NCBI RefSeq assembly: GCF_029269265.1
Contig: NZ_JARIXP010000001.1
Location: forward strand, 291,568 to 355,567
Direction of reading: 5' to 3'
DNA: 64,000 nucleotides
Source of the DNA: Rheinheimera sp. 1928-s
GTDB lineage: Bacteria > Pseudomonadota > Gammaproteobacteria > Enterobacterales > Alteromonadaceae
Below, piece after piece: positions 1 to 64,000 of the stretch (position 1 is its first letter; every line of letters starts with the position of its first letter). Position numbers and translations under genes: made by a program. The notes beneath the pieces were generated by a model that was given only the letters and a program-made list of their open reading frames with translations, was not told the DNA's origin and ran no database searches.

Positions 1-582
1 TTTGGTACTTTGCGTATCGCCCCTTTGTTGCCAGAGTTGTTGAAACAGTACCCTAAACTCAGCGTTGAACTGGATCTAAACGACAAAGTGATAGATTTGA
101 TTGCTGACAAAATGGACTTAGGCATCCGTTTTGGCCAACTGGCGAATTCAAGTTTAATAGCCCGTTCTTTACCGGGTTTACCTATTACGCTGGCGGCTTC
201 CCCCGGTTATTTGCAAGCCTTTGGCACACCACAAAGCCCTGCTGATTTATGTCAGCACCAATGTTTGAGTTCAGGTTCATCTATTGCCGATCGGACCTGG
301 TATTTTCGATACCAGGATCAGCGTATTGAAGTGCTGACTACAGGCCGGGTGTTGTGTAACAGCAACAGAGCGCTGAAACATGCGGCTTTGGCCGATATGG
401 GCTTGTTGTTTGTCACCCGTTATCAGGTGGAAAAGGAGCTACAAAACGGCAGTCTGGTGGAAGTGATGCAAGACTATATGCCGGAGCCTCTGCCGCTGCA
501 CCTGGTGTACCCCAACCGCCATCATATGAAGGCAGGTTTAAAGGTAGTGATCCAGTTTTTGCAGCAGCAGTTTGCAGTGTAA
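1..582 (+). CDS. LysR-family transcriptional regulator, C-terminal part (cut by window edge)
   Basis: The reading frame is open from base 1 (F-G-T-L-R-I-A...) with no convincing start, so the gene begins outside the window and only about 193 codons are seen. The visible part is the effector-binding domain of a LysR regulator: it opens in the first substrate-binding beta strand, carries the usual 'DLGIRFG' segment near the middle of subdomain 1, and ends with the 'Y...E..L..GSLVEV' and 'LHLVYPNRHHM' strands common to the LysR subgroup that resembles DsdC/GcvA-like regulators. The N-terminal helix-turn-helix is not visible. The stop lies 3 bp from the stop of the convergent sensor-kinase gene. 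The target genes cannot be deduced because the divergent neighbour is off the window. Confidence 0.85.
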   Translation, partial: FGTLRIAPLLPELLKQYPKLSVELDLNDKVIDLIADKMDLGIRFGQLANSSLIARSLPGLPITLAASPGYLQAFGTPQSPADLCQHQCLSSGSSIADRTWYFRYQDQRIEVLTTGRVLCNSNRALKHAALADMGLLFVTRYQVEKELQNGSLVEVMQDYMPEPLPLHLVYPNRHHMKAGLKVVIQFLQQQFAV

Positions 583-585
583 ATT

Positions 586-3500
586 TTAATTCAGTAACCT
601 TTGCAATAGCCGCTTTAACGACACTTCTTTCAGTGGCTTGAGCATAAAATGAAAACCAGCATTCAGTGCGTGTTGACGAATATCGGCGCTTTGGTCGGCT
701 GAGTTGATCACCACTGGTGCAGTGATGCCAAAATGTTCTGCCAGCTGTATCGCCACTTCAACTCCGGTCGCACCATGATCCAGATGGTAATCAAACAACA
801 TCAGATCAGGTTTAAAGCCTTGTTGCACAGCGGCCAGTGCTTCATTGGGTGAATTCACGGCCTGCACTTCACAGTGCCAGCTTTGCAGTAATTGTGATAC
901 GGCTTGCAGCAACACGGCTTCGTTATCCATCAACAGAATACGTTGTCCGGCAAAACCACTGGGCTGACTGGATTTAAGTTGTGGCAATACACGTTGGCTG
1001 ACTCTGGCCAGCGGAACTTTGATATAAAAACAGCTGCCTTTACCAACAGCAGAACTAAAACCGACTTGATGGCCTAACAAGCTGCAAATACGCTGACTAA
1101 TAGCCAGGCCAATGCCTAAACCTTTTTGGTCGGCCTGGCTGCCTTGCTGAAATTCGTCAAAGATTTTTTGTTGGTCTGATTCACTGATACCTATACCTGT
1201 ATCGCAGACACAAATTTGGAGCTGGGAGCCTTGTCGTTTTACTCCCAACAGAATTTTGCCGCTGTGGGTGTAACGCAAGGCATTGGCTAATAAATTCTGG
1301 ATCACCCGTTTTAATAGTTTGGCATCGCTTAAGGTGCCAAGGCGGGTTGGAATATAACTGAAACTTAAGCCTTTGTTATGGGCTAATACGGCGGCTTCGC
1401 GGGCACTTTGATCCAATAATTCAGCTAAGGCAAAAGTTTCAGGCTGAGCTTTGACCACCCCGGCATCCAGCTTGGTCAGCTCCAGAATAGCCGCCAGTAA
1501 TTCTTCAGCAGAATTCAGCGAATGGCTTAAATTCTGTGCCAGTTGTTTCACTTCATCCTGCTGGCTTTGCTGACGGATCAGGCCACAAAACAAGGCGGCG
1601 GCATTAAAAGGTTGCATTAAATCATGGCTGGCGGCGGCAAAAAAGCGGGTTTTGGCGGCTGTATTGGCTTCCAGTTGTTGTTTGGTCTGCTCCAGTTGGC
1701 GGTTCAGTTGTTCCAGCTCCGCAGTGCGGCTTTTCACACGTTGTTCCAGTGTATTATTGCTTTGTTCCAGTTCACGCTGCACTTCAATAAAGGAGCTGAC
1801 ATCGCTGTACGTCGTGACAAAACCACCACCGGGCAAAGGGTTGCCCTGCATTTCGAAAATACGGCCATCCTGTTGCTGGCGCTGAAATTTATAGCTGCTG
1901 CCCTGACGTAAATAATTCAGCCTCTTGTGTATTTCCTGGCTGAGTTCCACTTGGGATAAAGACTGACCCGCCAGACCTCGCTGCAGGTTATAACGAATGA
2001 GTTCTTCCACTGGCCTGCCCACTTCAACCAGACCTTGAGGGTAATCAAACAGCTCGAGGTAACGCTGATTCCAGGCAATAACCCGCATATCGGCGTCCAC
2101 TACACTGATGCCCATACTGATATTGTCGATGGTAGCGTGCAATAAAGCCTGATTAAACTGAAATACCTGACTGGCTTCGTCAACAAAACGTGCAACAGAT
2201 TCAATCGGCAACTGAGCATGTTTACCTGAAGCTTGCAGCAACAGTCGCATAGAGGCGCCACCTACTACAGCGGCCAGACTGCGTTCTACCGCCTGCATAA
2301 ACTGCGGATTGGCCCATTGTTCAGGCTCTACCGCTGTTTTGCTGTAGCGTTGCAGCAGTTTCTTTGCTTCTTTTTCTCCGGCAAAGCGCCGTACTAATAA
2401 ATAGCCGTCCTGCACACTTAACACAGTATTGTGGTTATTGGCGCTTGGCTGACTTGGGCGACGTAAAAAACGGTAACTTTCCAGCCATTCGCCTAAGCGG
2501 GTTTGGCTGAAGTGACTAACCAGCAGTAACATCAGCGTATTAACAGTTAAGCTCAGTACTACCCCTAAACTGACTGAATCGAGATGCCCGCCAAACAGCT
2601 GAGTAGGGGCAAGCCAGCTCAAGCCCAAAGGTCCTTCAGTCAGCCAATCGCCGCTGATAAAACCCGCTCTGGCAAGTTCTGGTAGTAATAAAATATAAGC
2701 CCAAATCGCAAGGCCGCTGCACAGTGCCGCTACTGTGCCCTGACGGTTAATGCGTTGACTGAATAAGCCTAAAATCAGCGGTGGTGCCAGTTGAGCTATT
2801 AAGGCAAAAGCCATTAAACCCAGCTGAGCTAAACCAGTACCAGTGCCTATCCAGCGATAATACAAATAGCCCAGAAACAGCACGGCCAACATGGACCAGC
2901 GCCTTAAAGTCACTACTTTGATTTTTTGCTGGCCCGGATCTTCGTTGTGTTGTTTGCGGTAAATCAGCGGAGTAAGTAAGTCGTTGGTGACCATTATACC
3001 CAGCACCACAGTAGCGACTATTACCATACTGGTTGCGGCAGAGAATCCGCCTAAATAAGCCAGCAAGGCGATGTCGGTGCGGTTGGCCGCCAGTGGCAGT
3101 TGCAGCACTACTAAATCCACATTGGCTTGTGGCCCCAGCATCATAATGCCGGCTAAAGCTAAGGGCAGGGTAAAGAAGCTCATCAGCAACAAGTAGCCTG
3201 GGAATATCCAGCGGGCTTGATGCAGGTGACTTAACTGCTGGTTTTCGACAAAACTGACATGGAACTGACGGGGTAAACATAAAGTAGCGACAAAACCCAA
3301 TAACACATGCACCCAGTACACATAAGAAGGCTGGCCTTGTTGCTGCAGCTCTTGCACGGCCTGGTGTTCAGCCGCTTTGCTGAAAATATCAGTGATACCA
3401 TCAAACATGCCCCAACAGACGAAAATACCTATGGCAATCAGCGCCAGTAATTTCACCAGAGATTCAAAAGCTATAGCCGCCATTAAACCTGGATTCGGCT

Positions 3501-4056
3501 GATGCGCTTTGGCGCTGCGCCCGGAGAATAATAAAGCAAAAACAGCTAACCAAAGCGTGACATAAAGCCCGGTGTCCTGATACCAGGGCCTGTTGTCTTG
3601 CATCACCACCAGCGCCTGAATGCTGGTGCTGATGGCCTGTAGCTGCAACGAGATATAAGGAATGATAGCGATCAGCACTATGACTGTAGTGAGTATCGCC
3701 AATAAGCGGGAATGACCATAACGGGTGGCAATAAAGTCGGCGACAGAAGTAATACGGTAGCGACGGCAGGCAATGGCTATCCGGCCTATTAAGCCAAAAG
3801 CAAACCAGAATAAAATTAGTGAACCAATGTAAGTGGGGGGTATCCACCAGCCATTTACCGCAGCCTGAGCGGTAACACCATAAAAAGCCCAGGAGGTGCA
3901 ATAAATGGATAAAGCAAAGCTGAAAATCCAGGGCGAAAGTGGATGACGGCGCTGCAGCCTGCGGCCCACAGCACCAACGCCCAATAACACCAGTAAATAC
4001 AGTAAAGACAAAGCAGCAATGGTGCCCAAACCAATGGTGCTGGCAGGTAAGGTCAT
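586..4056 (-). CDS. Sodium/solute symporter-family hybrid sensor histidine kinase with PAS and receiver domains
   Basis: A protein of about 1156 residues in which an SSS-type (PutP-like) transporter domain of many membrane helices (about residues 1-520) is fused to a PAS domain (about 635-750), a coiled coil, a HisKA domain with the phosphorylatable His in 'AAASHDLMQPF' (about residue 811), a HATPase domain with the 'GLGIGLAISQRI' G box, and a C-terminal receiver domain with Asp in 'LMLFDYHLD'. This is the CbrA-like architecture extended by a receiver, as in many Alteromonadales kinases. It probably couples uptake or sensing of a small solute to phosphorelay; the solute is unknown. I chose the ATG at 4056; an in-frame GTG six codons upstream is also possible. 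It lies 90 bp downstream of bdhA on the same strand, so co-transcription is possible. No cognate response regulator with an output domain is adjacent. Confidence 0.9.
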   Translation of the reverse strand: MTLPASTIGLGTIAALSLLYLLVLLGVGAVGRRLQRRHPLSPWIFSFALSIYCTSWAFYGVTAQAAVNGWWIPPTYIGSLILFWFAFGLIGRIAIACRRYRITSVADFIATRYGHSRLLAILTTVIVLIAIIPYISLQLQAISTSIQALVVMQDNRPWYQDTGLYVTLWLAVFALLFSGRSAKAHQPNPGLMAAIAFESLVKLLALIAIGIFVCWGMFDGITDIFSKAAEHQAVQELQQQGQPSYVYWVHVLLGFVATLCLPRQFHVSFVENQQLSHLHQARWIFPGYLLLMSFFTLPLALAGIMMLGPQANVDLVVLQLPLAANRTDIALLAYLGGFSAATSMVIVATVVLGIMVTNDLLTPLIYRKQHNEDPGQQKIKVVTLRRWSMLAVLFLGYLYYRWIGTGTGLAQLGLMAFALIAQLAPPLILGLFSQRINRQGTVAALCSGLAIWAYILLLPELARAGFISGDWLTEGPLGLSWLAPTQLFGGHLDSVSLGVVLSLTVNTLMLLLVSHFSQTRLGEWLESYRFLRRPSQPSANNHNTVLSVQDGYLLVRRFAGEKEAKKLLQRYSKTAVEPEQWANPQFMQAVERSLAAVVGGASMRLLLQASGKHAQLPIESVARFVDEASQVFQFNQALLHATIDNISMGISVVDADMRVIAWNQRYLELFDYPQGLVEVGRPVEELIRYNLQRGLAGQSLSQVELSQEIHKRLNYLRQGSSYKFQRQQQDGRIFEMQGNPLPGGGFVTTYSDVSSFIEVQRELEQSNNTLEQRVKSRTAELEQLNRQLEQTKQQLEANTAAKTRFFAAASHDLMQPFNAAALFCGLIRQQSQQDEVKQLAQNLSHSLNSAEELLAAILELTKLDAGVVKAQPETFALAELLDQSAREAAVLAHNKGLSFSYIPTRLGTLSDAKLLKRVIQNLLANALRYTHSGKILLGVKRQGSQLQICVCDTGIGISESDQQKIFDEFQQGSQADQKGLGIGLAISQRICSLLGHQVGFSSAVGKGSCFYIKVPLARVSQRVLPQLKSSQPSGFAGQRILLMDNEAVLLQAVSQLLQSWHCEVQAVNSPNEALAAVQQGFKPDLMLFDYHLDHGATGVEVAIQLAEHFGITAPVVINSADQSADIRQHALNAGFHFMLKPLKEVSLKRLLQRLLN

Positions 4057-4145
4057 AATCACTTCAGCGGCCACAGCATATTTTCATTCTGCCCTGATGT
4101 TGGATCTGCTGTCCAGCCAACAGCGCAATATTTGCGCTGCAGCAT

Positions 4146-4895
4146 CTATCGCGCCGTCCAGCCGCCATCCAGTACCAGGGTTTGAGCTGTGATATGCCGG
4201 GCCGCAGGTTCGCATAAAAAAGCTGCTGTGCTGGCAATTTCGTCCACACCAATAAAAGCCTTTTGTGGCATGGGTGCCAGCATGATTTGGTCGATCACCT
4301 GTTGTTCGGTCAGGTTATGTTCTTTGCTCTGAGCTGCTATTTGCTGATCGACCAAAGGAGTGCGGACATAAGCAGGGCAAATGGTATTAATAGTGAAATC
4401 AAAGTTGGCATTCTCTAACGCGACCACTTTGCTAAAGCCCAATAAGCCATGTTTAGCCGCCACATAAGCCGATTTGAACGGCGAGGCAACCAGTGCATGA
4501 ATAGACCCTATATTAATCACCCGGCCAAAACCTTGCTGTTGCATACGGGGTAATACAGCTTTGGTCAGCATAGCCGGACCTGTCAGCATCACCTGCAGTA
4601 GTTGCTGCCATTTTTCTTCAGGAAAGTCTTCCAGCCGCGCTACATGCTGCACTCCGGCATTATTGATCAGAATATCGATTTGATAGGCCTGGGCACAGGC
4701 TTCAATAGACGCCTGTTCAGTTAAATTCAGCAGTATGCTACTGGCTTTATAGCCTGCCGCTGTTAATTCTTGCTGGCGGATGTCTAACTGGGCTGCGTTG
4801 ATATCAGCCAGAATGACATGATGGCCCATAGCACCAAAATGTTCGGCTACCGCAAACCCAATACCCCCTGTGCCACCTGTGATCAGTATATTCAT
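4146..4895 (-). CDS. bdhA: D-3-hydroxybutyrate dehydrogenase (short-chain dehydrogenase)
   Basis: A classical short-chain dehydrogenase of 249 residues that would interconvert 3-hydroxybutyrate and acetoacetate with NAD in polyhydroxybutyrate or ketone-body metabolism. Visible are the Rossmann glycine motif 'TGGTGGIG' (about residues 6-13), 'NNAG' (about 81-84), the catalytic Ser in 'INIGSIHA', and the Tyr-Lys pair in 'SAYVAAKHG'. The sequence after it ('TICPAYVRTPLV') and the C-terminal 'QTLVLDGGWTAR' are typical of 3-hydroxybutyrate dehydrogenases, so the specific call is reasonable, though other SDR substrates cannot be excluded. I chose the ATG at 4895 because a GGAG lies 6 bases upstream; the longer frame would use TTG. 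It precedes the symporter-kinase gene on the same strand. Confidence 0.88.
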   Translation of the reverse strand: MNILITGGTGGIGFAVAEHFGAMGHHVILADINAAQLDIRQQELTAAGYKASSILLNLTEQASIEACAQAYQIDILINNAGVQHVARLEDFPEEKWQQLLQVMLTGPAMLTKAVLPRMQQQGFGRVINIGSIHALVASPFKSAYVAAKHGLLGFSKVVALENANFDFTINTICPAYVRTPLVDQQIAAQSKEHNLTEQQVIDQIMLAPMPQKAFIGVDEIASTAAFLCEPAARHITAQTLVLDGGWTAR

Positions 4896-5298
4896 TGCCA
4901 ACTCCGCCGCTAAAACTGTTCTGTCTGGCAGGTTAAGAGTTTTGATTTTTTACCACAACGGTACTTTAGTGCTATAGCCTGACAATTTTGTGTGTGAGGG
5001 GATTTAGTCGTTATTTTTTGCTGAACTATGGCATAGCAAGCAACTTTGTTTTGACGGTCCCGCCTGCTGTGATAGATTTAGTCGTCACGTAAAAAATAAC
5101 TACAAAGTTCTGTTGGTGGAATGGCATGGATAACTGATGTTTTTGTCTGTTATCACAAATAAATAGCGTTAAAGCTGAAAATAATAGCCATTTACTACAC
5201 ATCACCAGCGCTATACCCAAAGTAATTGGAATTGCATCGCGGCGACACGCCAGCAAGACCGCAGCTTCAATTAGGACGGGGATAACCGAGGAAAAATC
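4896..5298. other. 403-bp intergenic region, divergent promoters
   Basis: This lies between the divergent genes bdhA (minus) and the DUF819 gene (plus). I see no gene here: the only long frame, on the minus strand from 5307, overlaps the DUF819 start and has no ribosome-binding site. The segment at about 5217-5282 is an imperfect inverted repeat and is listed separately. The rest is AT-rich and would hold both promoters. Confidence 0.5.
5215..5283. repeat. Imperfect palindromic intergenic repeat (candidate)
   Basis: The segment begins with ATACCCAAAGTAATTGGAAT and ends with a partial reverse complement around CTTCAATTAGGACGGGG. The arms pair imperfectly across a GC-rich centre. Short intergenic sequences starting ATACCCAAA-TAATT are dispersed repeats in many gammaproteobacteria, so this may be a decayed member. 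Only one copy is in this window, so repetition cannot be shown here. Confidence 0.35.
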
Positions 5299-6549
5299 AT
5301 GGAACAATCAACCGCATTAATTACCAATGATGCTGTGGTACTGGGATTGCTGGCAGTGATCCTGGGTTTGGTATTTCATACCAGCCAAAGTAGTAATAAA
5401 TATTGTCAGAGTTTTTACAAATATGTGCCTGCATTATTGTTGTGTTATTTCATCCCTTCGCTGTTTAACAGCTTTGGAGTGATAGACGGCGATAAATCTG
5501 ACTTATACAAAGTAGCATCACGTTATTTATTGCCAGCCAGTTTAGTGTTGTTAACTTTAAGCATTGATTTCAAAGCTATTTTAGGTTTAGGGCCTAAAGC
5601 TTTGATTATGTTTTTAACAGGCACTGCCGGTATCATTATTGGCGGCCCATTGGCTTTGGCTCTTGTCGGAAGTTTTGCTCCTGAAGCTGTAGGCGGAGAG
5701 GGCGAAAATGCGATTTGGCGTGGCATGACCACTGTTGCTGGCAGCTGGATTGGTGGTGGCGCTAATCAGGCCGCTATGAAAGAAGTGTTCGAAGTGGGTG
5801 GGCCTATCTTCTCAGTGATGATCACTGTCGATGTGATAGTGGCAAATATCTGGATGGCGGTTTTGTTGTGGATGGCCAGCAATTCAGCGCGTTTCGATAA
5901 AGCCAATGGCGCAGATACTTCTGGTATTGAAGCGTTAAAACTTAAAATCGAAAAATATCAGGCGGAAAACTCCCGCAACCCAAGCCTGGCTGATTTAATG
6001 AAGCTGATGGCTGTGGCTTTTGGTGTCACTGGTTTGTCGCATCTGCTGGCAGACTGGATAGCTCCATGGATTGGTGCTAATGCACCAGCACTTGAAATGT
6101 ACAGCTTAGACAGCGTGTTTTTCTGGCTGGTATTGCTGGCCACTACTTTTGGTTTGTTATTGTCGACCACTAAAGCCCGCAACCTGGAGTCGGTAGGCGC
6201 CTCAAAATTAGGCTCTGCCTTTTTATATATTCTGGTTGCTACCATAGGCATGCATATGGATGTGACTGCTATTCTGGATTATCCGGTGATGTTTGTGGTG
6301 GGTATTATCTGGATGAGTTTCCATGCTGGTTTACTGATTTTTGTTGCCCGACTGATTAAAGCTCCGCTGTTTTATATGGCCGTCGGCAGTCAGGCGAACG
6401 TAGGTGGCGCAGCTTCAGCTCCTATAGTTGCCGCCGCTTTCCACCCGGCTTTAGCTCCTGTTGGCGTATTGCTGGCGGTATTTGGTTATGCGCTGGGTAC
6501 TTATGGCGGCTACCTCACAGGTATATTGCTGCAACTGGTTGCGCCTTAA
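5299..6549 (+). CDS. DUF819 family integral membrane protein (YjcL-like)
   Basis: A 416-residue protein with about ten hydrophobic segments spread over its length, and a cytoplasmic-looking charged loop near residues 200-230. It matches the DUF819 family, with landmarks such as 'GTAGIIIGGPLAL', 'TVAGSWIGGGANQAAMKE' and, near the end, 'SQANVGGAASAPIVAAAF'. Family members are multi-pass membrane proteins of unproven function; a transport role for carboxylates or similar solutes is often suggested but I cannot confirm it. The start ATG follows GAGGAAAAATC, a good ribosome-binding site. It is convergent with the LacI-type regulator, with a perfect long palindrome between the stop codons. Confidence 0.85.
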   Translation: MEQSTALITNDAVVLGLLAVILGLVFHTSQSSNKYCQSFYKYVPALLLCYFIPSLFNSFGVIDGDKSDLYKVASRYLLPASLVLLTLSIDFKAILGLGPKALIMFLTGTAGIIIGGPLALALVGSFAPEAVGGEGENAIWRGMTTVAGSWIGGGANQAAMKEVFEVGGPIFSVMITVDVIVANIWMAVLLWMASNSARFDKANGADTSGIEALKLKIEKYQAENSRNPSLADLMKLMAVAFGVTGLSHLLADWIAPWIGANAPALEMYSLDSVFFWLVLLATTFGLLLSTTKARNLESVGASKLGSAFLYILVATIGMHMDVTAILDYPVMFVVGIIWMSFHAGLLIFVARLIKAPLFYMAVGSQANVGGAASAPIVAAAFHPALAPVGVLLAVFGYALGTYGGYLTGILLQLVAP

Positions 6550-6572
6550 ATAAAAACATTGCCCGAATAAAA

Positions 6573-6619
6573 TGGGGTCAGATCACATTGTTAACTGTTA
6601 ACAATGTGATCTGACCCCA
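6573..6619. terminator. Perfect 23-bp palindrome with 1-nt loop, two-way terminator, REP-like
   Basis: The left arm 6573-6595 and right arm 6597-6619 are exact reverse complements around a single T at 6596. The arm starts TGGGGTCAGATCACATT. It is flanked by A/T tracts (AATAAAA before, AAATTTTTT after), so it can act as an intrinsic terminator for both convergent genes. The same arm start and single-T centre recur at 21918-21976. Confidence 0.85.
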
Positions 6620-6625
6620 AATTTT

Positions 6626-7651
6626 TTAGCTACTAACCTGAGCTGTAGATTCCCGCACCAAAAGCTCCGGGATAAACACAGGCTGATCTTCAGTCTGGCT
6701 ATGGTTACCTGGTCTGGTATGCTTAAACAATAATTCTGCTGCACTTTGCGCTATGGTGCTGTTCGGTTGGTGCGCTGTAGTCAATGGTGGCCAGGTTTGC
6801 CGCGAGAACGGGCTATTTTCAAAACCAACTATAGAAAGCTGTTGCGGAATTTCAATATGCTGCAAACGCGCACTAAATAAAGCACCTGCTGCAATTTCAT
6901 CGTTACAGGCAAAAATAGCTGTTGGCTTGTTGGGCAATGCCAGCAACTGAGTTGCGCCTTTTACGCCGGATTCAAACGAATAGCTGCCAGGCACAATAAA
7001 CTTTGGATTGGCGTTGATGCCTCTTTTGGTTAATGCTGCCTTAAAGCCTGCCAGACGTTCGCCACTTGAACTGTGTTCGTCGTCTCCACATAAAAACGCG
7101 ATCTGACTATGACCCAGCTCCAGCAGATGGTTGGTGATTTTGAATGCCGCCGTGAAGTCGTCAACCAGCACACAGTTGGTTTGCTTGGGGGATGGCGTAG
7201 AGCCGGAAATAATACGGACAAAATCAACATTAATGCTGCTTAGGGCTTCAGCTATTTCAGGCATTTCGGAAAATGGTGGTGTTAATACTAAACCTGCCAG
7301 TCTGGAATGCTGAACAAGATCAATGACTTCCTGTACTATGCCAGGTGATTTTGCATTGGTTGGATGGATCAGCAATTCATAACCGTGACGGCGGCACGCA
7401 TCCAACAAGCCTCGTTGCATATCAATCACATAATAGGCGTTTGGATTGTCGTAGATGTAGCCTATGCTGTACGACTTAGTACTGGCAAGATTACGGGCAG
7501 CAGCACTTGGCTGATAATGCAGCTCTTGCATCGCCTGATTCACTTTATCGATCGTCGCTTGTTTTACCGACGGTTCGTTGTTCATCACCCGCGACACTGT
7601 CTTGATTGACACACCGGCTCTGGCCGCTACGTCATGAATGGTCACTTTCAT
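6626..7651 (-). CDS. nagR: LacI-family repressor of the GlcNAc regulon (NagR-type)
   Basis: A 341-residue LacI/GalR regulator. The N-terminal helix-turn-helix 'TIHDVAARAGVSIKTVSRVMN' (about residues 3-22) and hinge are followed by a periplasmic-binding-protein-like effector domain to the C terminus. Shewanella and relatives carry a LacI-family NagR beside nag genes; the assignment here rests on position next to the TonB receptor and nag cluster and on palindromic CG-centred sites of LacI type in front of those operons. The effector would be GlcNAc or GlcNAc-6-phosphate (inference). A degenerate operator (7736-7750) lies about 85 bp upstream of its start, so weak autoregulation is possible. 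It is transcribed away from the receptor gene. Confidence 0.85.
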   Translation of the reverse strand: MKVTIHDVAARAGVSIKTVSRVMNNEPSVKQATIDKVNQAMQELHYQPSAAARNLASTKSYSIGYIYDNPNAYYVIDMQRGLLDACRRHGYELLIHPTNAKSPGIVQEVIDLVQHSRLAGLVLTPPFSEMPEIAEALSSINVDFVRIISGSTPSPKQTNCVLVDDFTAAFKITNHLLELGHSQIAFLCGDDEHSSSGERLAGFKAALTKRGINANPKFIVPGSYSFESGVKGATQLLALPNKPTAIFACNDEIAAGALFSARLQHIEIPQQLSIVGFENSPFSRQTWPPLTTAHQPNSTIAQSAAELLFKHTRPGNHSQTEDQPVFIPELLVRESTAQVSS

Positions 7652-7735
7652 TGCTGGATCCCAAAAAGCACAACACCAAATGGCGTTATGCTGAAAATAA
7701 ATAAGCTAATTTTTGTACCGATCCAGCTAACTTTA

Positions 7736-7750
7736 TGACAGCGCTGGTCA
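7736..7750. promoter_or_regulatory. Degenerate NagR-type operator
   Basis: TGACAGCGCTGGTCA matches the other operators of the locus (TGACARCGYTGTCA) except for one extra G in the right half, which would shift the half-sites by one base. It lies upstream of the regulator gene. Binding is uncertain. Confidence 0.4.
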
Positions 7751-8042
7751 TTTTGTAACAAATATTAAGTTAAGGGATAACTCTTTTTTGCTGAAACGGC
7801 AAACATTTATTCCAGCTTTTTTGCTTAAAAAATGTTCTTTTTTATTTTTACTAAAATATTTTTTAAATTTATTTATATTAATCATGCAGATACGTTAGGT
7901 GCTTTCTAAGGCGCAGAGGAGGCGCTGAACAGTTCGTTATAAAAAACAGTTCTAACGGGACATTTCTGACTTTTGAAATTCGTTTAAATTTTCATCTAAA
8001 GGAGTTTGCAAAGCTGATTTTTTTTGTGTATGTTAAATTTCA

Positions 8043-8058
8043 ATGACAGCGTTGTCAT
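8043..8058. promoter_or_regulatory. NagR-type operator upstream of the TonB receptor
   Basis: ATGACAGCGTTGTCAT is identical to the site at 12001-12016. It is a palindrome apart from the central bases and has the CG centre typical of LacI-family operators. It starts four bases after a possible -10 element (TTAAAT, 8033-8038), a position that would block transcription. Confidence 0.75.
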
Positions 8059-8135
8059 GATGGGATCATGAAAATCTGTTGTTTCAGGACAATAAAATCA
8101 TCGCACAAAAAAAATCAGGAATGGGAGAGAAGCTT

Positions 8136-10847
8136 ATGCTGCACAATAAAATGAATAAGTGTGCTCAGGCCGTAAAAATGAGTTTGTTGATCGGTGTTGC
8201 AACTTGCGCACTGCCGGTTTTAGCTCAGGATCAGGCTCAGGTTGCACAAGAAGAGAAAGTAGAAGTTATTGAAATTCGCGGTATTCGTGCTTCGCAGGAA
8301 GCCAATATCAATGCCAAACGTTTTTCTGGCGCTGTAGTTGATGTCGTAACCGCTGAAGATATAGGTAAATTTCCGGATAAAAACGTTGCAGAGTCTTTGT
8401 CACGTATTACAGGTGTATCTGTGACTCGTGGTTTTGGTGAAGGCGAAAAAATTGCAGTTCGTGGCACAGATCCAGCGCAAAACCGCACTTTGTTAAATGG
8501 TGCTTCAGTTGCTTCCGCTGACTGGTTTGTATTGGATAATCCATCACGCGCTTTTAACTTCACATTATTACCTTCAAACCTTGTTTCTGATTTAGAAGTT
8601 TACAAATCACCTCAAGCTGATATCCAGGAAGGTTCTCTGGGCGGTACAGTGTACCTGAAAACCCGTAAGCCATTGGATTTGGACGCTAATACTGTTTCAC
8701 TCCAAGTGCAGAATCAGTACAGCGATGTATCTGAAGAGTGGGATCCTCAGTTATCTGGTCTTTATTCCTGGAAAAATGACGATGAAAACTTCGGTATTCT
8801 GGTGTCATTAACAAAACAAGACCGTACTTTGGCCCGTGAAGGTAAAGAAGTTTTAGGTTTTGGCCGTCAGGAAGTGGATGGCGAGGACTATTGGGCTCCA
8901 CGCATTATTGGCGATGCTTTTTTCCAGCAGGAGCGTGAGCGTGAAACAGGTTTAGTTTCAGTGCAATGGCGTCCGTCAGATCAAACCGACATAGTGCTGA
9001 ACGTGCTGGATACCACCTTAGACGCGAACAACATCAACCACAATTTGTATACGTTTTACAATTCAGGTTTTGTGGAAGATTCAGCTGTTATCAGAGGTAG
9101 CGGTATAGTGTCAGGTACTGCAAACAATGTTGGTTCTGAGTTTGCAATCATAGACCGTATTTCTTACAGCGATGCTCAGTCTTATGATTTTGAGATCAAC
9201 CATACTCTGGATAGCGGTAGCAAAATTACCGGTAAGTTAGGTACCACCGAGGCCGAAGGCGGTACGTCGCGTGACAGATACCATCAGTTTAACGGTACTT
9301 ATGCGACGTCCAGTTATGATTCAGGTTTAAATCTGTCGAACTATGTGACTGCGGGTAATCTTGAAACTCAGGATGACATTCTTGGCCGTACACTGGACTG
9401 GATGCAGGAAGGCTCCCGTGTTATGACGGATAAAGAAGACTACGCAGGCCTGGATTATTCATTTGATATTGATCATGGTCTGTTTAACACCATCAAAACC
9501 GGTGTGTTTTATCAGGACCATACTAAAAGTCAGAAGCAGGATGGTATTCGTTTCCACTGGAGTTCAGACGCTCAACATGTTGACCCGGTCAATGGTCCAT
9601 ATGGAACTTTAAGACCAGGTGAAACCAACTGGGCTAATCAGGTGTTAGGCCAATACACCTTTGCCGATTTTGCCGGTGGAGACAGTTATGCTTATTACCC
9701 CCTGATGAATCGAGCTAACTCTGCCAGCCTTGCTTTCCCTGCAGAGGCCTATGGTTCACCAACGGCACGTTTCCTGTTTTTACCTAACACCTGGGAAGTA
9801 AACGAGAAGATATGGGCCGGTTACATTAAGGGCGACTTCTCCGGTGATGGTGTACGTGGCGATATGGGCGTACGTTTGGTGAAAACTCAGGTTGAGTCAT
9901 CTGGTTACAATTGGGATGGTGACTGGGTTGCGGCCTCTATCTCTATGCTGGATGGCTATAACTTATTAGCTGGCGCAGTTGATGCCGCTAATGAAGGCAA
10001 CTGGAATGTTCGTTATGCGACAGTGGATCACGAATACACCGATATACTGCCGAACCTGAATATAGTCTTTGATGTAGCGGAAGATACGCTGTTACGTTTC
10101 TCTGCTGCCCGTGTTATGTCACGTCCTGATTATGTGAATATTGCCAACCAGCAATCCACTAACACTGTGACTTTGACAGGTAGCCGTGGTAACCCAATGC
10201 TTGACCCGGTGCGTGCAAACCAGTTTGATGTCGCCTATGAGTGGTACTTCAATCCAAGCTCGCTATTAGCAGCAACCTTCTTCCATAAAGATATCAAGGG
10301 TTCGGTGCTTAATACTGTGACTATGGAAACTGTATATGACGAGATCAATGATGTAGACGTGCAGGTTGCTATCACTGAGCCAGCTAATGGTTTAGGTGGC
10401 ACAGCTCAGGGTTTAGAGTTGTCTTATCAGCAGGCCATAGGTGATTTTGGTGTTATTACCAACTATACCTACACTGATTCTGACAGTGATCAGGCCCGTG
10501 ATGCAGTGAATAATCCGGGGTCTGGTTTGATTATTGGTAGCTCTAAGCACATGGCTAACTTAACTGGTTACTATGAAAATGACCTGTTCAGCGCCCGTGT
10601 TAGCTACAACTACCGCACTGAGTTCTACAACGGACTGAGCGAGTTTGGTTCAGAATCCTACACCGATAGTTTTGGTCAGGTAGACGCTAGCTTAACTTAC
10701 GATATGAACGAATATGTGCAGTTTGTATTTGAAGCAGTGAACCTGCTGGACGAAGAAATGTATCAGTATCATATTGATAAAGAACGTCCAACTTCTATCT
10801 ACAAAAATGGCCGCAGATTTACGCTAGGTGCGAATTTAAGATTCTAA
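8136..10847 (+). CDS. TonB-dependent outer-membrane receptor for chitooligosaccharides/GlcNAc
   Basis: About 903 residues. A signal peptide ('MSLLIGVATCALPVLAQ' region) precedes the sequence 'VEVIEIRGIRAS', a TonB-box-like start, and a plug domain ('VVDVVTAEDIGKFPDKNVAESLSRITGVSVTR', about 45-80, with 'AVRGTDPAQNRTLLNG' after it). The rest is a 22-strand barrel ending in Phe ('FTLGANLRF'), as outer-membrane barrels do. It has the TonB-Xanthomonas/Caulobacter carbohydrate-receptor style. The substrate is inferred from the nag locus and the operator at 8043. The ATG at 8136 is chosen because GGGAGAGA lies 5 bases upstream and the signal peptide then has normal length; an upstream in-frame start at 8079 would add 19 residues. 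A strong terminator follows the gene. Confidence 0.92.
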   Translation: MLHNKMNKCAQAVKMSLLIGVATCALPVLAQDQAQVAQEEKVEVIEIRGIRASQEANINAKRFSGAVVDVVTAEDIGKFPDKNVAESLSRITGVSVTRGFGEGEKIAVRGTDPAQNRTLLNGASVASADWFVLDNPSRAFNFTLLPSNLVSDLEVYKSPQADIQEGSLGGTVYLKTRKPLDLDANTVSLQVQNQYSDVSEEWDPQLSGLYSWKNDDENFGILVSLTKQDRTLAREGKEVLGFGRQEVDGEDYWAPRIIGDAFFQQERERETGLVSVQWRPSDQTDIVLNVLDTTLDANNINHNLYTFYNSGFVEDSAVIRGSGIVSGTANNVGSEFAIIDRISYSDAQSYDFEINHTLDSGSKITGKLGTTEAEGGTSRDRYHQFNGTYATSSYDSGLNLSNYVTAGNLETQDDILGRTLDWMQEGSRVMTDKEDYAGLDYSFDIDHGLFNTIKTGVFYQDHTKSQKQDGIRFHWSSDAQHVDPVNGPYGTLRPGETNWANQVLGQYTFADFAGGDSYAYYPLMNRANSASLAFPAEAYGSPTARFLFLPNTWEVNEKIWAGYIKGDFSGDGVRGDMGVRLVKTQVESSGYNWDGDWVAASISMLDGYNLLAGAVDAANEGNWNVRYATVDHEYTDILPNLNIVFDVAEDTLLRFSAARVMSRPDYVNIANQQSTNTVTLTGSRGNPMLDPVRANQFDVAYEWYFNPSSLLAATFFHKDIKGSVLNTVTMETVYDEINDVDVQVAITEPANGLGGTAQGLELSYQQAIGDFGVITNYTYTDSDSDQARDAVNNPGSGLIIGSSKHMANLTGYYENDLFSARVSYNYRTEFYNGLSEFGSESYTDSFGQVDASLTYDMNEYVQFVFEAVNLLDEEMYQYHIDKERPTSIYKNGRRFTLGANLRF

Positions 10848-10864
10848 TCAGAGTTTGAATGTAG

Positions 10865-10896
10865 AAAACGGCATAGATTGATATGCCGTTTTTTTT
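10865..10896 (+). terminator. Intrinsic terminator after the TonB receptor
   Basis: An 11-bp perfect stem (AAAACGGCATA / TATGCCGTTTT) with a 6-nt loop, followed by a T run to 10896. It ends the receptor transcript before the SapC gene, so the SapC gene needs its own promoter or read-through. Confidence 0.9.
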
Positions 10897-11095
10897 ACCC
10901 GCTACAAAAATAAAACACCGCTCATCACACAGTTAATCTGGCTGTAAAAGACTGGAAAAATTCTGCTTTTCCTCTGGTTTCAAAGCCCAAACTGGGGTAA
11001 GTTGAGGGCTAAATTTAGCATACATCAGTCTGCTGTAAATTAGTCGGTAACCCAGAACAGGGTTAGATTCGTTAATGATGTAAAAGGTATTATTC

Positions 11096-11815
11096 ATGTC
11101 ACTGCAAATTGCTCCGCTACAAAAAGAAAAACATGCACAAACCAAAATCAACACTGCCAAGGCGTTCACCTTTGCACAAGAGCAGCATATTCTGCCTGTA
11201 GTAGTTCAGGAATTCGTTCGTATCGGCGCGGAAATGCCGATTGTTTTTATTAAAGATCCTGCATCAGAGCGTTTCGACGTTGTGGCTATGCTTGGACTGA
11301 AAACAGGTGAAAACCTGATGGTGACAGAGGGCCGGTGGCAGGGTTTTTATGTGCCAAGAGTGCTGTGGAACCACCCGTTAATTTTGGCCGATGATCCAAG
11401 CAAAGAAGGCCAACTGGTTGTTGCTCTGGTTGAATCCAGCCATATGGTGAATACTGAAACAGGTCATGCTCTGTTTAACGAAGACGGCACTGAATCTGAC
11501 TTCCTTAAATCCCGTGTTGAGTCGATGCGTGAGTTTTTTATGCAATCTCAAAGCACCAGAGCCTTTAACAAAGTGTTGGCGGATATGGATCTGCTTATCC
11601 CTCAGACTTTAACTATCACGCGTGAAGGCCAGCCTCGGGAAATATCCGGCATCTATATTGTCGACGAGAAAAAATTAAATTCATTGTCTGACGAGCAGTT
11701 ACTGGATTTAAACAAACGTGGTCTGATGCCTGCAATTTATGCGCATTTAATGTCATTGCAGCAAGTGCAGCGTTTAGGTGAGCGAGCTGGCAAAGCTGCA
11801 ACTACCGCAGCCTGA
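11096..11815 (+). CDS. SapC family protein
   Basis: A 239-residue cytoplasmic-looking protein of the SapC family, with the family landmarks 'IVFIKDPASERFDVVAMLGL', 'NLMVTEGRWQGFYVPRVL' and 'EDGTESDFLKSRVESM'. SapC-like genes regularly accompany TonB receptors in Alteromonadales and Caulobacter sugar loci, often with tryptophan-halogenase-like and cupin-like genes, which are missing here. The name comes from a Campylobacter S-layer locus and says little; a part in oligosaccharide uptake or receptor processing is only inferred from linkage. The ATG at 11096 follows AAAGGTATTATTC. A terminator follows at 11829. Confidence 0.85.
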   Translation: MSLQIAPLQKEKHAQTKINTAKAFTFAQEQHILPVVVQEFVRIGAEMPIVFIKDPASERFDVVAMLGLKTGENLMVTEGRWQGFYVPRVLWNHPLILADDPSKEGQLVVALVESSHMVNTETGHALFNEDGTESDFLKSRVESMREFFMQSQSTRAFNKVLADMDLLIPQTLTITREGQPREISGIYIVDEKKLNSLSDEQLLDLNKRGLMPAIYAHLMSLQQVQRLGERAGKAATTAA

Positions 11816-11828
11816 TCCCTACTGTATT

Positions 11829-11861
11829 AACCAGGCAGCACAGCAAGTGCGGCCTGGTTTT
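11829..11861 (+). terminator. Intrinsic terminator after the SapC gene
   Basis: An 8-bp stem AACCAGGC / GCCTGGTT with a smaller inner pairing (GCA/TGC), followed by TTTTAGT. It lies 14 bp after the SapC stop codon. Confidence 0.75.
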
Positions 11862-11968
11862 AGTCTGGTATACCTCTAACTTCTGCTTGCTTTACATCCT
11901 CTGAGTATTTTTGTTTTTACCTGTATTTCAGCTTTTTTATATTCATGCTGCTTTAGTACGAAAAACAC

Positions 11969-12016
11969 TTGATTTGGTGAAAAAAAACACTAATATGAAT
12001 ATGACAGCGTTGTCAT
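11969..12016 (+). promoter_or_regulatory. Promoter with NagR-type operator at the expected start site
   Basis: A -35-like TTGATT (11969-11974), a 16-bp spacer and a -10-like TAATAT (11991-11996) are followed directly by the operator ATGACAGCGTTGTCAT (12001-12016), whose palindrome extends three bases on each side. Transcription would begin inside the operator. The next gene starts 364 bp further on. Confidence 0.7.
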
Positions 12017-12244
12017 ATTTGTGAAAGGTTACTTTTCTGCAGCCTTTGTCTGGCGGCAATAGTGGTAAGTAACGGGGCAATCAGAAGTTAGCTGGGGTCT
12101 GATTGTTGTTTTCTCCCTCGTCAGAGTCCTGTTGATTGGTAGTTGGTCCGCAGGGTTCACCAGCAGACATGGAGGTTGTGTTTTATTTGCCAATCCTTAT
12201 CCAAGGGATCTTTGAGGATACTGCCTGCAGTATCCTCTTTTTTT
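12003..12244 (+). ncRNA. Candidate NagR-controlled small RNA or attenuated leader
   Basis: A transcript from the operator-controlled promoter at 11969-11996 would run about 240 nt without a convincing gene and meet a strong intrinsic terminator at 12214-12244. It could be a free small RNA, or a leader whose terminator is overridden to reach the oxidoreductase gene at 12380. A 32-codon frame from 12169 runs through the terminator and has no ribosome-binding site, so I do not call it a gene. I do not recognise the RNA as a known family. Confidence 0.45.
12214..12244 (+). terminator. Strong intrinsic terminator in the leader of the oxidoreductase gene
   Basis: A perfect 10-bp stem, GAGGATACTG / CAGTATCCTC, with loop CCTG, is followed directly by seven T. 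It stands 136 bp before the downstream gene and 200 bp after the operator. An upstream ATCCT (12193-12197) could pair with the AGGAT of the stem, a weak hint of an alternative fold. Confidence 0.88.
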
Positions 12245-12379
12245 GGCATCGGGATCATGGCATTTAAGCTGTAGTTCTGCGGCATTATTTCTATTAAGTC
12301 TCGGGCCGGGCTTTGTAATACTGGAAATCGGTCAATGGCTTCTTTAAAGTGCCTTAAACGCAGTAAAGGACAGGCAAAG

Positions 12380-13354
12380 ATGAAACAAATCCGTTGGGGA
12401 ATTATTGGTTGTGGCAATGTCACTGAATTAAAAAGTGGTCCGGCTTTTAATAAAGCAGGGCATTCCAGTCTGGTTGCTGTGATGCGTCGCGATGCGGCCA
12501 AGGCTGAAGATTATGCCAAGCGTCATCAGGTACCCCGCTGGTACAGCGATGCACAGCAGTTGATTAACGACCCCGAAGTGGATGCTGTGTATATTGCCAC
12601 TCCACCAGATAGCCACAAAGACTATGCTTTGCTGGTGGCTGCTGCAGGTAAAATTTGCTGTGTTGAAAAGCCTATGGCTTTAAATACGGCAGAATGTATT
12701 GAAATGACTCAGGTGTTTGAACAAAAACAATTGCCTTTGTATGTCTCTTATTACCGTCGTTCTTTACCTCGTTTTTTAAAGATCAAAGAATGGCTGGAGC
12801 AGGGTTTGATTGGCGCGCCTCGTCAGGTGCAATGGAGCTTCAGCCGCACTCCTAATAAGGCTGATTTGACCGGGCAGTACAACTGGCGCACCGATCCGGC
12901 AAAAGCTGGTGGTGGTTATTTTATTGATTTAGCCAGCCATGGCCTGGATTTATTACTCTATCTGCTGGGTGATGTATCCACTGTGCGTGGGATCAATACC
13001 AATCAGCAGAAGCTGTATGCTGCAGAAGACGCAGTGGCTGCGGTCTGGCAATTTCAGTCGGGTTGTTTAGGCACTGGGTTCTGGAACTTTGCTGCATCTG
13101 AGCGCAACGATAAAGTAGTTATTTATGGCAGCAAAGGCCGGATTGAGTTTTCGGTATTTGAACATGAGCCTGTGCAGTTGTTTACCACTGAGCAGCAGTT
13201 AAGCTTGGACATCCCTCATCCGGAAAACATCCAGTTTTACCATATTCAGGCTATGGTGCAGGATCTGCTGCATGGCACCGGTCATCCTTCAACAGGAACA
13301 ACGGCGCTGAAAACCAGTTGGATGATGGAGCAGATATTAGGGGCAGAGCTTTAA
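12380..13354 (+). CDS. Gfo/Idh/MocA-family NAD(P)-dependent sugar oxidoreductase
   Basis: A 324-residue oxidoreductase: N-terminal Rossmann fold with 'WGIIGCGNVTE' (about residues 5-15), the strand 'DAVYIATPPDSH' (about 67-78), the family's catalytic 'CVEKPMALN' Lys-Pro (about 92-100), and the C-terminal Gfo/Idh alpha/beta domain containing 'GGGYFIDLASHGLDLLLYLLG', where the conserved Asp and His sit. Its substrate is not known; sugars and amino-sugar derivatives are typical. It lies inside the GlcNAc locus downstream of an operator-controlled promoter, which suggests an accessory amino-sugar step. The ATG at 12380 follows AAAGGACAGGCAAAG; a longer frame from 12335 lacks a good site. It is convergent with the GH20 gene. 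Confidence 0.87.
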   Translation: MKQIRWGIIGCGNVTELKSGPAFNKAGHSSLVAVMRRDAAKAEDYAKRHQVPRWYSDAQQLINDPEVDAVYIATPPDSHKDYALLVAAAGKICCVEKPMALNTAECIEMTQVFEQKQLPLYVSYYRRSLPRFLKIKEWLEQGLIGAPRQVQWSFSRTPNKADLTGQYNWRTDPAKAGGGYFIDLASHGLDLLLYLLGDVSTVRGINTNQQKLYAAEDAVAAVWQFQSGCLGTGFWNFAASERNDKVVIYGSKGRIEFSVFEHEPVQLFTTEQQLSLDIPHPENIQFYHIQAMVQDLLHGTGHPSTGTTALKTSWMMEQILGAEL

Positions 13355-13364
13355 TTCTGTCCCC
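13340..13364. terminator. Stem-loop overlapping the oxidoreductase stop codon
   Basis: GGGGCAGA (13340-13347) can pair with TCTG and CCCC (13356-13364) with one bulged T. The stop TAA lies in the loop. It resembles the hairpin at 27041-27069 (GGGGGCAGAG ... CTCTGTCCCC). Confidence 0.5.
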
Positions 13365-13410
13365 AGATCCGAGAGCTAAACTTAGGCTGGTTCCGTTTCT
13401 CTGGCTTAGG

Positions 13411-13440
13411 TCTGGGTCAGAGCCGAAGCTCTGACCCAGA
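13411..13440. terminator. Perfect 13-bp palindrome between convergent genes
   Basis: TCTGGGTCAGAGC pairs exactly with GCTCTGACCCAGA around the loop CGAA. It sits just before the stop codon of the convergent GH20 gene. The GGGTCAGAG core relates it to the palindromes at 6573 and 21918. It probably terminates transcription or protects 3' ends on both strands. Confidence 0.7.
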
Positions 13441-13443
13441 TAA

Positions 13444-16011
13444 CTAATCCAGTTGAGTCACTCTGCTGGTGGCACCATTTTTCGCTTTGGACCTCAGCAG
13501 TAAGTTGGTGCTTACTTTTACGGCTTCAGTGTAAGGTAACCAGTTTTGGCCCTGATCTTCACTGTATTCAACCACTAAACCTGGCCATGCACTATTGGCC
13601 AGCAATAAACCATCCTGCAGCACTGCACCTGGCGGCGGCAGATACAAAGCCACACCAGCTTCTGCTAAACGCGGCAATTCCTTTTGAGTTAAAGTCCAGC
13701 CAAAACGTTGCCAGTCTTGTTGTCTGGCTTTTGTATCCGGCTTTTCAGCTTCCCACTCTGCTTTGTGCCAGGCTCGTTCAGCCAATGCCAGCAAGCGTGG
13801 ATAGAGCATTTGTTCCAGTTGTTCCGGGGTACGAATAGTTTCAGTCCAGATCTGGCCCTGAATACCAAGAATATTTTCTGGTTTTTCTAAGGCTGGCAGT
13901 TCCTGACCTAACAAAACTTCCAAATTCTCAATCACCTGGCCTTCACGGGTTTTATCGGCATTGGCGTATAAGTGATCCGGCATATAACCGAAGACCTTAG
14001 CCATATCAGTAAAACGGGCTGCCCAGTAGTAACCGCGTTCTTCCGGATGTGCTTCATAAGGATGGTCAAAATACAAATGGGTACCGTGTGACAACACCAC
14101 CTGATAACCAGCATTGGCTAAACGATGGGCGCGATCACCTACACCCCATTCCCAAATGTTATCCCAGACATTGGCATACACATTTTCGTTGGCAAATTGC
14201 TGACGGTTAAAGGGGTTTTTAGCGTCATACATTAAACCATCCTCCCAGCCACCTAAGGTCAGCTGTCTGTTGGCTGCCAGCTGCGCTACTTTAGCCACAA
14301 AATAAGGTTTTAAATCGGCAACCCCTGCTACGCCATTGTCTGGTGTGGCTATCAGTTGAGCGCAGGCAGGAGAAGCTGTCCATGAACCTGCACCAGTTTC
14401 ATCACCGCCCATATGAAAGGTGCTGAGTTTTAAACCGGCCTGACGATACATTTGTTGCAGTTCATAAATAACTTTGTCTACAAAAGCATAAGTGGAAGGC
14501 AGGCATACATTGATAGAGTTATCTGTATAGTACTGCACCGTCATGTATTTCGACTGATCCAGCGGATCGGACAACAAATACTGTGTCGCTTCAGCTTCTT
14601 TACCTTGCTCTTTCAGTGTCAGATAACGGGCCTGCATGGCTTTTACCGCAGCTCTGGCATGTCCTGGCATATCAATTTCAGGGATGATTTCAATATGACG
14701 CTCTGCTGCGTATTTTAAGATTTCAATAAAGTCTGCCGTGCTGTAATAGCCATTACCGTTGCCTGATGTAAAAGGGCCTGTACCCAACTGAGTCAGCAGG
14801 CAGTTGCGTTCGGATAAATCAAAACAGCGATTTGCTCCGATTTGAGTCAGTTCAGGCAAGCCTGGAATTTCGATACGCCAGCCTTCATCTTCGGTTAAAT
14901 GCAGGTGCAGTTTATTTAATTTATAACGCGCCAACTGATCGATCATGCGTAAAGTCACTTCTTTACCGTGGAAATTACGCGCCATATCGTAATGCAAACC
15001 ACGCCAGCCAAAACGTGGCCAGTCGGTGATAGTCAGATTCGGTAAAACGGCTCGTTCACCCTCTACCGGCAGCAATGCCAGCAAGCTTTGCACTGCATAA
15101 AAAGCTCCGGCATTGTCATTGCCACTTAAGCTAATTTGTTTATCGTCGATCACCAACTGATAAGCTTCAGCTTTGTCTTTCACCGCCTGAACAGTCAAGG
15201 CTATATGAGGCTGATTTTTGGCTGGCGCCTTGGTGGTTAAACTGAGTGATAAGCCTGAGATTTTCTGTAGTTGTTGCTGTAAATAACTCGCTTCAGAGGT
15301 TAAACGGCCACTGTGATAAATCAGCCAATCGGCGTTCAGTCGGGTTTGACCGCGCTGATAGCTGATTTGTTGTGGGCTCGGGACCACAGACAGCTGTTCT
15401 GGCATTTTAAAAGCTGATAGTTGCTGTTGATTCGCCACAAAACGGCTTTGGCTGGTGGCTACAGGGTATAAATCCGGCGACGGGTTGTTAAAACGCTGCA
15501 ACTGCTCAGCTCTGGTATAAGGTTCAACAAAACGGCTGAAATCTTCAGTATCTGTGTTGGCAAAAATTTCAGGTTTTAAGCCTTTAGCGGTAATAAATGC
15601 CCGAGGCATCCAGTCGCTGTAACTGACCATAAAAGAAGATGGAGAAAACCTAAGGCGTAACTGTTCACCCGGCTTTAAACCTTTAAAGTTTTTACCAGGT
15701 CTCAGGCTATGTAAGTCGCCTTGTACATGCTGCAGTATCAAACCGTGCTGCTCAGCGCCTTCCTGTTTTCGGATGGCATGAAAATACAGTACCCAGTTAC
15801 CCGTCCCTGCACTCAGAGCCTGAGATGACTTATTAGTCAGAATCAGTTCGACCTGACTTTTTGGCTCAGTAGCTGAAGTAAAATTGCTTTTGACCGCAAA
15901 TTTTAATTCAGTATTTTTGGCAAATTCTGCCAGCTGAGCCTGAGTATAAGCCTGAACTTGTCCGCTAAAAAGGTAACTAATACAAAGCCATAGTAGTAAA
16001 AAATACTTCAT
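13444..16011 (-). CDS. hex: Glycoside hydrolase family 20 beta-N-acetylhexosaminidase (chitobiase)
   Basis: An 855-residue exported enzyme that removes terminal GlcNAc from chitobiose and chitooligosaccharides. A signal peptide ('MKYFLLLWLCISYLFSGQVQA') is followed by the chitobiase carbohydrate-binding domain (about 22-175), the GH20b domain (about 190-330), the catalytic barrel (about 335-770) and a C-terminal Ig-like domain. The catalytic pair is in 'HMGGDETG' (Asp537, Glu538); 'KLHLHLTEDEGWRIEIPG' marks the barrel start. The ATG at 16011 has GGGGAG about 6 bases upstream and gives a normal signal peptide; the longer frame to 16128 is not needed. The upstream region shared with nagK holds an operator at 16261, and TTGACA (minus strand, near 16230-16235) is a possible -35. 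Confidence 0.93.
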   Translation of the reverse strand: MKYFLLLWLCISYLFSGQVQAYTQAQLAEFAKNTELKFAVKSNFTSATEPKSQVELILTNKSSQALSAGTGNWVLYFHAIRKQEGAEQHGLILQHVQGDLHSLRPGKNFKGLKPGEQLRLRFSPSSFMVSYSDWMPRAFITAKGLKPEIFANTDTEDFSRFVEPYTRAEQLQRFNNPSPDLYPVATSQSRFVANQQQLSAFKMPEQLSVVPSPQQISYQRGQTRLNADWLIYHSGRLTSEASYLQQQLQKISGLSLSLTTKAPAKNQPHIALTVQAVKDKAEAYQLVIDDKQISLSGNDNAGAFYAVQSLLALLPVEGERAVLPNLTITDWPRFGWRGLHYDMARNFHGKEVTLRMIDQLARYKLNKLHLHLTEDEGWRIEIPGLPELTQIGANRCFDLSERNCLLTQLGTGPFTSGNGNGYYSTADFIEILKYAAERHIEIIPEIDMPGHARAAVKAMQARYLTLKEQGKEAEATQYLLSDPLDQSKYMTVQYYTDNSINVCLPSTYAFVDKVIYELQQMYRQAGLKLSTFHMGGDETGAGSWTASPACAQLIATPDNGVAGVADLKPYFVAKVAQLAANRQLTLGGWEDGLMYDAKNPFNRQQFANENVYANVWDNIWEWGVGDRAHRLANAGYQVVLSHGTHLYFDHPYEAHPEERGYYWAARFTDMAKVFGYMPDHLYANADKTREGQVIENLEVLLGQELPALEKPENILGIQGQIWTETIRTPEQLEQMLYPRLLALAERAWHKAEWEAEKPDTKARQQDWQRFGWTLTQKELPRLAEAGVALYLPPPGAVLQDGLLLANSAWPGLVVEYSEDQGQNWLPYTEAVKVSTNLLLRSKAKNGATSRVTQLD

Positions 16012-16370
16012 CGTACGCTCCCCTAAACAGCGGTACACTGTACCGCGGGTTATTCCCTGATGGGTTTTATGTAAAAGACTCTGGCATCCTGCGTCTTTTT
16101 GACGCGCAAAGTGACAGAACAATGACAAGATGGACCTCTTCTAATTTATTGATTTTACAAGTAATAACATTCTTTTTTCTGCTTCTTTTGAAAAATTAAG
16201 CTCGATTTTTAAACAAGGGTCTTGTTATTTGTCAAAATTATTATATGCTGAATTGAAAAAATGACAACGCTGTCAATTCGATTTTTGATGAAATAATGGG
16301 CAGCAACAGGTGAAAGCTTAATCGGACCGGATTAAAGCTGACCAGCAGACAATGCAACGAGGTTGGTAGG
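16012..16370. other. 359-bp divergent regulatory region, hex / nagK operon
   Basis: No gene is seen. It carries one operator (16261-16276) that could control both directions. A plus-strand promoter candidate is TTGTTA (16222-16227), 16 bp, TATGCT (16244-16249). The nagK leader downstream of it is about 100 nt. Confidence 0.55.
16261..16276. promoter_or_regulatory. NagR-type operator between hex and nagK
   Basis: ATGACAACGCTGTCAA is the reverse complement of the sites at 8043 and 12001 apart from the last base. It lies 110 bp before the nagK start and 250 bp before the hex start, and about 11 bp downstream of a possible nagK -10. Confidence 0.75.
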
Positions 16371-17279
16371 ATGACTACAGCAGTAGGCTATGATGGCCCG
16401 TTTTATTTAGGTGTAGATGGTGGAGGCAGCAAATGCCGGGTCATCATAGTCACAGAAGACAATCAGGTAATAGGTGAGGGCTTATCTGGCCCTGCCAATC
16501 CGTTACGTGGCATGAAAGTCGCAACCGACTCTATTCTGGCCGCTACCCAACAAGCTTTGACTTGTGCTGGTATGGCTTTTAAAGATATGTCGAAACTTGT
16601 TGTGGGCGCCGGTTTGGCTGGCGTCAATATGCCTGAATACTATCGTATTTTTTCAGAATGGCAGCATCCTTTTGCGCAATTGCACTTGACCAGCGATTTG
16701 CATGTGGCTTGTATTGGTGCTCATCAGGGCGGTGATGGTGCTGTGATTATTGCAGGCACCGGCTCTTGTGGTTTGGCTGATGTCAAAGGCCAACTGATTG
16801 AAGTGGGCGGCCACGGTTTTCCTTATGGTGATAACGGCAGCGGTGCCTGGATAGGTTTACAAATGGTACACCATGTGCTGTTAGCCAAAGATTTATTAGG
16901 TCCGCAAACGCTGCTGACTGATTTGTTATGCCATGAATTAAAGCTCAGTCAGACCCTGGCACTGGTTGATTTCTTTATGCACGCTACACCCACTACTTAT
17001 GCCAAATATGCGCCTCTGGTATTTACTGCCGCGGAACAGGGCGATGTTTTGGCGCAGCAAATAGTGCAGCAAGCTGCGGCTCATATCAGCGCTATAGCCC
17101 AACGTTTATTGGTTATTCATCCACCCCGTTTGTCTTTAATTGGTGGTTTGGCGCACAAGTTACAACCTTATCTGGCGTCGGAAGTGCAGCAAAAAGTCAC
17201 GCCTGCGATAGAAGCGCCAGAATTTGGTGCAGTCTGGTTTGCTAAACAGCGCCAGCAAAAAGCTCAACGTATTTCTTAA
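16371..17279 (+). CDS. nagK: N-acetylglucosamine kinase, BadF/BadG-type
   Basis: A 302-residue sugar kinase of the BadF/BadG/BcrA/BcrD ATPase family, the non-ROK type used as GlcNAc kinase in Shewanella. It would phosphorylate GlcNAc to GlcNAc-6-phosphate with ATP in the cytoplasm. Visible are the first phosphate motif 'LGVDGGGSKCRV' (about residues 13-24), 'VIIAGTGSCGL' (about 124-134), 'GDNGSGAWIG' (about 153-162) and the adenosine motif near 'LSLIGGLAHKL'. The ATG at 16371 follows GAGGTTGGTAGG. It is the first gene of nagK-nagB-nagA-nagP-nagX, all on one strand with short gaps, behind the operator at 16261. Confidence 0.9.
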   Translation: MTTAVGYDGPFYLGVDGGGSKCRVIIVTEDNQVIGEGLSGPANPLRGMKVATDSILAATQQALTCAGMAFKDMSKLVVGAGLAGVNMPEYYRIFSEWQHPFAQLHLTSDLHVACIGAHQGGDGAVIIAGTGSCGLADVKGQLIEVGGHGFPYGDNGSGAWIGLQMVHHVLLAKDLLGPQTLLTDLLCHELKLSQTLALVDFFMHATPTTYAKYAPLVFTAAEQGDVLAQQIVQQAAAHISAIAQRLLVIHPPRLSLIGGLAHKLQPYLASEVQQKVTPAIEAPEFGAVWFAKQRQQKAQRIS

Positions 17280-17312
17280 TAAATCTCTTAACTTTAAGCA
17301 GTGAGTAACCCA

Positions 17313-18314
17313 ATGATGACCCGAACTATTATGGCGCAGGAAGCTGCGGAAGCACCAAGCCGGATCCGTGAACAATTAGCTGCCAATGCCAGTCGTATTG
17401 CCGACATAGTGACGTTGATCAAACAAAAACAGCCACGTTATGTCTATATGGTAGGCCGTGGTTCATCCGATCATGCCGGCGTGTTTGCCAAGTATCTGAT
17501 TGAGATTGAAATAGGTTTACCCGTTGCTGCTGCAGCCCCTTCTATTGCCAGCGTCTATAACAAACAACTGGATTTAACAGGTGCTTTAGTTCTGGTGATT
17601 TCGCAATCAGGCAGAAGCCCGGATATTCTGGCTCAGGTTGCTATGGCCAAAGCGGCTGGAGCTCTGGTTATTGCATTGGTGAATGATGAGAGCTCACCTT
17701 TAGCTGCACAAGCCGATCAGGTGATCCCTCTGAATGTGGGTGCTGAAAAAGCCGTTGCAGCGACAAAAAGTTATTTGGCCACTTTAAGTGCTTTATTGCA
17801 GCTGGTTGCCGCATGGTCTGGCAGCAGTCAGTTACAGGATGCCGTAATTAGTCTGCCAGAATTACTGGAGCGGGCCATCGAATTACCTGCTCAACTGACA
17901 GCTCAATCTTTAGAAGGTGTCAAACATCTGGTGGTGTTGGGTCGAGGTCCTGGTTATGCCATCAGCCGCGAAATTGCACTAAAACTCAAAGAAGTCTGTG
18001 GCATTCATGCTGAAGCTTTTTCCAGCGCCGAATTCCTGCATGGCCCTGTGACTTTAGTCAAAGATCAGTTCGCTATTGTTGATGTCAGCATAGCGGACGA
18101 AGCTAATGCGGCTCATCAGGCACAAATTGCCGAAGTACGTAGCCGTGGAGCCCGAATTGTGCATTTGCATCATGCTGATTTGTTATCTAATCCACGGGTA
18201 CTACCACTGGCTTTATTGCAGCGCTTTTATCTGGATGTTGAAGCTGTAGCACGCAGTCGCGGTGTGAATCCGGATGCACCTCCAGGCCTGAACAAAGTGA
18301 CTAAAACGGTCTGA
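17313..18314 (+). CDS. nagB: Glucosamine-6-phosphate deaminase, SIS-domain type (NagB-II)
   Basis: About 333 residues with two SIS domains and no glutaminase domain, which is the alternative NagB-II form found in Shewanella. It converts glucosamine-6-phosphate to fructose-6-phosphate and ammonia. Landmarks are 'VGRGSSDHAGVFAKY' (about residues 46-60), 'ISQSGRSPDILAQ' (about 95-107), 'VAATKSYLATLSAL' and the second-domain 'GRGPGYAISREIALKLKE' with 'EFLHGPVTLV'. The start is uncertain: ATG at 17313 or 17316, or GTG at 17301, none with a strong ribosome-binding site; homologues begin near the 'TRTIMAQEA' segment, so I chose 17313. It lies 33 bp after nagK and 10 bp before nagA. Confidence 0.9.
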   Translation: MMTRTIMAQEAAEAPSRIREQLAANASRIADIVTLIKQKQPRYVYMVGRGSSDHAGVFAKYLIEIEIGLPVAAAAPSIASVYNKQLDLTGALVLVISQSGRSPDILAQVAMAKAAGALVIALVNDESSPLAAQADQVIPLNVGAEKAVAATKSYLATLSALLQLVAAWSGSSQLQDAVISLPELLERAIELPAQLTAQSLEGVKHLVVLGRGPGYAISREIALKLKEVCGIHAEAFSSAEFLHGPVTLVKDQFAIVDVSIADEANAAHQAQIAEVRSRGARIVHLHHADLLSNPRVLPLALLQRFYLDVEAVARSRGVNPDAPPGLNKVTKTV

Positions 18315-18324
18315 TGAGGTGGTG

Positions 18325-19446
18325 ATGCAACAGATTTCAGTAGCCCGACTGTTTGATGGTCAGAACTGGCAGCAGAATGTAACTTTAACAATTGACGCTG
18401 GTCGTATTCATTCGATTCAACCCGCTGATGGTGCCGTACTGCAAGGTACGCTGGTGCCTGGTTTTATTGATGTGCAGGTGAACGGCGGCGGTGGCGCTTT
18501 GTTTAATACCGATACCAGTCTTGAAGCGCTACGCACTATGGTCAAAGCCCATGCTCAGTTTGGCAGCACAGCACTCTTGCCTACAGTGATCACTGATTCA
18601 GTTGCCGTAATGCAACAAGCTGCGGACGTGATAGCTCAGGCTATTGCCAGCAAAGAGCCTGGTATTTTGGGTGTACATTTTGAAGGCCCGCATTTGTCTG
18701 TGCCGAAAAAAGGTGTTCACCCTGAACCTCATATCCGGCCTTTATCAGCAGCTGAGCTGGCAATTTATCGTCGTACTGATCTGGGCATCAAACTGGTGAC
18801 AGTGGCACCTGAGAACATTAGTCCTGAACAAATTAAAGAGTTAGTGAACGCTGATGTCATTGTTTGTTTAGGCCACAGCAACGCAGATGCAGCTACAGTG
18901 CAAGCCGCTCTTGCGGCCGGAGCGACTGGTTTTACTCATTTATACAATGCCATGTCGCCTTTAACCTCGCGTGAACCTGGTGTGGTGGGGGCGGCTCTTG
19001 CTGATCCGCACAGCTGGTGTGGCATTATTTTAGATGGTTTTCATGTGCATCCGCTGGCGGTAAAAGTGGCCTTAGCGGCTAAGCCAAAAGGCAAATTGCT
19101 GATCGTCACAGATGCGATGTCGCCTGTGGGCACCAGTCAGAGCGAATTTGATTTTTTTGACGGCAAAGTCATACGTGACGGCAATAAATTAACCAATTTA
19201 AACGGCAACTTAGCGGGTTCAGTGCTGGATATGGCCAGTGCTGTGTCTTATGCAGTCAAGGTGCTTGGCCTTGAACTGTCTGAAGCTGTGCGTATGGCAT
19301 CTTTATACCCAGCCGAGTTTTTAGGCATCAGCCTCGAGCGTGGACAAATCAAAGCAGGGGCTGCAGCTGATCTGGTTCTGCTGAATGATGAAGGACTGGT
19401 ACAGCAGTGCTGGCTAGAAGGTCAGACTTTTATCGAAACCAAATAA
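18325..19446 (+). CDS. nagA: N-acetylglucosamine-6-phosphate deacetylase
   Basis: A 373-residue amidohydrolase that removes acetate from GlcNAc-6-phosphate. Metal and active-site motifs are in order: 'PGFIDVQVNGGGG' (about residues 45-57), 'GVHFEGPHLS' (metal Glu, about 115-124), 'CLGHSNAD' (His), 'FTHLYNAMSPL' (His), 'GIILDGFHVHP' and 'LLIVTDAMSPVG' (catalytic Asp). The ATG at 18325 is preferred because GAGGT lies 4 bases upstream; the two GTG codons before it are less likely. Between nagB and nagP in the operon. Confidence 0.94.
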   Translation: MQQISVARLFDGQNWQQNVTLTIDAGRIHSIQPADGAVLQGTLVPGFIDVQVNGGGGALFNTDTSLEALRTMVKAHAQFGSTALLPTVITDSVAVMQQAADVIAQAIASKEPGILGVHFEGPHLSVPKKGVHPEPHIRPLSAAELAIYRRTDLGIKLVTVAPENISPEQIKELVNADVIVCLGHSNADAATVQAALAAGATGFTHLYNAMSPLTSREPGVVGAALADPHSWCGIILDGFHVHPLAVKVALAAKPKGKLLIVTDAMSPVGTSQSEFDFFDGKVIRDGNKLTNLNGNLAGSVLDMASAVSYAVKVLGLELSEAVRMASLYPAEFLGISLERGQIKAGAAADLVLLNDEGLVQQCWLEGQTFIETK

Positions 19447-19504
19447 CTAATAAATTTATCCAATAAATTCAACATAATAACTATTAAAGCAACAGGAAGG
19501 AATT

Positions 19505-20809
19505 ATGGAAATGACAGTTGATACCCCAAAGGTGCGTAGTGGCGTTTTGCCTATGGTCATAGTGGCCATGCTGTTTTTTGTACTGGGTTTTGCCACCTGG
19601 CTTAATGGCTCTTTAATGCCGTATTTAAAACAAATGCTGCAACTAACCCCATTGCAGGCTTCCCTGGTACTGTTTTCCTTTTACATTGCCGTTACTTTTA
19701 CCGCTTTGCCATCGGCCTGGCTGATCCGCAAGGTAGGTTACAAAAATGGTATGGCATTGGGGATGGCTGTGATGATGCTGGCAGGCCTTTTGTATATTCC
19801 TGCCGCACAAACTCAAACCTTCGCTTTGTTTTTGCTGGCTCAGTTGGTGATAGGCGCAGGTCAGACTTTATTACAAACAGCAGTGAATCCCTATGTGGTG
19901 AAAATTGGCCCTGAAGAAACTGCTGCTGTGCGTATCAGTATTATGGGTATTCTGAATAAAACTGCAGGTGTGGTTGCTCCCTTGGTGTTTACGGCCTTGA
20001 TTGTCAGTGGCTTTACCGCTCCTGTAGAGACTGCACTGACCCCGGAACAAATTGACGCTATGGCTGCTAGTCTGGTGTTTCCTTACCTGGGATTGGCTGC
20101 CTTTTTAGGTCTGTTGGGTTTAGCTGTTAAATACTCACCTTTGCCTGAACTGGAAAAAGAGTCTGGTACAGGTACAGGTGTTGAACAGTTAAAAGCTGTA
20201 TTGGCGAAACCGGCGCTGGTGTTGGGTGTACTGTCGTTATTTGTTTATGTGGCCGTTGAAGTGATAGCAGGCGACACCATAGGTTTGTTTGCGTTGTCGC
20301 TTGGCGTTGAGCGTTACACAGTTATGACGTCTTACACTATGGCTTGTATGGTGGTGGGCTATATCTTAGGTATTCTTCTTATACCACGAGTGTTATCCCA
20401 GCAAAAAGCTTTGGCAGTTTCTGCAGTTTTAGGTTTGGTTTTGACGTTGGCTGTGGTGTTTGGCGATACCAACTCTTACTTGATAGCGAATGCGCTGCTG
20501 GTGCCGTTTGGCGGTACAGCTTTGCCAGACGCCTTGTTATTTATCGCTATTCTTGGTTTAGCCAATGCCATTGTCTGGCCTGCGGTCTGGCCTCTGGCGT
20601 TATCTGGTCTTGGCACTTTAACCAGTATTGGTTCGGCTTTACTGATTATGGGCATAGCAGGCGGCGCATTTGGTCCGCTGTTTTGGGGTCTTGCCAGCGG
20701 CACAGCCTTAGGGCAGCAGGGCGCGTATCTGGTGATGTTGCCTTGTTATGCCTTTATCCTGTTTTATGCGTTGAAGGGGCATAAGCTCACTAGTTGGAAA
20801 AGCTCTTAA
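19505..20809 (+). CDS. nagP: N-acetylglucosamine MFS permease (NagP, FHS family)
   Basis: A 434-residue major-facilitator permease with about twelve membrane segments, of the fucose/glucose/galactose:H+ symporter (FucP-like) group. The segment 'GFATWLNGSLMPYLKQMLQL' near residues 28-47 and 'GAGQTLLQTAVNPYV' near 118-132 are characteristic of GlcNAc and hexose members. In Shewanella the equivalent gene carries GlcNAc across the inner membrane in place of a phosphotransferase system. ATG at 19505 follows CAGGAAGGAATT, an excellent ribosome-binding site. No PTS gene is visible, consistent with the free-sugar plus NagK route. Confidence 0.92.
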   Translation: MEMTVDTPKVRSGVLPMVIVAMLFFVLGFATWLNGSLMPYLKQMLQLTPLQASLVLFSFYIAVTFTALPSAWLIRKVGYKNGMALGMAVMMLAGLLYIPAAQTQTFALFLLAQLVIGAGQTLLQTAVNPYVVKIGPEETAAVRISIMGILNKTAGVVAPLVFTALIVSGFTAPVETALTPEQIDAMAASLVFPYLGLAAFLGLLGLAVKYSPLPELEKESGTGTGVEQLKAVLAKPALVLGVLSLFVYVAVEVIAGDTIGLFALSLGVERYTVMTSYTMACMVVGYILGILLIPRVLSQQKALAVSAVLGLVLTLAVVFGDTNSYLIANALLVPFGGTALPDALLFIAILGLANAIVWPAVWPLALSGLGTLTSIGSALLIMGIAGGAFGPLFWGLASGTALGQQGAYLVMLPCYAFILFYALKGHKLTSWKSS

Positions 20810-20827
20810 TTTGTTAAAGGTGCCTGC

Positions 20828-21919
20828 ATGTCTTCACCACGTTTTTATGCGCTGGATGCGTTAAGAGGCTTAGCCATAGCCTTGATGATCCTGGTCAATA
20901 CTCCAGGATCCTGGCAGCATGTCTATACACCGCTTTTGCATGCGCCCTGGGATGGATTTACCTTTGCCGATATCGTCTTCCCGACCTTTTTGTTTGTGGT
21001 GGGGGCTGCGATGTTTTATTCGCTGAAAACGGCCGTCTTATCCAGACAAAGCTTGTGGCGGGTCAGCAGCAGGGCCTTAAAGTTGATTGGCATTGGTGTG
21101 TTGCTAAATTACGTGCCTTTTAGTGTCGATCTGGCCGAATTACGTTTGCCCGGTGTATTGCAACGCATAGGTTTGGCCTACTGGCTGGCCGCTTTGTTGA
21201 TTTTGACGGTAAAACGCAGTTACTTGCCTTTTTTTGCTGTGGCTTTAGTGTTGTTGTATTGGTTAGCGCTGGTGCTGGGCGGTGGTGAGTTGCCTTATAG
21301 CCTGGAGCATAATCTGGTGCGGCAATGGGATTTAGCCATTTTTGGCGCTGCTCATTTGTATCAGGGTTTTGGTGTGGCTTTTGATCCTGAAGGTTTATTA
21401 AGCACTTTGCCTTGTGTGGTGGCTGTCTTAATTGGTTTTGGTACAGCCTCGTTTTTACAGGGCAAACAGCAGCACCACGCCTTGCGTCTGTTATTGCTGG
21501 CTGGTGTGGCTCTGGTGGTTCTGGCTTTGCTTTGGCAGGTACTTTGGCCTATTAATAAAGCCTTATGGTCCGGCAGTTATCTGGCGCTGGGTAGTGGCTT
21601 AATTTTATTGTTATTAGCAGCTTTGGTCTGGTGTATTGATATTAAAGGCTGGACTAGTCTGGCTGAACCTTTAAAAGTCTACGGCACGAATCCACTCTTT
21701 ATTTATATTTTGTCCTGGCTCTGGGCAGTATTGATAGGGCAGCTGATTTTTATTCCTGCAGAGACAGGTTCAGTCTCTTTGTATCAATGGGGTTTTGAGC
21801 AATTGGCTTTAGTGTTCCCTGCCAAACTGGCGTCTTTTGTGTTTGCTTTACTGCATGTAATTGGCTTCTGGTATCTGTCACTGCTGCTGTATAAACGCAA
21901 TATAATCATTAAGCTATAA
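20828..21919 (+). CDS. nagX: NagX, acyltransferase-like membrane protein (DUF5009/HGSNAT family)
   Basis: A 363-residue protein with roughly ten membrane segments, similar to the catalytic region of heparan-alpha-glucosaminide N-acetyltransferase. The N-terminal 'YALDALRGLAIALMILVN' and 'FADIVFPTFLFVVGAAMF' motifs are the family signature. In nag loci it is called NagX; a transmembrane acetyl transfer to glucosamine or its oligomers has been proposed but its function is not settled. It is the last gene of the nag operon, 18 bp after nagP, with GGTGCCTGC before the ATG. A perfect 59-bp palindrome follows its stop. Confidence 0.88.
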   Translation: MSSPRFYALDALRGLAIALMILVNTPGSWQHVYTPLLHAPWDGFTFADIVFPTFLFVVGAAMFYSLKTAVLSRQSLWRVSSRALKLIGIGVLLNYVPFSVDLAELRLPGVLQRIGLAYWLAALLILTVKRSYLPFFAVALVLLYWLALVLGGGELPYSLEHNLVRQWDLAIFGAAHLYQGFGVAFDPEGLLSTLPCVVAVLIGFGTASFLQGKQQHHALRLLLLAGVALVVLALLWQVLWPINKALWSGSYLALGSGLILLLLAALVWCIDIKGWTSLAEPLKVYGTNPLFIYILSWLWAVLIGQLIFIPAETGSVSLYQWGFEQLALVFPAKLASFVFALLHVIGFWYLSLLLYKRNIIIKL

Positions 21920-21976
21920 AAATGGGGTCAGATCACATTATTTGCCTGGCAAATAATGTGATCTGACCCCATTTTT
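21918..21976. terminator. Perfect 29-bp palindrome with 1-nt loop, two-way terminator, REP-like
   Basis: Arms 21918-21946 and 21948-21976 are exact reverse complements around a single T. The left arm begins AAAAATGGGGTCAGATCACA. The outer A5/T5 provides a U tract on both strands, so it ends both the nag operon and the convergent Wzi-like gene. Its first bases overlap the nagX stop. Same family as 6573-6619. Confidence 0.88.
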
Positions 21977-21978
21977 AG

Positions 21979-23394
21979 TTAGAACCTGTATTCCCAGGTG
22001 GTGGCTGCGGCAACTTCGTCAGCACCTTCCGGCAATAATGGCGATTGATCCAGATAACGTAACTGCAGACTCAGCAAACCATTAAAAAATGGTCGTCTGT
22101 GTTCTGCTTTGGCTTGCCAGCTTTGTTCGCTGTTGCCTGCATTGTCATAATAATTTGCCAGATACAGATGGCCTGACCAACTGATGCCGTCATACGTCTG
22201 GTAATGATAGCCAGCGCTTAATACGCGAGCGTCTTTGCCATAACCGCTTCCAATCACACGGCCGTACCTGCTGTAACCCTGAGGGTACAACTCGCCCTGA
22301 TAAGCGCAATCGCCTTTAATCACTGAGTCAGGACAATCAATATAAGTATCTGAATACTCCATATTTACGGTATGAATGCCTGAGCTATTACCCCAGTAAC
22401 TGCGAACACCTGCCAGTAACAAGGGGTTGTCCGGCAGTCCTTCTGCGTTATCATCATCTGCCAGTTCAACATAAGCCGTCAGAGGCTGGTTCAGCAGATT
22501 GAAGTGATAACTTAAATCTATGGCCGCTCTTTGATCGGAATTAGCGCTGGCTTCGTCTTTATTGATGACCATATCCCACCAGTCACCAAAGCCATTATTT
22601 TTACCCCGGCCACCCCATTGACTAACGCGGGATATTCCCAGCTCCAGAGTAGCTGTAGGTCTGAAATTGAAACGCCCGCCCCAATAACGGGTTTGGCTGA
22701 CAGGGCTTTGATGTTCACCTAAGCCTATAAAGGTAGTGAAACTCCATGGTCCTAACCAGTTCAGCACTGGCAAATCTATGGCATCCCACCCATGGCGGCT
22801 TAAACGTACAGAAGGTAATGGCCTGGCGTTGTTACTTTGCAGCAAGGCGCTTTGCTGGCCAGGACCCCACCAGGTACTGACCTGATCGACCGACAATACC
22901 CAGTTGCCCAGCAAGGCTGCCAGATAACTATTGTCGTAGGTTAAATCCTGTTCTGTGCTGCCATCATGGCGTTTACGGTAATGCACTTCTGAACGGCCGG
23001 CAAAGACATCATTCTGAAACTCACTGAATACTGTGATGCTAGCTTGATCCTGATAGGTTTCGCCAAAACTCTGAATACCCATTTGCTCTGAATTGGCTTT
23101 AAGCTTAATCCCTGCGGTTTTATCACTTTCGTTGACATTCAGAGCTTTACGCACATGAGCCAGAGCAAAAGTCACTTCCTCACTGTAACGGCGATTCGGA
23201 GCCTTAGCTAAATCTTTGGCAATGTTTTTCCACATCAATGGATAGGTATTCACAGGACCACTGATTAAACCTGCGTGAGACAAAGTTTGCAGCGACTGGC
23301 GCAGGTAATTGTCCTGCGTATCCATCCAGGGTGTTGCCTGTGCTGACAACGCCAGAAAAGCCAGAGTAAAAGTGCTGTACTTAAGTTTTTTCAT
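21979..23394 (-). CDS. Wzi-family outer-membrane capsule-assembly-like protein
   Basis: About 471 residues: a signal peptide ('MKKLKYSTFTLAFLALSAQA') followed by an alpha-helical N-terminal stretch and a beta-barrel-like remainder with alternating hydrophobic strands, ending in Phe ('AAATTWEYRF'). It matches the Wzi/capsule-assembly family, including 'VDQVSTWWGPGQQSALLQSN' and 'LPVLNWLGPWSFTTFIGLGE'. Wzi in E. coli is a surface lectin that anchors capsule. Here no capsule genes are adjacent, so the role is open; export or anchoring of exopolysaccharide is likely. The ATG at 23394 is chosen over a TTG at 23403. Confidence 0.82.
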   Translation of the reverse strand: MKKLKYSTFTLAFLALSAQATPWMDTQDNYLRQSLQTLSHAGLISGPVNTYPLMWKNIAKDLAKAPNRRYSEEVTFALAHVRKALNVNESDKTAGIKLKANSEQMGIQSFGETYQDQASITVFSEFQNDVFAGRSEVHYRKRHDGSTEQDLTYDNSYLAALLGNWVLSVDQVSTWWGPGQQSALLQSNNARPLPSVRLSRHGWDAIDLPVLNWLGPWSFTTFIGLGEHQSPVSQTRYWGGRFNFRPTATLELGISRVSQWGGRGKNNGFGDWWDMVINKDEASANSDQRAAIDLSYHFNLLNQPLTAYVELADDDNAEGLPDNPLLLAGVRSYWGNSSGIHTVNMEYSDTYIDCPDSVIKGDCAYQGELYPQGYSRYGRVIGSGYGKDARVLSAGYHYQTYDGISWSGHLYLANYYDNAGNSEQSWQAKAEHRRPFFNGLLSLQLRYLDQSPLLPEGADEVAAATTWEYRF

Positions 23395-23418
23395 TACGAC
23401 CAAAATCCGTATATCAAA

Positions 23419-24670
<1,252 letters not shown>

Positions 24671-24806
24671 CGGTCCGCTGGCAACTATTTGCTACGCAAC
24701 TAATCCGATCTGCAGCCTTTTCTGACAGAAAAGCGCTGCATCCCTTGCGCTTAGTGATTACAATACGGCGGATTTTACCAAGCCCTCAGCCTTTCTGGAG
24801 AAAGTT

Positions 24807-26003
24807 ATGCGAACGACTCCTTTCCTTGCGCACTTACAACAACAAATAGAAGACGTAAAAGTGCAAGGCCTGTACAAAGCCGAACGAGTGATCAGCTCGC
24901 AGCAACAAGCCACCGTGACCGTAGGTCATGAACAAGTACTAAATTTCTGTGCCAATAACTACTTAGGTTTAGCCAATAATCCGGAGCTGATTCAAGCAGC
25001 CCAGCAAGGCCTGGACTCCCATGGTTTTGGGGTAGCCTCTGTGCGTTTTATCTGTGGTACTCAGGATATTCACAAAGAACTGGAACAAAAAATCAGCGGC
25101 TTTTTAGGCACTGAAGACACTATTTTGTATTCCTCTTGCTTTGATGCCAACGGTGGTTTGTTCGAAACCATTTTAGGCGCTGAAGATGCAGTGATTTCCG
25201 ATTCGTTAAACCATGCCTCTATTATCGACGGTGTACGTTTATGTAAAGCCAAACGCTACCGTTATGCCAATAACGATATGGCCGAATTAGAAGCTCAACT
25301 GAAACAAGCGGATGCTGATGGTGCCCGTTTTAAACTGATAGCCACAGACGGCGTGTTTTCTATGGATGGCGTCATCGCCGACTTAAAATCCATTTGTGAT
25401 TTAGCCGATAAATACAATGCACTGGTGATGGTGGACGACAGCCACGCTGTAGGTTTTGTTGGTAAAAATGGCCGTGGCACTCACGAATACTGTGATGTGC
25501 TGGACCGTGTTGATATTATCACCGGTACTTTAGGCAAAGCTTTAGGTGGCGCTTCTGGTGGCTACACCTCCGGCAAAAAAGAAGTGATTGAGTGGTTACG
25601 TCAACGTTCACGTCCTTATTTATTCTCTAATTCTTTAGCGCCTTCTATTGTGACAGCGTCCATCAAAGTGCTGGATTTACTGGCAAACGGTGATGCACTG
25701 CGCGCTAAATTGTGGGACAACGTTAGTTATTTCCGCGAAAAAATGTCAGCCGCTGGTTTTACTCTGGCAGGCAAAGATCACGCTATTATTCCTGTGATGT
25801 TAGGGGACGCCAAAGTTGCAGCTGAAATGGCGCGTCGAATGCTCGCTGAAGGTATTTATGTAGTGGGTTTCTCCTTCCCTGTAGTGCCAAAAGATCAGGC
25901 GCGTATCCGCACCCAGATCTCGGCTGCACATAACAAAGAACACCTGGATAAAGCCATCAATGCCTTTATCCGTATTGGTAAAGAAATGGGCGTAATTGCC
26001 TGA
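24807..26003 (+). CDS. kbl: 2-amino-3-ketobutyrate coenzyme A ligase
   Basis: A 398-residue PLP enzyme of the alpha-oxoamine synthase family; it cleaves 2-amino-3-ketobutyrate with CoA to glycine and acetyl-CoA. Visible are '[14 protein letters not shown]' (about residues 49-62), '[19 protein letters not shown]' (PLP contacts, about 210-228) and the PLP lysine in '[18 protein letters not shown]' (Lys about 244). Length matches E. coli Kbl (398). The ATG follows CTGGAGAAAGTT. It is followed after 7 bp by tdh, the standard threonine catabolic operon. Confidence 0.97.
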
Positions 26004-26010
26004 GGACGCC

Positions 26011-27036
26011 ATGATGAAAGCATTAGCAAAATTAAAAGCAGAACCGGGCATTTGGCAAACCGAAGTGGAGATGCCAAAAGTAGGCCCAAATGATGTTCTG
26101 ATCAAAATCAAAAAAACCGCTATTTGTGGCACAGACGTGCATATCTATAAATGGGATGAATGGGCACAAAACACTATTCCTCATGGCATGGTAGTGGGTC
26201 ACGAATATGTCGGCGAAGTGGTGGATATGGGCTCTGAAGTTCGTGGTTTTGCCAAAGGCGACCGCGTATCAGGTGAAGGCCATTTAGTCTGTGGTTTTTG
26301 CCGTAACTGCCGCGCCGGTCGTGTGCATTTATGCCGCAACACCATAGGTGTGGGCGTCAACCGTGAAGGCTCTTTTGCTGAATACCTGTCTATTCCGGCT
26401 TTTAACGTCTTTAAAATTCCGGACAATATTCCGGATAATATCGCGGCTATCTTCGACCCATTTGGCAACGCAGTGCACACTGCATTGTCTTTTGATTTAG
26501 TGGGTGAAGACGTACTCATCACAGGCGCAGGCCCTATCGGCATTATGGCTGTGGCTGTAGCCCGTCATGTTGGTGCCCGCCATATCGTCATTACCGACGT
26601 GAACCCATACCGCCTGGAGCTGGCGCGTAAAATGGGCGCGACACGGGCAGTAGACGTCAGCAAAGAAGATTTAAAAGACGTGATGAAAGAGCTGGGCATG
26701 ACTGAAGGTTTTGACGTCGGTCTGGAAATGTCCGGTGTGCCTTCAGCCTTTCGTGGCATGTTAGACACCATCAACCATGGTGGCAAAATTGCCATGTTAG
26801 GTATTCCACCTTCAGATATGGCAGTGGATTGGAACAAAGTGATTTTTAAAGGCCTGGTGATCAAAGGCATTTATGGCCGTGAAATGTTTGAAACCTGGTA
26901 CAAAATGGCCAGCTTAATTCAATCAGGTCTGGACTTAACTCCTATCGTCACTCACGAAATGCCAATGGAAAACTACAAGGAAGGTTTTGAGATTATGTGC
27001 TCAGGCCAGTCCGGCAAAGTGATCCTCAACTGGTAA
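26011..27036 (+). CDS. tdh: L-threonine 3-dehydrogenase
   Basis: A 341-residue zinc-dependent medium-chain dehydrogenase that oxidises threonine to 2-amino-3-ketobutyrate with NAD. Catalytic zinc ligands are in 'AICGTDVH' (Cys38) and 'GHEYVG' (His-Glu, about 63-64), the structural zinc cluster in '[15 protein letters not shown]', and the NAD fold in '[20 protein letters not shown]'. The protein matches E. coli Tdh almost along its whole length. Start: ATGATG at 26011, with GAGGAC 4 bases upstream; the first or second ATG may be used. The open frame extends upstream into kbl, but that start has no support. Confidence 0.97.
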
Positions 27037-27040
27037 TTTG

Positions 27041-27069
27041 ACGGGGGCAGAGTTTTGCTCTGTCCCCGT
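27041..27069 (+). terminator. Stem-loop terminator after kbl-tdh
   Basis: A 12-bp stem, ACGGGGGCAGAG pairing with CTCTGTCCCCGT (one G-T pair), and a TTTTG loop, begins 4 bp after the tdh stop. No strong T run follows, so it may act as a 3' stabiliser or partial terminator. Related in sequence to 13340-13364. Confidence 0.65.
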
Positions 27070-27136
27070 ACCTCACTCTCTGTTTTTCTCTGTTTTCTGC
27101 TATTTATTTCCTGCTTGGCAGTCTAAATGCGATCTG

Positions 27137-27161
27137 TTATCATTTGATAATCATTCTTATC
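27137..27161. promoter_or_regulatory. Candidate Fur box
   Basis: TTATCA-TT-TGATAA is a perfect inverted repeat at 27137-27150, overlapping TGATAAT-C-ATTCTTA, which matches the 7-1-7 Fur consensus at 12 of 14 positions. It ends 19 bp before the reductase start codon. Confidence 0.6.
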
Positions 27162-27180
27162 TGAACCTGTTGCTGTTCCA

Positions 27181-28278
27181 ATGATCACGCTGATTTTCGC
27201 TCTGCTGTTTTTGACATTCTTCCTGTTTGGCCGTGGTTACTGGCAGCATATTGTGTTGCCAAAATTACAGAACCAGCGTTTACAACTCCGACTTGCTCGG
27301 GTGAAACGCCAGGGCCAGTATCTGAAGTTATGGCTGCAACATCCGGACGGCTTGTTATTACCCAAAGCCAAAGCAGGTCAGCATATCTTGCTTTATGGCA
27401 AAGATTTACAGGGCAAGCCTGTCAGTCGCGCTTATTCATTGGCGCAGGATTGCAGTCAGCAACGTTACTACCAACTGGTGATTAAAGCTGAAACCGATGG
27501 CCGTTTGAGTCAGGCATTATTTCAGCATTTAAAAGTGGGGGATCTGGTCGAAAGCTCTTATCCACGTGGCCATTTTTTATTAAACCGCTCGCGCCAGCCA
27601 CTGGTATTGGTGGCCGGTGGTGTCGGCATAACCCCTATGCTGGCTATGGCGTATGCCGCTATCCGGCAAAAACGTCAGGTGTTTCTGGTGTATCAGGCGC
27701 GCCGGTTGGAAGATATCGTATTTTACCCTTTACTGCGGCGATTACCCCGTTTACAGCTTCGTATTGCCTTAACTCAGCCACCTGCAGACTGGCAAGGCTT
27801 TAAAGGCCGTATTGATGCTGGATATTTATACAAGTTGGCGGGCCCACAGGCCCAGTATTATTTTTGTGCTTCGGCCAAAATGACAGAGCAACTGATTTAT
27901 GATTTAGGCATTTTAGGTGCTTTGTATTGTTATGCCGAGCTCTTTAGTGCTTCAGCCAGCGAGCAAAGTTTCCCTATTGAAATCAATGGCGTATTTGCCG
28001 ACAGTCAGGGTCATAAATCAGTACTGGATGCTATTCTTGCTGCCCGTGTGCCGCTGAATTATGACTGCAAAGGTGGCTCTTGTGGCCTTTGTAAAGTTCG
28101 GGTGGTCAAAGGGGAATACCAGCAGGTGCTGGAGCCCAGTATGAGTTGTGGCGGGGATGAAGTATTGGCTTGTTGTATTCAGCCGACTTCTGCTTTGGTG
28201 TTGAGTGCGGATATTCAATCCGAAGAGTTATCTCCAGAGCAGTCGGCTGGTTTGGAACCTGCTGCGAGTAGTCATTGA
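27181..28278 (+). CDS. Membrane-anchored FAD/NAD(P)H reductase with C-terminal 2Fe-2S ferredoxin domain
   Basis: A 365-residue electron-transfer protein. An N-terminal membrane segment (about 1-20) precedes an FAD-binding FR-type domain with 'PVSRAYSLAQ' (FAD, about 80-89), an NAD-binding domain with 'VAGGVGITPMLAMAYA' (about 141-156) and 'YYFCASAKM', and a plant-type ferredoxin domain with the cluster ligands C-x4-C-x2-C in 'CKGGSCGLCKVRV' and a distal Cys near 'LACC'. The layout resembles hybrid-cluster-protein reductases and phenol/vanillate-type reductases. The Fur-box-like sequence just upstream points to an iron-related job such as ferric-siderophore reduction; this is inference. The ATG has no clear ribosome-binding site. 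Confidence 0.85.
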   Translation: MITLIFALLFLTFFLFGRGYWQHIVLPKLQNQRLQLRLARVKRQGQYLKLWLQHPDGLLLPKAKAGQHILLYGKDLQGKPVSRAYSLAQDCSQQRYYQLVIKAETDGRLSQALFQHLKVGDLVESSYPRGHFLLNRSRQPLVLVAGGVGITPMLAMAYAAIRQKRQVFLVYQARRLEDIVFYPLLRRLPRLQLRIALTQPPADWQGFKGRIDAGYLYKLAGPQAQYYFCASAKMTEQLIYDLGILGALYCYAELFSASASEQSFPIEINGVFADSQGHKSVLDAILAARVPLNYDCKGGSCGLCKVRVVKGEYQQVLEPSMSCGGDEVLACCIQPTSALVLSADIQSEELSPEQSAGLEPAASSH

Positions 28279-28597
28279 TATATACCGCAGAAGCTTTCGC
28301 CTTTGGCGAGATACTTTGCTTTTGCTTCGCCAAAAGAAAGTATCCAAAGCAAGAAAGTGCAGGAAGCACTTTCTAACAGCCGAAGGCTGGCCCGTTGGGG
28401 GAATTGCAGGGATGTAATTCATAAAAGGCGACCCCAGGTCGCAGCGACAACGTTTGCGTTGATGGCCCCAAAGGGGCACGAACGAAGTGAGTATAAAGCC
28501 CGGCCCAAAATCGTGCGCCCAAGGCGGCTAATGGGGACTGGTGCCATTAGTTGGTATGGGCTTTCCTGATTGGCAGCTAAGAGCGAATATCGGACGG
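28279..28597. repeat. 319-bp non-coding mosaic of short hairpins, candidate dispersed repeat
   Basis: This stretch holds overlapping spurious frames on both strands and several hairpins: ATACTTT...AAAGTAT with nested CTTTTG/CAAAAG (about 28311-28343), GAAAGTGC-AGGAA-GCACTTTC, and GGCCCC-AAA-GGGGC. Sequences of the type 'CTTCGCCAAAAGAAAGTA' translate to 'ASPKESxQ' and turn up in many unrelated genomes as mispredicted small proteins, so I read it as a dispersed non-coding repeat. Only one copy is in the window. Confidence 0.4.
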
Positions 28598-29734
28598 TCA
28601 AGTTATTTTTGATCTGACCAATAATTCTGGCACTCTACAATTCACGGTTTGGCGAAACTCATTGGGGGTGTAACCCACCATCGCTTTAAAGGATCGGGTG
28701 AAAGGGCCAACCGAAGCAAAACCACTTTCCAGGCCAATTACTACTACCGGCCAATGTCTTTTATGGGGATCTGACAGCAATGTTTTTGCGTACTCAATGC
28801 GTAAAGTATTAATAAACTGATTAAAATTGCTGGCGTGAAACTGTGACCTGAGTAATTTACTGACACGATATTCCGGTACATCTAACAATTTCGCCAGATC
28901 TGTTAACCGCAGATTAGCCTGTAAAAATACCTGTTGCTGAAACAGCAGTTGCTGGATGTTGTCACAAAGTTCCATATCACCGTCGGTTAGAACTGTCGTC
29001 AATGGCTCTGCTTTTACCGGTTCAACCTCGAGCTGTTTTTTTGTTGTCGTATCTGCAGCAACGTGCGACTGAGAGATAAGCGGGTTATGGGAGCGGCTAT
29101 AAATAAGCCATTGCGTCACCACCATTATGGATAAAGCCGCCACAGCGCTAAGTAAATCATGCTGTAACGCGGCCCCGTCGGCTGGCAGCCATATTTTTGC
29201 GATAACACCACAAATTGCTATGGCGCCACCATAGGTAGCCAAAAACACCTGCCGATGCCTGCGTTCCGCACCGCGTGCCTGACTATAACCCCGGCATCCT
29301 TCCCACAGCGTAAGCATTAAAATGGCGGAAGACAGCAAGATTAGCAGCTCTTTACAAACAACACGGGCCGAAGCCAGCAGTGTTTGGCTTTCCGGCCAGA
29401 ATTGTTGCAGCAACTGCATGGCCTGTAAGCTCACCATTAATAAGGCAATCGCAGCAGCCACCAGAATATGCCGCAATAAAATAGCCCTGCCTTGCCTAAA
29501 TAACGCCCGGGCTAGCAGCCAACCGCCGTTGCATGTCATGCATGCGCCCATCGCCAAAAAATACTGGTAAAAGCCAAAGCCGTCGCCTCCCAGGCGTTTA
29601 ATCGCCGTAATCGCCATAGAACCACAGAATGCAGCAAATAACAGATGCACCAGCTTTTTTTGCTGCACGAACAGTTGGCTGCACAACAAGCCAAAGCTGA
29701 CAATCAGCAACACAATATGAATAGTCTGGTACAC
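28598..29734 (-). CDS. AraC-family regulator with N-terminal membrane domain
   Basis: 378 residues. About residues 1-225 form seven hydrophobic segments, and after a linker the C-terminal 110 residues are an AraC helix-turn-helix domain ('LRLTDLAKLLDVPEYRVSKLL' and 'PVVVIGLESGFASVGPFTRSFKAMVGYTPNEFR'). Such 7-helix AraC proteins are membrane-bound regulators that probably sense lipids or membrane state. It is divergent from two DUF2306-type membrane protein genes, the likely targets. A 23-bp palindrome lies in the shared upstream region. Start: ATG at 29734, preceded by GGGAGAAGAAAGGTGT on the minus strand, a strong site. Confidence 0.9.
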   Translation of the reverse strand: MYQTIHIVLLIVSFGLLCSQLFVQQKKLVHLLFAAFCGSMAITAIKRLGGDGFGFYQYFLAMGACMTCNGGWLLARALFRQGRAILLRHILVAAAIALLMVSLQAMQLLQQFWPESQTLLASARVVCKELLILLSSAILMLTLWEGCRGYSQARGAERRHRQVFLATYGGAIAICGVIAKIWLPADGAALQHDLLSAVAALSIMVVTQWLIYSRSHNPLISQSHVAADTTTKKQLEVEPVKAEPLTTVLTDGDMELCDNIQQLLFQQQVFLQANLRLTDLAKLLDVPEYRVSKLLRSQFHASNFNQFINTLRIEYAKTLLSDPHKRHWPVVVIGLESGFASVGPFTRSFKAMVGYTPNEFRQTVNCRVPELLVRSKIT

Positions 29735-30041
29735 CTTTCTTCTCCCTCAAGCCTCAACGCTTAATGCTAACAGTTGGCTTAAGTTAACGTCAAAGTGCAA
29801 TTTTCCTTTATTGCCGATTGCTGTGTTACAAAAAGTAACCGCCTATAAAAACCTAATTTTGAACATAAAACCATGCGCCGAATTTGAAATTTGGCGCGAT
29901 AAGGGGCGTATTGGCTGGCAGGATGACAGTGTTTCAAAGGAACAAGAAGCCAGAACATGTTAAACGAAAATAAAGTGGCTATTCCAACGATAGATAGCAA
30001 GCAGTGCCGGATATATGCCCGCCAAAATACAAGGAAACACA
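29735..30041. other. 307-bp divergent regulatory region with a 23-bp palindrome
   Basis: Between the AraC-type gene and the DUF2306 genes. No gene is seen. GCGCC-G-AATTT-G-AAATT-T-GGCGC (29875-29897) is an almost perfect palindrome centred on G29886, 145 bp before the DUF2306 start, and is a candidate operator. Confidence 0.5.
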
Positions 30042-30878
30042 ATGACCGATATTACAATTGACGCCAACACGTCTATACAGCAGAAACGTAAACCAGACTG
30101 GCTTACCCTCTCTGCAAAAACCTGGTTTATCGTCACGGCTATAGGCCAGTGGCTGTTCGTGGCTTATATCGCGGGCTACTACGGCCTGCGGTTTGCCACA
30201 GATGGCGTCGGCGGCTTTGCAGGAACCCATCTGGTAAATGGCTTTATCGCCGGAGACAGCATTGGCAATATCGCATTGGTAATTCATATTCTGGTGGCGG
30301 GCCTGATTATTGCTGCCGGCCAAATCCAGCTGGTACCGGCCATCCGTAATAAATTGCCCCTACTGCACCGTAGCAGCGGCTGGTTCTTTATGGTGGCTTC
30401 GGTGATTGTCAGTATCGCTGGATTTTACCTCACCTGGTCACGGGAGCGGGTCATCGGTTCACTGATTCAGGATATTGGTGTCACCGGCAGCGGCGTGCTG
30501 GTCATGCTTTTTGTGCCTATAGCACTTTACTATGCAATCAAACGCAACTTTGCCGCACACCGTCGCTGGGCACTGCGGCTGTTTATGGTGGTCAGCGCTG
30601 TGTGGTTTCTTCGGCTGATGATATTTGGTTGGTTTATGGCTACAGGCGGCATCGGCATCGACGGCAAAACCCTCACCGGCCCTTTCCTCGAAGTGGTGTC
30701 CTTTGCCCAGTATTTGCTGCCGCTAGCGGTGCTGGAACTGTATTTCTGGGCTGGTAAGCCTAAAAACAAACGCTACCAGACTGCCGTCGCCAGTCTCATC
30801 TTTGTGATTTGTGCCGCGATGGCATTAGGTATATTTGCGATCAGCAGTGTTTCATGGCTCCCCAAAATCGGCGCATAG
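30042..30878 (+). CDS. DUF2306 family integral membrane protein
   Basis: A 278-residue protein with about seven membrane segments. 'LLHRSSGWFFMVASVIVSIAG' (about residues 107-127) and 'AAHRRWALRLFMVVSAVWFLR' (about 175-195) contain the His-Arg pairs and spacing of the DUF2306 family, which may bind haem or quinone, though this is not proven. The ATG at 30042 follows AAGGAAACACA; the longer open frame from 30015 is not needed. It lies divergent to the membrane AraC regulator and 36 bp before a second membrane protein gene, suggesting a small regulated operon. Confidence 0.85.
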   Translation: MTDITIDANTSIQQKRKPDWLTLSAKTWFIVTAIGQWLFVAYIAGYYGLRFATDGVGGFAGTHLVNGFIAGDSIGNIALVIHILVAGLIIAAGQIQLVPAIRNKLPLLHRSSGWFFMVASVIVSIAGFYLTWSRERVIGSLIQDIGVTGSGVLVMLFVPIALYYAIKRNFAAHRRWALRLFMVVSAVWFLRLMIFGWFMATGGIGIDGKTLTGPFLEVVSFAQYLLPLAVLELYFWAGKPKNKRYQTAVASLIFVICAAMALGIFAISSVSWLPKIGA

Positions 30879-30914
30879 CACAACTACAGCTTAAACAAAT
30901 AGAGGAGGTTCTTT

Positions 30915-31607
30915 GTGCTTATTTACTTGCATATTTTGACAGGCACGGTCGCACTAATTAGTGGTGCATTAAGTTTTGCGGTAAAAAAAGGTAGCAATTC
31001 ACATAAGAAATTCGGGCTGACTTTTGTTCTTTCAATGATAGTCATGGCCATGTCAGGTGCATTTCTGGCGTTTCTCGCTACGGAAAAGCTTAATATGGTC
31101 GCTGGTCTTGTAACCTTTTATCTTGTGGTTACGGCTTATCTAACCGTTAACTCTCCTAAAAATAAGGCGATGATAATCCATTCAATTTTTATGGCTTTAG
31201 GTTTTACCATCGGAGTTTATGCAATTTATACCGGTTTAACTGCGTTAAATAACGGTTTGTCTTCAATAGATGGCAATCCTGTACAAGCTATAATTGTTTT
31301 TGGTTCAATATCACTTTTAGCTGCAACTTTAGATATCCGCGTGATAGCGAAAGGAAGGCTTAGGCATAAATGGCAACTCGTCCGCCATGTTTGGCGCATA
31401 GGTTTTGCAATGCTTATTGCCACCGCTTCTTTTTTTCTTGGCCAGTCTCAGTTTATTCCCGAAGCAATGAGAAATATCTATACCCTTGCTGGGCCAGTGG
31501 TACTGGTTTTATGTTTAACAGCGTATTGGGTTATCCGCGTTAGTATTTGGGGTTTAAATAAGCGAATGTCAGCGCAGACGCAAACTGCCGTTGCACAGTC
31601 GCGCTAA
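30915..31607 (+). CDS. DUF2306-like integral membrane protein
   Basis: A 230-residue protein with about six or seven membrane segments. The N-terminal 'YLHILTGTVALISGALSFAVKKGSNSHKKFGLTF' (read in parts) resembles the His-containing helices of DUF2306 proteins, in a shorter form. The likely start is the GTG at 30915, preceded by AGAGGAGGTTCTTT, one of the strongest ribosome-binding sites in the window. Probably co-transcribed with the preceding gene. Its base composition is more AT-rich than its neighbour, so the two may have different histories. Function unknown. Confidence 0.78.
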   Translation: MLIYLHILTGTVALISGALSFAVKKGSNSHKKFGLTFVLSMIVMAMSGAFLAFLATEKLNMVAGLVTFYLVVTAYLTVNSPKNKAMIIHSIFMALGFTIGVYAIYTGLTALNNGLSSIDGNPVQAIIVFGSISLLAATLDIRVIAKGRLRHKWQLVRHVWRIGFAMLIATASFFLGQSQFIPEAMRNIYTLAGPVVLVLCLTAYWVIRVSIWGLNKRMSAQTQTAVAQSR

Positions 31608-31717
31608 ATTTTGGTTTTAACGGATTCAGTCAGTATGTTCAAACACAAGAAGTAATGCTCAGGTATTTCTTACAATGCCGAATGTCCGCTTCACGCCCTG
31701 AGTCGTTCAACAAGTCT

Positions 31718-32962
31718 TTATGCAGCCAATAAATGTGAATTTCTATCTCTCAGTGATTTGAGATAAGTAGATTCATCATATGGCTGTTTGGTCTTCCAAC
31801 ACCTGAATACGATCCTGGCCCATTTGTAAGCCAATGCTCTTACCGCTGACTGGTGTGATTTCCCTTTTTTACGTTGCTGTTGGTAGTAAAGCTCTGCCCA
31901 GTAAGACTGGTGAACACTTTTAGCTGCCCACTCTACGAAGCTTTGCCTGACGAATTTGGCACATTGCCATCGCCAATGTACCCAGCTCTTCTTTCCGCTT
32001 CTCTCTGTCACTGGTGACAGACCAGCAAAGTTCTGAAGTTGTTGGGCAGTAGTGAATCGTTCTCTGTCATCACCCATTGCGGCAAGAAGCCTAGGGGCTA
32101 AACAAGGCCCGGTTCCTGGTAAAGATTCAAAAATGTGTGCGTCAGGCATTTTACTGAATAACGACTTGATTTCTAAATCGTAGAGTCGAATGTTCTCGAT
32201 CTGCACTTTTATTTGCCTGACAAGCGAACTTACAAGCATCTGATGAGAAAAAATAACACCTTCATCATGTGTGATTGGGATAGCCGAATGAATTGCTGTT
32301 AAACGTTTATCGGTTAGTTTTACTGCATTACCTCCACGGCTTTGGAAAAACATACGGATTGTGTTTTCACGAGAACGCTTGAGGCTTTGCAATGACGGCC
32401 ATCTCAACAAGAAGTCACAGAACAGTTCACTATCTCTGTGGGAGAACCACTCTAAGGGCTGAGGATAATATTGCTTCAAGGCATTAATCAGCCTATTCAC
32501 TTGTCGACGCTTGTCATCAATCAACAATCGTCTCTGCTCAACAAGATGAAATAACACTCTGACAGCCTTACTACTGGGTTTTAGTGGTTTCACTTTTGAT
32601 GGGTACTTCAACATTAAATCCAACGCAATTTCTGCGTCTGACGGATCATCCTTGGCACCGCTGGGTGCAAATGCTTGTCTGTATCGGGCTAAAGACAAGG
32701 CATGAATAGGAAAAACCGTAATAAATGAATACTTCTGGAGCAAGTAAACAATCGGTCCTCGAGTCAATTCAACAGCAACGGCGATGTTACCACCAGCTTC
32801 TTTTTGCAAGTTCCCCAACCAAGAATCTAAAGCCTCTGGAGAATGAGGAATAACCTCAAAACGGCGTTTCCCATCGCATCCAATTTGGACACAAACATCG
32901 TGCTTTTTACTCGCCCAGTCTAAACCTATAAACGCAGAAAACCCATTGATTAGATTTTCCAT
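31718..32962 (-). CDS. IS110-family transposase (DEDD-type)
   Basis: 414 residues. The N-terminal RuvC-like DEDD domain shows 'FIGLDWASKKHDVCVQ' (first Asp, about residue 14), 'AVAVELTRGPIVYLLQ' (Glu, about 65) and 'GAKDDPSDAEIALDL' (two Asp, about 101-107); the C-terminal transposase_20 domain has 'FESLPGTGPCLAPRLLAAMG' and 'AGLSPVTERSGKK' with the serine used for strand joining in this family expected nearby. The gene looks intact, so the element may be active. ATG at 32962; GGAGTGGTGCA lies upstream. IS110 recombinases are directed by an RNA encoded in the element. Confidence 0.95.
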   Translation of the reverse strand: MENLINGFSAFIGLDWASKKHDVCVQIGCDGKRRFEVIPHSPEALDSWLGNLQKEAGGNIAVAVELTRGPIVYLLQKYSFITVFPIHALSLARYRQAFAPSGAKDDPSDAEIALDLMLKYPSKVKPLKPSSKAVRVLFHLVEQRRLLIDDKRRQVNRLINALKQYYPQPLEWFSHRDSELFCDFLLRWPSLQSLKRSRENTIRMFFQSRGGNAVKLTDKRLTAIHSAIPITHDEGVIFSHQMLVSSLVRQIKVQIENIRLYDLEIKSLFSKMPDAHIFESLPGTGPCLAPRLLAAMGDDRERFTTAQQLQNFAGLSPVTERSGKKSWVHWRWQCAKFVRQSFVEWAAKSVHQSYWAELYYQQQRKKGKSHQSAVRALAYKWARIVFRCWKTKQPYDESTYLKSLRDRNSHLLAA

Positions 32963-33000
32963 TGCACCACTCCTATTAGATCGAAGTTCGCTATGTAGTC

Positions 33001-33139
33001 TTTACTCTGCGAAGTAAATATAGACAGCTGGTTAGGCAAGCCCTGAGTATTCGTTAAAGAGTAAAGGTACTTACTGCTTCGAAGGAAAAGCGGCGATCAT
33101 CGAAGTGATACTGGCACATTAGTCGTAAACAGTAAGTAC
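33001..33139 (-). ncRNA. Candidate IS110 bridge RNA region
   Basis: Two stems stand out. GTACTTACTG (33067-33076) pairs exactly with CAGTAAGTAC (33130-33139), enclosing 53 nt with a nested CTTCG/CGAAG pairing. TTTACT (33001-33006) pairs with AGTAAA (33013-33018), flanked by GTC/GAC. The region lies directly upstream of the transposase on its strand, where IS110-group bridge RNAs are encoded. A GCCCTGAGT at 33040 matches the element's 3' side at 31695. The exact RNA ends and guide loops are not determined. Confidence 0.5.
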
Positions 33140-33242
33140 ATACCTGAACACTCATTAGTATGAATGATTAAGGCTAAACGACTATATTTGGCACAAAGTG
33201 AAGATACAAAGGGAGTCGGGAAACGGCCGGACAACTGCGTTA

Positions 33243-33306
33243 GCAGACCCTGTGAGGCAAGGACGCCGAACAGGAGCCTACATGGATGTATTTACGGCGT
33301 GTCTGC
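33243..33306. repeat. Imperfect inverted repeat, candidate dispersed REP-like element
   Basis: GCAGAC (33243) and ACGCCG (33263) pair with CGGCGT (33295) and GTCTGC (33301) around a centre reading GAGCCTACATGGATG. I recall very similar sequences scattered between genes in other gammaproteobacteria. It lies between the IS110 element and dusC; IS110 elements are known to insert at REP-type repeats, so it may mark a target. Confidence 0.45.
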
Positions 33307-33346
33307 GTTGTAGTTGACCGCGCCGTTTGAGTCTGCTCTCTGCGGG

Positions 33347-34321
33347 TTAATGTTCGTAGGTGTCTGAAATCTGAAGCAAAGCCCCACGCAAAGTCGCCAC
33401 TAAATCCGGTGCTTTTTGCTGTAAACGTAATTGCTGGAATAAGACTTCAGCTTCAACGTACTGCAGTTTCAGGTAACTAAACCACTGTTTGATGCGGTTG
33501 GAATAATACAGGCCTTTATCGCCTGCGATCTCAAAATCTGAGTACTGCAACAGCAGCTCCAGCACTTGCGGCCATGGCATTTTCTGATGAACGCCACTGG
33601 CAAAGTGCTGCTTGATATCACGGGCTAAGCCAGGGCTGGCTAAAGCGCCACGACCTAACATTAAGTCCGTGCTGCCGGATTGTTCTAAACATAAAGCCGC
33701 ATCTTCCGGTGTCCAAATTTCGCCGTTGGCCACCACGTTGAGAGGAATAGTCTGGCGGATTTGTTTGATCCAAGGCCAATAAGCCGGTGGTCTGTAACCA
33801 TCACTTTTAGTGCGGGCATGCACTGTCAGCTCGCTCGCTCCTGCTTCATAAATAGCGCGGGCGTTGTCCAGAGTTAAGCTGGTATCGTCAAAACCTAAGC
33901 GTATTTTTGCCGTGACCGGAAACTGGGATGGCACAGCATCACGCACTGCTTTAATGATTTGGTATAGGGTTTCGGTTTCTTTTAACAGTACGGCGCCACC
34001 ACGGCTGTTATTTACCGCTTTAGCTGGACAACCAAAGTTTAAATCCACACCAGGAGAGCCAAGTTGCACTGCACGTACGGCATTTTCGGCAAGCCATTGC
34101 GGCTCTTGACCTAACAATTGCACCCGAACTGGTACACCGGCTGGAGTCACGCCGCCTTGTTTTAATTCAGGGCAAATACGGGTGAATACCCGGTTTGGTA
34201 AAAGTTGATCGACCACCCGGACAAATTCAGTGATGCATAAATCAAAACCACCAATACGGGTTAACATATCCCGCATTAAATGGTCCACCACGCCCTCCAT
34301 TGGGGCTAAAACAATACGCAT
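33347..34321 (-). CDS. dusC: tRNA-dihydrouridine(16) synthase
   Basis: A 324-residue flavoenzyme that reduces uridine in the D-loop of tRNA. The N-terminal 'RIVLAPMEGVVDHLMRDML' and 'CITEFVRVVDQLLP' are typical of the DusC branch, and the catalytic Cys is in 'GVDLNFGCPAKAVNNSRGG' (about residues 90-108). 'TVHARTKSDGYRP' and 'VVANGEIWTPEDA' (FMN and tRNA contacts) follow. It aligns along its length with E. coli DusC. The ATG at 34321 is chosen by that length; the frame extends 15 codons upstream without need. The ribosome-binding site is weak. Confidence 0.94.
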   Translation of the reverse strand: MRIVLAPMEGVVDHLMRDMLTRIGGFDLCITEFVRVVDQLLPNRVFTRICPELKQGGVTPAGVPVRVQLLGQEPQWLAENAVRAVQLGSPGVDLNFGCPAKAVNNSRGGAVLLKETETLYQIIKAVRDAVPSQFPVTAKIRLGFDDTSLTLDNARAIYEAGASELTVHARTKSDGYRPPAYWPWIKQIRQTIPLNVVANGEIWTPEDAALCLEQSGSTDLMLGRGALASPGLARDIKQHFASGVHQKMPWPQVLELLLQYSDFEIAGDKGLYYSNRIKQWFSYLKLQYVEAEVLFQQLRLQQKAPDLVATLRGALLQISDTYEH

Positions 34322-34357
34322 CTTGAATATAACTCTGGTTAGTGAATAAAGGCGTTC

Positions 34358-34384
34358 TAAAAACAAAGGGAGCCTAAGCTCCCT
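34358..34384 (-). terminator. Intrinsic terminator after the HDOD gene
   Basis: On the minus strand, AGGGAGC-TTAG-GCTCCCT is followed by TTGTTTTTAG. It begins 4 bp after the HDOD stop codon. Confidence 0.8.
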
Positions 34385-34387
34385 GTC

Positions 34388-35260
34388 TTAAGCGTGGTAT
34401 CTATTAGGCACACCTTGCTGTTGCAAGTAGTCGCCTAAGTCGTGCAGGGCCAGTTCATCCAGTTCCAGAATATCCAGAATAGTGGCTTTATATTGGTCCC
34501 ACTCCGGATCCATATCTAAATCCAGCAAAACTTTGCTTTCATCCGTCATATGCTCCGCCAGTTTCAGCAACGCAAACAAACGTTTTTCGTAGATATCATC
34601 AGACGCCAGGATCAGCGCATGGCTGTGGTGGTACGCAATCACATTGGTCAGCTCAGGCGCTAAACCCCAGGACTGAGCTATCATATAGCCCAGCAGTTCG
34701 TGGGTGGTTTGAAAATTCTGATCTTCGGCGTCTGACATGCTGATACCAGCCAAATGAGCTTGTTTCAGCACTTTGGCATAATCTTTAAACTGGCTGCTGA
34801 TCAGCAGCATACCGGCATTATGGAATAAGCCTAAGCTGTAGGCATCGTCAGCGCAATCAGTGCCATAACGCAACTGTTGGGCTAGTAAGGTTGCTGCATT
34901 GGCAACATTGGCTGCACTTTGCCACAGATTTTCAGTAAATCTGTCCGTCCGGCCTTCGCTTAAGGTAAATCTCAGTACCACAGAGCTGACTAATTTAATC
35001 ACCCGATTTAAACCTAAAAACTTACAGGCATGTTCTACCGAGCTGATTTTACGGCGCAGACCAAAATACACTGAGTTCACTACTTTTAAAGTAAAACCAG
35101 CTATCCCCAGATCCTGATTGATCAGTTCAGCAATACGTTTGATATTGGGATCATCACTTTCAATTTCTGCTTTGATACTAAGTAAAACAGTGGGCTGAGG
35201 AGGAATAGTAAAGCCACTTAACGCTTTTTCTACCTCGGCCATATTAATTGCTTTTGCCAT
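34388..35260 (-). CDS. HDOD domain protein
   Basis: A 290-residue cytoplasmic protein whose middle (about residues 20-210) is an HDOD domain: 'TIPPQPTVLLSIKAEIESDD', 'INQDLGIAGFTLKVVNSVYFGLR', 'FLGLNRVIKLVSSVVLR' and 'SLGLFHNAGMLLI'. HDOD proteins are non-catalytic relatives of HD phosphohydrolases used in signalling. Nothing else is recognisable; no output domain is fused. The ATG at 35260 was chosen because homologues start close to the domain; ATG at 35242 is an alternative, and the frame runs 23 codons further upstream. Followed by dusC after a terminator, preceded by a TPR gene with its own terminator. Confidence 0.85.
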   Translation of the reverse strand: MAKAINMAEVEKALSGFTIPPQPTVLLSIKAEIESDDPNIKRIAELINQDLGIAGFTLKVVNSVYFGLRRKISSVEHACKFLGLNRVIKLVSSVVLRFTLSEGRTDRFTENLWQSAANVANAATLLAQQLRYGTDCADDAYSLGLFHNAGMLLISSQFKDYAKVLKQAHLAGISMSDAEDQNFQTTHELLGYMIAQSWGLAPELTNVIAYHHSHALILASDDIYEKRLFALLKLAEHMTDESKVLLDLDMDPEWDQYKATILDILELDELALHDLGDYLQQQGVPNRYHA

Positions 35261-35320
35261 GCTGCGGTTCCGGCGTACTGAGTGATGAAATAAAGTGCAT
35301 ATAGTAAAAGGCCCGTGCGT

Positions 35321-35351
35321 AAAAAGCAAAACGGGATCAGAAGATCCCGTT
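35321..35351 (-). terminator. Intrinsic terminator after the TPR gene
   Basis: On the minus strand, AACGGGATC-TTCT-GATCCCGTT is followed by TTGCTTTTTACG. The 9-bp stem is perfect. Confidence 0.85.
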
Positions 35352-35366
35352 CAGACAGAGTGGGTT

Positions 35367-36341
35367 TCAAGCCTTTTTCAGTTGTTTTTCCAGTTTTTTT
35401 AGCTCGCTTTGCAGCCGATCATCGTCCTGCTGCTGGTTTTTGATCTGCTGTAGCAACTCTTTTGCTTTATCCTGCTGTTTTTGTACCAGATAAATCTGGG
35501 CTAATCGTAATTGTGCCCAGCTGAATCTGGCGTTGTCACTGTCCTGATAAAAAGCTAAATAGTCCAACAGTGCCTGCTGACCGAGTTGTGGATCTTGTTG
35601 GGCTGTCGCAGCTAAGCGACCCAGTTGATAGTAGTAACCTTGCTGCTCTGACAAATCTGTCGCTGCAGTAGCTGCTTTTTGATACTGAATAAAAGCATTG
35701 GCCGGGTCGTTATTTAAGCTGAGTAAATTTGCATAAGCGCCTAATAAAGCGGGGTGTTTTGGATGCTGTTGCAGTTGTTGTTCTGCGAGCTGAATCGCCT
35801 GCGGTAGTTTGTCATCGTCCATTAATACGTTGATACTCACTAAGGTACCTTCTGGCTGATGTTTTTCCGCCATAGCTCTCGCTAGTCTTTTCGCTTCTTC
35901 CGTGTCGCCACCAGCAATAGCAGGAGCCTGCAGGTAAAAACCAATGAGAGTCTGTTGAGTTTCCAAATCTGTTGGATCCGCAGCCATTGCCTGTTTCAGT
36001 AAAGCTAGACCCGCTTTGGCATAAGAGCCTGCAGAAAAAATGCTGCTCTCTTGCGCCAGATTAAATTGATTTAATGCCGCCAGACGCAGCAGCTCTGCAT
36101 CTTGTGGATAGGCTTTAAGCGCCTGATTAGCCAATTGTTCTGCCTGTTCAGATTGGCGCAAGCCCAGCATGGTTTTCAGTTGCAGTGCCCACAGTTCTTT
36201 ATCGGGTAAATTGGTTGTCTTATCTAGCTGTTGTTGTAACTGACGGAATTTATCCTGCTCGAGCAATAAATCGTATGAGCTTAAATCACTGGCTAGTAAG
36301 GGGAAACTACTTAAAGCGGCGAAAAGATACAGAGTTTTCAT
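35367..36341 (-). CDS. Exported tetratricopeptide-repeat protein
   Basis: 324 residues. A signal peptide ('MKTLYLFAALSSFPLLAS') and then helical repeats: TPR-like units occur around residues 40-75, 75-130, 160-215 and 225-300, with 'NQALKAYPQDAELLRLAALNQF' and 'AEQQLQQHPKHPALLGAYANLL' as clear examples. It would be periplasmic and mediate protein contacts. The C-terminal 40 residues are Lys/Gln-rich and probably coiled coil. Several proteobacteria encode similar proteins with no known partner. The ATG follows CAGGATCCGTT on the minus strand. Confidence 0.8.
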   Translation of the reverse strand: MKTLYLFAALSSFPLLASDLSSYDLLLEQDKFRQLQQQLDKTTNLPDKELWALQLKTMLGLRQSEQAEQLANQALKAYPQDAELLRLAALNQFNLAQESSIFSAGSYAKAGLALLKQAMAADPTDLETQQTLIGFYLQAPAIAGGDTEEAKRLARAMAEKHQPEGTLVSINVLMDDDKLPQAIQLAEQQLQQHPKHPALLGAYANLLSLNNDPANAFIQYQKAATAATDLSEQQGYYYQLGRLAATAQQDPQLGQQALLDYLAFYQDSDNARFSWAQLRLAQIYLVQKQQDKAKELLQQIKNQQQDDDRLQSELKKLEKQLKKA

Positions 36342-36411
36342 AACGGATCCTGCGTTATAGGTTAACCCTTATTTAACAGGAGTTGGGCCTGTGTTTACAA
36401 TAGGCCGAAGG

Positions 36412-36546
36412 TCACTTTTTCCGCCGACAGCGCTCTGAGCAATATTTCACATCAGGCCAGTTTTTTTGCCATTTTTTCCGCCAACTGAAAGCTAAACCAC
36501 AGCAGGCGCAGATTTTCTGGGGCAGATGTAATTTGTGGTGAGTCAT
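36412..36546 (-). CDS. DUF2256 domain-containing small protein
   Basis: A 44-residue protein, too short for most gene finders' thresholds. It reads '[20 protein letters not shown]' at the start and ends '[11 protein letters not shown]'. The paired motifs C-x2-C and C-x3-C around '[16 protein letters not shown]' are the DUF2256 zinc-ribbon-like signature. The ribosome-binding site AGGAGGTG lies 4 bases before the ATG, a strong one. DUF2256 genes are often found beside cryptochrome/photolyase genes in marine bacteria, but no such gene is here. Function unknown. Confidence 0.88.
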
Positions 36547-36848
36547 GACACCTCCTAGTTGATCAATTACGGCGGTTCATTGTCAGCGGATCTGCCTGCA
36601 TGAGCTCGGTTTTGTATCACATGCGAAACTTCCATGCAAAAGCCACCTGTTATTCGGCTGAATCATTGCCAGTTGTACATATTTTCTTCATAACCAATAA
36701 CGGAGGAAAGACAAAGATTGAGTCGGCTGTCTTATCGTGAAGAAACCTGAATTTTGACTTCCCCTAAATTAACTATAATAAAATCAACAGGGTATCCAGT
36801 TGTTGTCGCTGTATCTAACAAGCTGAGCCCGGGACAAAGGGTAACATA
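36547..36848. other. 302-bp intergenic region before the pectate lyase gene
   Basis: No gene is seen. It separates the divergent DUF2256 and pectate lyase genes. TATAAT at 36774-36779 is a perfect -10; the nearest -35-like TTGACT (36754-36759) is only 14 bp away, which is too short for a standard sigma-70 promoter. An AACGGAGGAAAG at about 36700 looks like a ribosome-binding site but no start codon follows. Confidence 0.4.
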
Positions 36849-38822
36849 ATGACGTTAAATAAAACTTTGCTTGCCATACTGATCAGCACCAGCCTGATGG
36901 CAGGTTGTAACAACTCAGACGACGAAGTAACGCCGGTACCGGACAACAACGCGGTCACTCCTCCGCCGGATACCAGTGTCGTGGCATTAACCAATCTGGA
37001 CACTGTTTATGGTTATGCTTCGGAAAATGGTGGTACCACAGGGGGCAGCGGCGAAAATAAAGTAGAAGTTACAGTCTGTACAGGCGAAGAGATGATCAAC
37101 GCTATTCAAAACAAAGATCCGGCCAGACCGCTGACCATTTGGGTAAACGGTGCCATTACCTTACAAAATGCCAAAAATAGCCGTATTGATATTAAAGATG
37201 TGTCAGATCTTTCTATCCTGGGTTTAGGTACTCAGGGTGAAATGGCCGGTATAGGTTTTAATATTGTCCGTGCCAATAACATCATTATCCGTAACTTACG
37301 TATTCACCATGTACGGGCCAACCTGGGGGCTCCGGGTGATGGGATCAGTATGGAAGGGCCGGTTCGTAATATCTGGATTGATCACAATGAAATTTACAAC
37401 AGCCTGACGGTGAATGATCCTGCTTTGACTGACGATCAGGTGAAAGATTATTACGACGGTCTGGTCGATGCGAAAGGGGATGCACAGTTTATTACGATCT
37501 CATTTAATAAGTTCCATAACAGTTGGAAAACCTCACTGTCAGGCTCGTCTGACAGTGACAACTTTGAGCGCACTTTAACTTACCATCACAACCACTGGCA
37601 GAACGTAAATTCACGTTTGCCTTTGTTCCGGTACGGTAAAGGCCATATTTACAACAACTATTATGATGGCGCGCTGGAAAGTGGCATTAATTCGAGAATG
37701 GGGGCTGTGATCCGTATTGAACACAATCATTTTGCCAATATGAGAAACCCGGTGATGTCTATGTACAGTCAAGAGCCCGGATATTGGCAACTGATTGACA
37801 ATCTGTTTGAAAATATCAGTTGGGTTGAAAGCCCTGCAGACGGCATAGTGGCTGGCGCAAATCCACAATCAACGGGTGAGCTGAATGTACCTTATAACTA
37901 TCAGGCCAACCTGATTCCTGTACATAATGTGAAAGCCACAGTGCTGGCTTATGCAGGTGTTGGCAAAATAGACACGCCCCCCAGCCCAGGACTCTGTGCT
38001 GTGCCAGAACCTGTGGAGCCAACTCCTGATCCGGATCCGGTTCCAATTGACCCAATCGACCCTCCGGCTCAGGTTGATTGGGCCAGTTATGATGGCAGTC
38101 AGGATCCTTTTGCTGCCAATGCTGTGGTATTAGCTGATGGCACTTTAAGTCAGTTTGCCCGGCAACAAAGCGGTGGAGCAGACGAACCTAATTTATTTAG
38201 CCTCAATGGTGATGGCACTGTGCGTTTTGACAGTACAGCAAGCGGCGCGGATCGGAGCCGGGCCAAGCTGACTAATGTGCTGCCGGACGATGGAGTTTAT
38301 CCGAAGTTCTTTACTTTATTGATGGGGATAAAAGGCAATGTAGGTGGCAACCGTATCCTTGAAACTGAAATTGCTTTAGGGGATCTGGCAGCGAGCAGCG
38401 ATACCAGTCGTCTGAAAATAGTGTTCCGTAATGACGGCAACAACTCGGGTGTACAGCTGGAAAATGCCAACAATGGTTCTTCGGTGACAGCGGGTAAAGG
38501 CAATGAACCTGATGCTATTGATATGAGTGTCTACCGGGTGTATCACTTTACCATCAGCATGACTTCACCGACTACGGGTAATGTTGCGGTTTATGTAGAA
38601 GGAAATAACACGCCGCTGCTTGCTCTTGAAGGCGTGACGATGCGTCCTGCCAGCACCAATACAGATAATTACCTGCAGATTGGTGATGCCGGAAGCAGCA
38701 GTTATCTGGGCGATATAGACTGGGTATTATGGAGCAATGCGGGGGCTTATACTCCTCAAATGCTGAAGGGCTTATTACCCACTGATATTGGCGATATCAC
38801 GGGTTATGAAGCTCAGCCTTAG
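36849..38822 (+). CDS. Lipoprotein pectate lyase, polysaccharide lyase family 1, with C-terminal extra domain
   Basis: 657 residues. A lipoprotein signal with the lipobox 'LMAGC' (about residues 17-21) precedes a Pro/Asp linker and a PL1 right-handed beta-helix (about 50-370): 'IIIRNLRIHHV', 'NIWIDHNEIYNS', 'HHNHWQNVNSRLPLFRYGKGH' and 'RIEHNHFANMRNPVM' are typical, with the catalytic Arg expected in the 'SRLPLFR' segment. A second linker (Pro-Asp repeats, about 385-405) leads to a beta-rich C-terminal domain of about 240 residues that resembles a concanavalin-like carbohydrate-binding module, though I do not recognise the family. It would cleave pectate at the cell surface. No other pectin gene is in the window. 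Confidence 0.9.
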   Translation: MTLNKTLLAILISTSLMAGCNNSDDEVTPVPDNNAVTPPPDTSVVALTNLDTVYGYASENGGTTGGSGENKVEVTVCTGEEMINAIQNKDPARPLTIWVNGAITLQNAKNSRIDIKDVSDLSILGLGTQGEMAGIGFNIVRANNIIIRNLRIHHVRANLGAPGDGISMEGPVRNIWIDHNEIYNSLTVNDPALTDDQVKDYYDGLVDAKGDAQFITISFNKFHNSWKTSLSGSSDSDNFERTLTYHHNHWQNVNSRLPLFRYGKGHIYNNYYDGALESGINSRMGAVIRIEHNHFANMRNPVMSMYSQEPGYWQLIDNLFENISWVESPADGIVAGANPQSTGELNVPYNYQANLIPVHNVKATVLAYAGVGKIDTPPSPGLCAVPEPVEPTPDPDPVPIDPIDPPAQVDWASYDGSQDPFAANAVVLADGTLSQFARQQSGGADEPNLFSLNGDGTVRFDSTASGADRSRAKLTNVLPDDGVYPKFFTLLMGIKGNVGGNRILETEIALGDLAASSDTSRLKIVFRNDGNNSGVQLENANNGSSVTAGKGNEPDAIDMSVYRVYHFTISMTSPTTGNVAVYVEGNNTPLLALEGVTMRPASTNTDNYLQIGDAGSSSYLGDIDWVLWSNAGAYTPQMLKGLLPTDIGDITGYEAQP

Positions 38823-38842
38823 GCTTTGCTGCTTTACTAACT

Positions 38843-38870
38843 AAAAAGGAGACAGCACAGTCTCCTTTTT
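38843..38870. terminator. Two-way intrinsic terminator after the pectate lyase gene
   Basis: A 10-bp perfect stem AAAAAGGAGA / TCTCCTTTTT with an 8-nt loop, with A and T runs giving a U tract on both strands; it serves the lyase gene and the convergent gene at 38897. Confidence 0.87.
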
Positions 38871-38896
38871 ACTTTATGTTTCAAGCCATCTGTTTA

Positions 38897-39361
38897 CTAA
38901 GAATCTAAATAAGGCCGGCCTGACATCATTTGTTGTGCCAGCTGTGATTCTGCTTCGGCATCATTCAGTTCAAGGGTGGCAAACTGCACATCAAACTGAA
39001 TTAAATCATCATCTGGCAATAACTGAGCTATCAGTTTATCCGGCACTTGACCCACCTGACGGTAAGCGTTGATAGCGACCTGAGCGGCTTGTTCCATCAA
39101 CTGAAAGAACTGACCCAAAGGGAATTGCTGAAAAATTTCTGCATCCAGTTGTGCCCAACCCAATAAGTCGCCACTGATACTGCCATCGGCATGATCGGTA
39201 AATAACATAGAGACAGCCGGAAAAGGTGGGTTTTCACCGGATTGGTAGCTCTCCAGATCCTGCTCGTCAAACACCAGTATAAAACCAAATCCCGGGCAGC
39301 CTTCGGCGTCCATATCATCAAAGGCAGGATCGTAAATTAAATACAAGGGACTATCTGACAT
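38897..39361 (-). CDS. Conserved hypothetical acidic protein
   Basis: 154 residues, strongly acidic, no signal peptide and no membrane segment. I do not recognise a family. It starts 'MSDSPLYLIYDPAFDDMDAE' and has a central segment 'LGWAQLDAEIFQQFPLGQFF'. Codon use is like its neighbours and the frame is clean, so it is probably a real gene. The start ATG at 39361 has no strong ribosome-binding site. It is convergent with the pectate lyase and divergent from glpE, and its upstream region (39362-39597) shows no further gene. Confidence 0.7.
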   Translation of the reverse strand: MSDSPLYLIYDPAFDDMDAEGCPGFGFILVFDEQDLESYQSGENPPFPAVSMLFTDHADGSISGDLLGWAQLDAEIFQQFPLGQFFQLMEQAAQVAINAYRQVGQVPDKLIAQLLPDDDLIQFDVQFATLELNDAEAESQLAQQMMSGRPYLDS

Positions 39362-39597
39362 GGGTATTCTGTTTCCAAACCAACAAGGCGCGCTATTTTA
39401 CCTAAGCTTCTGCTTTAGCTAAAGCTGTAATTGTTAACTTGGTGTTTTAATGCGGTATTTAGCTGCTTCAGGCTGATTATTTCTTCGTCAATTACCTGCA
39501 GTTCAGCGGATCCGGCATAAGCGATGGTACTCAAGGCGTGTCAGCTGGGCTACTATAGCGTCATCAATCTGAAGTTTGAGCCGTAACGGAGTGACCC

Positions 39598-39924
39598 ATG
39601 AGTGAATTCAGTCGTATTTCAGTAGCCACAGCGCTGGAGCAAATAGAGCAGCATAAAGCAGTGGTCGTCGATATTCGTGACGAGCAAAGTTATGCATCAG
39701 GCCATATTGCTGATTCTTTCCATTTAACCAACGGCAGTCTGAATCAGTTTATCCAACAAACTGAATTTGAAACTCCTGTGGTGGTGGTCTGTTATCACGG
39801 CAATTCCAGTCAGGGTGCTGCTCAGTACTTAGCACAACAAGGTTTTGAAACTGTATTCAGTATGGATGGTGGTTTTGAAGCCTGGCGTCAGCAATTGCCT
39901 TTTGTTACGGACTCCCATGATTAA
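39598..39924 (+). CDS. glpE: Thiosulfate sulfurtransferase GlpE (single rhodanese domain)
   Basis: A 108-residue single-domain rhodanese. The active-site Cys is in 'VVVCYHGNSSQGAAQYL' (about residues 60-76), the six-residue loop C-Y-H-G-N-S being diagnostic of GlpE; 'VDIRDEQSYASGHIADSFH' is the first rhodanese motif. It moves sulfane sulfur from thiosulfate to cyanide or thioredoxin. The ATG follows CGGAGTGACCC. It overlaps glpG by 8 bp, the same pairing as in E. coli, though glpR and glpD are not here. Confidence 0.93.
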   Translation: MSEFSRISVATALEQIEQHKAVVVDIRDEQSYASGHIADSFHLTNGSLNQFIQQTEFETPVVVVCYHGNSSQGAAQYLAQQGFETVFSMDGGFEAWRQQLPFVTDSHD

Positions 39925-40765
39925 AATTGGTGATTTTGCTTCTTCCGCTGCGGCTTTGAGTCTGGCTGATTATTGTAAAAGTCAGCAACTGGATGTCAGT
40001 GTGGTGGTGCATTCTGCAGAGCAAGCTGAGCTTTGGAGTGCACCTGAACATGCAGAGCTGGTGGTTGCTGAGTTAGAACGCTTTTTGTTAAATCCTTATG
40101 CCGACCGCTATCAGGCTGCAGCATGGGACAGGGCGGAAGTGGTGGACTCAAGTACAGGCTCAGCGGGTTTATCGGGTTACTGGCAACAGTTATGGGCGAA
40201 TGGTGGCTGGTTTTGTCATCTGGTCTGGTTGTCGACATTGCTGGTGTACGGCTGGCAACAAGTGGATCCCTGGTCTGCTTTGGCAGCTTTGCAACTCAAA
40301 CCTGAACTTGGGCTTAGTCTGGAACAAGGCTGGCGCTGGTTTACGCCGGGCTGGTTGCATTTTTCCGGCTCTCATCTGGTGTTTAACCTGATCTGGGTTT
40401 GGTATTTGTTGGGGCCTCTGGAGCTGAAATCAGGCCGTGTGGTCGCTATGAGTCTGACCCTGTTGGTGTTGTTGTTTTCCAACCTTGCACAGTTTGTGAT
40501 GGTTGGTGCTAATTTTGGTGGTATGTCAGGCTTGGTGTATGGCTTATTTGGTTTTTATTGGATCTGTGGTTGGTTAAAACCGAACTGGGGTTTGCAGATC
40601 AGCACTGGTTTAATAGGTTTTATGCTGATTTGGCTGGTGATTGGCTTTTTTGATCTACTGTGGATTTCGATGGCAAACTGGGCACATTTAGCAGGCTTAC
40701 TGACAGGCATGTTCTGTGCTGTTTTACTGGTAGCTGCAAACAAGGCTCTCACCGTACAGCGCTGA
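39917..40765 (+). CDS. glpG: Rhomboid intramembrane serine protease GlpG
   Basis: 282 residues. An N-terminal cytoplasmic domain (about 1-85) is followed by six membrane segments. The catalytic Ser is in 'FGGMSGLVYGLFG' and the catalytic His in 'ANWAHLAGLLTGM'; the L1-loop 'W.W' and the 'HLVFNLIWVWYL' helix (His-x3-Asn, the oxyanion residues) are also present. It cleaves membrane proteins within the bilayer. The ATG at 39917 lies within the end of glpE and needs translational coupling. A hairpin overlaps its stop codon. Confidence 0.93.
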   Translation: MIKIGDFASSAAALSLADYCKSQQLDVSVVVHSAEQAELWSAPEHAELVVAELERFLLNPYADRYQAAAWDRAEVVDSSTGSAGLSGYWQQLWANGGWFCHLVWLSTLLVYGWQQVDPWSALAALQLKPELGLSLEQGWRWFTPGWLHFSGSHLVFNLIWVWYLLGPLELKSGRVVAMSLTLLVLLFSNLAQFVMVGANFGGMSGLVYGLFGFYWICGWLKPNWGLQISTGLIGFMLIWLVIGFFDLLWISMANWAHLAGLLTGMFCAVLLVAANKALTVQR

Positions 40766-40777
40766 AGGTACGGTGAG
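40748..40777. terminator. Stem-loop at the convergent end of glpG and the FliL-like gene
   Basis: CTCACCGTAC (40748-40757) pairs exactly with GTACGGTGAG (40768-40777) around a 10-nt loop holding the glpG stop codon. No T run follows on either side, so termination is probable but not certain. Confidence 0.55.
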
Positions 40778-40791
40778 CCAGGCTCTGGTGG

Positions 40792-41202
40792 TTAGTGGTA
40801 CAGATACTTAGTAAACAATACGTCTTTTAAAACATCCTGACCTGTCTCTTTTTTCAGGGTATCGCGTAGCTGATTCAGAATTTTTAAGCGAATTTCTTCA
40901 CGCCCTGTTAATGAACGGATGGTATCGCCGTTTTCACGACCAAAGGCAAACACAATCTTATCCAGGATCAGCGGTTCGTGATGCTCAATAACATCCAGAT
41001 ATTTTTTGTCCATAATCATCAACTCCATAGTCACCCGAACATAACCCAGTTCTTCAGTGGTTGGAGTCACATAGTTAGTGACTATATCCGGATCAAAACC
41101 AAAATAAGCATAATTGACTTTTATCGGGGCATTGGCTGCGTTCTGAGCCCAAAGGTTTTGGCTTAACAATAAAAAAACAAAACAAGTCAGCGCTTTTTTC
41201 AT
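40792..41202 (-). CDS. FliL-like flagellar basal-body-associated protein
   Basis: A 136-residue exported protein: a signal peptide or anchor ('MKKALTCFVFLLLSQNLWAQ') followed by a FliL-type domain with 'VNYAYFGFDPDIVTNYV', 'YVRVTMELMI', 'IRSLTGREEIRLKILNQL' and 'VLFTKYLYH' at the C terminus. It lies away from any flagellar operon and is a stand-alone FliL paralogue, a type seen in Shewanella and Vibrio. FliL supports stator function. The ATG at 41202 gives the normal signal; the frame extends 10 codons further. Confidence 0.8.
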   Translation of the reverse strand: MKKALTCFVFLLLSQNLWAQNAANAPIKVNYAYFGFDPDIVTNYVTPTTEELGYVRVTMELMIMDKKYLDVIEHHEPLILDKIVFAFGRENGDTIRSLTGREEIRLKILNQLRDTLKKETGQDVLKDVLFTKYLYH

Positions 41203-41263
41203 CCGAATTACTCTTTCATTTTTATCAAACATTCAAAAAAGGATATTACCCGAAGGCCCGACG

Positions 41264-42415
41264 TTAAGCTATCAAAGCTGGCATTTCTTTTGCCAGTCGC
41301 AAACGTTGCGCTACCATTTTTCCGGTCAGGGCGAAACCAAGTAACTGACCTGACGGGCTTTGAAACTTCGCAACCCAATCCATTCCTTGTCCTTCATAGA
41401 ACCACTCGCCTTGCTGCTGAGGCGCAACAGGCCAACTGACAACAGCCAAAGCCGGCGATTTAACTATCACCGGCATGACGGGAAATTGCACTGCTGTACT
41501 TTTGCCTGTCAGCGTCGAAGCCAAAGCTCTGGCAGATAAACTAATAGGCTGAATATACATCAGGTTATAGCCACAGATTTCTGCACAGTCGCCCAAAGCA
41601 TAGATATCAGCGGCTGAAGTTGCCAGAGTCTGATCCACTTTTATGCCTTTGTTGCAGTCTATGCCAGCGTGCAGCGCAAGCTGCAGGTTTGGCTTTAAAC
41701 CCACTGCAGATAAGATCAATTCTGTCTCCAGACTGCGGCCATCGGCAAGCTGAAGGTTTAATTGCTGTTGGGTTAGCTGAGCATCTTTTATCGACGATCC
41801 CCAATAAAACTCAACGCCTGATGCGCTTAACTGCTGCTGCAACAGCTCACCCAGTGCAGGCGGCAGAAGTTGAGCTAAAGGGTGTTGCTCCAGCGCTATC
41901 ACCGATACCTGAAACCCTGCGGCAGCTAAATCATTCGCATATTCGATGCCAACTAAACCTGCGCCTAACACAGTGATCTTTTGTTTGCCCTGACTGAGTT
42001 GCAGAAAATTCTGGTAGTCAGTTAAGTCATTCACTGAACAGATTAAGTCTTGTGTCGCTGCGGGCAATGACAGTTTCACCGGGCTGGCTCCTGTCGCCAG
42101 CACCAGTTGCTGATACTGGATCAATCCTTTATCTGTCAGCAGCTGATGTGATTCTGTATGGATCTGCAAGGCCTGGCAGTATGGCCTTATATCAATAGTC
42201 AACTCAGTGGCCATTTGCGCTGCGGTTTTCTGGACCAAATCGGTCGCGCTTTTTTGTTTGCTAAAGCCGTTGGACAGCAAAGGTTTGGAGTAGTAATCAG
42301 CGCTGTCGCTGCTGATCAGGCAGATGCTGCGCTCTGGGTCTAGTTTACGCAGTTCTTTGGCAAGGCTATAACCAGCGTAACCTGCTCCGACAATTAAGGT
42401 GTGGTAATGGGTCAT
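41264..42415 (-). CDS. FAD-dependent pyridine nucleotide oxidoreductase, rubredoxin/NorW-type reductase
   Basis: A 383-residue flavoprotein with an N-terminal FAD Rossmann motif 'LIVGAGYAGYSLAKELRK' (about residues 7-24), a second NAD-binding motif 'ITVLGAGLVGIEYANDLAAAG' (about 142-162) and the C-terminal FAD motif 'SAADIYALGDCAEICG'. It groups with rubredoxin-NAD+ reductases and the nitric-oxide reductase partner NorW. No rubredoxin or flavorubredoxin gene is adjacent, so its partner is unknown. The ribosome-binding site before ATG 42415 is weak. It is divergent from ubiC, with 124 bp between. Confidence 0.85.
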   Translation of the reverse strand: MTHYHTLIVGAGYAGYSLAKELRKLDPERSICLISSDSADYYSKPLLSNGFSKQKSATDLVQKTAAQMATELTIDIRPYCQALQIHTESHQLLTDKGLIQYQQLVLATGASPVKLSLPAATQDLICSVNDLTDYQNFLQLSQGKQKITVLGAGLVGIEYANDLAAAGFQVSVIALEQHPLAQLLPPALGELLQQQLSASGVEFYWGSSIKDAQLTQQQLNLQLADGRSLETELILSAVGLKPNLQLALHAGIDCNKGIKVDQTLATSAADIYALGDCAEICGYNLMYIQPISLSARALASTLTGKSTAVQFPVMPVIVKSPALAVVSWPVAPQQQGEWFYEGQGMDWVAKFQSPSGQLLGFALTGKMVAQRLRLAKEMPALIA

Positions 42416-42539
42416 AAGGCAAAGGGGCGGCGACTAACTAATGGCGCTATGGTAATCAATTTTTCCCTCAAAGGCATTACATACCAATACGATGGCAAAA
42501 TTGTTATGATGCGCGGCAACTTAGCTGCAGTTTAATTTT

Positions 42540-43064
42540 ATGCACAGCACAGATAGTCTTTTCCAATTGAATGCAGTGTGGCAAAGCGCCCAACAGCTGC
42601 AATTTCCTGATGCTCTTGAACCCTGGTTGTTATGTCAGGGTTCACTAACAGCATTGCTGAAAAGTCATTGTCAGACTTTCAGGCTGGAATTGGTGGCAGA
42701 GCACTGGCAAAGGCTGCCGGATTTTTTACAGCAGCAATGGCAACAGCCGCAGGGCTTAAAACGCGATGTGATCCTTTGGTGTGATAACAAGCCTTGTGTC
42801 TATGCGCAAAGCTGGTTGCCAGAATCCACCTTGGAAAAAATGGAGCCGTTAGCTCGTTTGGGAGCGCAGCCATTAGGTGAATATATTTTCCAGCACGCCA
42901 GTTTAGAGCGTGGTGGTATTGAAGTGGCTTTACTTGAAGCCGGATTGCAGTTGCCTGTAGTGGGGATGCAAAACGAACTTTGGGCCAGACGATCTGTTTT
43001 TTCAGTACAAAACCAAGAATTATTGGTGCAGGAAATCTTTTTACCTGGAGTGCTTGAGCTATGA
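42540..43064 (+). CDS. ubiC: Chorismate--pyruvate lyase
   Basis: A 174-residue enzyme that turns chorismate into 4-hydroxybenzoate and pyruvate, the first committed step of ubiquinone synthesis. Conserved stretches are 'LLCQGSLTALLKSHC' (about residues 29-43), 'LWCDNKPCVYAQSWLPESTL' (about 80-99), 'LGEYIFQH' and the C-terminal 'ARRSVFSVQNQELLVQEIFLP'. Length and order match the family. The start has no good ribosome-binding site, but the start is fixed by similarity. It overlaps ubiA by 4 bp. Confidence 0.93.
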   Translation: MHSTDSLFQLNAVWQSAQQLQFPDALEPWLLCQGSLTALLKSHCQTFRLELVAEHWQRLPDFLQQQWQQPQGLKRDVILWCDNKPCVYAQSWLPESTLEKMEPLARLGAQPLGEYIFQHASLERGGIEVALLEAGLQLPVVGMQNELWARRSVFSVQNQELLVQEIFLPGVLEL

Positions 43065-43927
43065 GATGGCAGTTGCAATGGCAACAGTGGCCTTATTACC
43101 GCCAGTTAATGCGCCTGGACAGGCCTATTGGTATTTATTTGCTGCTATGGCCGACCTGGTGGGCTTTGTGGCTTGTGTCATCCGGCCTGCCGGATTTAAC
43201 GTTGCTTGCTGTATTCAGTGTCGGCGTTGTACTGATGCGCTCTGCTGGTTGTGTTATTAATGATTACGCCGACCGTCATTTTGACGGTCATGTGGAACGC
43301 ACTAAAGCCCGGCCACTGGCTGCCGGACTGGTCAGTAGCGACGAAGCTTTACAGCTTTTTATTGTACTGTTGCTGTGCAGTGCCAGCCTGCTGTTGTTTT
43401 TGGATTTCGCCACTGTATTACTGGCTTTGGTGGCGGTGGTTCTGGCTGTGCTTTATCCTTTTATGAAACGTTTCACCTACCTGCCACAGTTTGTATTGGG
43501 TGCAGCTTATAGTTGGGGCATTCCTATGGCCGCTATGGCCATCACAGGCTCTGTCCCTTTGTGGGTCTGGGCTTTGTATCTGGCGAATTTGCTCTGGACT
43601 GTCGCTTATGACACTTTTTACGCCATGGTGGATATGAATGATGATCAGAGGATAGGCGTGAAATCCACCGCCTTGTTGTTTGGTCGTTATTGCCATCCTG
43701 TTATAGCCAGCTTACAGCTGATGTTTTTAGTACTGATGGCCTGGGTAGGGCAGCAAAATGGTCTTGGCCTGTTTTTTTATACCGCTTTGGTTTTGGTATT
43801 GCTGAGTTTTATCCACCAACACTGGCAGGCGAAAACTCAGGGCAGGGCAGGTTGTTTTCAGGCTTTCTTAAATAACCACTACAGTGGTTTATTGCTGTTT
43901 GCAGGTATAGGTCTGGACTTGTTATAG
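43061..43927 (+). CDS. ubiA: 4-hydroxybenzoate octaprenyltransferase
   Basis: A 288-residue membrane prenyltransferase with about nine helices that attaches the polyprenyl chain to 4-hydroxybenzoate. The two Asp-rich metal motifs are visible: 'INDYADRHFDGHVERTKARPL' (about 67-87, read in parts) and 'YAMVDMNDDQRIG' (about 186-198). The start ATG overlaps the ubiC stop (ATGA). The pair ubiCA is the usual operon. Next on the other strand is a 2OG oxygenase, convergent. Confidence 0.96.
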   Translation: MRWQLQWQQWPYYRQLMRLDRPIGIYLLLWPTWWALWLVSSGLPDLTLLAVFSVGVVLMRSAGCVINDYADRHFDGHVERTKARPLAAGLVSSDEALQLFIVLLLCSASLLLFLDFATVLLALVAVVLAVLYPFMKRFTYLPQFVLGAAYSWGIPMAAMAITGSVPLWVWALYLANLLWTVAYDTFYAMVDMNDDQRIGVKSTALLFGRYCHPVIASLQLMFLVLMAWVGQQNGLGLFFYTALVLVLLSFIHQHWQAKTQGRAGCFQAFLNNHYSGLLLFAGIGLDLL

Positions 43928-43944
43928 GCTGATACTATTTCTGC

Positions 43945-44571
43945 TTAGAGCGCTGGATCGATCCGGCCCTGAATACTGCTGTTATGCCGAAACCAACCCG
44001 CTATGCTGTAGCGGGGTTCCGATGCGGGCAATACTTCATGCGGGAAGCGACAACTTTCAAACACCACCAGAGTACCGGCTTTAGGCTGAACTTTAGTTAA
44101 CAGTTGATCCTGTTCGTCATACAAAACCAGCTCGCCGCCTTGCTCTGCTGTATTCAGATAACAGACAGTGGAGAGCACTCTGTTAGAACGCCCCACAAAA
44201 GCATCCAGATGTTTCTGATAAAAGTCACCTTGCTGGTAGCGGGCGTAATGCGCTTCAAAATCTATTAAACCTAAAAAACAGCGCTGGTTCATATCGTGTT
44301 GCAGTTGTGCCATCATATGCAAATACTGCTGTTGCACCGGGTTATCAGCATTCAGCCAGGCGGTTTGATCCCGTCGCACCTGTAAGTCCAACAGATGCTG
44401 GCCCTGACGGCCAACGCCTGCTGCTTTTAGCTCTTGTTGTTGTACGTCCTGATACAAAGCCTGACATAAATCCGCCGGAATAGCCTGTTCCAGCACCACA
44501 TAGCCTTGCTGATAAAAAGGGCTGGCTAGTTGTTCAAGCCAATTTGTTATGCAGGGCCACTGATAGGACAT
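43945..44571 (-). CDS. 2-oxoglutarate/Fe(II)-dependent oxygenase, prolyl-4-hydroxylase-like
   Basis: 208 residues with a double-stranded beta-helix fold. The iron ligands are His-x-Asp in 'YQKHLDAF' (about residues 119-126) and the distal His in 'FPHEVLP' (about 176-182), and the 2-oxoglutarate Arg/Ser follows in 'PRYSIAGWFRHN'. 'LSTVCYLNTAEQGGELVLYD' is typical of prolyl-hydroxylase-like and SM-20-related bacterial oxygenases, which may hydroxylate EF-Tu or ribosomal proteins. The target is unknown. It ends 17 bp from the convergent ubiA. Confidence 0.88.
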   Translation of the reverse strand: MSYQWPCITNWLEQLASPFYQQGYVVLEQAIPADLCQALYQDVQQQELKAAGVGRQGQHLLDLQVRRDQTAWLNADNPVQQQYLHMMAQLQHDMNQRCFLGLIDFEAHYARYQQGDFYQKHLDAFVGRSNRVLSTVCYLNTAEQGGELVLYDEQDQLLTKVQPKAGTLVVFESCRFPHEVLPASEPRYSIAGWFRHNSSIQGRIDPAL

Positions 44572-44638
44572 AAAGACGGTTCCGCCGTATTTCGCTGTGA
44601 AATTGCGGCTTTGTACGTCAGAAGATGAACTGCTGTCA

Positions 44639-44670
44639 AGACAACACAGAAGCGAGCCTCTGTGTTGTCT
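44639..44670 (-). terminator. Hairpin after the ECF-operon's last gene
   Basis: AGACAACACAG (44639-44649) pairs exactly with CTGTGTTGTCT (44660-44670), a 10-nt loop between. It lies 14 bp beyond the stop of the gene at 44685. There is no clear T run, so the terminator role is tentative. Confidence 0.6.
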
Positions 44671-44684
44671 GAGGGGAAGAGCTG

Positions 44685-45614
44685 TTAGTACTGGTAATAA
44701 CTGGCTTTTTTCAATAAAGCCGGTGCATCAATTTTGCCTGTGACACACTGGTTGATATCGGCTTTTTTCACCACCCAATAGTGATCTTTGGCGTTATTAC
44801 GGCCAGATAAGCTCAATTGAAAAGACACAAACTCCTGCTCTTTTAAATCACGTAAGCTGGCACCGTAATCACATAAAGTACTGCTGAATACCTGCCCCAC
44901 TTTTGCCACCAGCTCAGTCTGGCGTTGTGCTGCCAGCTTTTGTTGCTCAGCGCGTTTTTTATTGTATTCCTGCTCCTGCTCGGTCAGGCTCTTTTGTAAC
45001 TGGGCCAGCTGAGTTTTCAGTTGTTCTGACTTTTGGTTAATCTCTTTTAGCTCCTTTTGCTGCTCCGCAGTGAGCTTACTGACTTTAGACGAAAACTCGA
45101 TATCGCGTTTTTCCCGTTCGTAATCCCGTAAATCCCGTTCTATATCCCGGCGTTCTTCCCGCAAATCACGTAGTTTTTCACTTTGATCCTGTTGCTGTTC
45201 AGCCAAAGCTTCGGCGGCTTCCGCCATTTCTTCAATAGCCTCTTCATCAAAGCTAAAACTAAAGCTATTGCCATTTTCCGAGATGCTGATGGAGTTGGCT
45301 ACATTAGTGGCAACTGCCATCGCAGTACCCGGAGCTCCCGGTGCCGCAGGAGGCATAGGCGGCATCGGAGGCATAACAAAATGGCGTAACCAGCCACTGT
45401 TGCTGTCGACTCTGAATGCAACACCTTGTCCCATCAGGTAACTGTGTTGGATCCGGCCTATGCTGGAATGTTCCTGACCGCCCAGCGAGGTTTGCAGTAT
45501 GTCCTGCATTATTTTCAGGTTTTGTCCAAGGCGGCCATTGACTTCGGCTGCTGTTAAACCCGTACTTGCGATAATAAGGCCTGCCAACAAGGAGACTTTG
45601 CTGAATAGCTTCAT
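44685..45614 (-). CDS. Exported coiled-coil protein in an ECF sigma operon
   Basis: 309 residues: signal peptide ('LLAGLIIASTGLTA'), then a domain of about 70 residues, a Met-Pro/Ala-Pro-Gly linker (about 80-98, 'MPPMPPMPPAAPGAPG'), a long charged coiled coil rich in Arg, Glu and Lys (about 130-240), and a C-terminal domain with two Cys (in 'SSTLCDYG' and 'INQCVTGK'). I do not recognise the family. It is the third gene of an operon after an ECF sigma factor and a putative anti-sigma factor, so it may be the envelope partner. The ATG follows GGAGTAACAAACT. Confidence 0.75.
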   Translation of the reverse strand: MKLFSKVSLLAGLIIASTGLTAAEVNGRLGQNLKIMQDILQTSLGGQEHSSIGRIQHSYLMGQGVAFRVDSNSGWLRHFVMPPMPPMPPAAPGAPGTAMAVATNVANSISISENGNSFSFSFDEEAIEEMAEAAEALAEQQQDQSEKLRDLREERRDIERDLRDYEREKRDIEFSSKVSKLTAEQQKELKEINQKSEQLKTQLAQLQKSLTEQEQEYNKKRAEQQKLAAQRQTELVAKVGQVFSSTLCDYGASLRDLKEQEFVSFQLSLSGRNNAKDHYWVVKKADINQCVTGKIDAPALLKKASYYQY

Positions 45615-45634
45615 GAGTTTGTTACTCCACTAGG

Positions 45635-46261
45635 TTATCTGTTCTGAGTGTTCTGTGATGTACCAAGATCCAGTCTGGCTTGGCTTGGCTGGTAATTTTC
45701 CTGCCAGTAATGCCAGTCAGACTGACGTTGCTGATTCAGGTATTCAACCAGTTCCAGCATGTCGGTGCGTCTTTCTTTGGTTTGTTGTTCGGTTAAATAA
45801 TCCTTCAGCAAAATCAGCTGCGATGCCTGTTGCTGTTGCGTACCCTGCAACTGAGTCTGGATATAATCCTGCTGCTCTTTGCGATAGCTTGCCAGCAAGG
45901 TTTCCAGTTGTTGCTGTTGCATTTGTTGTGCGCCACGCCAGCTTAACGTCAGGCCGCTGTCCTGCATTTGCATTTCCAGTGGCGACAGGCTGATCACTAA
46001 AGCCAGGACGGAAAAAGCCACACTCAACTTTGGCCACCAGCTATGACTTTTTGTGGGTCTCTGCCATTGCTGGGCAAACATCGACATGCTGTCAATTTCA
46101 GGCACCGGCGCGAAAAAGGGCGCTTTGGCCTGACGCTGAATCACCTGCGCTGTCTGGAAACGGCTGTACCATTCACTGTTCTGGTCCAGCTGCTGTTCGC
46201 ATTCGCTGGCCGTCAATTTTCCGGCCAGCCATGCTTCAAAAATTTGCTGACTGTTCGACAT
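45635..46261 (-). CDS. Putative anti-sigma factor (single-pass membrane protein)
   Basis: 208 residues. An N-terminal region of about 75 residues, one membrane segment ('LSVAFSVLALVISLSPL', about 78-94), then a Gln-rich coiled-coil periplasmic part. It overlaps the upstream ECF sigma gene by 26 bp and lacks a visible zinc-ribbon His-x3-Cys-x2-Cys, so it is not a ZAS-type anti-sigma. The anti-sigma role is inferred from topology and position. It is followed after 20 bp by the exported coiled-coil protein. Confidence 0.68.
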   Translation of the reverse strand: MSNSQQIFEAWLAGKLTASECEQQLDQNSEWYSRFQTAQVIQRQAKAPFFAPVPEIDSMSMFAQQWQRPTKSHSWWPKLSVAFSVLALVISLSPLEMQMQDSGLTLSWRGAQQMQQQQLETLLASYRKEQQDYIQTQLQGTQQQQASQLILLKDYLTEQQTKERRTDMLELVEYLNQQRQSDWHYWQENYQPSQARLDLGTSQNTQNR

Positions 46262-46799
46262 CTGTTAACTCCAACTGCGTACGCAGTTTATCTAAGGCCG
46301 CATAAAATCTGGATTTGATGGTATTGCTCGACAGCGCCAGCTGATCGGCAATTTCATCAAAAGTAAACTGCTGGTAAAACCGCAATTCCACTACCAGTCG
46401 TTGCTCTGGCGGTAAAGTTCGCAACTGCTGTTGCACCATCCGTTGCGTGTGCTGGCCATAAAGTTGTTGTTCAAAACTTGGTGCTTCATCATCATAAAAA
46501 TCATGGTCGTCGGTAAACTCTGTGGTTGCTTTACGCTTCCTGAGCATATCCATAGCCCTGTAGTTGGCGATGCCAAACAACCAGCTTTTAAACGAACTGT
46601 CACCACGGTACTGCGCCAGGTTACGGCAAAGCACCATCAATACATCCTGCAATAAATCGCGGGCGTCATCGGGCGAACCCAGTAAACGCAGGCCAAAATA
46701 ATACAGGGGCGCCTGATATCTCGACACCAATTGCTGCCAGGCTTTGGCATCGCCGCCTATGGCTTTTTCTATTAAGCTCTCGTCGCTGCGTTTAAACAC
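46236..46799 (-). CDS. RNA polymerase ECF sigma factor
   Basis: 187 residues with sigma-70 region 2 ('YYFGLRLLGSPDDARDLLQDVLMVL', read in parts, and 'SFKSWLFGIANYRAMDMLRKRK') and region 4 ('LPPEQRLVVELRFYQQFTFDEIADQL' and 'SSNTIKSRFYAALDKLR'). It is a typical group 4 (ECF) sigma factor without extra domains. It is the first gene of a three-gene operon with a membrane anti-sigma-like protein and an exported coiled-coil protein, so it probably answers an envelope signal. The start ATG at 46799 is followed by region 1.2-2.1 directly. Autoregulation is likely but its promoter is not identified. Confidence 0.92.
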   Translation of the reverse strand: MFKRSDESLIEKAIGGDAKAWQQLVSRYQAPLYYFGLRLLGSPDDARDLLQDVLMVLCRNLAQYRGDSSFKSWLFGIANYRAMDMLRKRKATTEFTDDHDFYDDEAPSFEQQLYGQHTQRMVQQQLRTLPPEQRLVVELRFYQQFTFDEIADQLALSSNTIKSRFYAALDKLRTQLELTDVEQSANF

Positions 46800-46913
46800 T
46801 TTTGATCTGTGATGAAGTTGTATTGATGATAAGTCGTATCAGGTCTGAAAATAGTTTGCCTGATTTAACAAAAAAGCAGGAATATTTTTGAGGTGTTTTT
46901 AAGTTATTAAATT

Positions 46914-46943
46914 AAAAGGGAAATTTTTTAATCGATTTCCCTT
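46914..46943 (-). terminator. Intrinsic terminator after the membrane protein gene at 46956
   Basis: On the minus strand, AAGGGAAAT pairs with ATTTCCCTT and is followed by TTAATTTAATAA. It begins 13 bp after the stop codon. Confidence 0.72.
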
Positions 46944-46955
46944 CGGTTGTACAGA

Positions 46956-47705
46956 TTATGACGCCTGGCTCCTTATTGGTTGAGATAAGCGGCGTTTAAA
47001 CCAGATAGTTGCTGGGATACCTATCAGGCTGGGGATCAGCCATGGCACCATCATCCAGTGGCCTGTTAATAACTCTTCAAATAAAGCGCGGCCGCCAAAG
47101 GCAAAAAATGCGGTGTAGGCTGCAATACCAGAACCAATCATGGCGGAGGCATGTTCTATTAACCAGCGGTTGTTTGTCACAGTTTTTGTATGCAGGTAAC
47201 TCAGAATACTAAAGCAGGTGATCAATGATATACCGGCAAACACCATCACCAGTGGCATACCAAATTTAAAACCTTGCCAGGCAGCATAGGGGGCGACGAT
47301 CACAAGCAGCCAGACAGGCGCCTGGTAGCTCCAGTGTTTCAGCGGATCACGGTTTTGTTTGCATAACAGAGTCCCTGTGGCATGACGTATAGTGACCCAG
47401 GTCAGCAGGCTAAGTAAAAACAGGAACAGGTTAAGCATCATAAAAAAGTTTAATTTGCGCTGCTGGATTTGGCCATCGACTAACAGAGCCGCACCTTTAA
47501 TTCCTATAGGATCAAACCAGACCAGACTGGTCATCACCAGACCGCTTAAGGCCACAGCCTTCATAATGTGACCATAATAACGACCTGAGCTGCGGTGTAA
47601 CGAGCTGCCTTTGCGGCTTAGCATGGGCAACCAGAACAGCAGCAGTGCAATGACACCTAAAGCAATATGTAGTTTTAATAACAGGCTATGTAGCATTAAC
47701 ATCAT
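46956..47705 (-). CDS. DUF2306-like integral membrane protein
   Basis: 249 residues with about seven membrane segments. 'LHIALGVIALLLFWLPMLSR', 'LHRSSGRYYGHIMKAVALSG' and a C-terminal 'WMMVPWLIPSLIGIPATIWF' resemble the DUF2306 proteins at 30042 and 30915, but the similarity is loose. It is divergent from a NarL-type sensor kinase gene, so it may be in its target set. The ATG at 47705 follows AAAGGGAGACTA, a good ribosome-binding site. Function unknown. Confidence 0.75.
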   Translation of the reverse strand: MMLMLHSLLLKLHIALGVIALLLFWLPMLSRKGSSLHRSSGRYYGHIMKAVALSGLVMTSLVWFDPIGIKGAALLVDGQIQQRKLNFFMMLNLFLFLLSLLTWVTIRHATGTLLCKQNRDPLKHWSYQAPVWLLVIVAPYAAWQGFKFGMPLVMVFAGISLITCFSILSYLHTKTVTNNRWLIEHASAMIGSGIAAYTAFFAFGGRALFEELLTGHWMMVPWLIPSLIGIPATIWFKRRLSQPIRSQAS

Positions 47706-47861
47706 TAGTCTCCCTTTAGCAGATGATGTCAGACTAAAACTTCAGCTTTGCTTTTACAGGTGCCATAAGTCAGGACTTTTGACTGTGACTTTTGGCCTAT
47801 TGAGCCAGCCTCTAAATAAGGCATACTGCAAATCAACGCAGCAACGATCATTAAAGCCGCA

Positions 47862-48995
47862 ATGAAATTAAAGTATTCAATAGCATGGGATGTTTTGGCG
47901 GGGTTACTCACCTGGTTTTTGGTGTTTGGCCTGACTTTATACCTGAGTTGGCCCCATGAGCGACTCTGGTCGTTGTGGCCTTGGGTTGTGCCTTTATTTC
48001 TGCTAAACGGCGCTGGTTTTTTTATGGTCACCCGCAGTGATGAACGTAATGGGCCCTTACCCCGCTTAGCGTTCATTGGTTATATCCTGCAGCTTTTGTC
48101 TGCTCTGGTGTTGAATTGGATGCTGCCTTGGGATTTTCTGGCGATCCTGAGCATTATCTGGGTGTCAGTGTTACCTTATCTGGTGTCGATGCGAACGGCT
48201 GTGTTGATCACTATTGCGCTGCTTGGGCTTTGGTATGGTGTGGATTCTACGTTGGAACAACGCTCAATGTGGATCACCGGGTTATTGTTCAGTAGCTTTC
48301 ACTTTTTTGCTTTGTTGATGACCAATCAGGCTCGTTCTGAACAAAAAGCCAAACAAGAATTGCAGCAAACCCATCAGCAATTACTGGCGACTCAGGATCT
48401 GTTGATGATGGCCTCTCAGCAGCAGGAGCGTTCCCGTATAGCCCGGGATTTACATGATGTGTTGGGTCATCATTTAACTGCTTTAACTATTAACTTGCAG
48501 GTCGCAGGACATTTAACCCAAGGCGAAGCCAAAGCCAAAGTGGATCAATGCCATCAGATCGCGAAGTTATTGTTGTCGGATGTGCGTGAAGCGGTTAGTG
48601 CCTTGCGTGAACAGCAGCAGTTTTCTATTTACCAGGCACTGGAGACGCTTCTGACTGAATTACCGGGACTGAAGGTGAACTGGGATTGCCCCCGGGATGC
48701 AGACGTTGCCGATGTGAAAGTTGCACAGCAACTGCTGTTGATTGTGAAGGAAGCTTTAACTAATACTTTAAGACATAGTCAGGCTACAGAGTTTAATCTG
48801 TCGGTAAAGCTTGTGGATGGATTTTTGCACCTGATGATTGATGACAACGGCAAAGTTTCGCCTGACTGGAAAGCGGGCAATGGCTTAACAGGTATGCAGG
48901 AGAGAGTGGCTTCATGTGCCGGTACTTTGGTCTGGCAAGTGAAAGACAACCACTTTTGTTTACAAGTCACTTTACCTTCAGGAATTCAACCATGA
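47862..48995 (+). CDS. NarL-type sensor histidine kinase
   Basis: 377 residues. About residues 1-150 form five or six membrane helices, followed by a coiled coil ('AKQELQQTHQQLLATQDLL') and a HisKA_3 domain with the phosphorylated His in 'RSRIARDLHDVLGHHLTAL' (about 192-210), then a HATPase domain with 'IVKEALTNTLRHSQATEFN' and 'GNGLTGMQERVASCAGTLVW'. The signal is unknown; no extracytoplasmic domain is present, so it may read a membrane or intracellular cue. It overlaps the response regulator gene by 4 bp. Resembles DesK-type kinases. Confidence 0.92.
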   Translation: MKLKYSIAWDVLAGLLTWFLVFGLTLYLSWPHERLWSLWPWVVPLFLLNGAGFFMVTRSDERNGPLPRLAFIGYILQLLSALVLNWMLPWDFLAILSIIWVSVLPYLVSMRTAVLITIALLGLWYGVDSTLEQRSMWITGLLFSSFHFFALLMTNQARSEQKAKQELQQTHQQLLATQDLLMMASQQQERSRIARDLHDVLGHHLTALTINLQVAGHLTQGEAKAKVDQCHQIAKLLLSDVREAVSALREQQQFSIYQALETLLTELPGLKVNWDCPRDADVADVKVAQQLLLIVKEALTNTLRHSQATEFNLSVKLVDGFLHLMIDDNGKVSPDWKAGNGLTGMQERVASCAGTLVWQVKDNHFCLQVTLPSGIQP

Positions 48996-49636
48996 CTTTG
49001 CGTGTGCTGTTGGTGGACGATCAAATGCTGATCCGTCAGGGCATTAAAAGCCTATTGCAGCTGTCTGGCCAGGTGGATGTGGTTGCCGAAGCCCCGGATG
49101 GCTCGACTGTGGTGGAGCTGGTGCAGTTGCATCAACCAGACGTGATTTTATTGGATTTATCTATGCCCAAAGTGGATGGCATCGCCACACTGGAGCTGCT
49201 GAAGCAACAGCAACTGAAAACGCCCGTGCTTATTCTGACTACTTTTGAAGAGCATGATCTGGTGTTAAAAAGCATCCAGCTTGGAGCTAAAGGCTATTTA
49301 CTCAAAGACGTGTCGCTCGACAGTTTAGTCTCTGCCATTCAAACCCTGCAGCAAGGCGGCACCTGTTTTCAAAGTACCATCACAGAACGTTTGTTGTCAG
49401 GATTGAACCCGGTCAGTAATTTCCCGCGCCCTGCCGCTATTGAAGAGTTATCCGACAAAGAACTGCAAATTCTGCAATTGATGGCGTCGGGTTATGCCAA
49501 TAAAGAAATAGCCAGCGCGCTGTATAAATCTGAGGGCACTATTAAGAATCAGATCTCCAGCATTTTGGCTAAATTAGGGGTGCGTGACAGAACTCGTGCT
49601 GTGCTCTTGGCTTTAGAGCTTGGCTTGATCCACTGA
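48992..49636 (+). CDS. NarL/FixJ-family response regulator
   Basis: 214 residues: receiver domain (about 1-120) with 'VLLVDDQMLIRQGIKSLL' and the phosphorylated Asp in 'PDVILLDLSMPKVDGIA', then a LuxR-type helix-turn-helix ('IEELSDKELQILQLMASGYANKEIASALYKSEGTIKNQISSILAKLGVRDRT', read in parts, about 144-195). The ATG at 48992 overlaps the kinase stop (ATGA), so they form a cognate pair. Targets unknown; the divergent DUF2306-like gene at 46956 is a candidate. Confidence 0.94.
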   Translation: MTLRVLLVDDQMLIRQGIKSLLQLSGQVDVVAEAPDGSTVVELVQLHQPDVILLDLSMPKVDGIATLELLKQQQLKTPVLILTTFEEHDLVLKSIQLGAKGYLLKDVSLDSLVSAIQTLQQGGTCFQSTITERLLSGLNPVSNFPRPAAIEELSDKELQILQLMASGYANKEIASALYKSEGTIKNQISSILAKLGVRDRTRAVLLALELGLIH

Positions 49637-49730
49637 AATTGCTAAGTCGCTGATTTAAGGCGCCGTAATCCCTATTATTACCGCTATACTGGAACTGTCG
49701 ACAAAGTCAGAATCGGAGTTTTTTGTCTTT

Positions 49731-52700
49731 ATGCGGTCAAAGCGCCCTTTACACAACGGAATGTCCTTGCGGCTCTTTTTTACAGTGCCTGTCTTATTGC
49801 TGTTTATTCTGACCGCAGGACTGGTCAGTCTGATTTCTTATGTCAACGGACAACATGCGGCCTTGAGTTATGGCGAAAAACTGGCTGACCAGATCAGCCT
49901 GCGCGTGAATTCTCATTTGCACTATTTATTGGCAGTGCCAAAAACTGTATTGGATTCCACCCTGCAATCCATAGACAGCGGTATTCTGGACCTGCAATCA
50001 GAGCAGGATCTGGCTCGTTTTATGACAGTGCAAATTCGTAGTGCTCCTTATTTAACCTATGTCTCAGCTGGTTTTGCCAATGGTCGTTATCTGGCGGTCA
50101 ACAGAGATGTTGGTGATGGTCAGTTGACCCTGATCAGCTCTATGAATCAGCAAGATTTAGTCCGGGTGCGTTACACCTTGCAGGAAGTGGGTTTACCTGG
50201 TGCAGCTTTGGAACAAGGCATCCCCTATGATGTCAGAACCCGCAGCTGGTTTCAGCATGCAGTGCAACAAGGTAAACCCAGCTGGTATCCGATCTACAAA
50301 TATCAATCCTATGACGGACTTGGCGTAGGATTGGCGGCGCCCACTTACAACCGAAGCGGTCAGTTAGAGGCCGTCATTGCTGCAGATATGAGCTTGCGTC
50401 ATCTGGAGTTGTATCTGCAGGCCCAGCCCGTGGCAGGCAATGGCATGATTTTTATCACAGATCAGCAAGGTTACCTGATTGCCTCATCCACTCAGACGCC
50501 ATTGGTTAGTGAACGTGGAGCCGAAATTACTCAACTGATGGCCAGTCAAAGCGAACACCCTTTACTGCAAAAAGCTGCTGCTGTACTGAGCGGGCAAAAA
50601 CACAACGAAGGTCAGCAGCAACTGGAACTGGATGGTGAACATTATTTGCTGAACTATACCGAGTTCAGTGATCCACAAGGTTTAAAGCTGCGCATCGCAG
50701 TGGTTCTGCCACAGCAACCACTGATGAGTTTTGTCGATGAAAATTCTTTGCAGGCTTTATGGTTAATTTTGTTAGCCGTGATAGTGGGGGCGCTGTTGAT
50801 TTTTGTGTTAAGCCGTAAACTGGTGCAACCTATAGAAGCTTTGCATCGCCGGGCGGATATGCTGGCCAGTGGCGACAGAACAGATTTTGAACTGTATCAG
50901 ACCCCGGTTTTTGAACTTAATGGCCTGATCCACTCTTTTAGCATGATGGCGACTAAACTCAGCGATGCTTTTGCACAACTGGAGCATAAAGTAGAGCAAG
51001 GCACAGCATCGCTGGAACGTTTGTCTTTGGTGGTCAGCCGAACCAGTAATGGCGTGATTGTGACCAATACTGCGGGCTATATTGAATGGGTCAACCCGGC
51101 TTATGAACGTTTATCCGGTTACAAGGCCAGTTCTTTACAGGCTAAAGCTATAACCCAGGTATTAGCCAATCAAAAAGCGGATGCTTTAGCGCTGCAACGT
51201 ATTCATCAGGCTATTAGCGGGGGCTCAGGTTTTTCTGAAGAGCTGTTGTGTTACAGCACATCAGGTCAGGCTTGCTGGTTGAGTCTGGAGTGTGATGCCG
51301 TATTCAGTGAGCAAGGCCAACTGACAGGATTTGTGCTGATTTGCCTGGATATCAGCAGCAGGAAAAAGTCTGAGTCTGCGGAAAAAGACAGTCAGGATCG
51401 GACCGTACGTCAACGCAGTACTTTGGCGCAACTGGTGGTGGATGAAGCTGTTGCCATTGGAGACAGTCTGGCTTTCGCTAAAAATCTGGTGCAGGCAACA
51501 TCTTTGGCCCTGCTTTGTAACAGAGTCAGTGTCTGGATGTTGTCTGAGCAAGGCGACGAAATGTTTTGTTTGGCCTTACACCAACACGAAGGTGAACAGC
51601 ATTTAGGTCAGCTGTTGTTACGAAGAGCGGATTACCCGCAGTATTTTGCCGCTGTCGCTTCGCGTGGCTGGATCTGTGCCAATGATGCGATTAACGACCC
51701 TGCCACCAGTGAGTTTGCTGAACTTTATCTGAAACCTTTAGGCATCAGTTCTATGCTCGATGCAGGTATTATTATTGCCGGTAAAGTGGTAGGGGTGTTG
51801 TGTCTTGAACATATAGGCCCGCAACGACAATGGTATTCCGACGAAGAAGCTTTTGTCAGTGCTGTTGCAGCCATCATGGCGCAAACTTTATCAGTAGCGC
51901 AGCGCAAAGATGCAGAGCAAATAAGTAAAGAATATGCTCAGCACACTCAAACCATTTTAAACAACGTGGTGGATGGCATTATCACTATTGATGAAAATGG
52001 CCGTATTGCCAGTATGAACCCTGCCGCCCAGGATTTATTCCGCTGCAAGGCTGAAGACTTTTTAGGCCACTATGCCACCAATCTGCTGCCAGCTGTGTTG
52101 AGACAACAGCAGGAATCCCAGCAGGCTTATTTACCCACCCCAGGGGTAAAACCTTTATTAGGTTGCAACCGCGAGTTGGATGGGTTACGTGCGGATGGCA
52201 GTATCTTTGCGATGGAATTGGCCTTGTCAGTGATCCGCAGGCAAGGGCGACTGATTTACATCTGTACTGTGCGGGATATCAGTGACCGTAAACGTATAGA
52301 GCGGTTAAAAAATGAATTTGTCTCCACAGTCAGCCATGAACTGCGTACGCCTTTAACTTCTATAACCGGAGCTTTGGGTTTGTTGCATGCTGGGGTGATG
52401 GGCGATATGCAGGAAAAAGTCAGCAGCCTGATCAGCATCGCCTATAAAAATTGCCAACGTTTAACCTTATTGATTAATGACTTACTGGATATTGAAAAAA
52501 TAGCAGCAGGAAAAATGCAGTTTGATTTAAAAGTTGAGCTGGTGTTGCCCTTAATCCAGCAAGCTTTGGATGCCAATAAAATGATGGCTCAGGAACGGCA
52601 TATTCAGCTGCATGTTCAGACCATCATGACGGATGTCAGCATCAGAGTGGATGCCAAGCGTTTTATTCAGGTGTTATCAAATTTTTTAAGTAACGCCATT

Positions 52701-52991
52701 AAATTTTCACCTGCTGCCGCCACAGTGGTGGTGGAGTTGAGTCTGAATGAACAAATGGTGCGTATCGCCGTGGTGGATCAGGGGCCAGGTATCCCGGAGA
52801 AATTCCGCGACCGTATTTTTCAGCGTTTTTCACAGGCCGACGCTTCTGATACCAGGCAAACTGGAGGCACTGGTCTTGGTTTGGCCATTTCAAAAGAGCT
52901 GGTGCATGGCATGAATGGTTTAATTGGTTTTGAATCTGTGGAAGGCCAGGGGGCTACTTTTTATTGCTGCTTTGCTTTAGCCCAAGACTGA
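49731..52991 (+). CDS. Multi-domain sensor histidine kinase (dCache-HAMP-PAS-GAF-PAS-HisKA-HATPase)
   Basis: 1086 residues. Membrane helix at about 12-35, a periplasmic dCache-like sensor domain (about 40-335, including 'PYDVRTRSWFQHAVQQGKPSW', read in parts), a second helix (about 342-362), HAMP (about 362-415), PAS (about 430-545, 'SNGVIVTNTAGYIEWVNPAY'), GAF (about 560-715), a second PAS (about 730-845, 'VVDGIITIDENGRIASMNPA'), HisKA ('FVSTVSHELRTPLTSITGAL', His about 868) and HATPase with 'GGTGLGLAISKELV'. There is no receiver domain and no adjacent response regulator apart from the NarL type, which pairs with another kinase. It is probably an orphan. Confidence 0.92.
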   Translation: MRSKRPLHNGMSLRLFFTVPVLLLFILTAGLVSLISYVNGQHAALSYGEKLADQISLRVNSHLHYLLAVPKTVLDSTLQSIDSGILDLQSEQDLARFMTVQIRSAPYLTYVSAGFANGRYLAVNRDVGDGQLTLISSMNQQDLVRVRYTLQEVGLPGAALEQGIPYDVRTRSWFQHAVQQGKPSWYPIYKYQSYDGLGVGLAAPTYNRSGQLEAVIAADMSLRHLELYLQAQPVAGNGMIFITDQQGYLIASSTQTPLVSERGAEITQLMASQSEHPLLQKAAAVLSGQKHNEGQQQLELDGEHYLLNYTEFSDPQGLKLRIAVVLPQQPLMSFVDENSLQALWLILLAVIVGALLIFVLSRKLVQPIEALHRRADMLASGDRTDFELYQTPVFELNGLIHSFSMMATKLSDAFAQLEHKVEQGTASLERLSLVVSRTSNGVIVTNTAGYIEWVNPAYERLSGYKASSLQAKAITQVLANQKADALALQRIHQAISGGSGFSEELLCYSTSGQACWLSLECDAVFSEQGQLTGFVLICLDISSRKKSESAEKDSQDRTVRQRSTLAQLVVDEAVAIGDSLAFAKNLVQATSLALLCNRVSVWMLSEQGDEMFCLALHQHEGEQHLGQLLLRRADYPQYFAAVASRGWICANDAINDPATSEFAELYLKPLGISSMLDAGIIIAGKVVGVLCLEHIGPQRQWYSDEEAFVSAVAAIMAQTLSVAQRKDAEQISKEYAQHTQTILNNVVDGIITIDENGRIASMNPAAQDLFRCKAEDFLGHYATNLLPAVLRQQQESQQAYLPTPGVKPLLGCNRELDGLRADGSIFAMELALSVIRRQGRLIYICTVRDISDRKRIERLKNEFVSTVSHELRTPLTSITGALGLLHAGVMGDMQEKVSSLISIAYKNCQRLTLLINDLLDIEKIAAGKMQFDLKVELVLPLIQQALDANKMMAQERHIQLHVQTIMTDVSIRVDAKRFIQVLSNFLSNAIKFSPAAATVVVELSLNEQMVRIAVVDQGPGIPEKFRDRIFQRFSQADASDTRQTGGTGLGLAISKELVHGMNGLIGFESVEGQGATFYCCFALAQD

Positions 52992-53047
52992 GCCAGATTG
53001 GCTGTCGCTCCGTATAGCTTCTTTATCTTGCTAAAGGAGTTTTTAAT

Positions 53048-53620
53048 ATGCGTTTTATCGCTTTGCTTGCCACCTTGCTGCTTTGGGGTTGCAGTCATCA
53101 GGTTCAGGATTATCAGCAGCAAACCCCAACCTTTCATTTGCCTGACTACTTTAGTGGGTCGTTGAATGCCTATGGTGTAGTTAAAAACTGGCAAGGCAAA
53201 CAAAGTGTGCGCTTTTCGGCAGAGCTTTGTGGCCAGTGGCAAGGCAATGAAGGTACTTTATTTGAATTGTTTCACTTCAGCGATGGCCGGGTAGAACAAC
53301 GGATTTGGCAATTAGCAGTAGATCAAGACGGAAAAGTCACAGGTTCAGCCGCTGATGTCACAGGTCAGGCGTCAGGGCAACAAGCTGGCAATACTCTGTA
53401 TTGGGAATATGTGTTGCAGATTCCGGATGGTGATGGCGTGATCGAAGTCAAAGTGGAAGACTGGTTGTATCTGGTGACGCCACAACAACTAATGAACCAG
53501 TCTACCTTGTATAAATTTGGCCTGCCGGTTGGTGAGATTATTTTGTCTATCCAGCAACAGGACCCAACAGCGGATTGCAGCGCGTTAGAGCAACAGCTGG
53601 CTGAACTTAGAGCAGGTTAA
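53048..53620 (+). CDS. DUF3833 family lipoprotein
   Basis: 190 residues with a lipobox 'LLLWGC' (Cys about 15). The remainder matches DUF3833: 'YFSGSLNAYGVVKNWQGKQSVRF', 'AELCGQWQGNEGTLFELFHFSDG' and 'EYVLQIPDGDGVIEVKVEDWLYL', beta-rich and lipocalin-like. These proteins are encoded in marine gammaproteobacteria next to lipid metabolism genes, but here neighbours are a kinase and DUF2721. Function unknown; a periplasmic or outer-membrane ligand-binding role is possible. Good ribosome-binding site CTAAAGGAGTTTTTAAT. The end overlaps the convergent DUF2721 gene by 4 bp. Confidence 0.87.
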   Translation: MRFIALLATLLLWGCSHQVQDYQQQTPTFHLPDYFSGSLNAYGVVKNWQGKQSVRFSAELCGQWQGNEGTLFELFHFSDGRVEQRIWQLAVDQDGKVTGSAADVTGQASGQQAGNTLYWEYVLQIPDGDGVIEVKVEDWLYLVTPQQLMNQSTLYKFGLPVGEIILSIQQQDPTADCSALEQQLAELRAG

Positions 53621-54015
53621 GCCTGCTCTTGCTCCATACTTTCCAGTTCTATTTTAATGGCATTACAGGAAATCTGAATTTCGTATAGCGATACCAGTAA
53701 ACTCAGCATTAAGCTGGCGAGGCTGGCACCAAAAGCAAGCTGACCTGCTAATGCCCACTGCATAAACAGAAAAAACATGGATAAGGTACAAAGTACAAAA
53801 CTAATCACGCCCCAGCGTTGCATCGAACGTATTAAAAACATGCGTTGCCTTAAGTTTTCGATCTGACGTTTCGCCATATCCCGCACTTGTCCACCTTCAC
53901 GGGTATTCAGTTGGCGAATAAGTTGAGCCAGTACTAAAAACCTGTTGGTATACGCCAGTAATAACAGCGAGATGGCAGGAAATAACAAAGCTGGGGTGGT
54001 CATGGTCATCAACAT
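53617..54015 (-). CDS. DUF2721 family membrane protein
   Basis: 132 residues with three membrane segments (about 10-27, 68-88 and 93-112). The pattern 'TPALLFPAISLLLLAYTNRF' and 'QIENLRQRMFLIRSMQRWG' is DUF2721, small integral membrane proteins of unknown function in proteobacteria and cyanobacteria. Start ATG at 54015; several nearby ATG codons (MLMTMTT) make the exact start uncertain; AGGTGAC lies 3-4 bases upstream. Confidence 0.85.
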   Translation of the reverse strand: MLMTMTTPALLFPAISLLLLAYTNRFLVLAQLIRQLNTREGGQVRDMAKRQIENLRQRMFLIRSMQRWGVISFVLCTLSMFFLFMQWALAGQLAFGASLASLMLSLLVSLYEIQISCNAIKIELESMEQEQA

Positions 54016-54177
54016 AAAGTCACCTGTGTTCAGAGTGGGAAAGACTGACTTGAATTCTGATCATATTCGCATTAGTACCATGCTGATAGTACACTGGGCA
54101 AAAATAACAGAGTTTTCTGAGCGCAGCCTCTTGTGTATGATGCGCAGCCAGAGCGGCCAGACCAGAACGGATAAAAC

Positions 54178-54810
54178 ATGAAACAAAAAGCAAACAACTT
54201 CCAGAATATGCGGGAACTGGGGTTTTATCAGCAAGCGGCTATAGCTGCAACTTTGCTGGAACGCATGTTACCCAATTATCAACTGTTTAGTGAAGTGACA
54301 GGTTTTGGTGATGCCAAGTTGTGCCGGGATATTTTGAATCTGGTGTGGGAATGGCTTTTTGTGAAAAAGGTTAAAATTAACTTTGAGCGTTTATGCAATG
54401 AGTTAGAGCTGGCGACACCGGATCAAAGTCAGTTTGATATGTTTGGTGTGTACCCTGCTATTGATACAGCGACCGCACTGGACTCCATGCTCAACGGCAT
54501 TTTGTCACAGGATGCGACTGAGTTTGTCAATGTAGCCAAAATTTCACAGGCCTCAGTGGCCCGCTTAATTGAATATCAGGCTGAAGAGATCGATATCACC
54601 ACTGAAGCTGAACTAAAAAAGTGGGTGCGGGATCACGAGCTGATGGAATATGAAATGGACTGTCTGTCGGAGCTGATTGAACTGGTGACACCATTAAATG
54701 ACGGTTTTCAGCGTGAGCAGGTACAAATGTTAAAGGCCTGGGTGCGTGAACAAGGGTTAAGCAATCTGGGGATGGAGCTTGTTCCTGATATTCAAAATTC
54801 AGACGGCTAA
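54178..54810 (+). CDS. yjaG: YjaG family protein (DUF416)
   Basis: 210 residues, helical, cytoplasmic, with the DUF416 landmarks 'AAIAATLLERMLPNYQLFSEV', 'ILNLVWEWLFVKKVKINFERL' and 'FGVYPAIDTATALDSMLNGI'. E. coli YjaG has no established role. It starts at ATG 54178 after GAACGGATAAAAC. Other genomes place it near nucleoid-protein gene hupA, which is not here. The preceding gene is divergent (DUF2721), and the GEMM riboswitch lies 110 bp after its stop. Confidence 0.88.
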   Translation: MKQKANNFQNMRELGFYQQAAIAATLLERMLPNYQLFSEVTGFGDAKLCRDILNLVWEWLFVKKVKINFERLCNELELATPDQSQFDMFGVYPAIDTATALDSMLNGILSQDATEFVNVAKISQASVARLIEYQAEEIDITTEAELKKWVRDHELMEYEMDCLSELIELVTPLNDGFQREQVQMLKAWVREQGLSNLGMELVPDIQNSDG

Positions 54811-54919
54811 AAGTCTTGCTGTCTGGAAGAATAGTTCTTTTAGAGTCAATACCTTAACTTTTTTAAAAAGCCTTAAAATTCTTCTTGCATAATAAACAGT
54901 CACTGCTTAAAATGCGCGC

Positions 54920-55001
54920 GCTCGAAAGGCAAGTCTCCCGAAAGGGAGTACACGCAAAGCTGCAGATCTAAGGGGAAACCTACGATGGCTGGGCTGCCGT
55001 A
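54920..55001 (+). ncRNA. Cyclic-di-GMP-I (GEMM-I) riboswitch
   Basis: The sequence carries the GEMM-I pattern in order: AAAGGCAAG, the P1b stem CTCCC-GAAA-GGGAG (54935-54948) with its GNRA tetraloop, ACGCAAAGC, CTAAGG, and the 3' segment GATGGCTGGGCTGCCG. GGCA (54928-54931) pairs with TGCC (54995-54998) to close the domain. It lies about 170 bp before the DUF3718 start. Whether it favours cyclic-di-GMP or the related cGAMP depends on one position that I have not assigned. Confidence 0.9.
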
Positions 55002-55073
55002 ATCTAATGATTACGTAGGACGCATCTACACCAGTTTCTGGTATCAAAGCTCCTCCTTTCGTGTTCGCTGATA

Positions 55074-55097
55074 AACAACAGCTAACATGCTGTTGTT
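55074..55097 (+). promoter_or_regulatory. Hairpin between riboswitch and DUF3718 gene, possible expression platform
   Basis: AACAACAGC pairs exactly with GCTGTTGTT around TAACAT. It lies 74 bp upstream of the DUF3718 start and has no T run. The riboswitch may act by refolding this region. Confidence 0.4.
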
Positions 55098-55170
55098 GAA
55101 GTTTCAGCCTGTTTATACAGACCAATCAGCCTGATCCTATGATCAGTGTTAGCCAACACCGGAGCTTATT

Positions 55171-55539
55171 ATGAAATTTAAATTTGTTGCTTTAATCGCC
55201 ATCGCTGCTGCTCAATTTGTTGCCCCAACGGCATCAGCTAACGATCAAATGGTTCAGTCTATCTGTGCTTACGTGGCCGATGACAACAAGAATAACCTGC
55301 GTAAAACTTTATCTGATAACCGTATGCGTTTAAAGAACGTGTATGACGGTATTACGTGCGATGGTTTACCTTTAGTTCGCCATGCGATTAAACACAATGC
55401 TGCAGACACTGCTGAGTTTATCATCAAGCAGTTACCAGGCAGCCAGGTTTCAGCATCAGGTGACTTAGAGTGGGCAGCAAGCAATGGTTTTGCAGCTTCT
55501 CCAATACTGGAAGCCATCAAGGCCCGTAGCGCAAGCTAA
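55171..55539 (+). CDS. DUF3718 family exported protein
   Basis: 122 residues with a signal peptide ('MKFKFVALIAIAAAQFVAPTASA') and the DUF3718 pattern 'NDQMVQSICAYVADDNKNNLRKTL' with two Cys ('SICAY' and 'GITCDGLP') that may form a disulfide. It would be periplasmic. DUF3718 genes occur in Shewanella, Vibrio and relatives, sometimes under GEMM riboswitches, which ties them to cyclic-di-GMP signalling. No other function is known to me. The ATG follows CCGGAGCTTATT. An intrinsic terminator follows. Confidence 0.85.
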   Translation: MKFKFVALIAIAAAQFVAPTASANDQMVQSICAYVADDNKNNLRKTLSDNRMRLKNVYDGITCDGLPLVRHAIKHNAADTAEFIIKQLPGSQVSASGDLEWAASNGFAASPILEAIKARSAS

Positions 55540-55558
55540 TCGAATTTTTTATAAAAAG

Positions 55559-55582
55559 AAGGCGCCTGATGGCGCCTTTTTT
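55559..55582 (+). terminator. Intrinsic terminator after the DUF3718 gene
   Basis: AAGGCGCC-TGAT-GGCGCCTT is a perfect 8-bp stem followed by TTTT. It lies 20 bp after the stop. Confidence 0.92.
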
Positions 55583-55989
55583 GTCACTTCTAAATCGGCA
55601 CGCTAAGTACTAAGTATCATATGTACTGGCTGATCAATGATCTGACACTGTTAGCCGTGTGCCAACTGCCAACTCTCGCTGCACATATGGACGAATACAC
55701 AGAGTTATTTGCTTCCATCATAAAACAGGCACGCTTTGAGTACATCAATAGGCACATTTATCTGTTGCTGAAGAAGGAAAAACACTCTAATTTAGATACT
55801 TAGCGTGGGCCAAGCTAAAAATAACAGGCCAGATAAAAGTAATAATGTTCCAGCACGATTTTGGTTGCAGCTAGCAGTGGTTGATTGTAATTAATAGCTT
55901 TTTATCAATAAGTTAACGCTGGTTTGTCATCTGGTAATACCAGAGGAAGCGTGCCGGCACAATATACAAATGTTAGGGCCAAATGAACT
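55583..55989. other. Region between the DUF3718 terminator and the first cassette gene
   Basis: About 407 bp that holds only a doubtful 60-codon frame (55621-55803) with no ribosome-binding site. The last 17 bp include the GTTAGGGC boundary (55972-55979) of the cassette. A recognisable attC or attI site immediately upstream of that boundary is not apparent. Confidence 0.5.
55621..55803 (+). CDS. Small hypothetical protein (doubtful)
   Basis: A 60-codon frame starting 'MYWLINDLTLLAVCQLPTLAA'. It lies after the DUF3718 terminator. No ribosome-binding site precedes the ATG, no family is recognised, and the frame may be chance. It is kept only because the surrounding region is accessory DNA and otherwise empty. 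Confidence 0.2.
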   Translation: MYWLINDLTLLAVCQLPTLAAHMDEYTELFASIIKQARFEYINRHIYLLLKKEKHSNLDT

Positions 55990-56781
55990 ATGGATATTTC
56001 TCCAGCTACGCTAGGGGCAATCTCGGCAGCAATTGCTGTCCCAATATTTATGGGGCTAATGCGAAATGTCGACGGGCTAAAACATTCACCTAATTCAGAA
56101 AAATCTCTTGAGGAATTAACTCAGGAGTATGGCCGCTGGGAGAAAGCAGCATCTTTTCTATTAATTGTTTTCGCTGCAGCCATTGGTTTTACACTTTGGA
56201 AAGGCCTGAGTATCCTATCAGCCTTGCAAATGTCTTACGTCGACAAGAGTATATACTTAATACCTCAGCCCTCTGTAACTTGGGCTCTTCCTGCACTATT
56301 TCTAGCAATATTTTTGTCTGCAGTCCCTCTACACTACTTATATCTATCTCTGTTAGGAAGGCAAAGATACGCAGAATATACAGAATATGGAAACCAGAAA
56401 TCTCGTGTAAATTCTTGGAAGCTTCTACGGTATATGGGATATGTTGTCATTCCTATATGCTTGGTCTTTACGTTTCTATCTCTTGATTCATACGCTCGAG
56501 TTACTAATAGTTCACTTATAATTAATCGCTTCTTTAGTGTTGGCGAGGCCGAATACAGGTTTAGTGAAATAAAGGCTATTGAACTCACCAAATCTTTTAA
56601 GGCACCAAATGGTAATGTCGTAAGAAAGCCTTACTACTCTATCGAGTTTGTTGATGATACTAGTTACAATTTTCACAAGTCATTACATGATTTAAGTTTT
56701 GAACAACAGACGGAAATTATCAATTACATTAGCGGAATTGCCGGTAGTGAAATATCAGTCATTGATCCCTACCCAAGGTAA
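55990..56781 (+). CDS. Cassette-borne hypothetical membrane protein
   Basis: 263 residues with an N-terminal hydrophobic segment (about 7-24), two or three more (about 52-68, 96-115 and 147-168) and a hydrophilic C-terminal domain of about 90 residues ('LIINRFFSVGEAEYRFSEIK...'), resembling bacterial PH-like domains attached to membrane helices; I do not recognise the family with certainty. The base composition is more AT-rich than its neighbours. It fills almost the whole cassette. The ribosome-binding site is weak. It is probably a true accessory gene of unknown function. Confidence 0.72.
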   Translation: MDISPATLGAISAAIAVPIFMGLMRNVDGLKHSPNSEKSLEELTQEYGRWEKAASFLLIVFAAAIGFTLWKGLSILSALQMSYVDKSIYLIPQPSVTWALPALFLAIFLSAVPLHYLYLSLLGRQRYAEYTEYGNQKSRVNSWKLLRYMGYVVIPICLVFTFLSLDSYARVTNSSLIINRFFSVGEAEYRFSEIKAIELTKSFKAPNGNVVRKPYYSIEFVDDTSYNFHKSLHDLSFEQQTEIINYISGIAGSEISVIDPYPR

Positions 56782-56782
56782 T

Positions 56783-56858
56783 GCCCTAACAAGGCGCGGC
56801 TGTCGGACAAATTTTCCGCTGCGCTCCAAATTTGCTGCAGAGCGCGGCGTTGCAGTGC
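56783..56858 (+). repeat. attC-like recombination site of cassette 1
   Basis: From GCCCTAACAAGGCGCGG to AGCGCGGCGTTGCAGTGC, 76 bp. The outer TAAC...GTT and inner GGCGCG/CGCGGC blocks have attC order, and the middle can fold (GCGCTC / GAGCGC, with AAATTT repeated). The 3' core is GTTGCAG rather than the commoner GTTAGGC type. Confidence 0.65.
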
Positions 56859-56889
56859 AATTAATCCCAACCTTAAAAGGAAGTTAAAA

Positions 56890-57231
56890 ATGAAGGAATT
56901 ACTAATCAGTGCTGTTGTTTTAGGAATGAGCCTGGCTGTTTCAGCGGAAACCTATGATGTTTCCGCTTCTTACAGCGCCGGTACAGAATATTCTGGCGAG
57001 CTGGTTTTCCGTGTTGATGAAGGCAAAAGCGCATCTTTTTCAAACGAGCAAGTGCAGAATTTTGCTGTTGTAGTGAGTAAAAAAACTGAAAGTCAGGTTC
57101 TAGTTAACTTCGATTTTGCAGGTGGGGCTTACAAAAGCGAAGCAGAGGTTGTCTTAGACCTTGACCGACCAACAGAACTGAATTTTAACGATCAAAAATT
57201 TACTTTTTTAGTTAAAAAGCATTCCAGTTAG
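56890..57231 (+). CDS. Cassette-borne small exported protein
   Basis: 113 residues with a signal peptide ('LLISAVVLGMSLAVSA') and a beta-rich mature part ('YDVSASYSAGTEYSGELVFRV', 'VVVSKKTESQVLVNFDFAGG', 'PTELNFNDQKFTFLVKK'). No Cys in the mature part and no recognised family. The ATG follows AAAAGGAAGTTAAAA, a good ribosome-binding site. It lies 32 bp after the cassette boundary and 18 bp before its attC-like site. Function unknown. Confidence 0.75.
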   Translation: MKELLISAVVLGMSLAVSAETYDVSASYSAGTEYSGELVFRVDEGKSASFSNEQVQNFAVVVSKKTESQVLVNFDFAGGAYKSEAEVVLDLDRPTELNFNDQKFTFLVKKHSS

Positions 57232-57249
57232 ATATTTGTGGCAGCGCGT

Positions 57250-57341
57250 GCACTGCTAACAATGCGCATCACTTGCGGCCTGCGGCGGCCGCTGGGATGC
57301 TAACCGCTACGCTGTCGTAATCCGTGTGCTAAGCGTTAATG
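57250..57341 (+). repeat. attC-like recombination site of cassette 2
   Basis: From GCACTGCTAACAATGCGC to TGCTAAGCGTTAATG, about 92 bp, with the TAACAA...GCGTTA outer boxes of an attC and a GC-rich hairpin inside (GCGGCC / GGCCGC). The sequence beyond (57342-57442) has a hairpin AGCACC / GGTGCT and no gene. Confidence 0.6.
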
Positions 57342-57442
57342 TTCGCAATTTGCTTATAGCACCTTCTCACAGAAGTGATAGGGTGCTACCAATATCGATT
57401 GTCAGATGGAATGCCGATTCATCCTGTTCAAACTGTTCCATG

Positions 57443-58036
57443 TCAGGCTTGCCAGAGGCGGTAAGCGAGTTGCCCTGCCACTTTTTCCTTTAGTAAGACC
57501 CAGTCTGTAGGCAGTTGATCCAATGCCAGTTCTTTTTCTGTTTCCAGATAAATCAAAGCGCCAGGTTTAAGCCAACCTTGTTCGACTAAAGACTGACAGC
57601 AGGGCACTGCCATATTCTGGCGGAAAGGTGGGTCAATAAAAACCAAATCAAATTGGCGTTGTGCTGGTTTTTGTAACCAGAGCAAGGTATCTGTTTGTAG
57701 TACCTCGGCTTGTGTGCTGCCCAGACTGCTTAGATGTTGCTTCAGCAAGCTGGCCGCTTTGGCTTCTTTTTCCAGTAACAGCACAAAATCGGCATACCGC
57801 GATAAAGCCTCTAAACCCAAACTGCCGCTGCCAGCAAAACAATCCAGCACTGTGCTTCCTGCTACATCCTGCATGAGCCAGTTGAACAATGTTTCTTTCA
57901 CTCGGTCTGAAGTGGGTCTTAAACCTGCAGCATCTAACACAGGTAAACGCCGCCCTTTCCATTTGCCACTAATCAGTCTGACAAAACCCGGCCCCTGATG
58001 TGTTGCCACTGCGCTGCGGCCCTTTGCTGTTTTCAT
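57443..58036 (-). CDS. rsmD: 16S rRNA (guanine966-N2)-methyltransferase
   Basis: 197 residues. An N-terminal 'FVRLISGKWKGRRLPV' rRNA-binding part precedes the Rossmann-like methyltransferase domain, with the SAM-binding 'TVLDCFAGSGSLGLEALSRY' (about residues 62-81) and the catalytic 'LVFIDPPF' motif (about 130-137). It methylates G966 of 16S rRNA in the assembled 30S subunit. It is divergent from ftsY, 84 bp apart, the usual gammaproteobacterial arrangement. Confidence 0.95.
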   Translation of the reverse strand: MKTAKGRSAVATHQGPGFVRLISGKWKGRRLPVLDAAGLRPTSDRVKETLFNWLMQDVAGSTVLDCFAGSGSLGLEALSRYADFVLLLEKEAKAASLLKQHLSSLGSTQAEVLQTDTLLWLQKPAQRQFDLVFIDPPFRQNMAVPCCQSLVEQGWLKPGALIYLETEKELALDQLPTDWVLLKEKVAGQLAYRLWQA

Positions 58037-58120
58037 GGAGTATTTTTGTCCTGCATCTTAAAGATGGTACTATATGGGCCAATTTTACCTTAGTTTTCGG
58101 ATCTTCTGGCAGCGACCTTT

Positions 58121-59320
58121 ATGACAAAGCAAAATAAACTCTTCTCCTGGCTTGGTTTTGGTAAAAAAACAGAGGCTGCGCCTGTTGAAAATGCAGCAGA
58201 ACAGCAGATCCAGCCAACAGAACCACAGGCTGACACTGAAGTTGTTCAAGTCACTGAAACATCGGAAGCCACAGAAATCATTGCGCCTGTTGAAGCGGCG
58301 GATGTGGTGGAAGTGAAAGCTGAAGTGGTTCAAACCGATGCTTTAACCTCAGTCGCTATAGCTCCTGTGACTGAATTACAGCCACAGCCAGCTGAACGGC
58401 CAGGCTTTTTTGCCCGCCTAAAACAAGGCTTAACGAAAACCAGCCAAAATTTAGGCAATGGCTTAGCCAGCCTGTTTACAGGTAAAAAAATTGACGATGA
58501 TTTATACGAAGAGCTGGAAACTCAGCTGTTAATGGCCGACGTAGGTGTGGATACCAGCCAGAAACTGATCAAACAGCTGGTGCAGCACGCCAATCGTAAA
58601 CAGTTAAAAGACGCTGATGCCTTGTATGACAAACTACAACAGGAAATGGCGCTGCTGTTAGATGAAGTGGAGCAACCATTGCAACTCAAAGGCGCTGATG
58701 GTCCTTTTGTCATTCTGATGGTAGGTGTCAATGGCGTAGGTAAAACCACCACTATTGGCAAAATGGCGCAACAGTTTAAGCAACAAGGCAAGTCAGTGAT
58801 GTTAGCTGCTGGCGACACCTTCAGAGCTGCAGCAGTGGAACAATTGCAAGTCTGGGGGGAGCGTAATGCGATTCCTGTGATAGCCCAGCATAGTGGTGCT
58901 GACAGTGCATCGGTGATTTTTGATGCCTATCAGGCGGCTAAAGCCCGGGGTGTGGATGTATTAATTGCTGATACTGCCGGTCGCTTACAAAATAAAGCGC
59001 ATTTAATGGAAGAGCTGAAAAAAATTGTTCGTGTGATGAAAAAAATTGATGTGAATGCACCGCATGAAGTGATGTTGACGCTGGATGCTGGTACAGGACA
59101 AAACGCCTTAAGTCAGGCGCGGTTATTTAAAGAAGCTGTGGATATTAGTGGTATCAGCTTAACCAAGCTTGATGGTACTGCCAAAGGTGGCGTTATTTTT
59201 GCCATCGCCGATCAGTTTAAATTACCTATTCGCTACATTGGTGTGGGTGAAGGAATAGATGACTTGCGGGTATTTGATAGTAAAGATTTTATTAAGGCAT
59301 TGTTTGCCAGGGATCTCTGA
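58121..59320 (+). CDS. ftsY: Signal recognition particle receptor FtsY
   Basis: 399 residues: an acidic, Glu/Ala/Val-rich A domain (about 15-100), an N domain (about 105-190) and the GTPase G domain with 'GVNGVGKTTTIGKMAQ' (about 203-218), 'AGDTFRAAAVEQL' (about 228-240), 'IADTAGRLQNKAHLMEEL' and 'SLTKLDGTAKGGVIFA'. It is the SRP receptor for co-translational membrane insertion. Followed 2 bp later by ftsE, the standard ftsYEX operon. The ribosome-binding site is weak. Confidence 0.97.
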   Translation: MTKQNKLFSWLGFGKKTEAAPVENAAEQQIQPTEPQADTEVVQVTETSEATEIIAPVEAADVVEVKAEVVQTDALTSVAIAPVTELQPQPAERPGFFARLKQGLTKTSQNLGNGLASLFTGKKIDDDLYEELETQLLMADVGVDTSQKLIKQLVQHANRKQLKDADALYDKLQQEMALLLDEVEQPLQLKGADGPFVILMVGVNGVGKTTTIGKMAQQFKQQGKSVMLAAGDTFRAAAVEQLQVWGERNAIPVIAQHSGADSASVIFDAYQAAKARGVDVLIADTAGRLQNKAHLMEELKKIVRVMKKIDVNAPHEVMLTLDAGTGQNALSQARLFKEAVDISGISLTKLDGTAKGGVIFAIADQFKLPIRYIGVGEGIDDLRVFDSKDFIKALFARDL

Positions 59321-59322
59321 TT

Positions 59323-60006
59323 ATGTTGCGTTTTGAGCAAGTCACAAAAAGTTATAGCGGTGGTTTTGTAGCGCTCGACAGGGTTAGTTTTCATCTGGAA
59401 AAGGGTGAGATGGCTTTTTTAACAGGGCATTCTGGCGCTGGTAAAAGTACCTTATTAAAACTGATCAGTCTGATTGAGCGTCCAACCACAGGCAAAGTCT
59501 TTATTAATGGTGTGGACTTAAGCCGGGTGAACAGAGGTCAGGTGCCTTATGTTCGCCGTGATATAGGCATGATTTTCCAGAACCATAAACTGCTGATGAA
59601 CCACAGTGTGTTTGATAATGTGGCTTTGCCTTTAGTGATAGAAGGCTTTAGTGGCAAAGACATGACCAAACGAGTGCATGCGGCTTTGGATAAAGTGGGG
59701 CTTTTAGATAAAGTACGTTGTCTGCCTCACACTTTATCTGGTGGTGAACAGCAACGGGTCGGTATAGCCCGTGCAGTGGTGAATCGCCCACCTTTATTAT
59801 TAGCCGATGAACCCACAGGTAACCTGGACCCTGATTTATCCAAAGATATTATGAATGTATTTGAAGCCTTTAATCAGGTGGGGGTATCGGTGCTGATTGC
59901 CAGTCATGATTTAAGTTTATTGGCACGGATGCGTTATCGTACTTTGACGTTAAAAAATGGCCGCATGATCAATGATGGTTTAACCTCATTTGGAGCTGAC
60001 GAATGA
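59323..60006 (+). CDS. ftsE: Cell division ATP-binding protein FtsE
   Basis: A 227-residue ABC ATPase with Walker A '[13 protein letters not shown]' (about residues 36-48), signature '[18 protein letters not shown]' (about 136-153), Walker B '[12 protein letters not shown]' (about 160-171) and His loop 'IASHDLSLL'. With FtsX it drives peptidoglycan hydrolase activation at the septum. It overlaps ftsX by 4 bp. Confidence 0.97.
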
Positions 60007-60983
60007 GTATTTTGTTTCAGGGCCGTGCCACAGGTGCCACTGCAGTAAAACAAAGTTTGTGGAACAGATTTGTGATGTTTTGGGTGCATCATATTCGTCA
60101 GGCCATGACCAGCTTAGGTGAAATCTGGTTAACCCCGGCGTCTTCTTTATTAACAGTGGCCGTATTAGGGGTGAGTTTAACCTTACCTGTGACTTTGCAT
60201 TTAATGGTGAAAAACCTGCAGCAGGTCAGCAGCAGTATTGATCAAGCGGCGCAAATCAGTTTGTTTTTAAAAGCGGACACCAATGAAACCCAGATTGCGG
60301 AGCTGATAGCCTTATTGCAGGCTAATCCTGAAGTGGCAGATGTGCAGTTTATTGATAAAGGCCAGGCTCTGGCTGAATTTACTGCGGAGTCTGGTTTTGG
60401 TGATGCGTTCAGTTATATCGAAGATAACCCTTTACCTCATGTGATGCTGGTCAGTCCAAAAAACACCTCCAGTGTCGCTGCTTCCGCCTTGCTTGAGACG
60501 TTAAAGCAAGAACGTTATGTCGAGCTGGCCAAACTGGATATTGGCTGGTTAGAACGGCTGGATGCTATTGTCAGTTTAGTGCGTCAGGTGGCTATGGCCG
60601 TGGCATTATTGCTGATGGTGGCTGTGCTTCTGGTGGTGGGAAATACCATTCGATTGATGATCCTGACGAAAAAAGATGAAATTGAAGTGATGAAACTGGT
60701 CGGGGCTACCAATAGTTATATTCAACGTCCTTTTTTATATACCGGCATCTGGCTTGGTTTTTTTGGCGGCATTCTGACCTTTTTAATTGAAGAAGTGCTG
60801 CTGTGGTGGTTAAAACACGCTATTGCTGGTGTGACTCAGCTCTATGACAGCACTTTTAGTTTACAGCCGCTCAGTCTGGCTGAGTTAGGCTATTTACTGT
60901 TGGTTGCCGTAGGGCTGGGTTTTATTGGCTCCCTTTTGGCGGTGCGTCGCAATATTAGTCAGATTGAAGCGACAGGGCTTTAA
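60003..60983 (+). CDS. ftsX: Cell division protein FtsX
   Basis: 326 residues with four membrane segments and a large periplasmic loop (about residues 70-190, including 'LFLKADTNETQIAELIALL', 'DVQFIDKGQALAEF' and 'NPLPHVMLVSP') that binds amidase activators such as EnvC. The C-terminal transport-like domain has 'LMILTKKDEIEVMKLVGATN', typical of FtsX. ATG at 60003 overlaps the ftsE stop. It ends close to the convergent EAL-HDOD gene, with an imperfect palindrome across the junction. Confidence 0.96.
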   Translation: MSILFQGRATGATAVKQSLWNRFVMFWVHHIRQAMTSLGEIWLTPASSLLTVAVLGVSLTLPVTLHLMVKNLQQVSSSIDQAAQISLFLKADTNETQIAELIALLQANPEVADVQFIDKGQALAEFTAESGFGDAFSYIEDNPLPHVMLVSPKNTSSVAASALLETLKQERYVELAKLDIGWLERLDAIVSLVRQVAMAVALLLMVAVLLVVGNTIRLMILTKKDEIEVMKLVGATNSYIQRPFLYTGIWLGFFGGILTFLIEEVLLWWLKHAIAGVTQLYDSTFSLQPLSLAELGYLLLVAVGLGFIGSLLAVRRNISQIEATGL

Positions 60984-60998
60984 CCGAGACAAAAGACG

Positions 60999-61039
60999 TG
61001 GGGTTAATGCTGCTGCACTGTCAGCAAGCGTTGACCCCA
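60999..61039. terminator. Imperfect TGGGGT palindrome at the convergent end of ftsX
   Basis: TGGGGTTAATGCT-GCTG (left) pairs with CAGC-AAGCGTTGACCCCA (right), interrupted by a few mismatches. It lies 16 bp after the ftsX stop and contains the last codons of the EAL-HDOD gene. The TGGGGT...ACCCCA ends relate it to the palindromes at 6573 and 21918. Confidence 0.5.
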
Positions 61040-62224
61040 TTCTACTGCTTCAAAGTACACCAGATTCAAATCCACTGTCTCCGGCACCATACGGGAGGAC
61101 AGATCAGTTTGTTGTTGCCACAAACCTTGCTCAAAAGTGCGTTCAACCGTCAGGTAATCTGCCAGTATTCCTTTATTTTCCAGCAAAGCTACTTTAATTT
61201 CTGGCAGCAGAGGCAACTGAGCTAACAGTTCTTCCAGCGGCTGTTCCAGTAAAGCATCCACCAGCGAAAACAAACCTGTTAAAAACGCCGCAGGCGGATT
61301 CTCCTGATCTCCACGTATATTGGCCAGTCGATCACAAAAGCGTGCCCGGATCAGAGACATAGCTAATAGCTCATCCGATTGCCCCTCGGCCAGATTGGCC
61401 AGTGCCAGCAGGGAAATAAATTTTTTCAGTTCAGCTTCGCCCATATACACCATGGCGTGTTTCAGCGAGCCAATAGATTGTTTGCGGGCATACTGGACGC
61501 TATTAATAAAGCGCAGCAGCTTATAGGAGATATCCAAGTCACGTTCAACTATGGCTGCCAGCCCATCAAAATCCAGCCGTACCTTACTGGATTCACTGAT
61601 TAGTGCCAGCAGGTTCAGTTTATTGCTGCCGAGTTGTTTATGTTTCAGCATCTCCGGCCGGGCAAAAAAGTAGCCCTGATACAAATCAAAGCCAAGTTGT
61701 TTGAGTTGTTCATATTCATCTGCAGTTTCCACTTTCTCTGCCAGTAAGGTCACAGGGTACTTAGCAATGCGGCGCAGATATTTACTGATCTGCAGTATGT
61801 TAAACATCCTCACGTCTACCTTAATAATGCTGACATAAGGTAAAAACACGTCCCACTTTGCATCAAAGTCATGATCGTCCAGCGCAAGGCGATAGCCCAT
61901 TTTATGCAGCTCTTTGCACGCCGTCAGTAGCTCGTCACTAATAGGCACGGTTTCCAGAATTTCAATCACCATACTGTTAGGATCAATAGAGGTGGGGAAG
62001 TGATGAATTAAGGTGTCAGCTGAAAAGTTAATAAAAGCTTGTTTGCCGCCAGTGATCTTTTCAACTCCCAACAATAAATGGTGCTGGGTGATGAGTTTAG
62101 AGGTGGCTTCGTCTGCATCAATATTTGGAAAGCAGTTGTCTACGCCATCCCGGAACAACAGTTCGTATCCTGTTACGGCTTTTTGGCGGTCAAAAATAGG
62201 CTGGCGCGCGACATAGCAATACAT
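61004..62224 (-). CDS. EAL-HDOD signalling protein (YuxH/CdgJ type)
   Basis: 406 residues. The N-terminal EAL-like domain (about 1-195) reads 'GYELLFRDG' instead of E-A/V-L-x-R, keeps 'FINFS', 'VIEILE', 'LALDDHDF', 'IIKVDVR' and 'LLAEKVET', and lacks the usual N-terminal and Q-signature segments, so cyclic-di-GMP hydrolysis is doubtful. The HDOD domain follows (about 200-380, 'VERDLDISYKLLRFINSVQY'). Relatives such as Vibrio CdgJ affect motility and biofilm. It lies between ftsX and rpoH on the opposite strand, interrupting the usual ftsYEX-rpoH order. Confidence 0.9.
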   Translation of the reverse strand: MYCYVARQPIFDRQKAVTGYELLFRDGVDNCFPNIDADEATSKLITQHHLLLGVEKITGGKQAFINFSADTLIHHFPTSIDPNSMVIEILETVPISDELLTACKELHKMGYRLALDDHDFDAKWDVFLPYVSIIKVDVRMFNILQISKYLRRIAKYPVTLLAEKVETADEYEQLKQLGFDLYQGYFFARPEMLKHKQLGSNKLNLLALISESSKVRLDFDGLAAIVERDLDISYKLLRFINSVQYARKQSIGSLKHAMVYMGEAELKKFISLLALANLAEGQSDELLAMSLIRARFCDRLANIRGDQENPPAAFLTGLFSLVDALLEQPLEELLAQLPLLPEIKVALLENKGILADYLTVERTFEQGLWQQQTDLSSRMVPETVDLNLVYFEAVEWGQRLLTVQQH

Positions 62225-62437
62225 ATGGGTAGCCTTGAATTGTTATATTTTTATCATTAGCACTGATCGCAAGTTCTAAATTTATCATATAAGAAAACTC
62301 AGCTGTTATATATGAATTGATATTATTAAAAAACAGGGCTTATACAATTCGGATCTTAAAAGATGGAAATTTCTTTTAGCACTCTCAGCTAAAGAGTGCT
62401 AAGATTTGACCCAATCAAGCAAGTAAGGGGAAATTAC
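62225..62437. promoter_or_regulatory. rpoH upstream region
   Basis: A 213-bp AT-rich divergent region between the EAL-HDOD gene and rpoH. The only clear signal is the CIRCE element at 62376-62402. The rpoH promoter was not assigned with confidence; AT-rich segments around 62310-62365 are candidates. Confidence 0.5.
62376..62402 (+). promoter_or_regulatory. CIRCE element (HrcA operator) upstream of rpoH
   Basis: TTAGCACTC (62376-62384), nine bases, GAGTGCTAA (62394-62402): all 18 conserved positions of the CIRCE consensus match. The stem could also extend by one A-T pair on the loop side. It lies 35 bp before the rpoH ATG and 18 bp before its ribosome-binding site, so it would be in the leader or at the transcription start. 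HrcA bound here would repress rpoH. Confidence 0.92.
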
Positions 62438-63292
62438 ATGACTCAGGCTTCACAAATGATGACTCTGACAGTGGCTGGAAGTGGCAGCCTTGAAGCTTAC
62501 ACTCATGCGGTAAGTACCATCCCTATGCTCACAGCAGAAGAAGAGCGTTCTTTAGCTGAAAAATTACAGCAAGACGGTGATTTAGAATCGGCTCGCGTGT
62601 TGATTATGTCTCACCTGCGCTTTGTAGTGCATATTGCCCGCAGCTACTCAGGTTACGGTTTACCAATAAGCGATCTGATCCAGGAAGGCAATATTGGCCT
62701 GATGAAAGCAGTCAAACGTTTTGACCCTTCAGTTGGTGTGCGTTTAGTGTCTTTTGCTGTGCACTGGATCAAAGCTGAAATTCATGAGTTTGTGCTGAAA
62801 AACTGGCGTATTGTCAAAGTGGCAACGACCAAGGCGCAACGCAAGTTGTTCTTTAATCTGCGTAAAGCCAAAAAACATTTAGGCTGGTTCAGTAAAGAAG
62901 AAGTGCAAAACGTAGCTGACTCTTTAGGCGTTCCTGTACACGAAGTGGTGGAAATGGAATCCCGTATGAGCAACTATGATATGCCTTTTGATGCATCTGA
63001 TGATGAAGAAGAAAGCAATTACACTGCTCCGGTATTTTATTTACAGGACAAAGAGTCTGATTTAGCCAACCGTATTGAAGAAGACCAGTGGGACACTGCC
63101 GCTGTTGATCGACTGCAGGCTGCAGTAAGCACATTGGATGACCGCAGTCAGGACATAATCCGGGCCCGTTGGTTAGATGATCAGAAACTGACTTTGCAGG
63201 AATTAGCTGACCGTTATCAGGTGTCTGCTGAACGTGTACGTCAGCTGGAAAAAAATGCGATGAAAAAACTGCAGGCTGCAATGGCTGCTTAA
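62438..63292 (+). CDS. rpoH: RNA polymerase heat-shock sigma factor RpoH (sigma-32)
   Basis: 284 residues. Region 2 has '[38 protein letters not shown]' (read in parts, about 51-85), and the diagnostic RpoH box is '[18 protein letters not shown]' (about 128-145). Region 4 has '[29 protein letters not shown]'. It directs transcription of chaperone and protease genes on heat or protein stress. The ATG at 62438 is preceded by AAGGGG with a 7-bp space; the open frame extends 14 codons further without need. A terminator shared with the convergent gene follows. The CIRCE element upstream is notable. Confidence 0.97.
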
Positions 63293-63309
63293 AGCGTTTT
63301 TTTATAGTA

Positions 63310-63335
63310 AAAAGCCCTGACTTGTCAGGGCTTTT
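63310..63335. terminator. Two-way intrinsic terminator after rpoH
   Basis: AAAAGCCCTGAC pairs exactly with GTCAGGGCTTTT with a two-base (TT) centre; effective loop about 6 nt. A and T runs give a terminator on both strands for rpoH and the convergent deacetylase gene. Confidence 0.9.
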
Positions 63336-63352
63336 GTGTTTCTGAAGGCCAG

Positions 63353-64000
63353 TTACAAACTACCGCCTAACTGATAAAACGGCAGAGACCGGGCTGGTTT
63401 TTTAACTGGCTCCGGTAATTCCCAGGGGTTTTGCATCAGTGGCTGAGTAGGTTTAATCCGGGGCAGAGTCATAGGATTCAGCAGGGCAGGTATCTCCCAT
63501 TGCACCTGGTACATGGTGATAATAGCTGCAGGATCATCAATGGCTGGGGTAAATACTGTCGTGGTTTCAGCATTCATTGGTTTTTTCTCTGCTTTTGCAA
63601 GCTGTACAGCTTGAATTGGATCCTGTTCTGGCAAGGATAAAGGCACATCTGCAGTTTGCGCTGCGGTGATAATGGCATAGTCGGAGGGTAACAAGCTGGA
63701 TAGTTTGACCACTTCTATGCCTTGGGCTGCCAAATCAGGTAAGTGTTTTTTCAGATACGCATAAGTTTCAGGGTAAGGATGGCCTATAGCTATGGCGTAT
63801 TGCTGCTGTTTTGCCAGCTTGATCATCAAGTTAAATTGTTTATCCAAAGCCTGATAAGAGCGGTCGTTATCCAGAAAAACCTGACGGGTTAACAGCGGGA
63901 TTTGGTGTTTTTTGGCGTAAACACCAGCCTGGCTGCGGGCTGTGGTTTTACTGTCGAGGAAAAATAGCTGGCGTTTGGCGATGTAAGCTAAAGTCCAATC
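63353..64000 (-). CDS. Divergent polysaccharide deacetylase, YibQ-like, C-terminal part (cut by window edge)
   Basis: The frame stays open to base 64000 with no start in view; 215 codons are seen. The right-most part reads 'AYIAKRQLFFLDSKTTARSQ', followed by 'LLTRQVFLDND' and 'KQQQYAIAIGHPYPETYAYL', the motifs of the divergent polysaccharide deacetylase (DUF610/YibQ) family. The last 80 residues are a Pro-rich tail ('LPEPVKKPARSLPFYQ') beyond the catalytic fold. The protein is usually exported, but the signal is off the window. Its gene in other genomes follows envC and gpmM, consistent with proximity to division genes. Confidence 0.88.
   Translation of the reverse strand, partial: DWTLAYIAKRQLFFLDSKTTARSQAGVYAKKHQIPLLTRQVFLDNDRSYQALDKQFNLMIKLAKQQQYAIAIGHPYPETYAYLKKHLPDLAAQGIEVVKLSSLLPSDYAIITAAQTADVPLSLPEQDPIQAVQLAKAEKKPMNAETTTVFTPAIDDPAAIITMYQVQWEIPALLNPMTLPRIKPTQPLMQNPWELPEPVKKPARSLPFYQLGGSL

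Follow-up and report, generated by a model that had tools for sequence, protein, structure and literature searches.

HrcA appears to retain rpoH as its one recognisable target in Rheinheimera sp. 1928-s

In Rheinheimera sp. 1928-s the HrcA repressor appears to have one recognisable target left, the sigma32 gene rpoH, and an old chaperone switch appears to have been turned into a heat-shock gate. The stretch of DNA analysed (the window, 64,000 nucleotides of contig NZ_JARIXP010000001.1) carries a perfect CIRCE, the HrcA operator, shortly upstream of rpoH. It is highly probable that this CIRCE serves as a DNA operator for HrcA repression of rpoH, taken as part of the whole circuit proposed below. 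HrcA control of rpoH is what we infer from the comparative evidence, and binding, repression, GroEL sensing and the feedback loop belong to the proposal in the same way. The features of the region are:

62351..62361, plus strand: GGATCTTAAAA block, 25 bp 5′ of the CIRCE (rpoH leaders judged by eye)
62376..62402, no strand assigned: CIRCE, HrcA operator; its perfect inverted repeat has 9-bp arms around 9 nt of spacer
62425..62430, plus strand: AAGGGG, presumed Shine-Dalgarno-like sequence of rpoH (by eye), outside the CIRCE stem
62438..63292, plus strand: rpoH, heat-shock sigma factor sigma32, 284 aa, ATG at 62438, with matches to TIGR02392 and NF005143

Positions 62376-62402 read TTAGCACTC-TCAGCTAAA-GAGTGCTAA and show 0 mismatches to the CIRCE consensus TTAGCACTC-N9-GAGTGCTAA, just as an earlier note on this DNA had stated; the distance of 35 bp that it gave between the element (end 62402) and the rpoH ATG (62438) holds as well. 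When the window was shuffled 100 times with dinucleotides preserved, CIRCE matches with up to 3 mismatches numbered 0.02 on average and 1 at most. The copy before rpoH was the sole one with ≤3 mismatches in a pattern search of the whole 4.64-Mb genome, which at this threshold revealed no second HrcA target. The element is also perfect in 22/22 genomes of the same genus. A chance palindrome as the origin of the CIRCE was ruled out by the shuffled window together with the conservation in relatives. The same 22 genomes gave 10 extra 3-mismatch matches vs. 6 for a reversed control pattern (counted by eye), and because the control gives similar numbers the extra matches look like chance.

The gene 3′ of the CIRCE was identified as RpoH, with 413 bits on TIGR02392 (rpoH_proteo; cut-off 323.1) and 435.9 bits on NF005143. 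Its open reading frame as listed begins farther upstream at a GTG, and we read the ATG at 62438 as the start; AAGGGG (62425-62430) begins 22 nt past the CIRCE arm. In an RpoH tree of 41 rows the window's protein is nearest to that of Rheinheimera soli. Upstream of rpoH, on the same strand, lie genes which we take to be ftsY, ftsE and ftsX. The E. coli rpoH is orthologous and has genes of the same labels upstream on the same strand, but E. coli differs in that no hrcA match was found in the control genomes, and the window has an EAL-HDOD gene (61004-62224, minus strand, divergent) between ftsX and rpoH. This EAL-HDOD gene matches positions 111-236 alone of the 236-position EAL model.

No sigma70 consensus promoter for rpoH was found by a consensus scan, nor in the window by a looser script, which covered up to 9 leaders per group (8/9 of the g19 leaders were not orientable). 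As neither scan located a clear sigma70 promoter with respect to the CIRCE, the geometry of HrcA repression at rpoH is unproven. The best sigma32-like match within 250 bp 5′ of rpoH reached 9/13, vs. averages of 8.2-8.9 in shuffles of other upstream regions; sigma32 autoregulation of rpoH was considered as a reading and set aside. GATCT blocks with an A/T-rich stretch were seen by eye at a like distance, about 25 bp 5′ of the CIRCE, in the window (62351-62361) and in rpoH leaders from two genera, g18 and g37 (leaders L006, L117, L119 and L121 carry them), and in g37 the block is partly a direct repeat (by eye). The GGATCTTAAAA or GATCT block is possibly a promoter, an initially transcribed region or the site of another regulator.

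The genome of the window does carry hrcA. One HrcA match was found, scoring 129.2 bits on PF01628 (cut-off 22.2) and passing the TIGR00331 equivalog cut-off (231.3 vs. 197.2 bits). The 341-aa open reading frame lies 31 bp before grpE, forming an hrcA-grpE pair, and the gene divergent from it presumably encodes a NAD kinase. Both the N-terminal and the C-terminal parts of HrcA are present in the protein, and its residues 6-156 match the solved HrcA structure 1stz. With hrcA present and the CIRCE conserved before rpoH in relatives, the earlier interpretation of the element as an HrcA operator controlling rpoH is supported.

The same 395 genomes of the window's family were searched for hrcA and for CIRCE (≤1 mismatch), and the two lists were compared by eye. 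An hrcA match was obtained in 104/395 genomes, 103 of them above the cut-off; the genome below it (G099) is without CIRCE. CIRCE is present in 103/103 genomes with hrcA over the cut-off vs. 2/292 others. The 103 genomes fall into nine genera (g1, g18, g19, g23, g36, g37, g73, g79 and g80), and judging from RpoH tree neighbours some of these are related to Rheinheimera, Alishewanella and Pseudoalteromonas; in the 41-row tree the g18 row clusters with Rheinheimera pleomorphica, Alishewanella agri being close, and g19 lies among Pseudoalteromonas. Inspection covered 92 of the 105 CIRCE-bearing genomes (the 13 omitted are all g19), and the element precedes rpoH in 91 of these. The 92 take in 90/103 hrcA carriers, each with the CIRCE at rpoH; the 91st such site belongs to G168 (g73, 95% complete), in which no hrcA was detected, and four further CIRCE carriers of g73 all have hrcA. 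Together with the perfect copies in 22/22 same-genus genomes, these counts confirm conservation before rpoH in relatives. The single exception, G180, has a CIRCE without detected hrcA, and no RpoH, HrcA, GrpE, GroEL or GroES was found within about 1.5 kb of it. This perfect CIRCE-like palindrome (L097, G180:C18:290622-290648) may be a relic or a stem of the terminator type.

With rpoH starts in the relatives extrapolated from an RpoH alignment, the nearest CIRCE lies mostly 33-47 bp, and up to 98 bp, from the start. At ≤1 mismatch there is one CIRCE per carrier, except in three g80 genomes. G056 (g36), G108 (g79) and 3/4 hrcA-bearing g80 genomes have an additional copy, the starts of the two lying 31-34 bp apart, an arrangement that a protein operator would lead one to expect; in G056 and G108 the additional copy has 2 mismatches.

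The 292/395 family genomes without hrcA over the cut-off are presumably still heat-shock competent, and in E. coli sigma32 is controlled by an mRNA thermometer and by chaperone and protease (FtsH) action on the protein. Both points favour a reading in which the CIRCE is an HrcA site whose influence is minor or confined to the baseline, and rpoH mRNA structure, chaperones and FtsH do most to bring about the heat induction of sigma32. We regard this as rather unlikely, as all searched family genomes with hrcA retain the arms almost without a base change, which points to continuing selection. HrcA repression of rpoH through the CIRCE is the reading that we prefer.

At the same time, groES and dnaK have no recognisable HrcA site in the family genomes sampled. 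The groEL and dnaK loci came from 20 such genomes, of which 16 have hrcA and 4 (G022, G025, G109, G143) do not; the dnaK analysis comprised 19, with G362, which gave a sub-cut-off match alone, omitted. In the 200 bp 5′ of groES, the closest CIRCE match had 7-9 mismatches in the 20 loci (9 for the window's genome); the 300 bp 5′ of dnaK gave 6-9 mismatches at best in the 19 loci (8 for the window's genome). The mark of a classical HrcA regulon, a CIRCE before groESL or dnaK, is therefore absent from the window's genome in these intervals. The earlier note had seen in the rpoH site a stacking of two heat-shock systems; the CIRCE at rpoH agrees with this, while no CIRCE at chaperone operons accompanies it and the rpoH site is the only copy in the genome. 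By the sites seen, an rpoH-only HrcA regulon would thus be the rule in hrcA-bearing genomes of the family. With rpoH as the sole visible target, HrcA would therefore act there as a single-gene gate on sigma32, instead of a direct repressor of chaperone operons.

Sigma32-like matches were found before the chaperone genes themselves. Before groES they reached 10-12/13 in 20/20 loci, 87-151 bp from the start; 4/40 shuffles did as well as the 10/13 match of the window's genome, and a quarter of shuffles did as well as that of a same-genus genome (L145). Before dnaK the matches were 10-12/13 in 19/19 loci and 12/13 in the window's genome (no shuffle control). The window's hrcA is preceded by CTTGAAT-13-CCCCAC, a sigma32-like match of 11/13 equalled in 14/2000 mononucleotide shuffles, and is probably sigma32-driven, judging from this match. 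Upstream of hrcA in other genera the matches were 12-13/13 in g18 (14/14 fetched loci; 31 g18 genomes), 10-12/13 in g19 (4 loci), 11 in 3/4 g80 loci and 11 in g23. They were merely 8-10/13 in g36, g37, g73, g79 and one of the four g80 loci, and feedback on hrcA is therefore not general in the family.

In the circuit that we propose, HrcA, kept active by spare GroEL, would occupy the double-stranded CIRCE in the rpoH leader and lower rpoH transcription. Unfolded protein would titrate GroEL, leading to loss of HrcA activity and derepression of rpoH. Sigma32 would then transcribe groESL, dnaK and hrcA-grpE, and its output would restore the GroEL pool and the repressor, closing a negative feedback loop. 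GroEL sensing by HrcA is here carried over from Bacillus subtilis and is presumed to operate alike. The B. subtilis HrcA/CIRCE system shares the operator sequence, and we took its HrcA, which has GroEL as co-factor, as our model; there, HrcA acts directly on chaperone operons and GroEL stimulates its DNA binding, and to our knowledge B. subtilis has no sigma32. If the proposal is true, the heat-shock circuit would be two-tiered, with sigma32 driving the synthesis of GroEL and, in some members of the family, also that of HrcA.

The link between CIRCE and rpoH extends beyond the family. A contig scan for a CIRCE core with a sigma-factor motif 265-295 bp downstream gave at least 120 stretches, 120/120 of which precede an RpoH homologue; since the pattern demands both CIRCE and the motif, the scan shows breadth, not frequency. 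Titles among the matches listed (80 of at least 120) are mostly beta- and gammaproteobacterial and include Nitrosomonas, Dyella, Rhodanobacter, Methylophilus, Chromobacterium, Pseudoalteromonas, Alishewanella, Rheinheimera and a Desulfuromonadaceae genome. CIRCE copies (≤2 mismatches) numbered 1-3 per genome in 32 scan-matched genomes, and 20 sites from nine scan-matched genomes were distributed over groES/groEL (9), rpoH (9) and hrcA (2). Of 369 genomes drawn from the class, 268 have hrcA and 281 have CIRCE (≤2 mismatches); as compared by eye, CIRCE was present in 264/268 hrcA genomes vs. 17/101 others. Ten of these 17 genomes with CIRCE and without hrcA are <90% complete, and 4/268 hrcA genomes are without a ≤2-mismatch CIRCE. 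The 53 class-draw sites viewed, a small share of all, lie before groES (32), rpoH (19) and hrcA (2), with 0 elsewhere. Twenty-five of the 53 come from hrcA genomes at least 90% complete that have a single ≤2-mismatch CIRCE, at groES in 17 and at rpoH in 8, 'single' being uncertain in the 3/8 rpoH cases that carry another 3-mismatch site. Regulons confined to rpoH may thus also arise outside the window's family.

The CIRCE arms pair over 9 bp with a tenth T-A pair, as in the 10-bp pairing given in the earlier note, which had also considered control at the RNA level. That the arms act as an mRNA hairpin modulating translation or stability of the rpoH mRNA seems to us highly improbable. They do pair in RNA, no other stem in the predicted fold of the leader being as strong, and in the same fold three Shine-Dalgarno bases pair with CCC 62410-62412 in a separate, weak 3-bp helix. 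Yet the one leader folded has a z of -1.28, with 25/200 shuffles folding equally well or better. The Shine-Dalgarno and the ATG lie outside the CIRCE stem of the predicted fold, a stem that masks neither of them as that of an RNA thermometer would, and the distance from element to start varies over 33-98 nt in relatives. The element moreover travels with hrcA and is found elsewhere before groES and hrcA as well. An RNA thermometer or attenuator formed by the arms was rejected on the z of the one leader folded, on the Shine-Dalgarno lying outside the stem and on the occurrence of the operator before groES and hrcA, and the suggestion of RNA-level control finds no support on the same grounds.

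Conservation in the leaders agrees with this. Over 85 distinct family leaders, the information amounts to 1.99 bits per base in the arms, 0.84 in the spacer and 0.59 and 0.45 in the flanks, values biased toward invariance by the finding of sites by pattern; the invariance of the arms in the family is nevertheless real because every genome with hrcA over the cut-off has a site with ≤1 mismatch. Arm pairs 2-8 are of one pair type each in the 85 sequences, so that base identity is conserved beyond pairing, which is a point against RNA control. A protein operator fits the invariant arms and the leader fold better than an RNA switch.

Most accounts treat HrcA/CIRCE and sigma32 as parallel heat-shock strategies. 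In the arrangement suggested here one system sits atop the other, the repressor seeming to have dropped the chaperone operons and kept the sigma-factor gene. The HrcA/CIRCE regulon of beta- and gammaproteobacteria (groESL and rpoH, sometimes hrcA) is alike in operator, repressor family and rpoH as a target, but the window's family differs in being without the groESL site, groES and dnaK having sigma32-like matches only. Permina and Gelfand 2003 reportedly treat the HrcA and sigma32 regulons of beta-, gamma- and epsilonproteobacteria and may already report such sites, and a paper said to deal with Geobacter RpoH may do so for CIRCE-rpoH sites. Because either may precede us, no first report is claimed for the CIRCE-rpoH link in general. 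What seems distinctive here is the shrinkage of the HrcA regulon to rpoH alone, the CIRCE-rpoH link itself not being confined to the window's family. Our literature search, whose reach did not extend to Permina and Gelfand 2003, found no report of an rpoH-only HrcA regulon, and the terms HrcA, rpoH and CIRCE are absent from PMC5343134.

HrcA/CIRCE and sigma32 are described as two major heat-shock mechanisms in PMC545781, where a CIRCE is predicted before rpoH of Geobacter sulfurreducens at position -51. According to the same source, G. sulfurreducens is alike in having a perfect CIRCE shortly upstream of rpoH and hrcA in the genome; it differs in that CIRCE is also predicted there at groESL and hrcA-grpE-dnaK-dnaJ, in contrast to rpoH alone here. 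The doubt raised in the earlier note, whether such an arrangement has been described in relatives, is answered in part: the CIRCE-rpoH combination is widespread (at least 120 stretches) and has been predicted for G. sulfurreducens in that source.

HrcA of genus g19, Pseudoalteromonas by the RpoH tree, is divergent in its C-terminal domain. On the Pfam model of this domain the g19 proteins score 31-51 bits vs. 117-133 in the window's genus, one HrcA copy split across two contigs being excluded from the comparison. Against the window's HrcA, four g19 proteins show 38-40% identity in the first 90 residues and 11-13% in the remainder, and three class-outgroup proteins show 41-49% and 22-23%. The CIRCE is still perfect in all 18 g19 rpoH leaders inspected. 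These observations favour the view that some members of the family, g19 being the likeliest case, have an HrcA that binds the CIRCE and responds to a different signal from GroEL; we think this improbable, as rapid drift of the C-terminal domain is no proof of a new ligand. GroEL-dependent repression of rpoH remains the preferred reading. Opinion is evenly balanced on a wider proposal for the hrcA-bearing genera, in which HrcA would be a one-gene regulator with the gating of sigma32 as its sole task, GroEL capacity would be read once, at the transcription of rpoH, in an integral-feedback-like loop, and the sensor would drift in Pseudoalteromonas; if true, the sensor domain of HrcA would be free there to drift or to switch ligand. 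In G362, G039, G394 and G409 (L424-L427), the Pseudoalteromonas-type HrcA keeps the DNA-binding part with a barely HrcA-like C-terminal domain, and the CIRCE before rpoH is still perfect.

Genus g80 (8 genomes searched) has gene and site together in four genomes and neither in four. It holds neighbours with and without hrcA and its site, so that the share of transcriptional gating in the sigma32 response would be comparable between them. G170, G194, G213 and G261 (hrcA and CIRCE) vs. G109, G143, G231 and G246 (neither) form a natural test pair.
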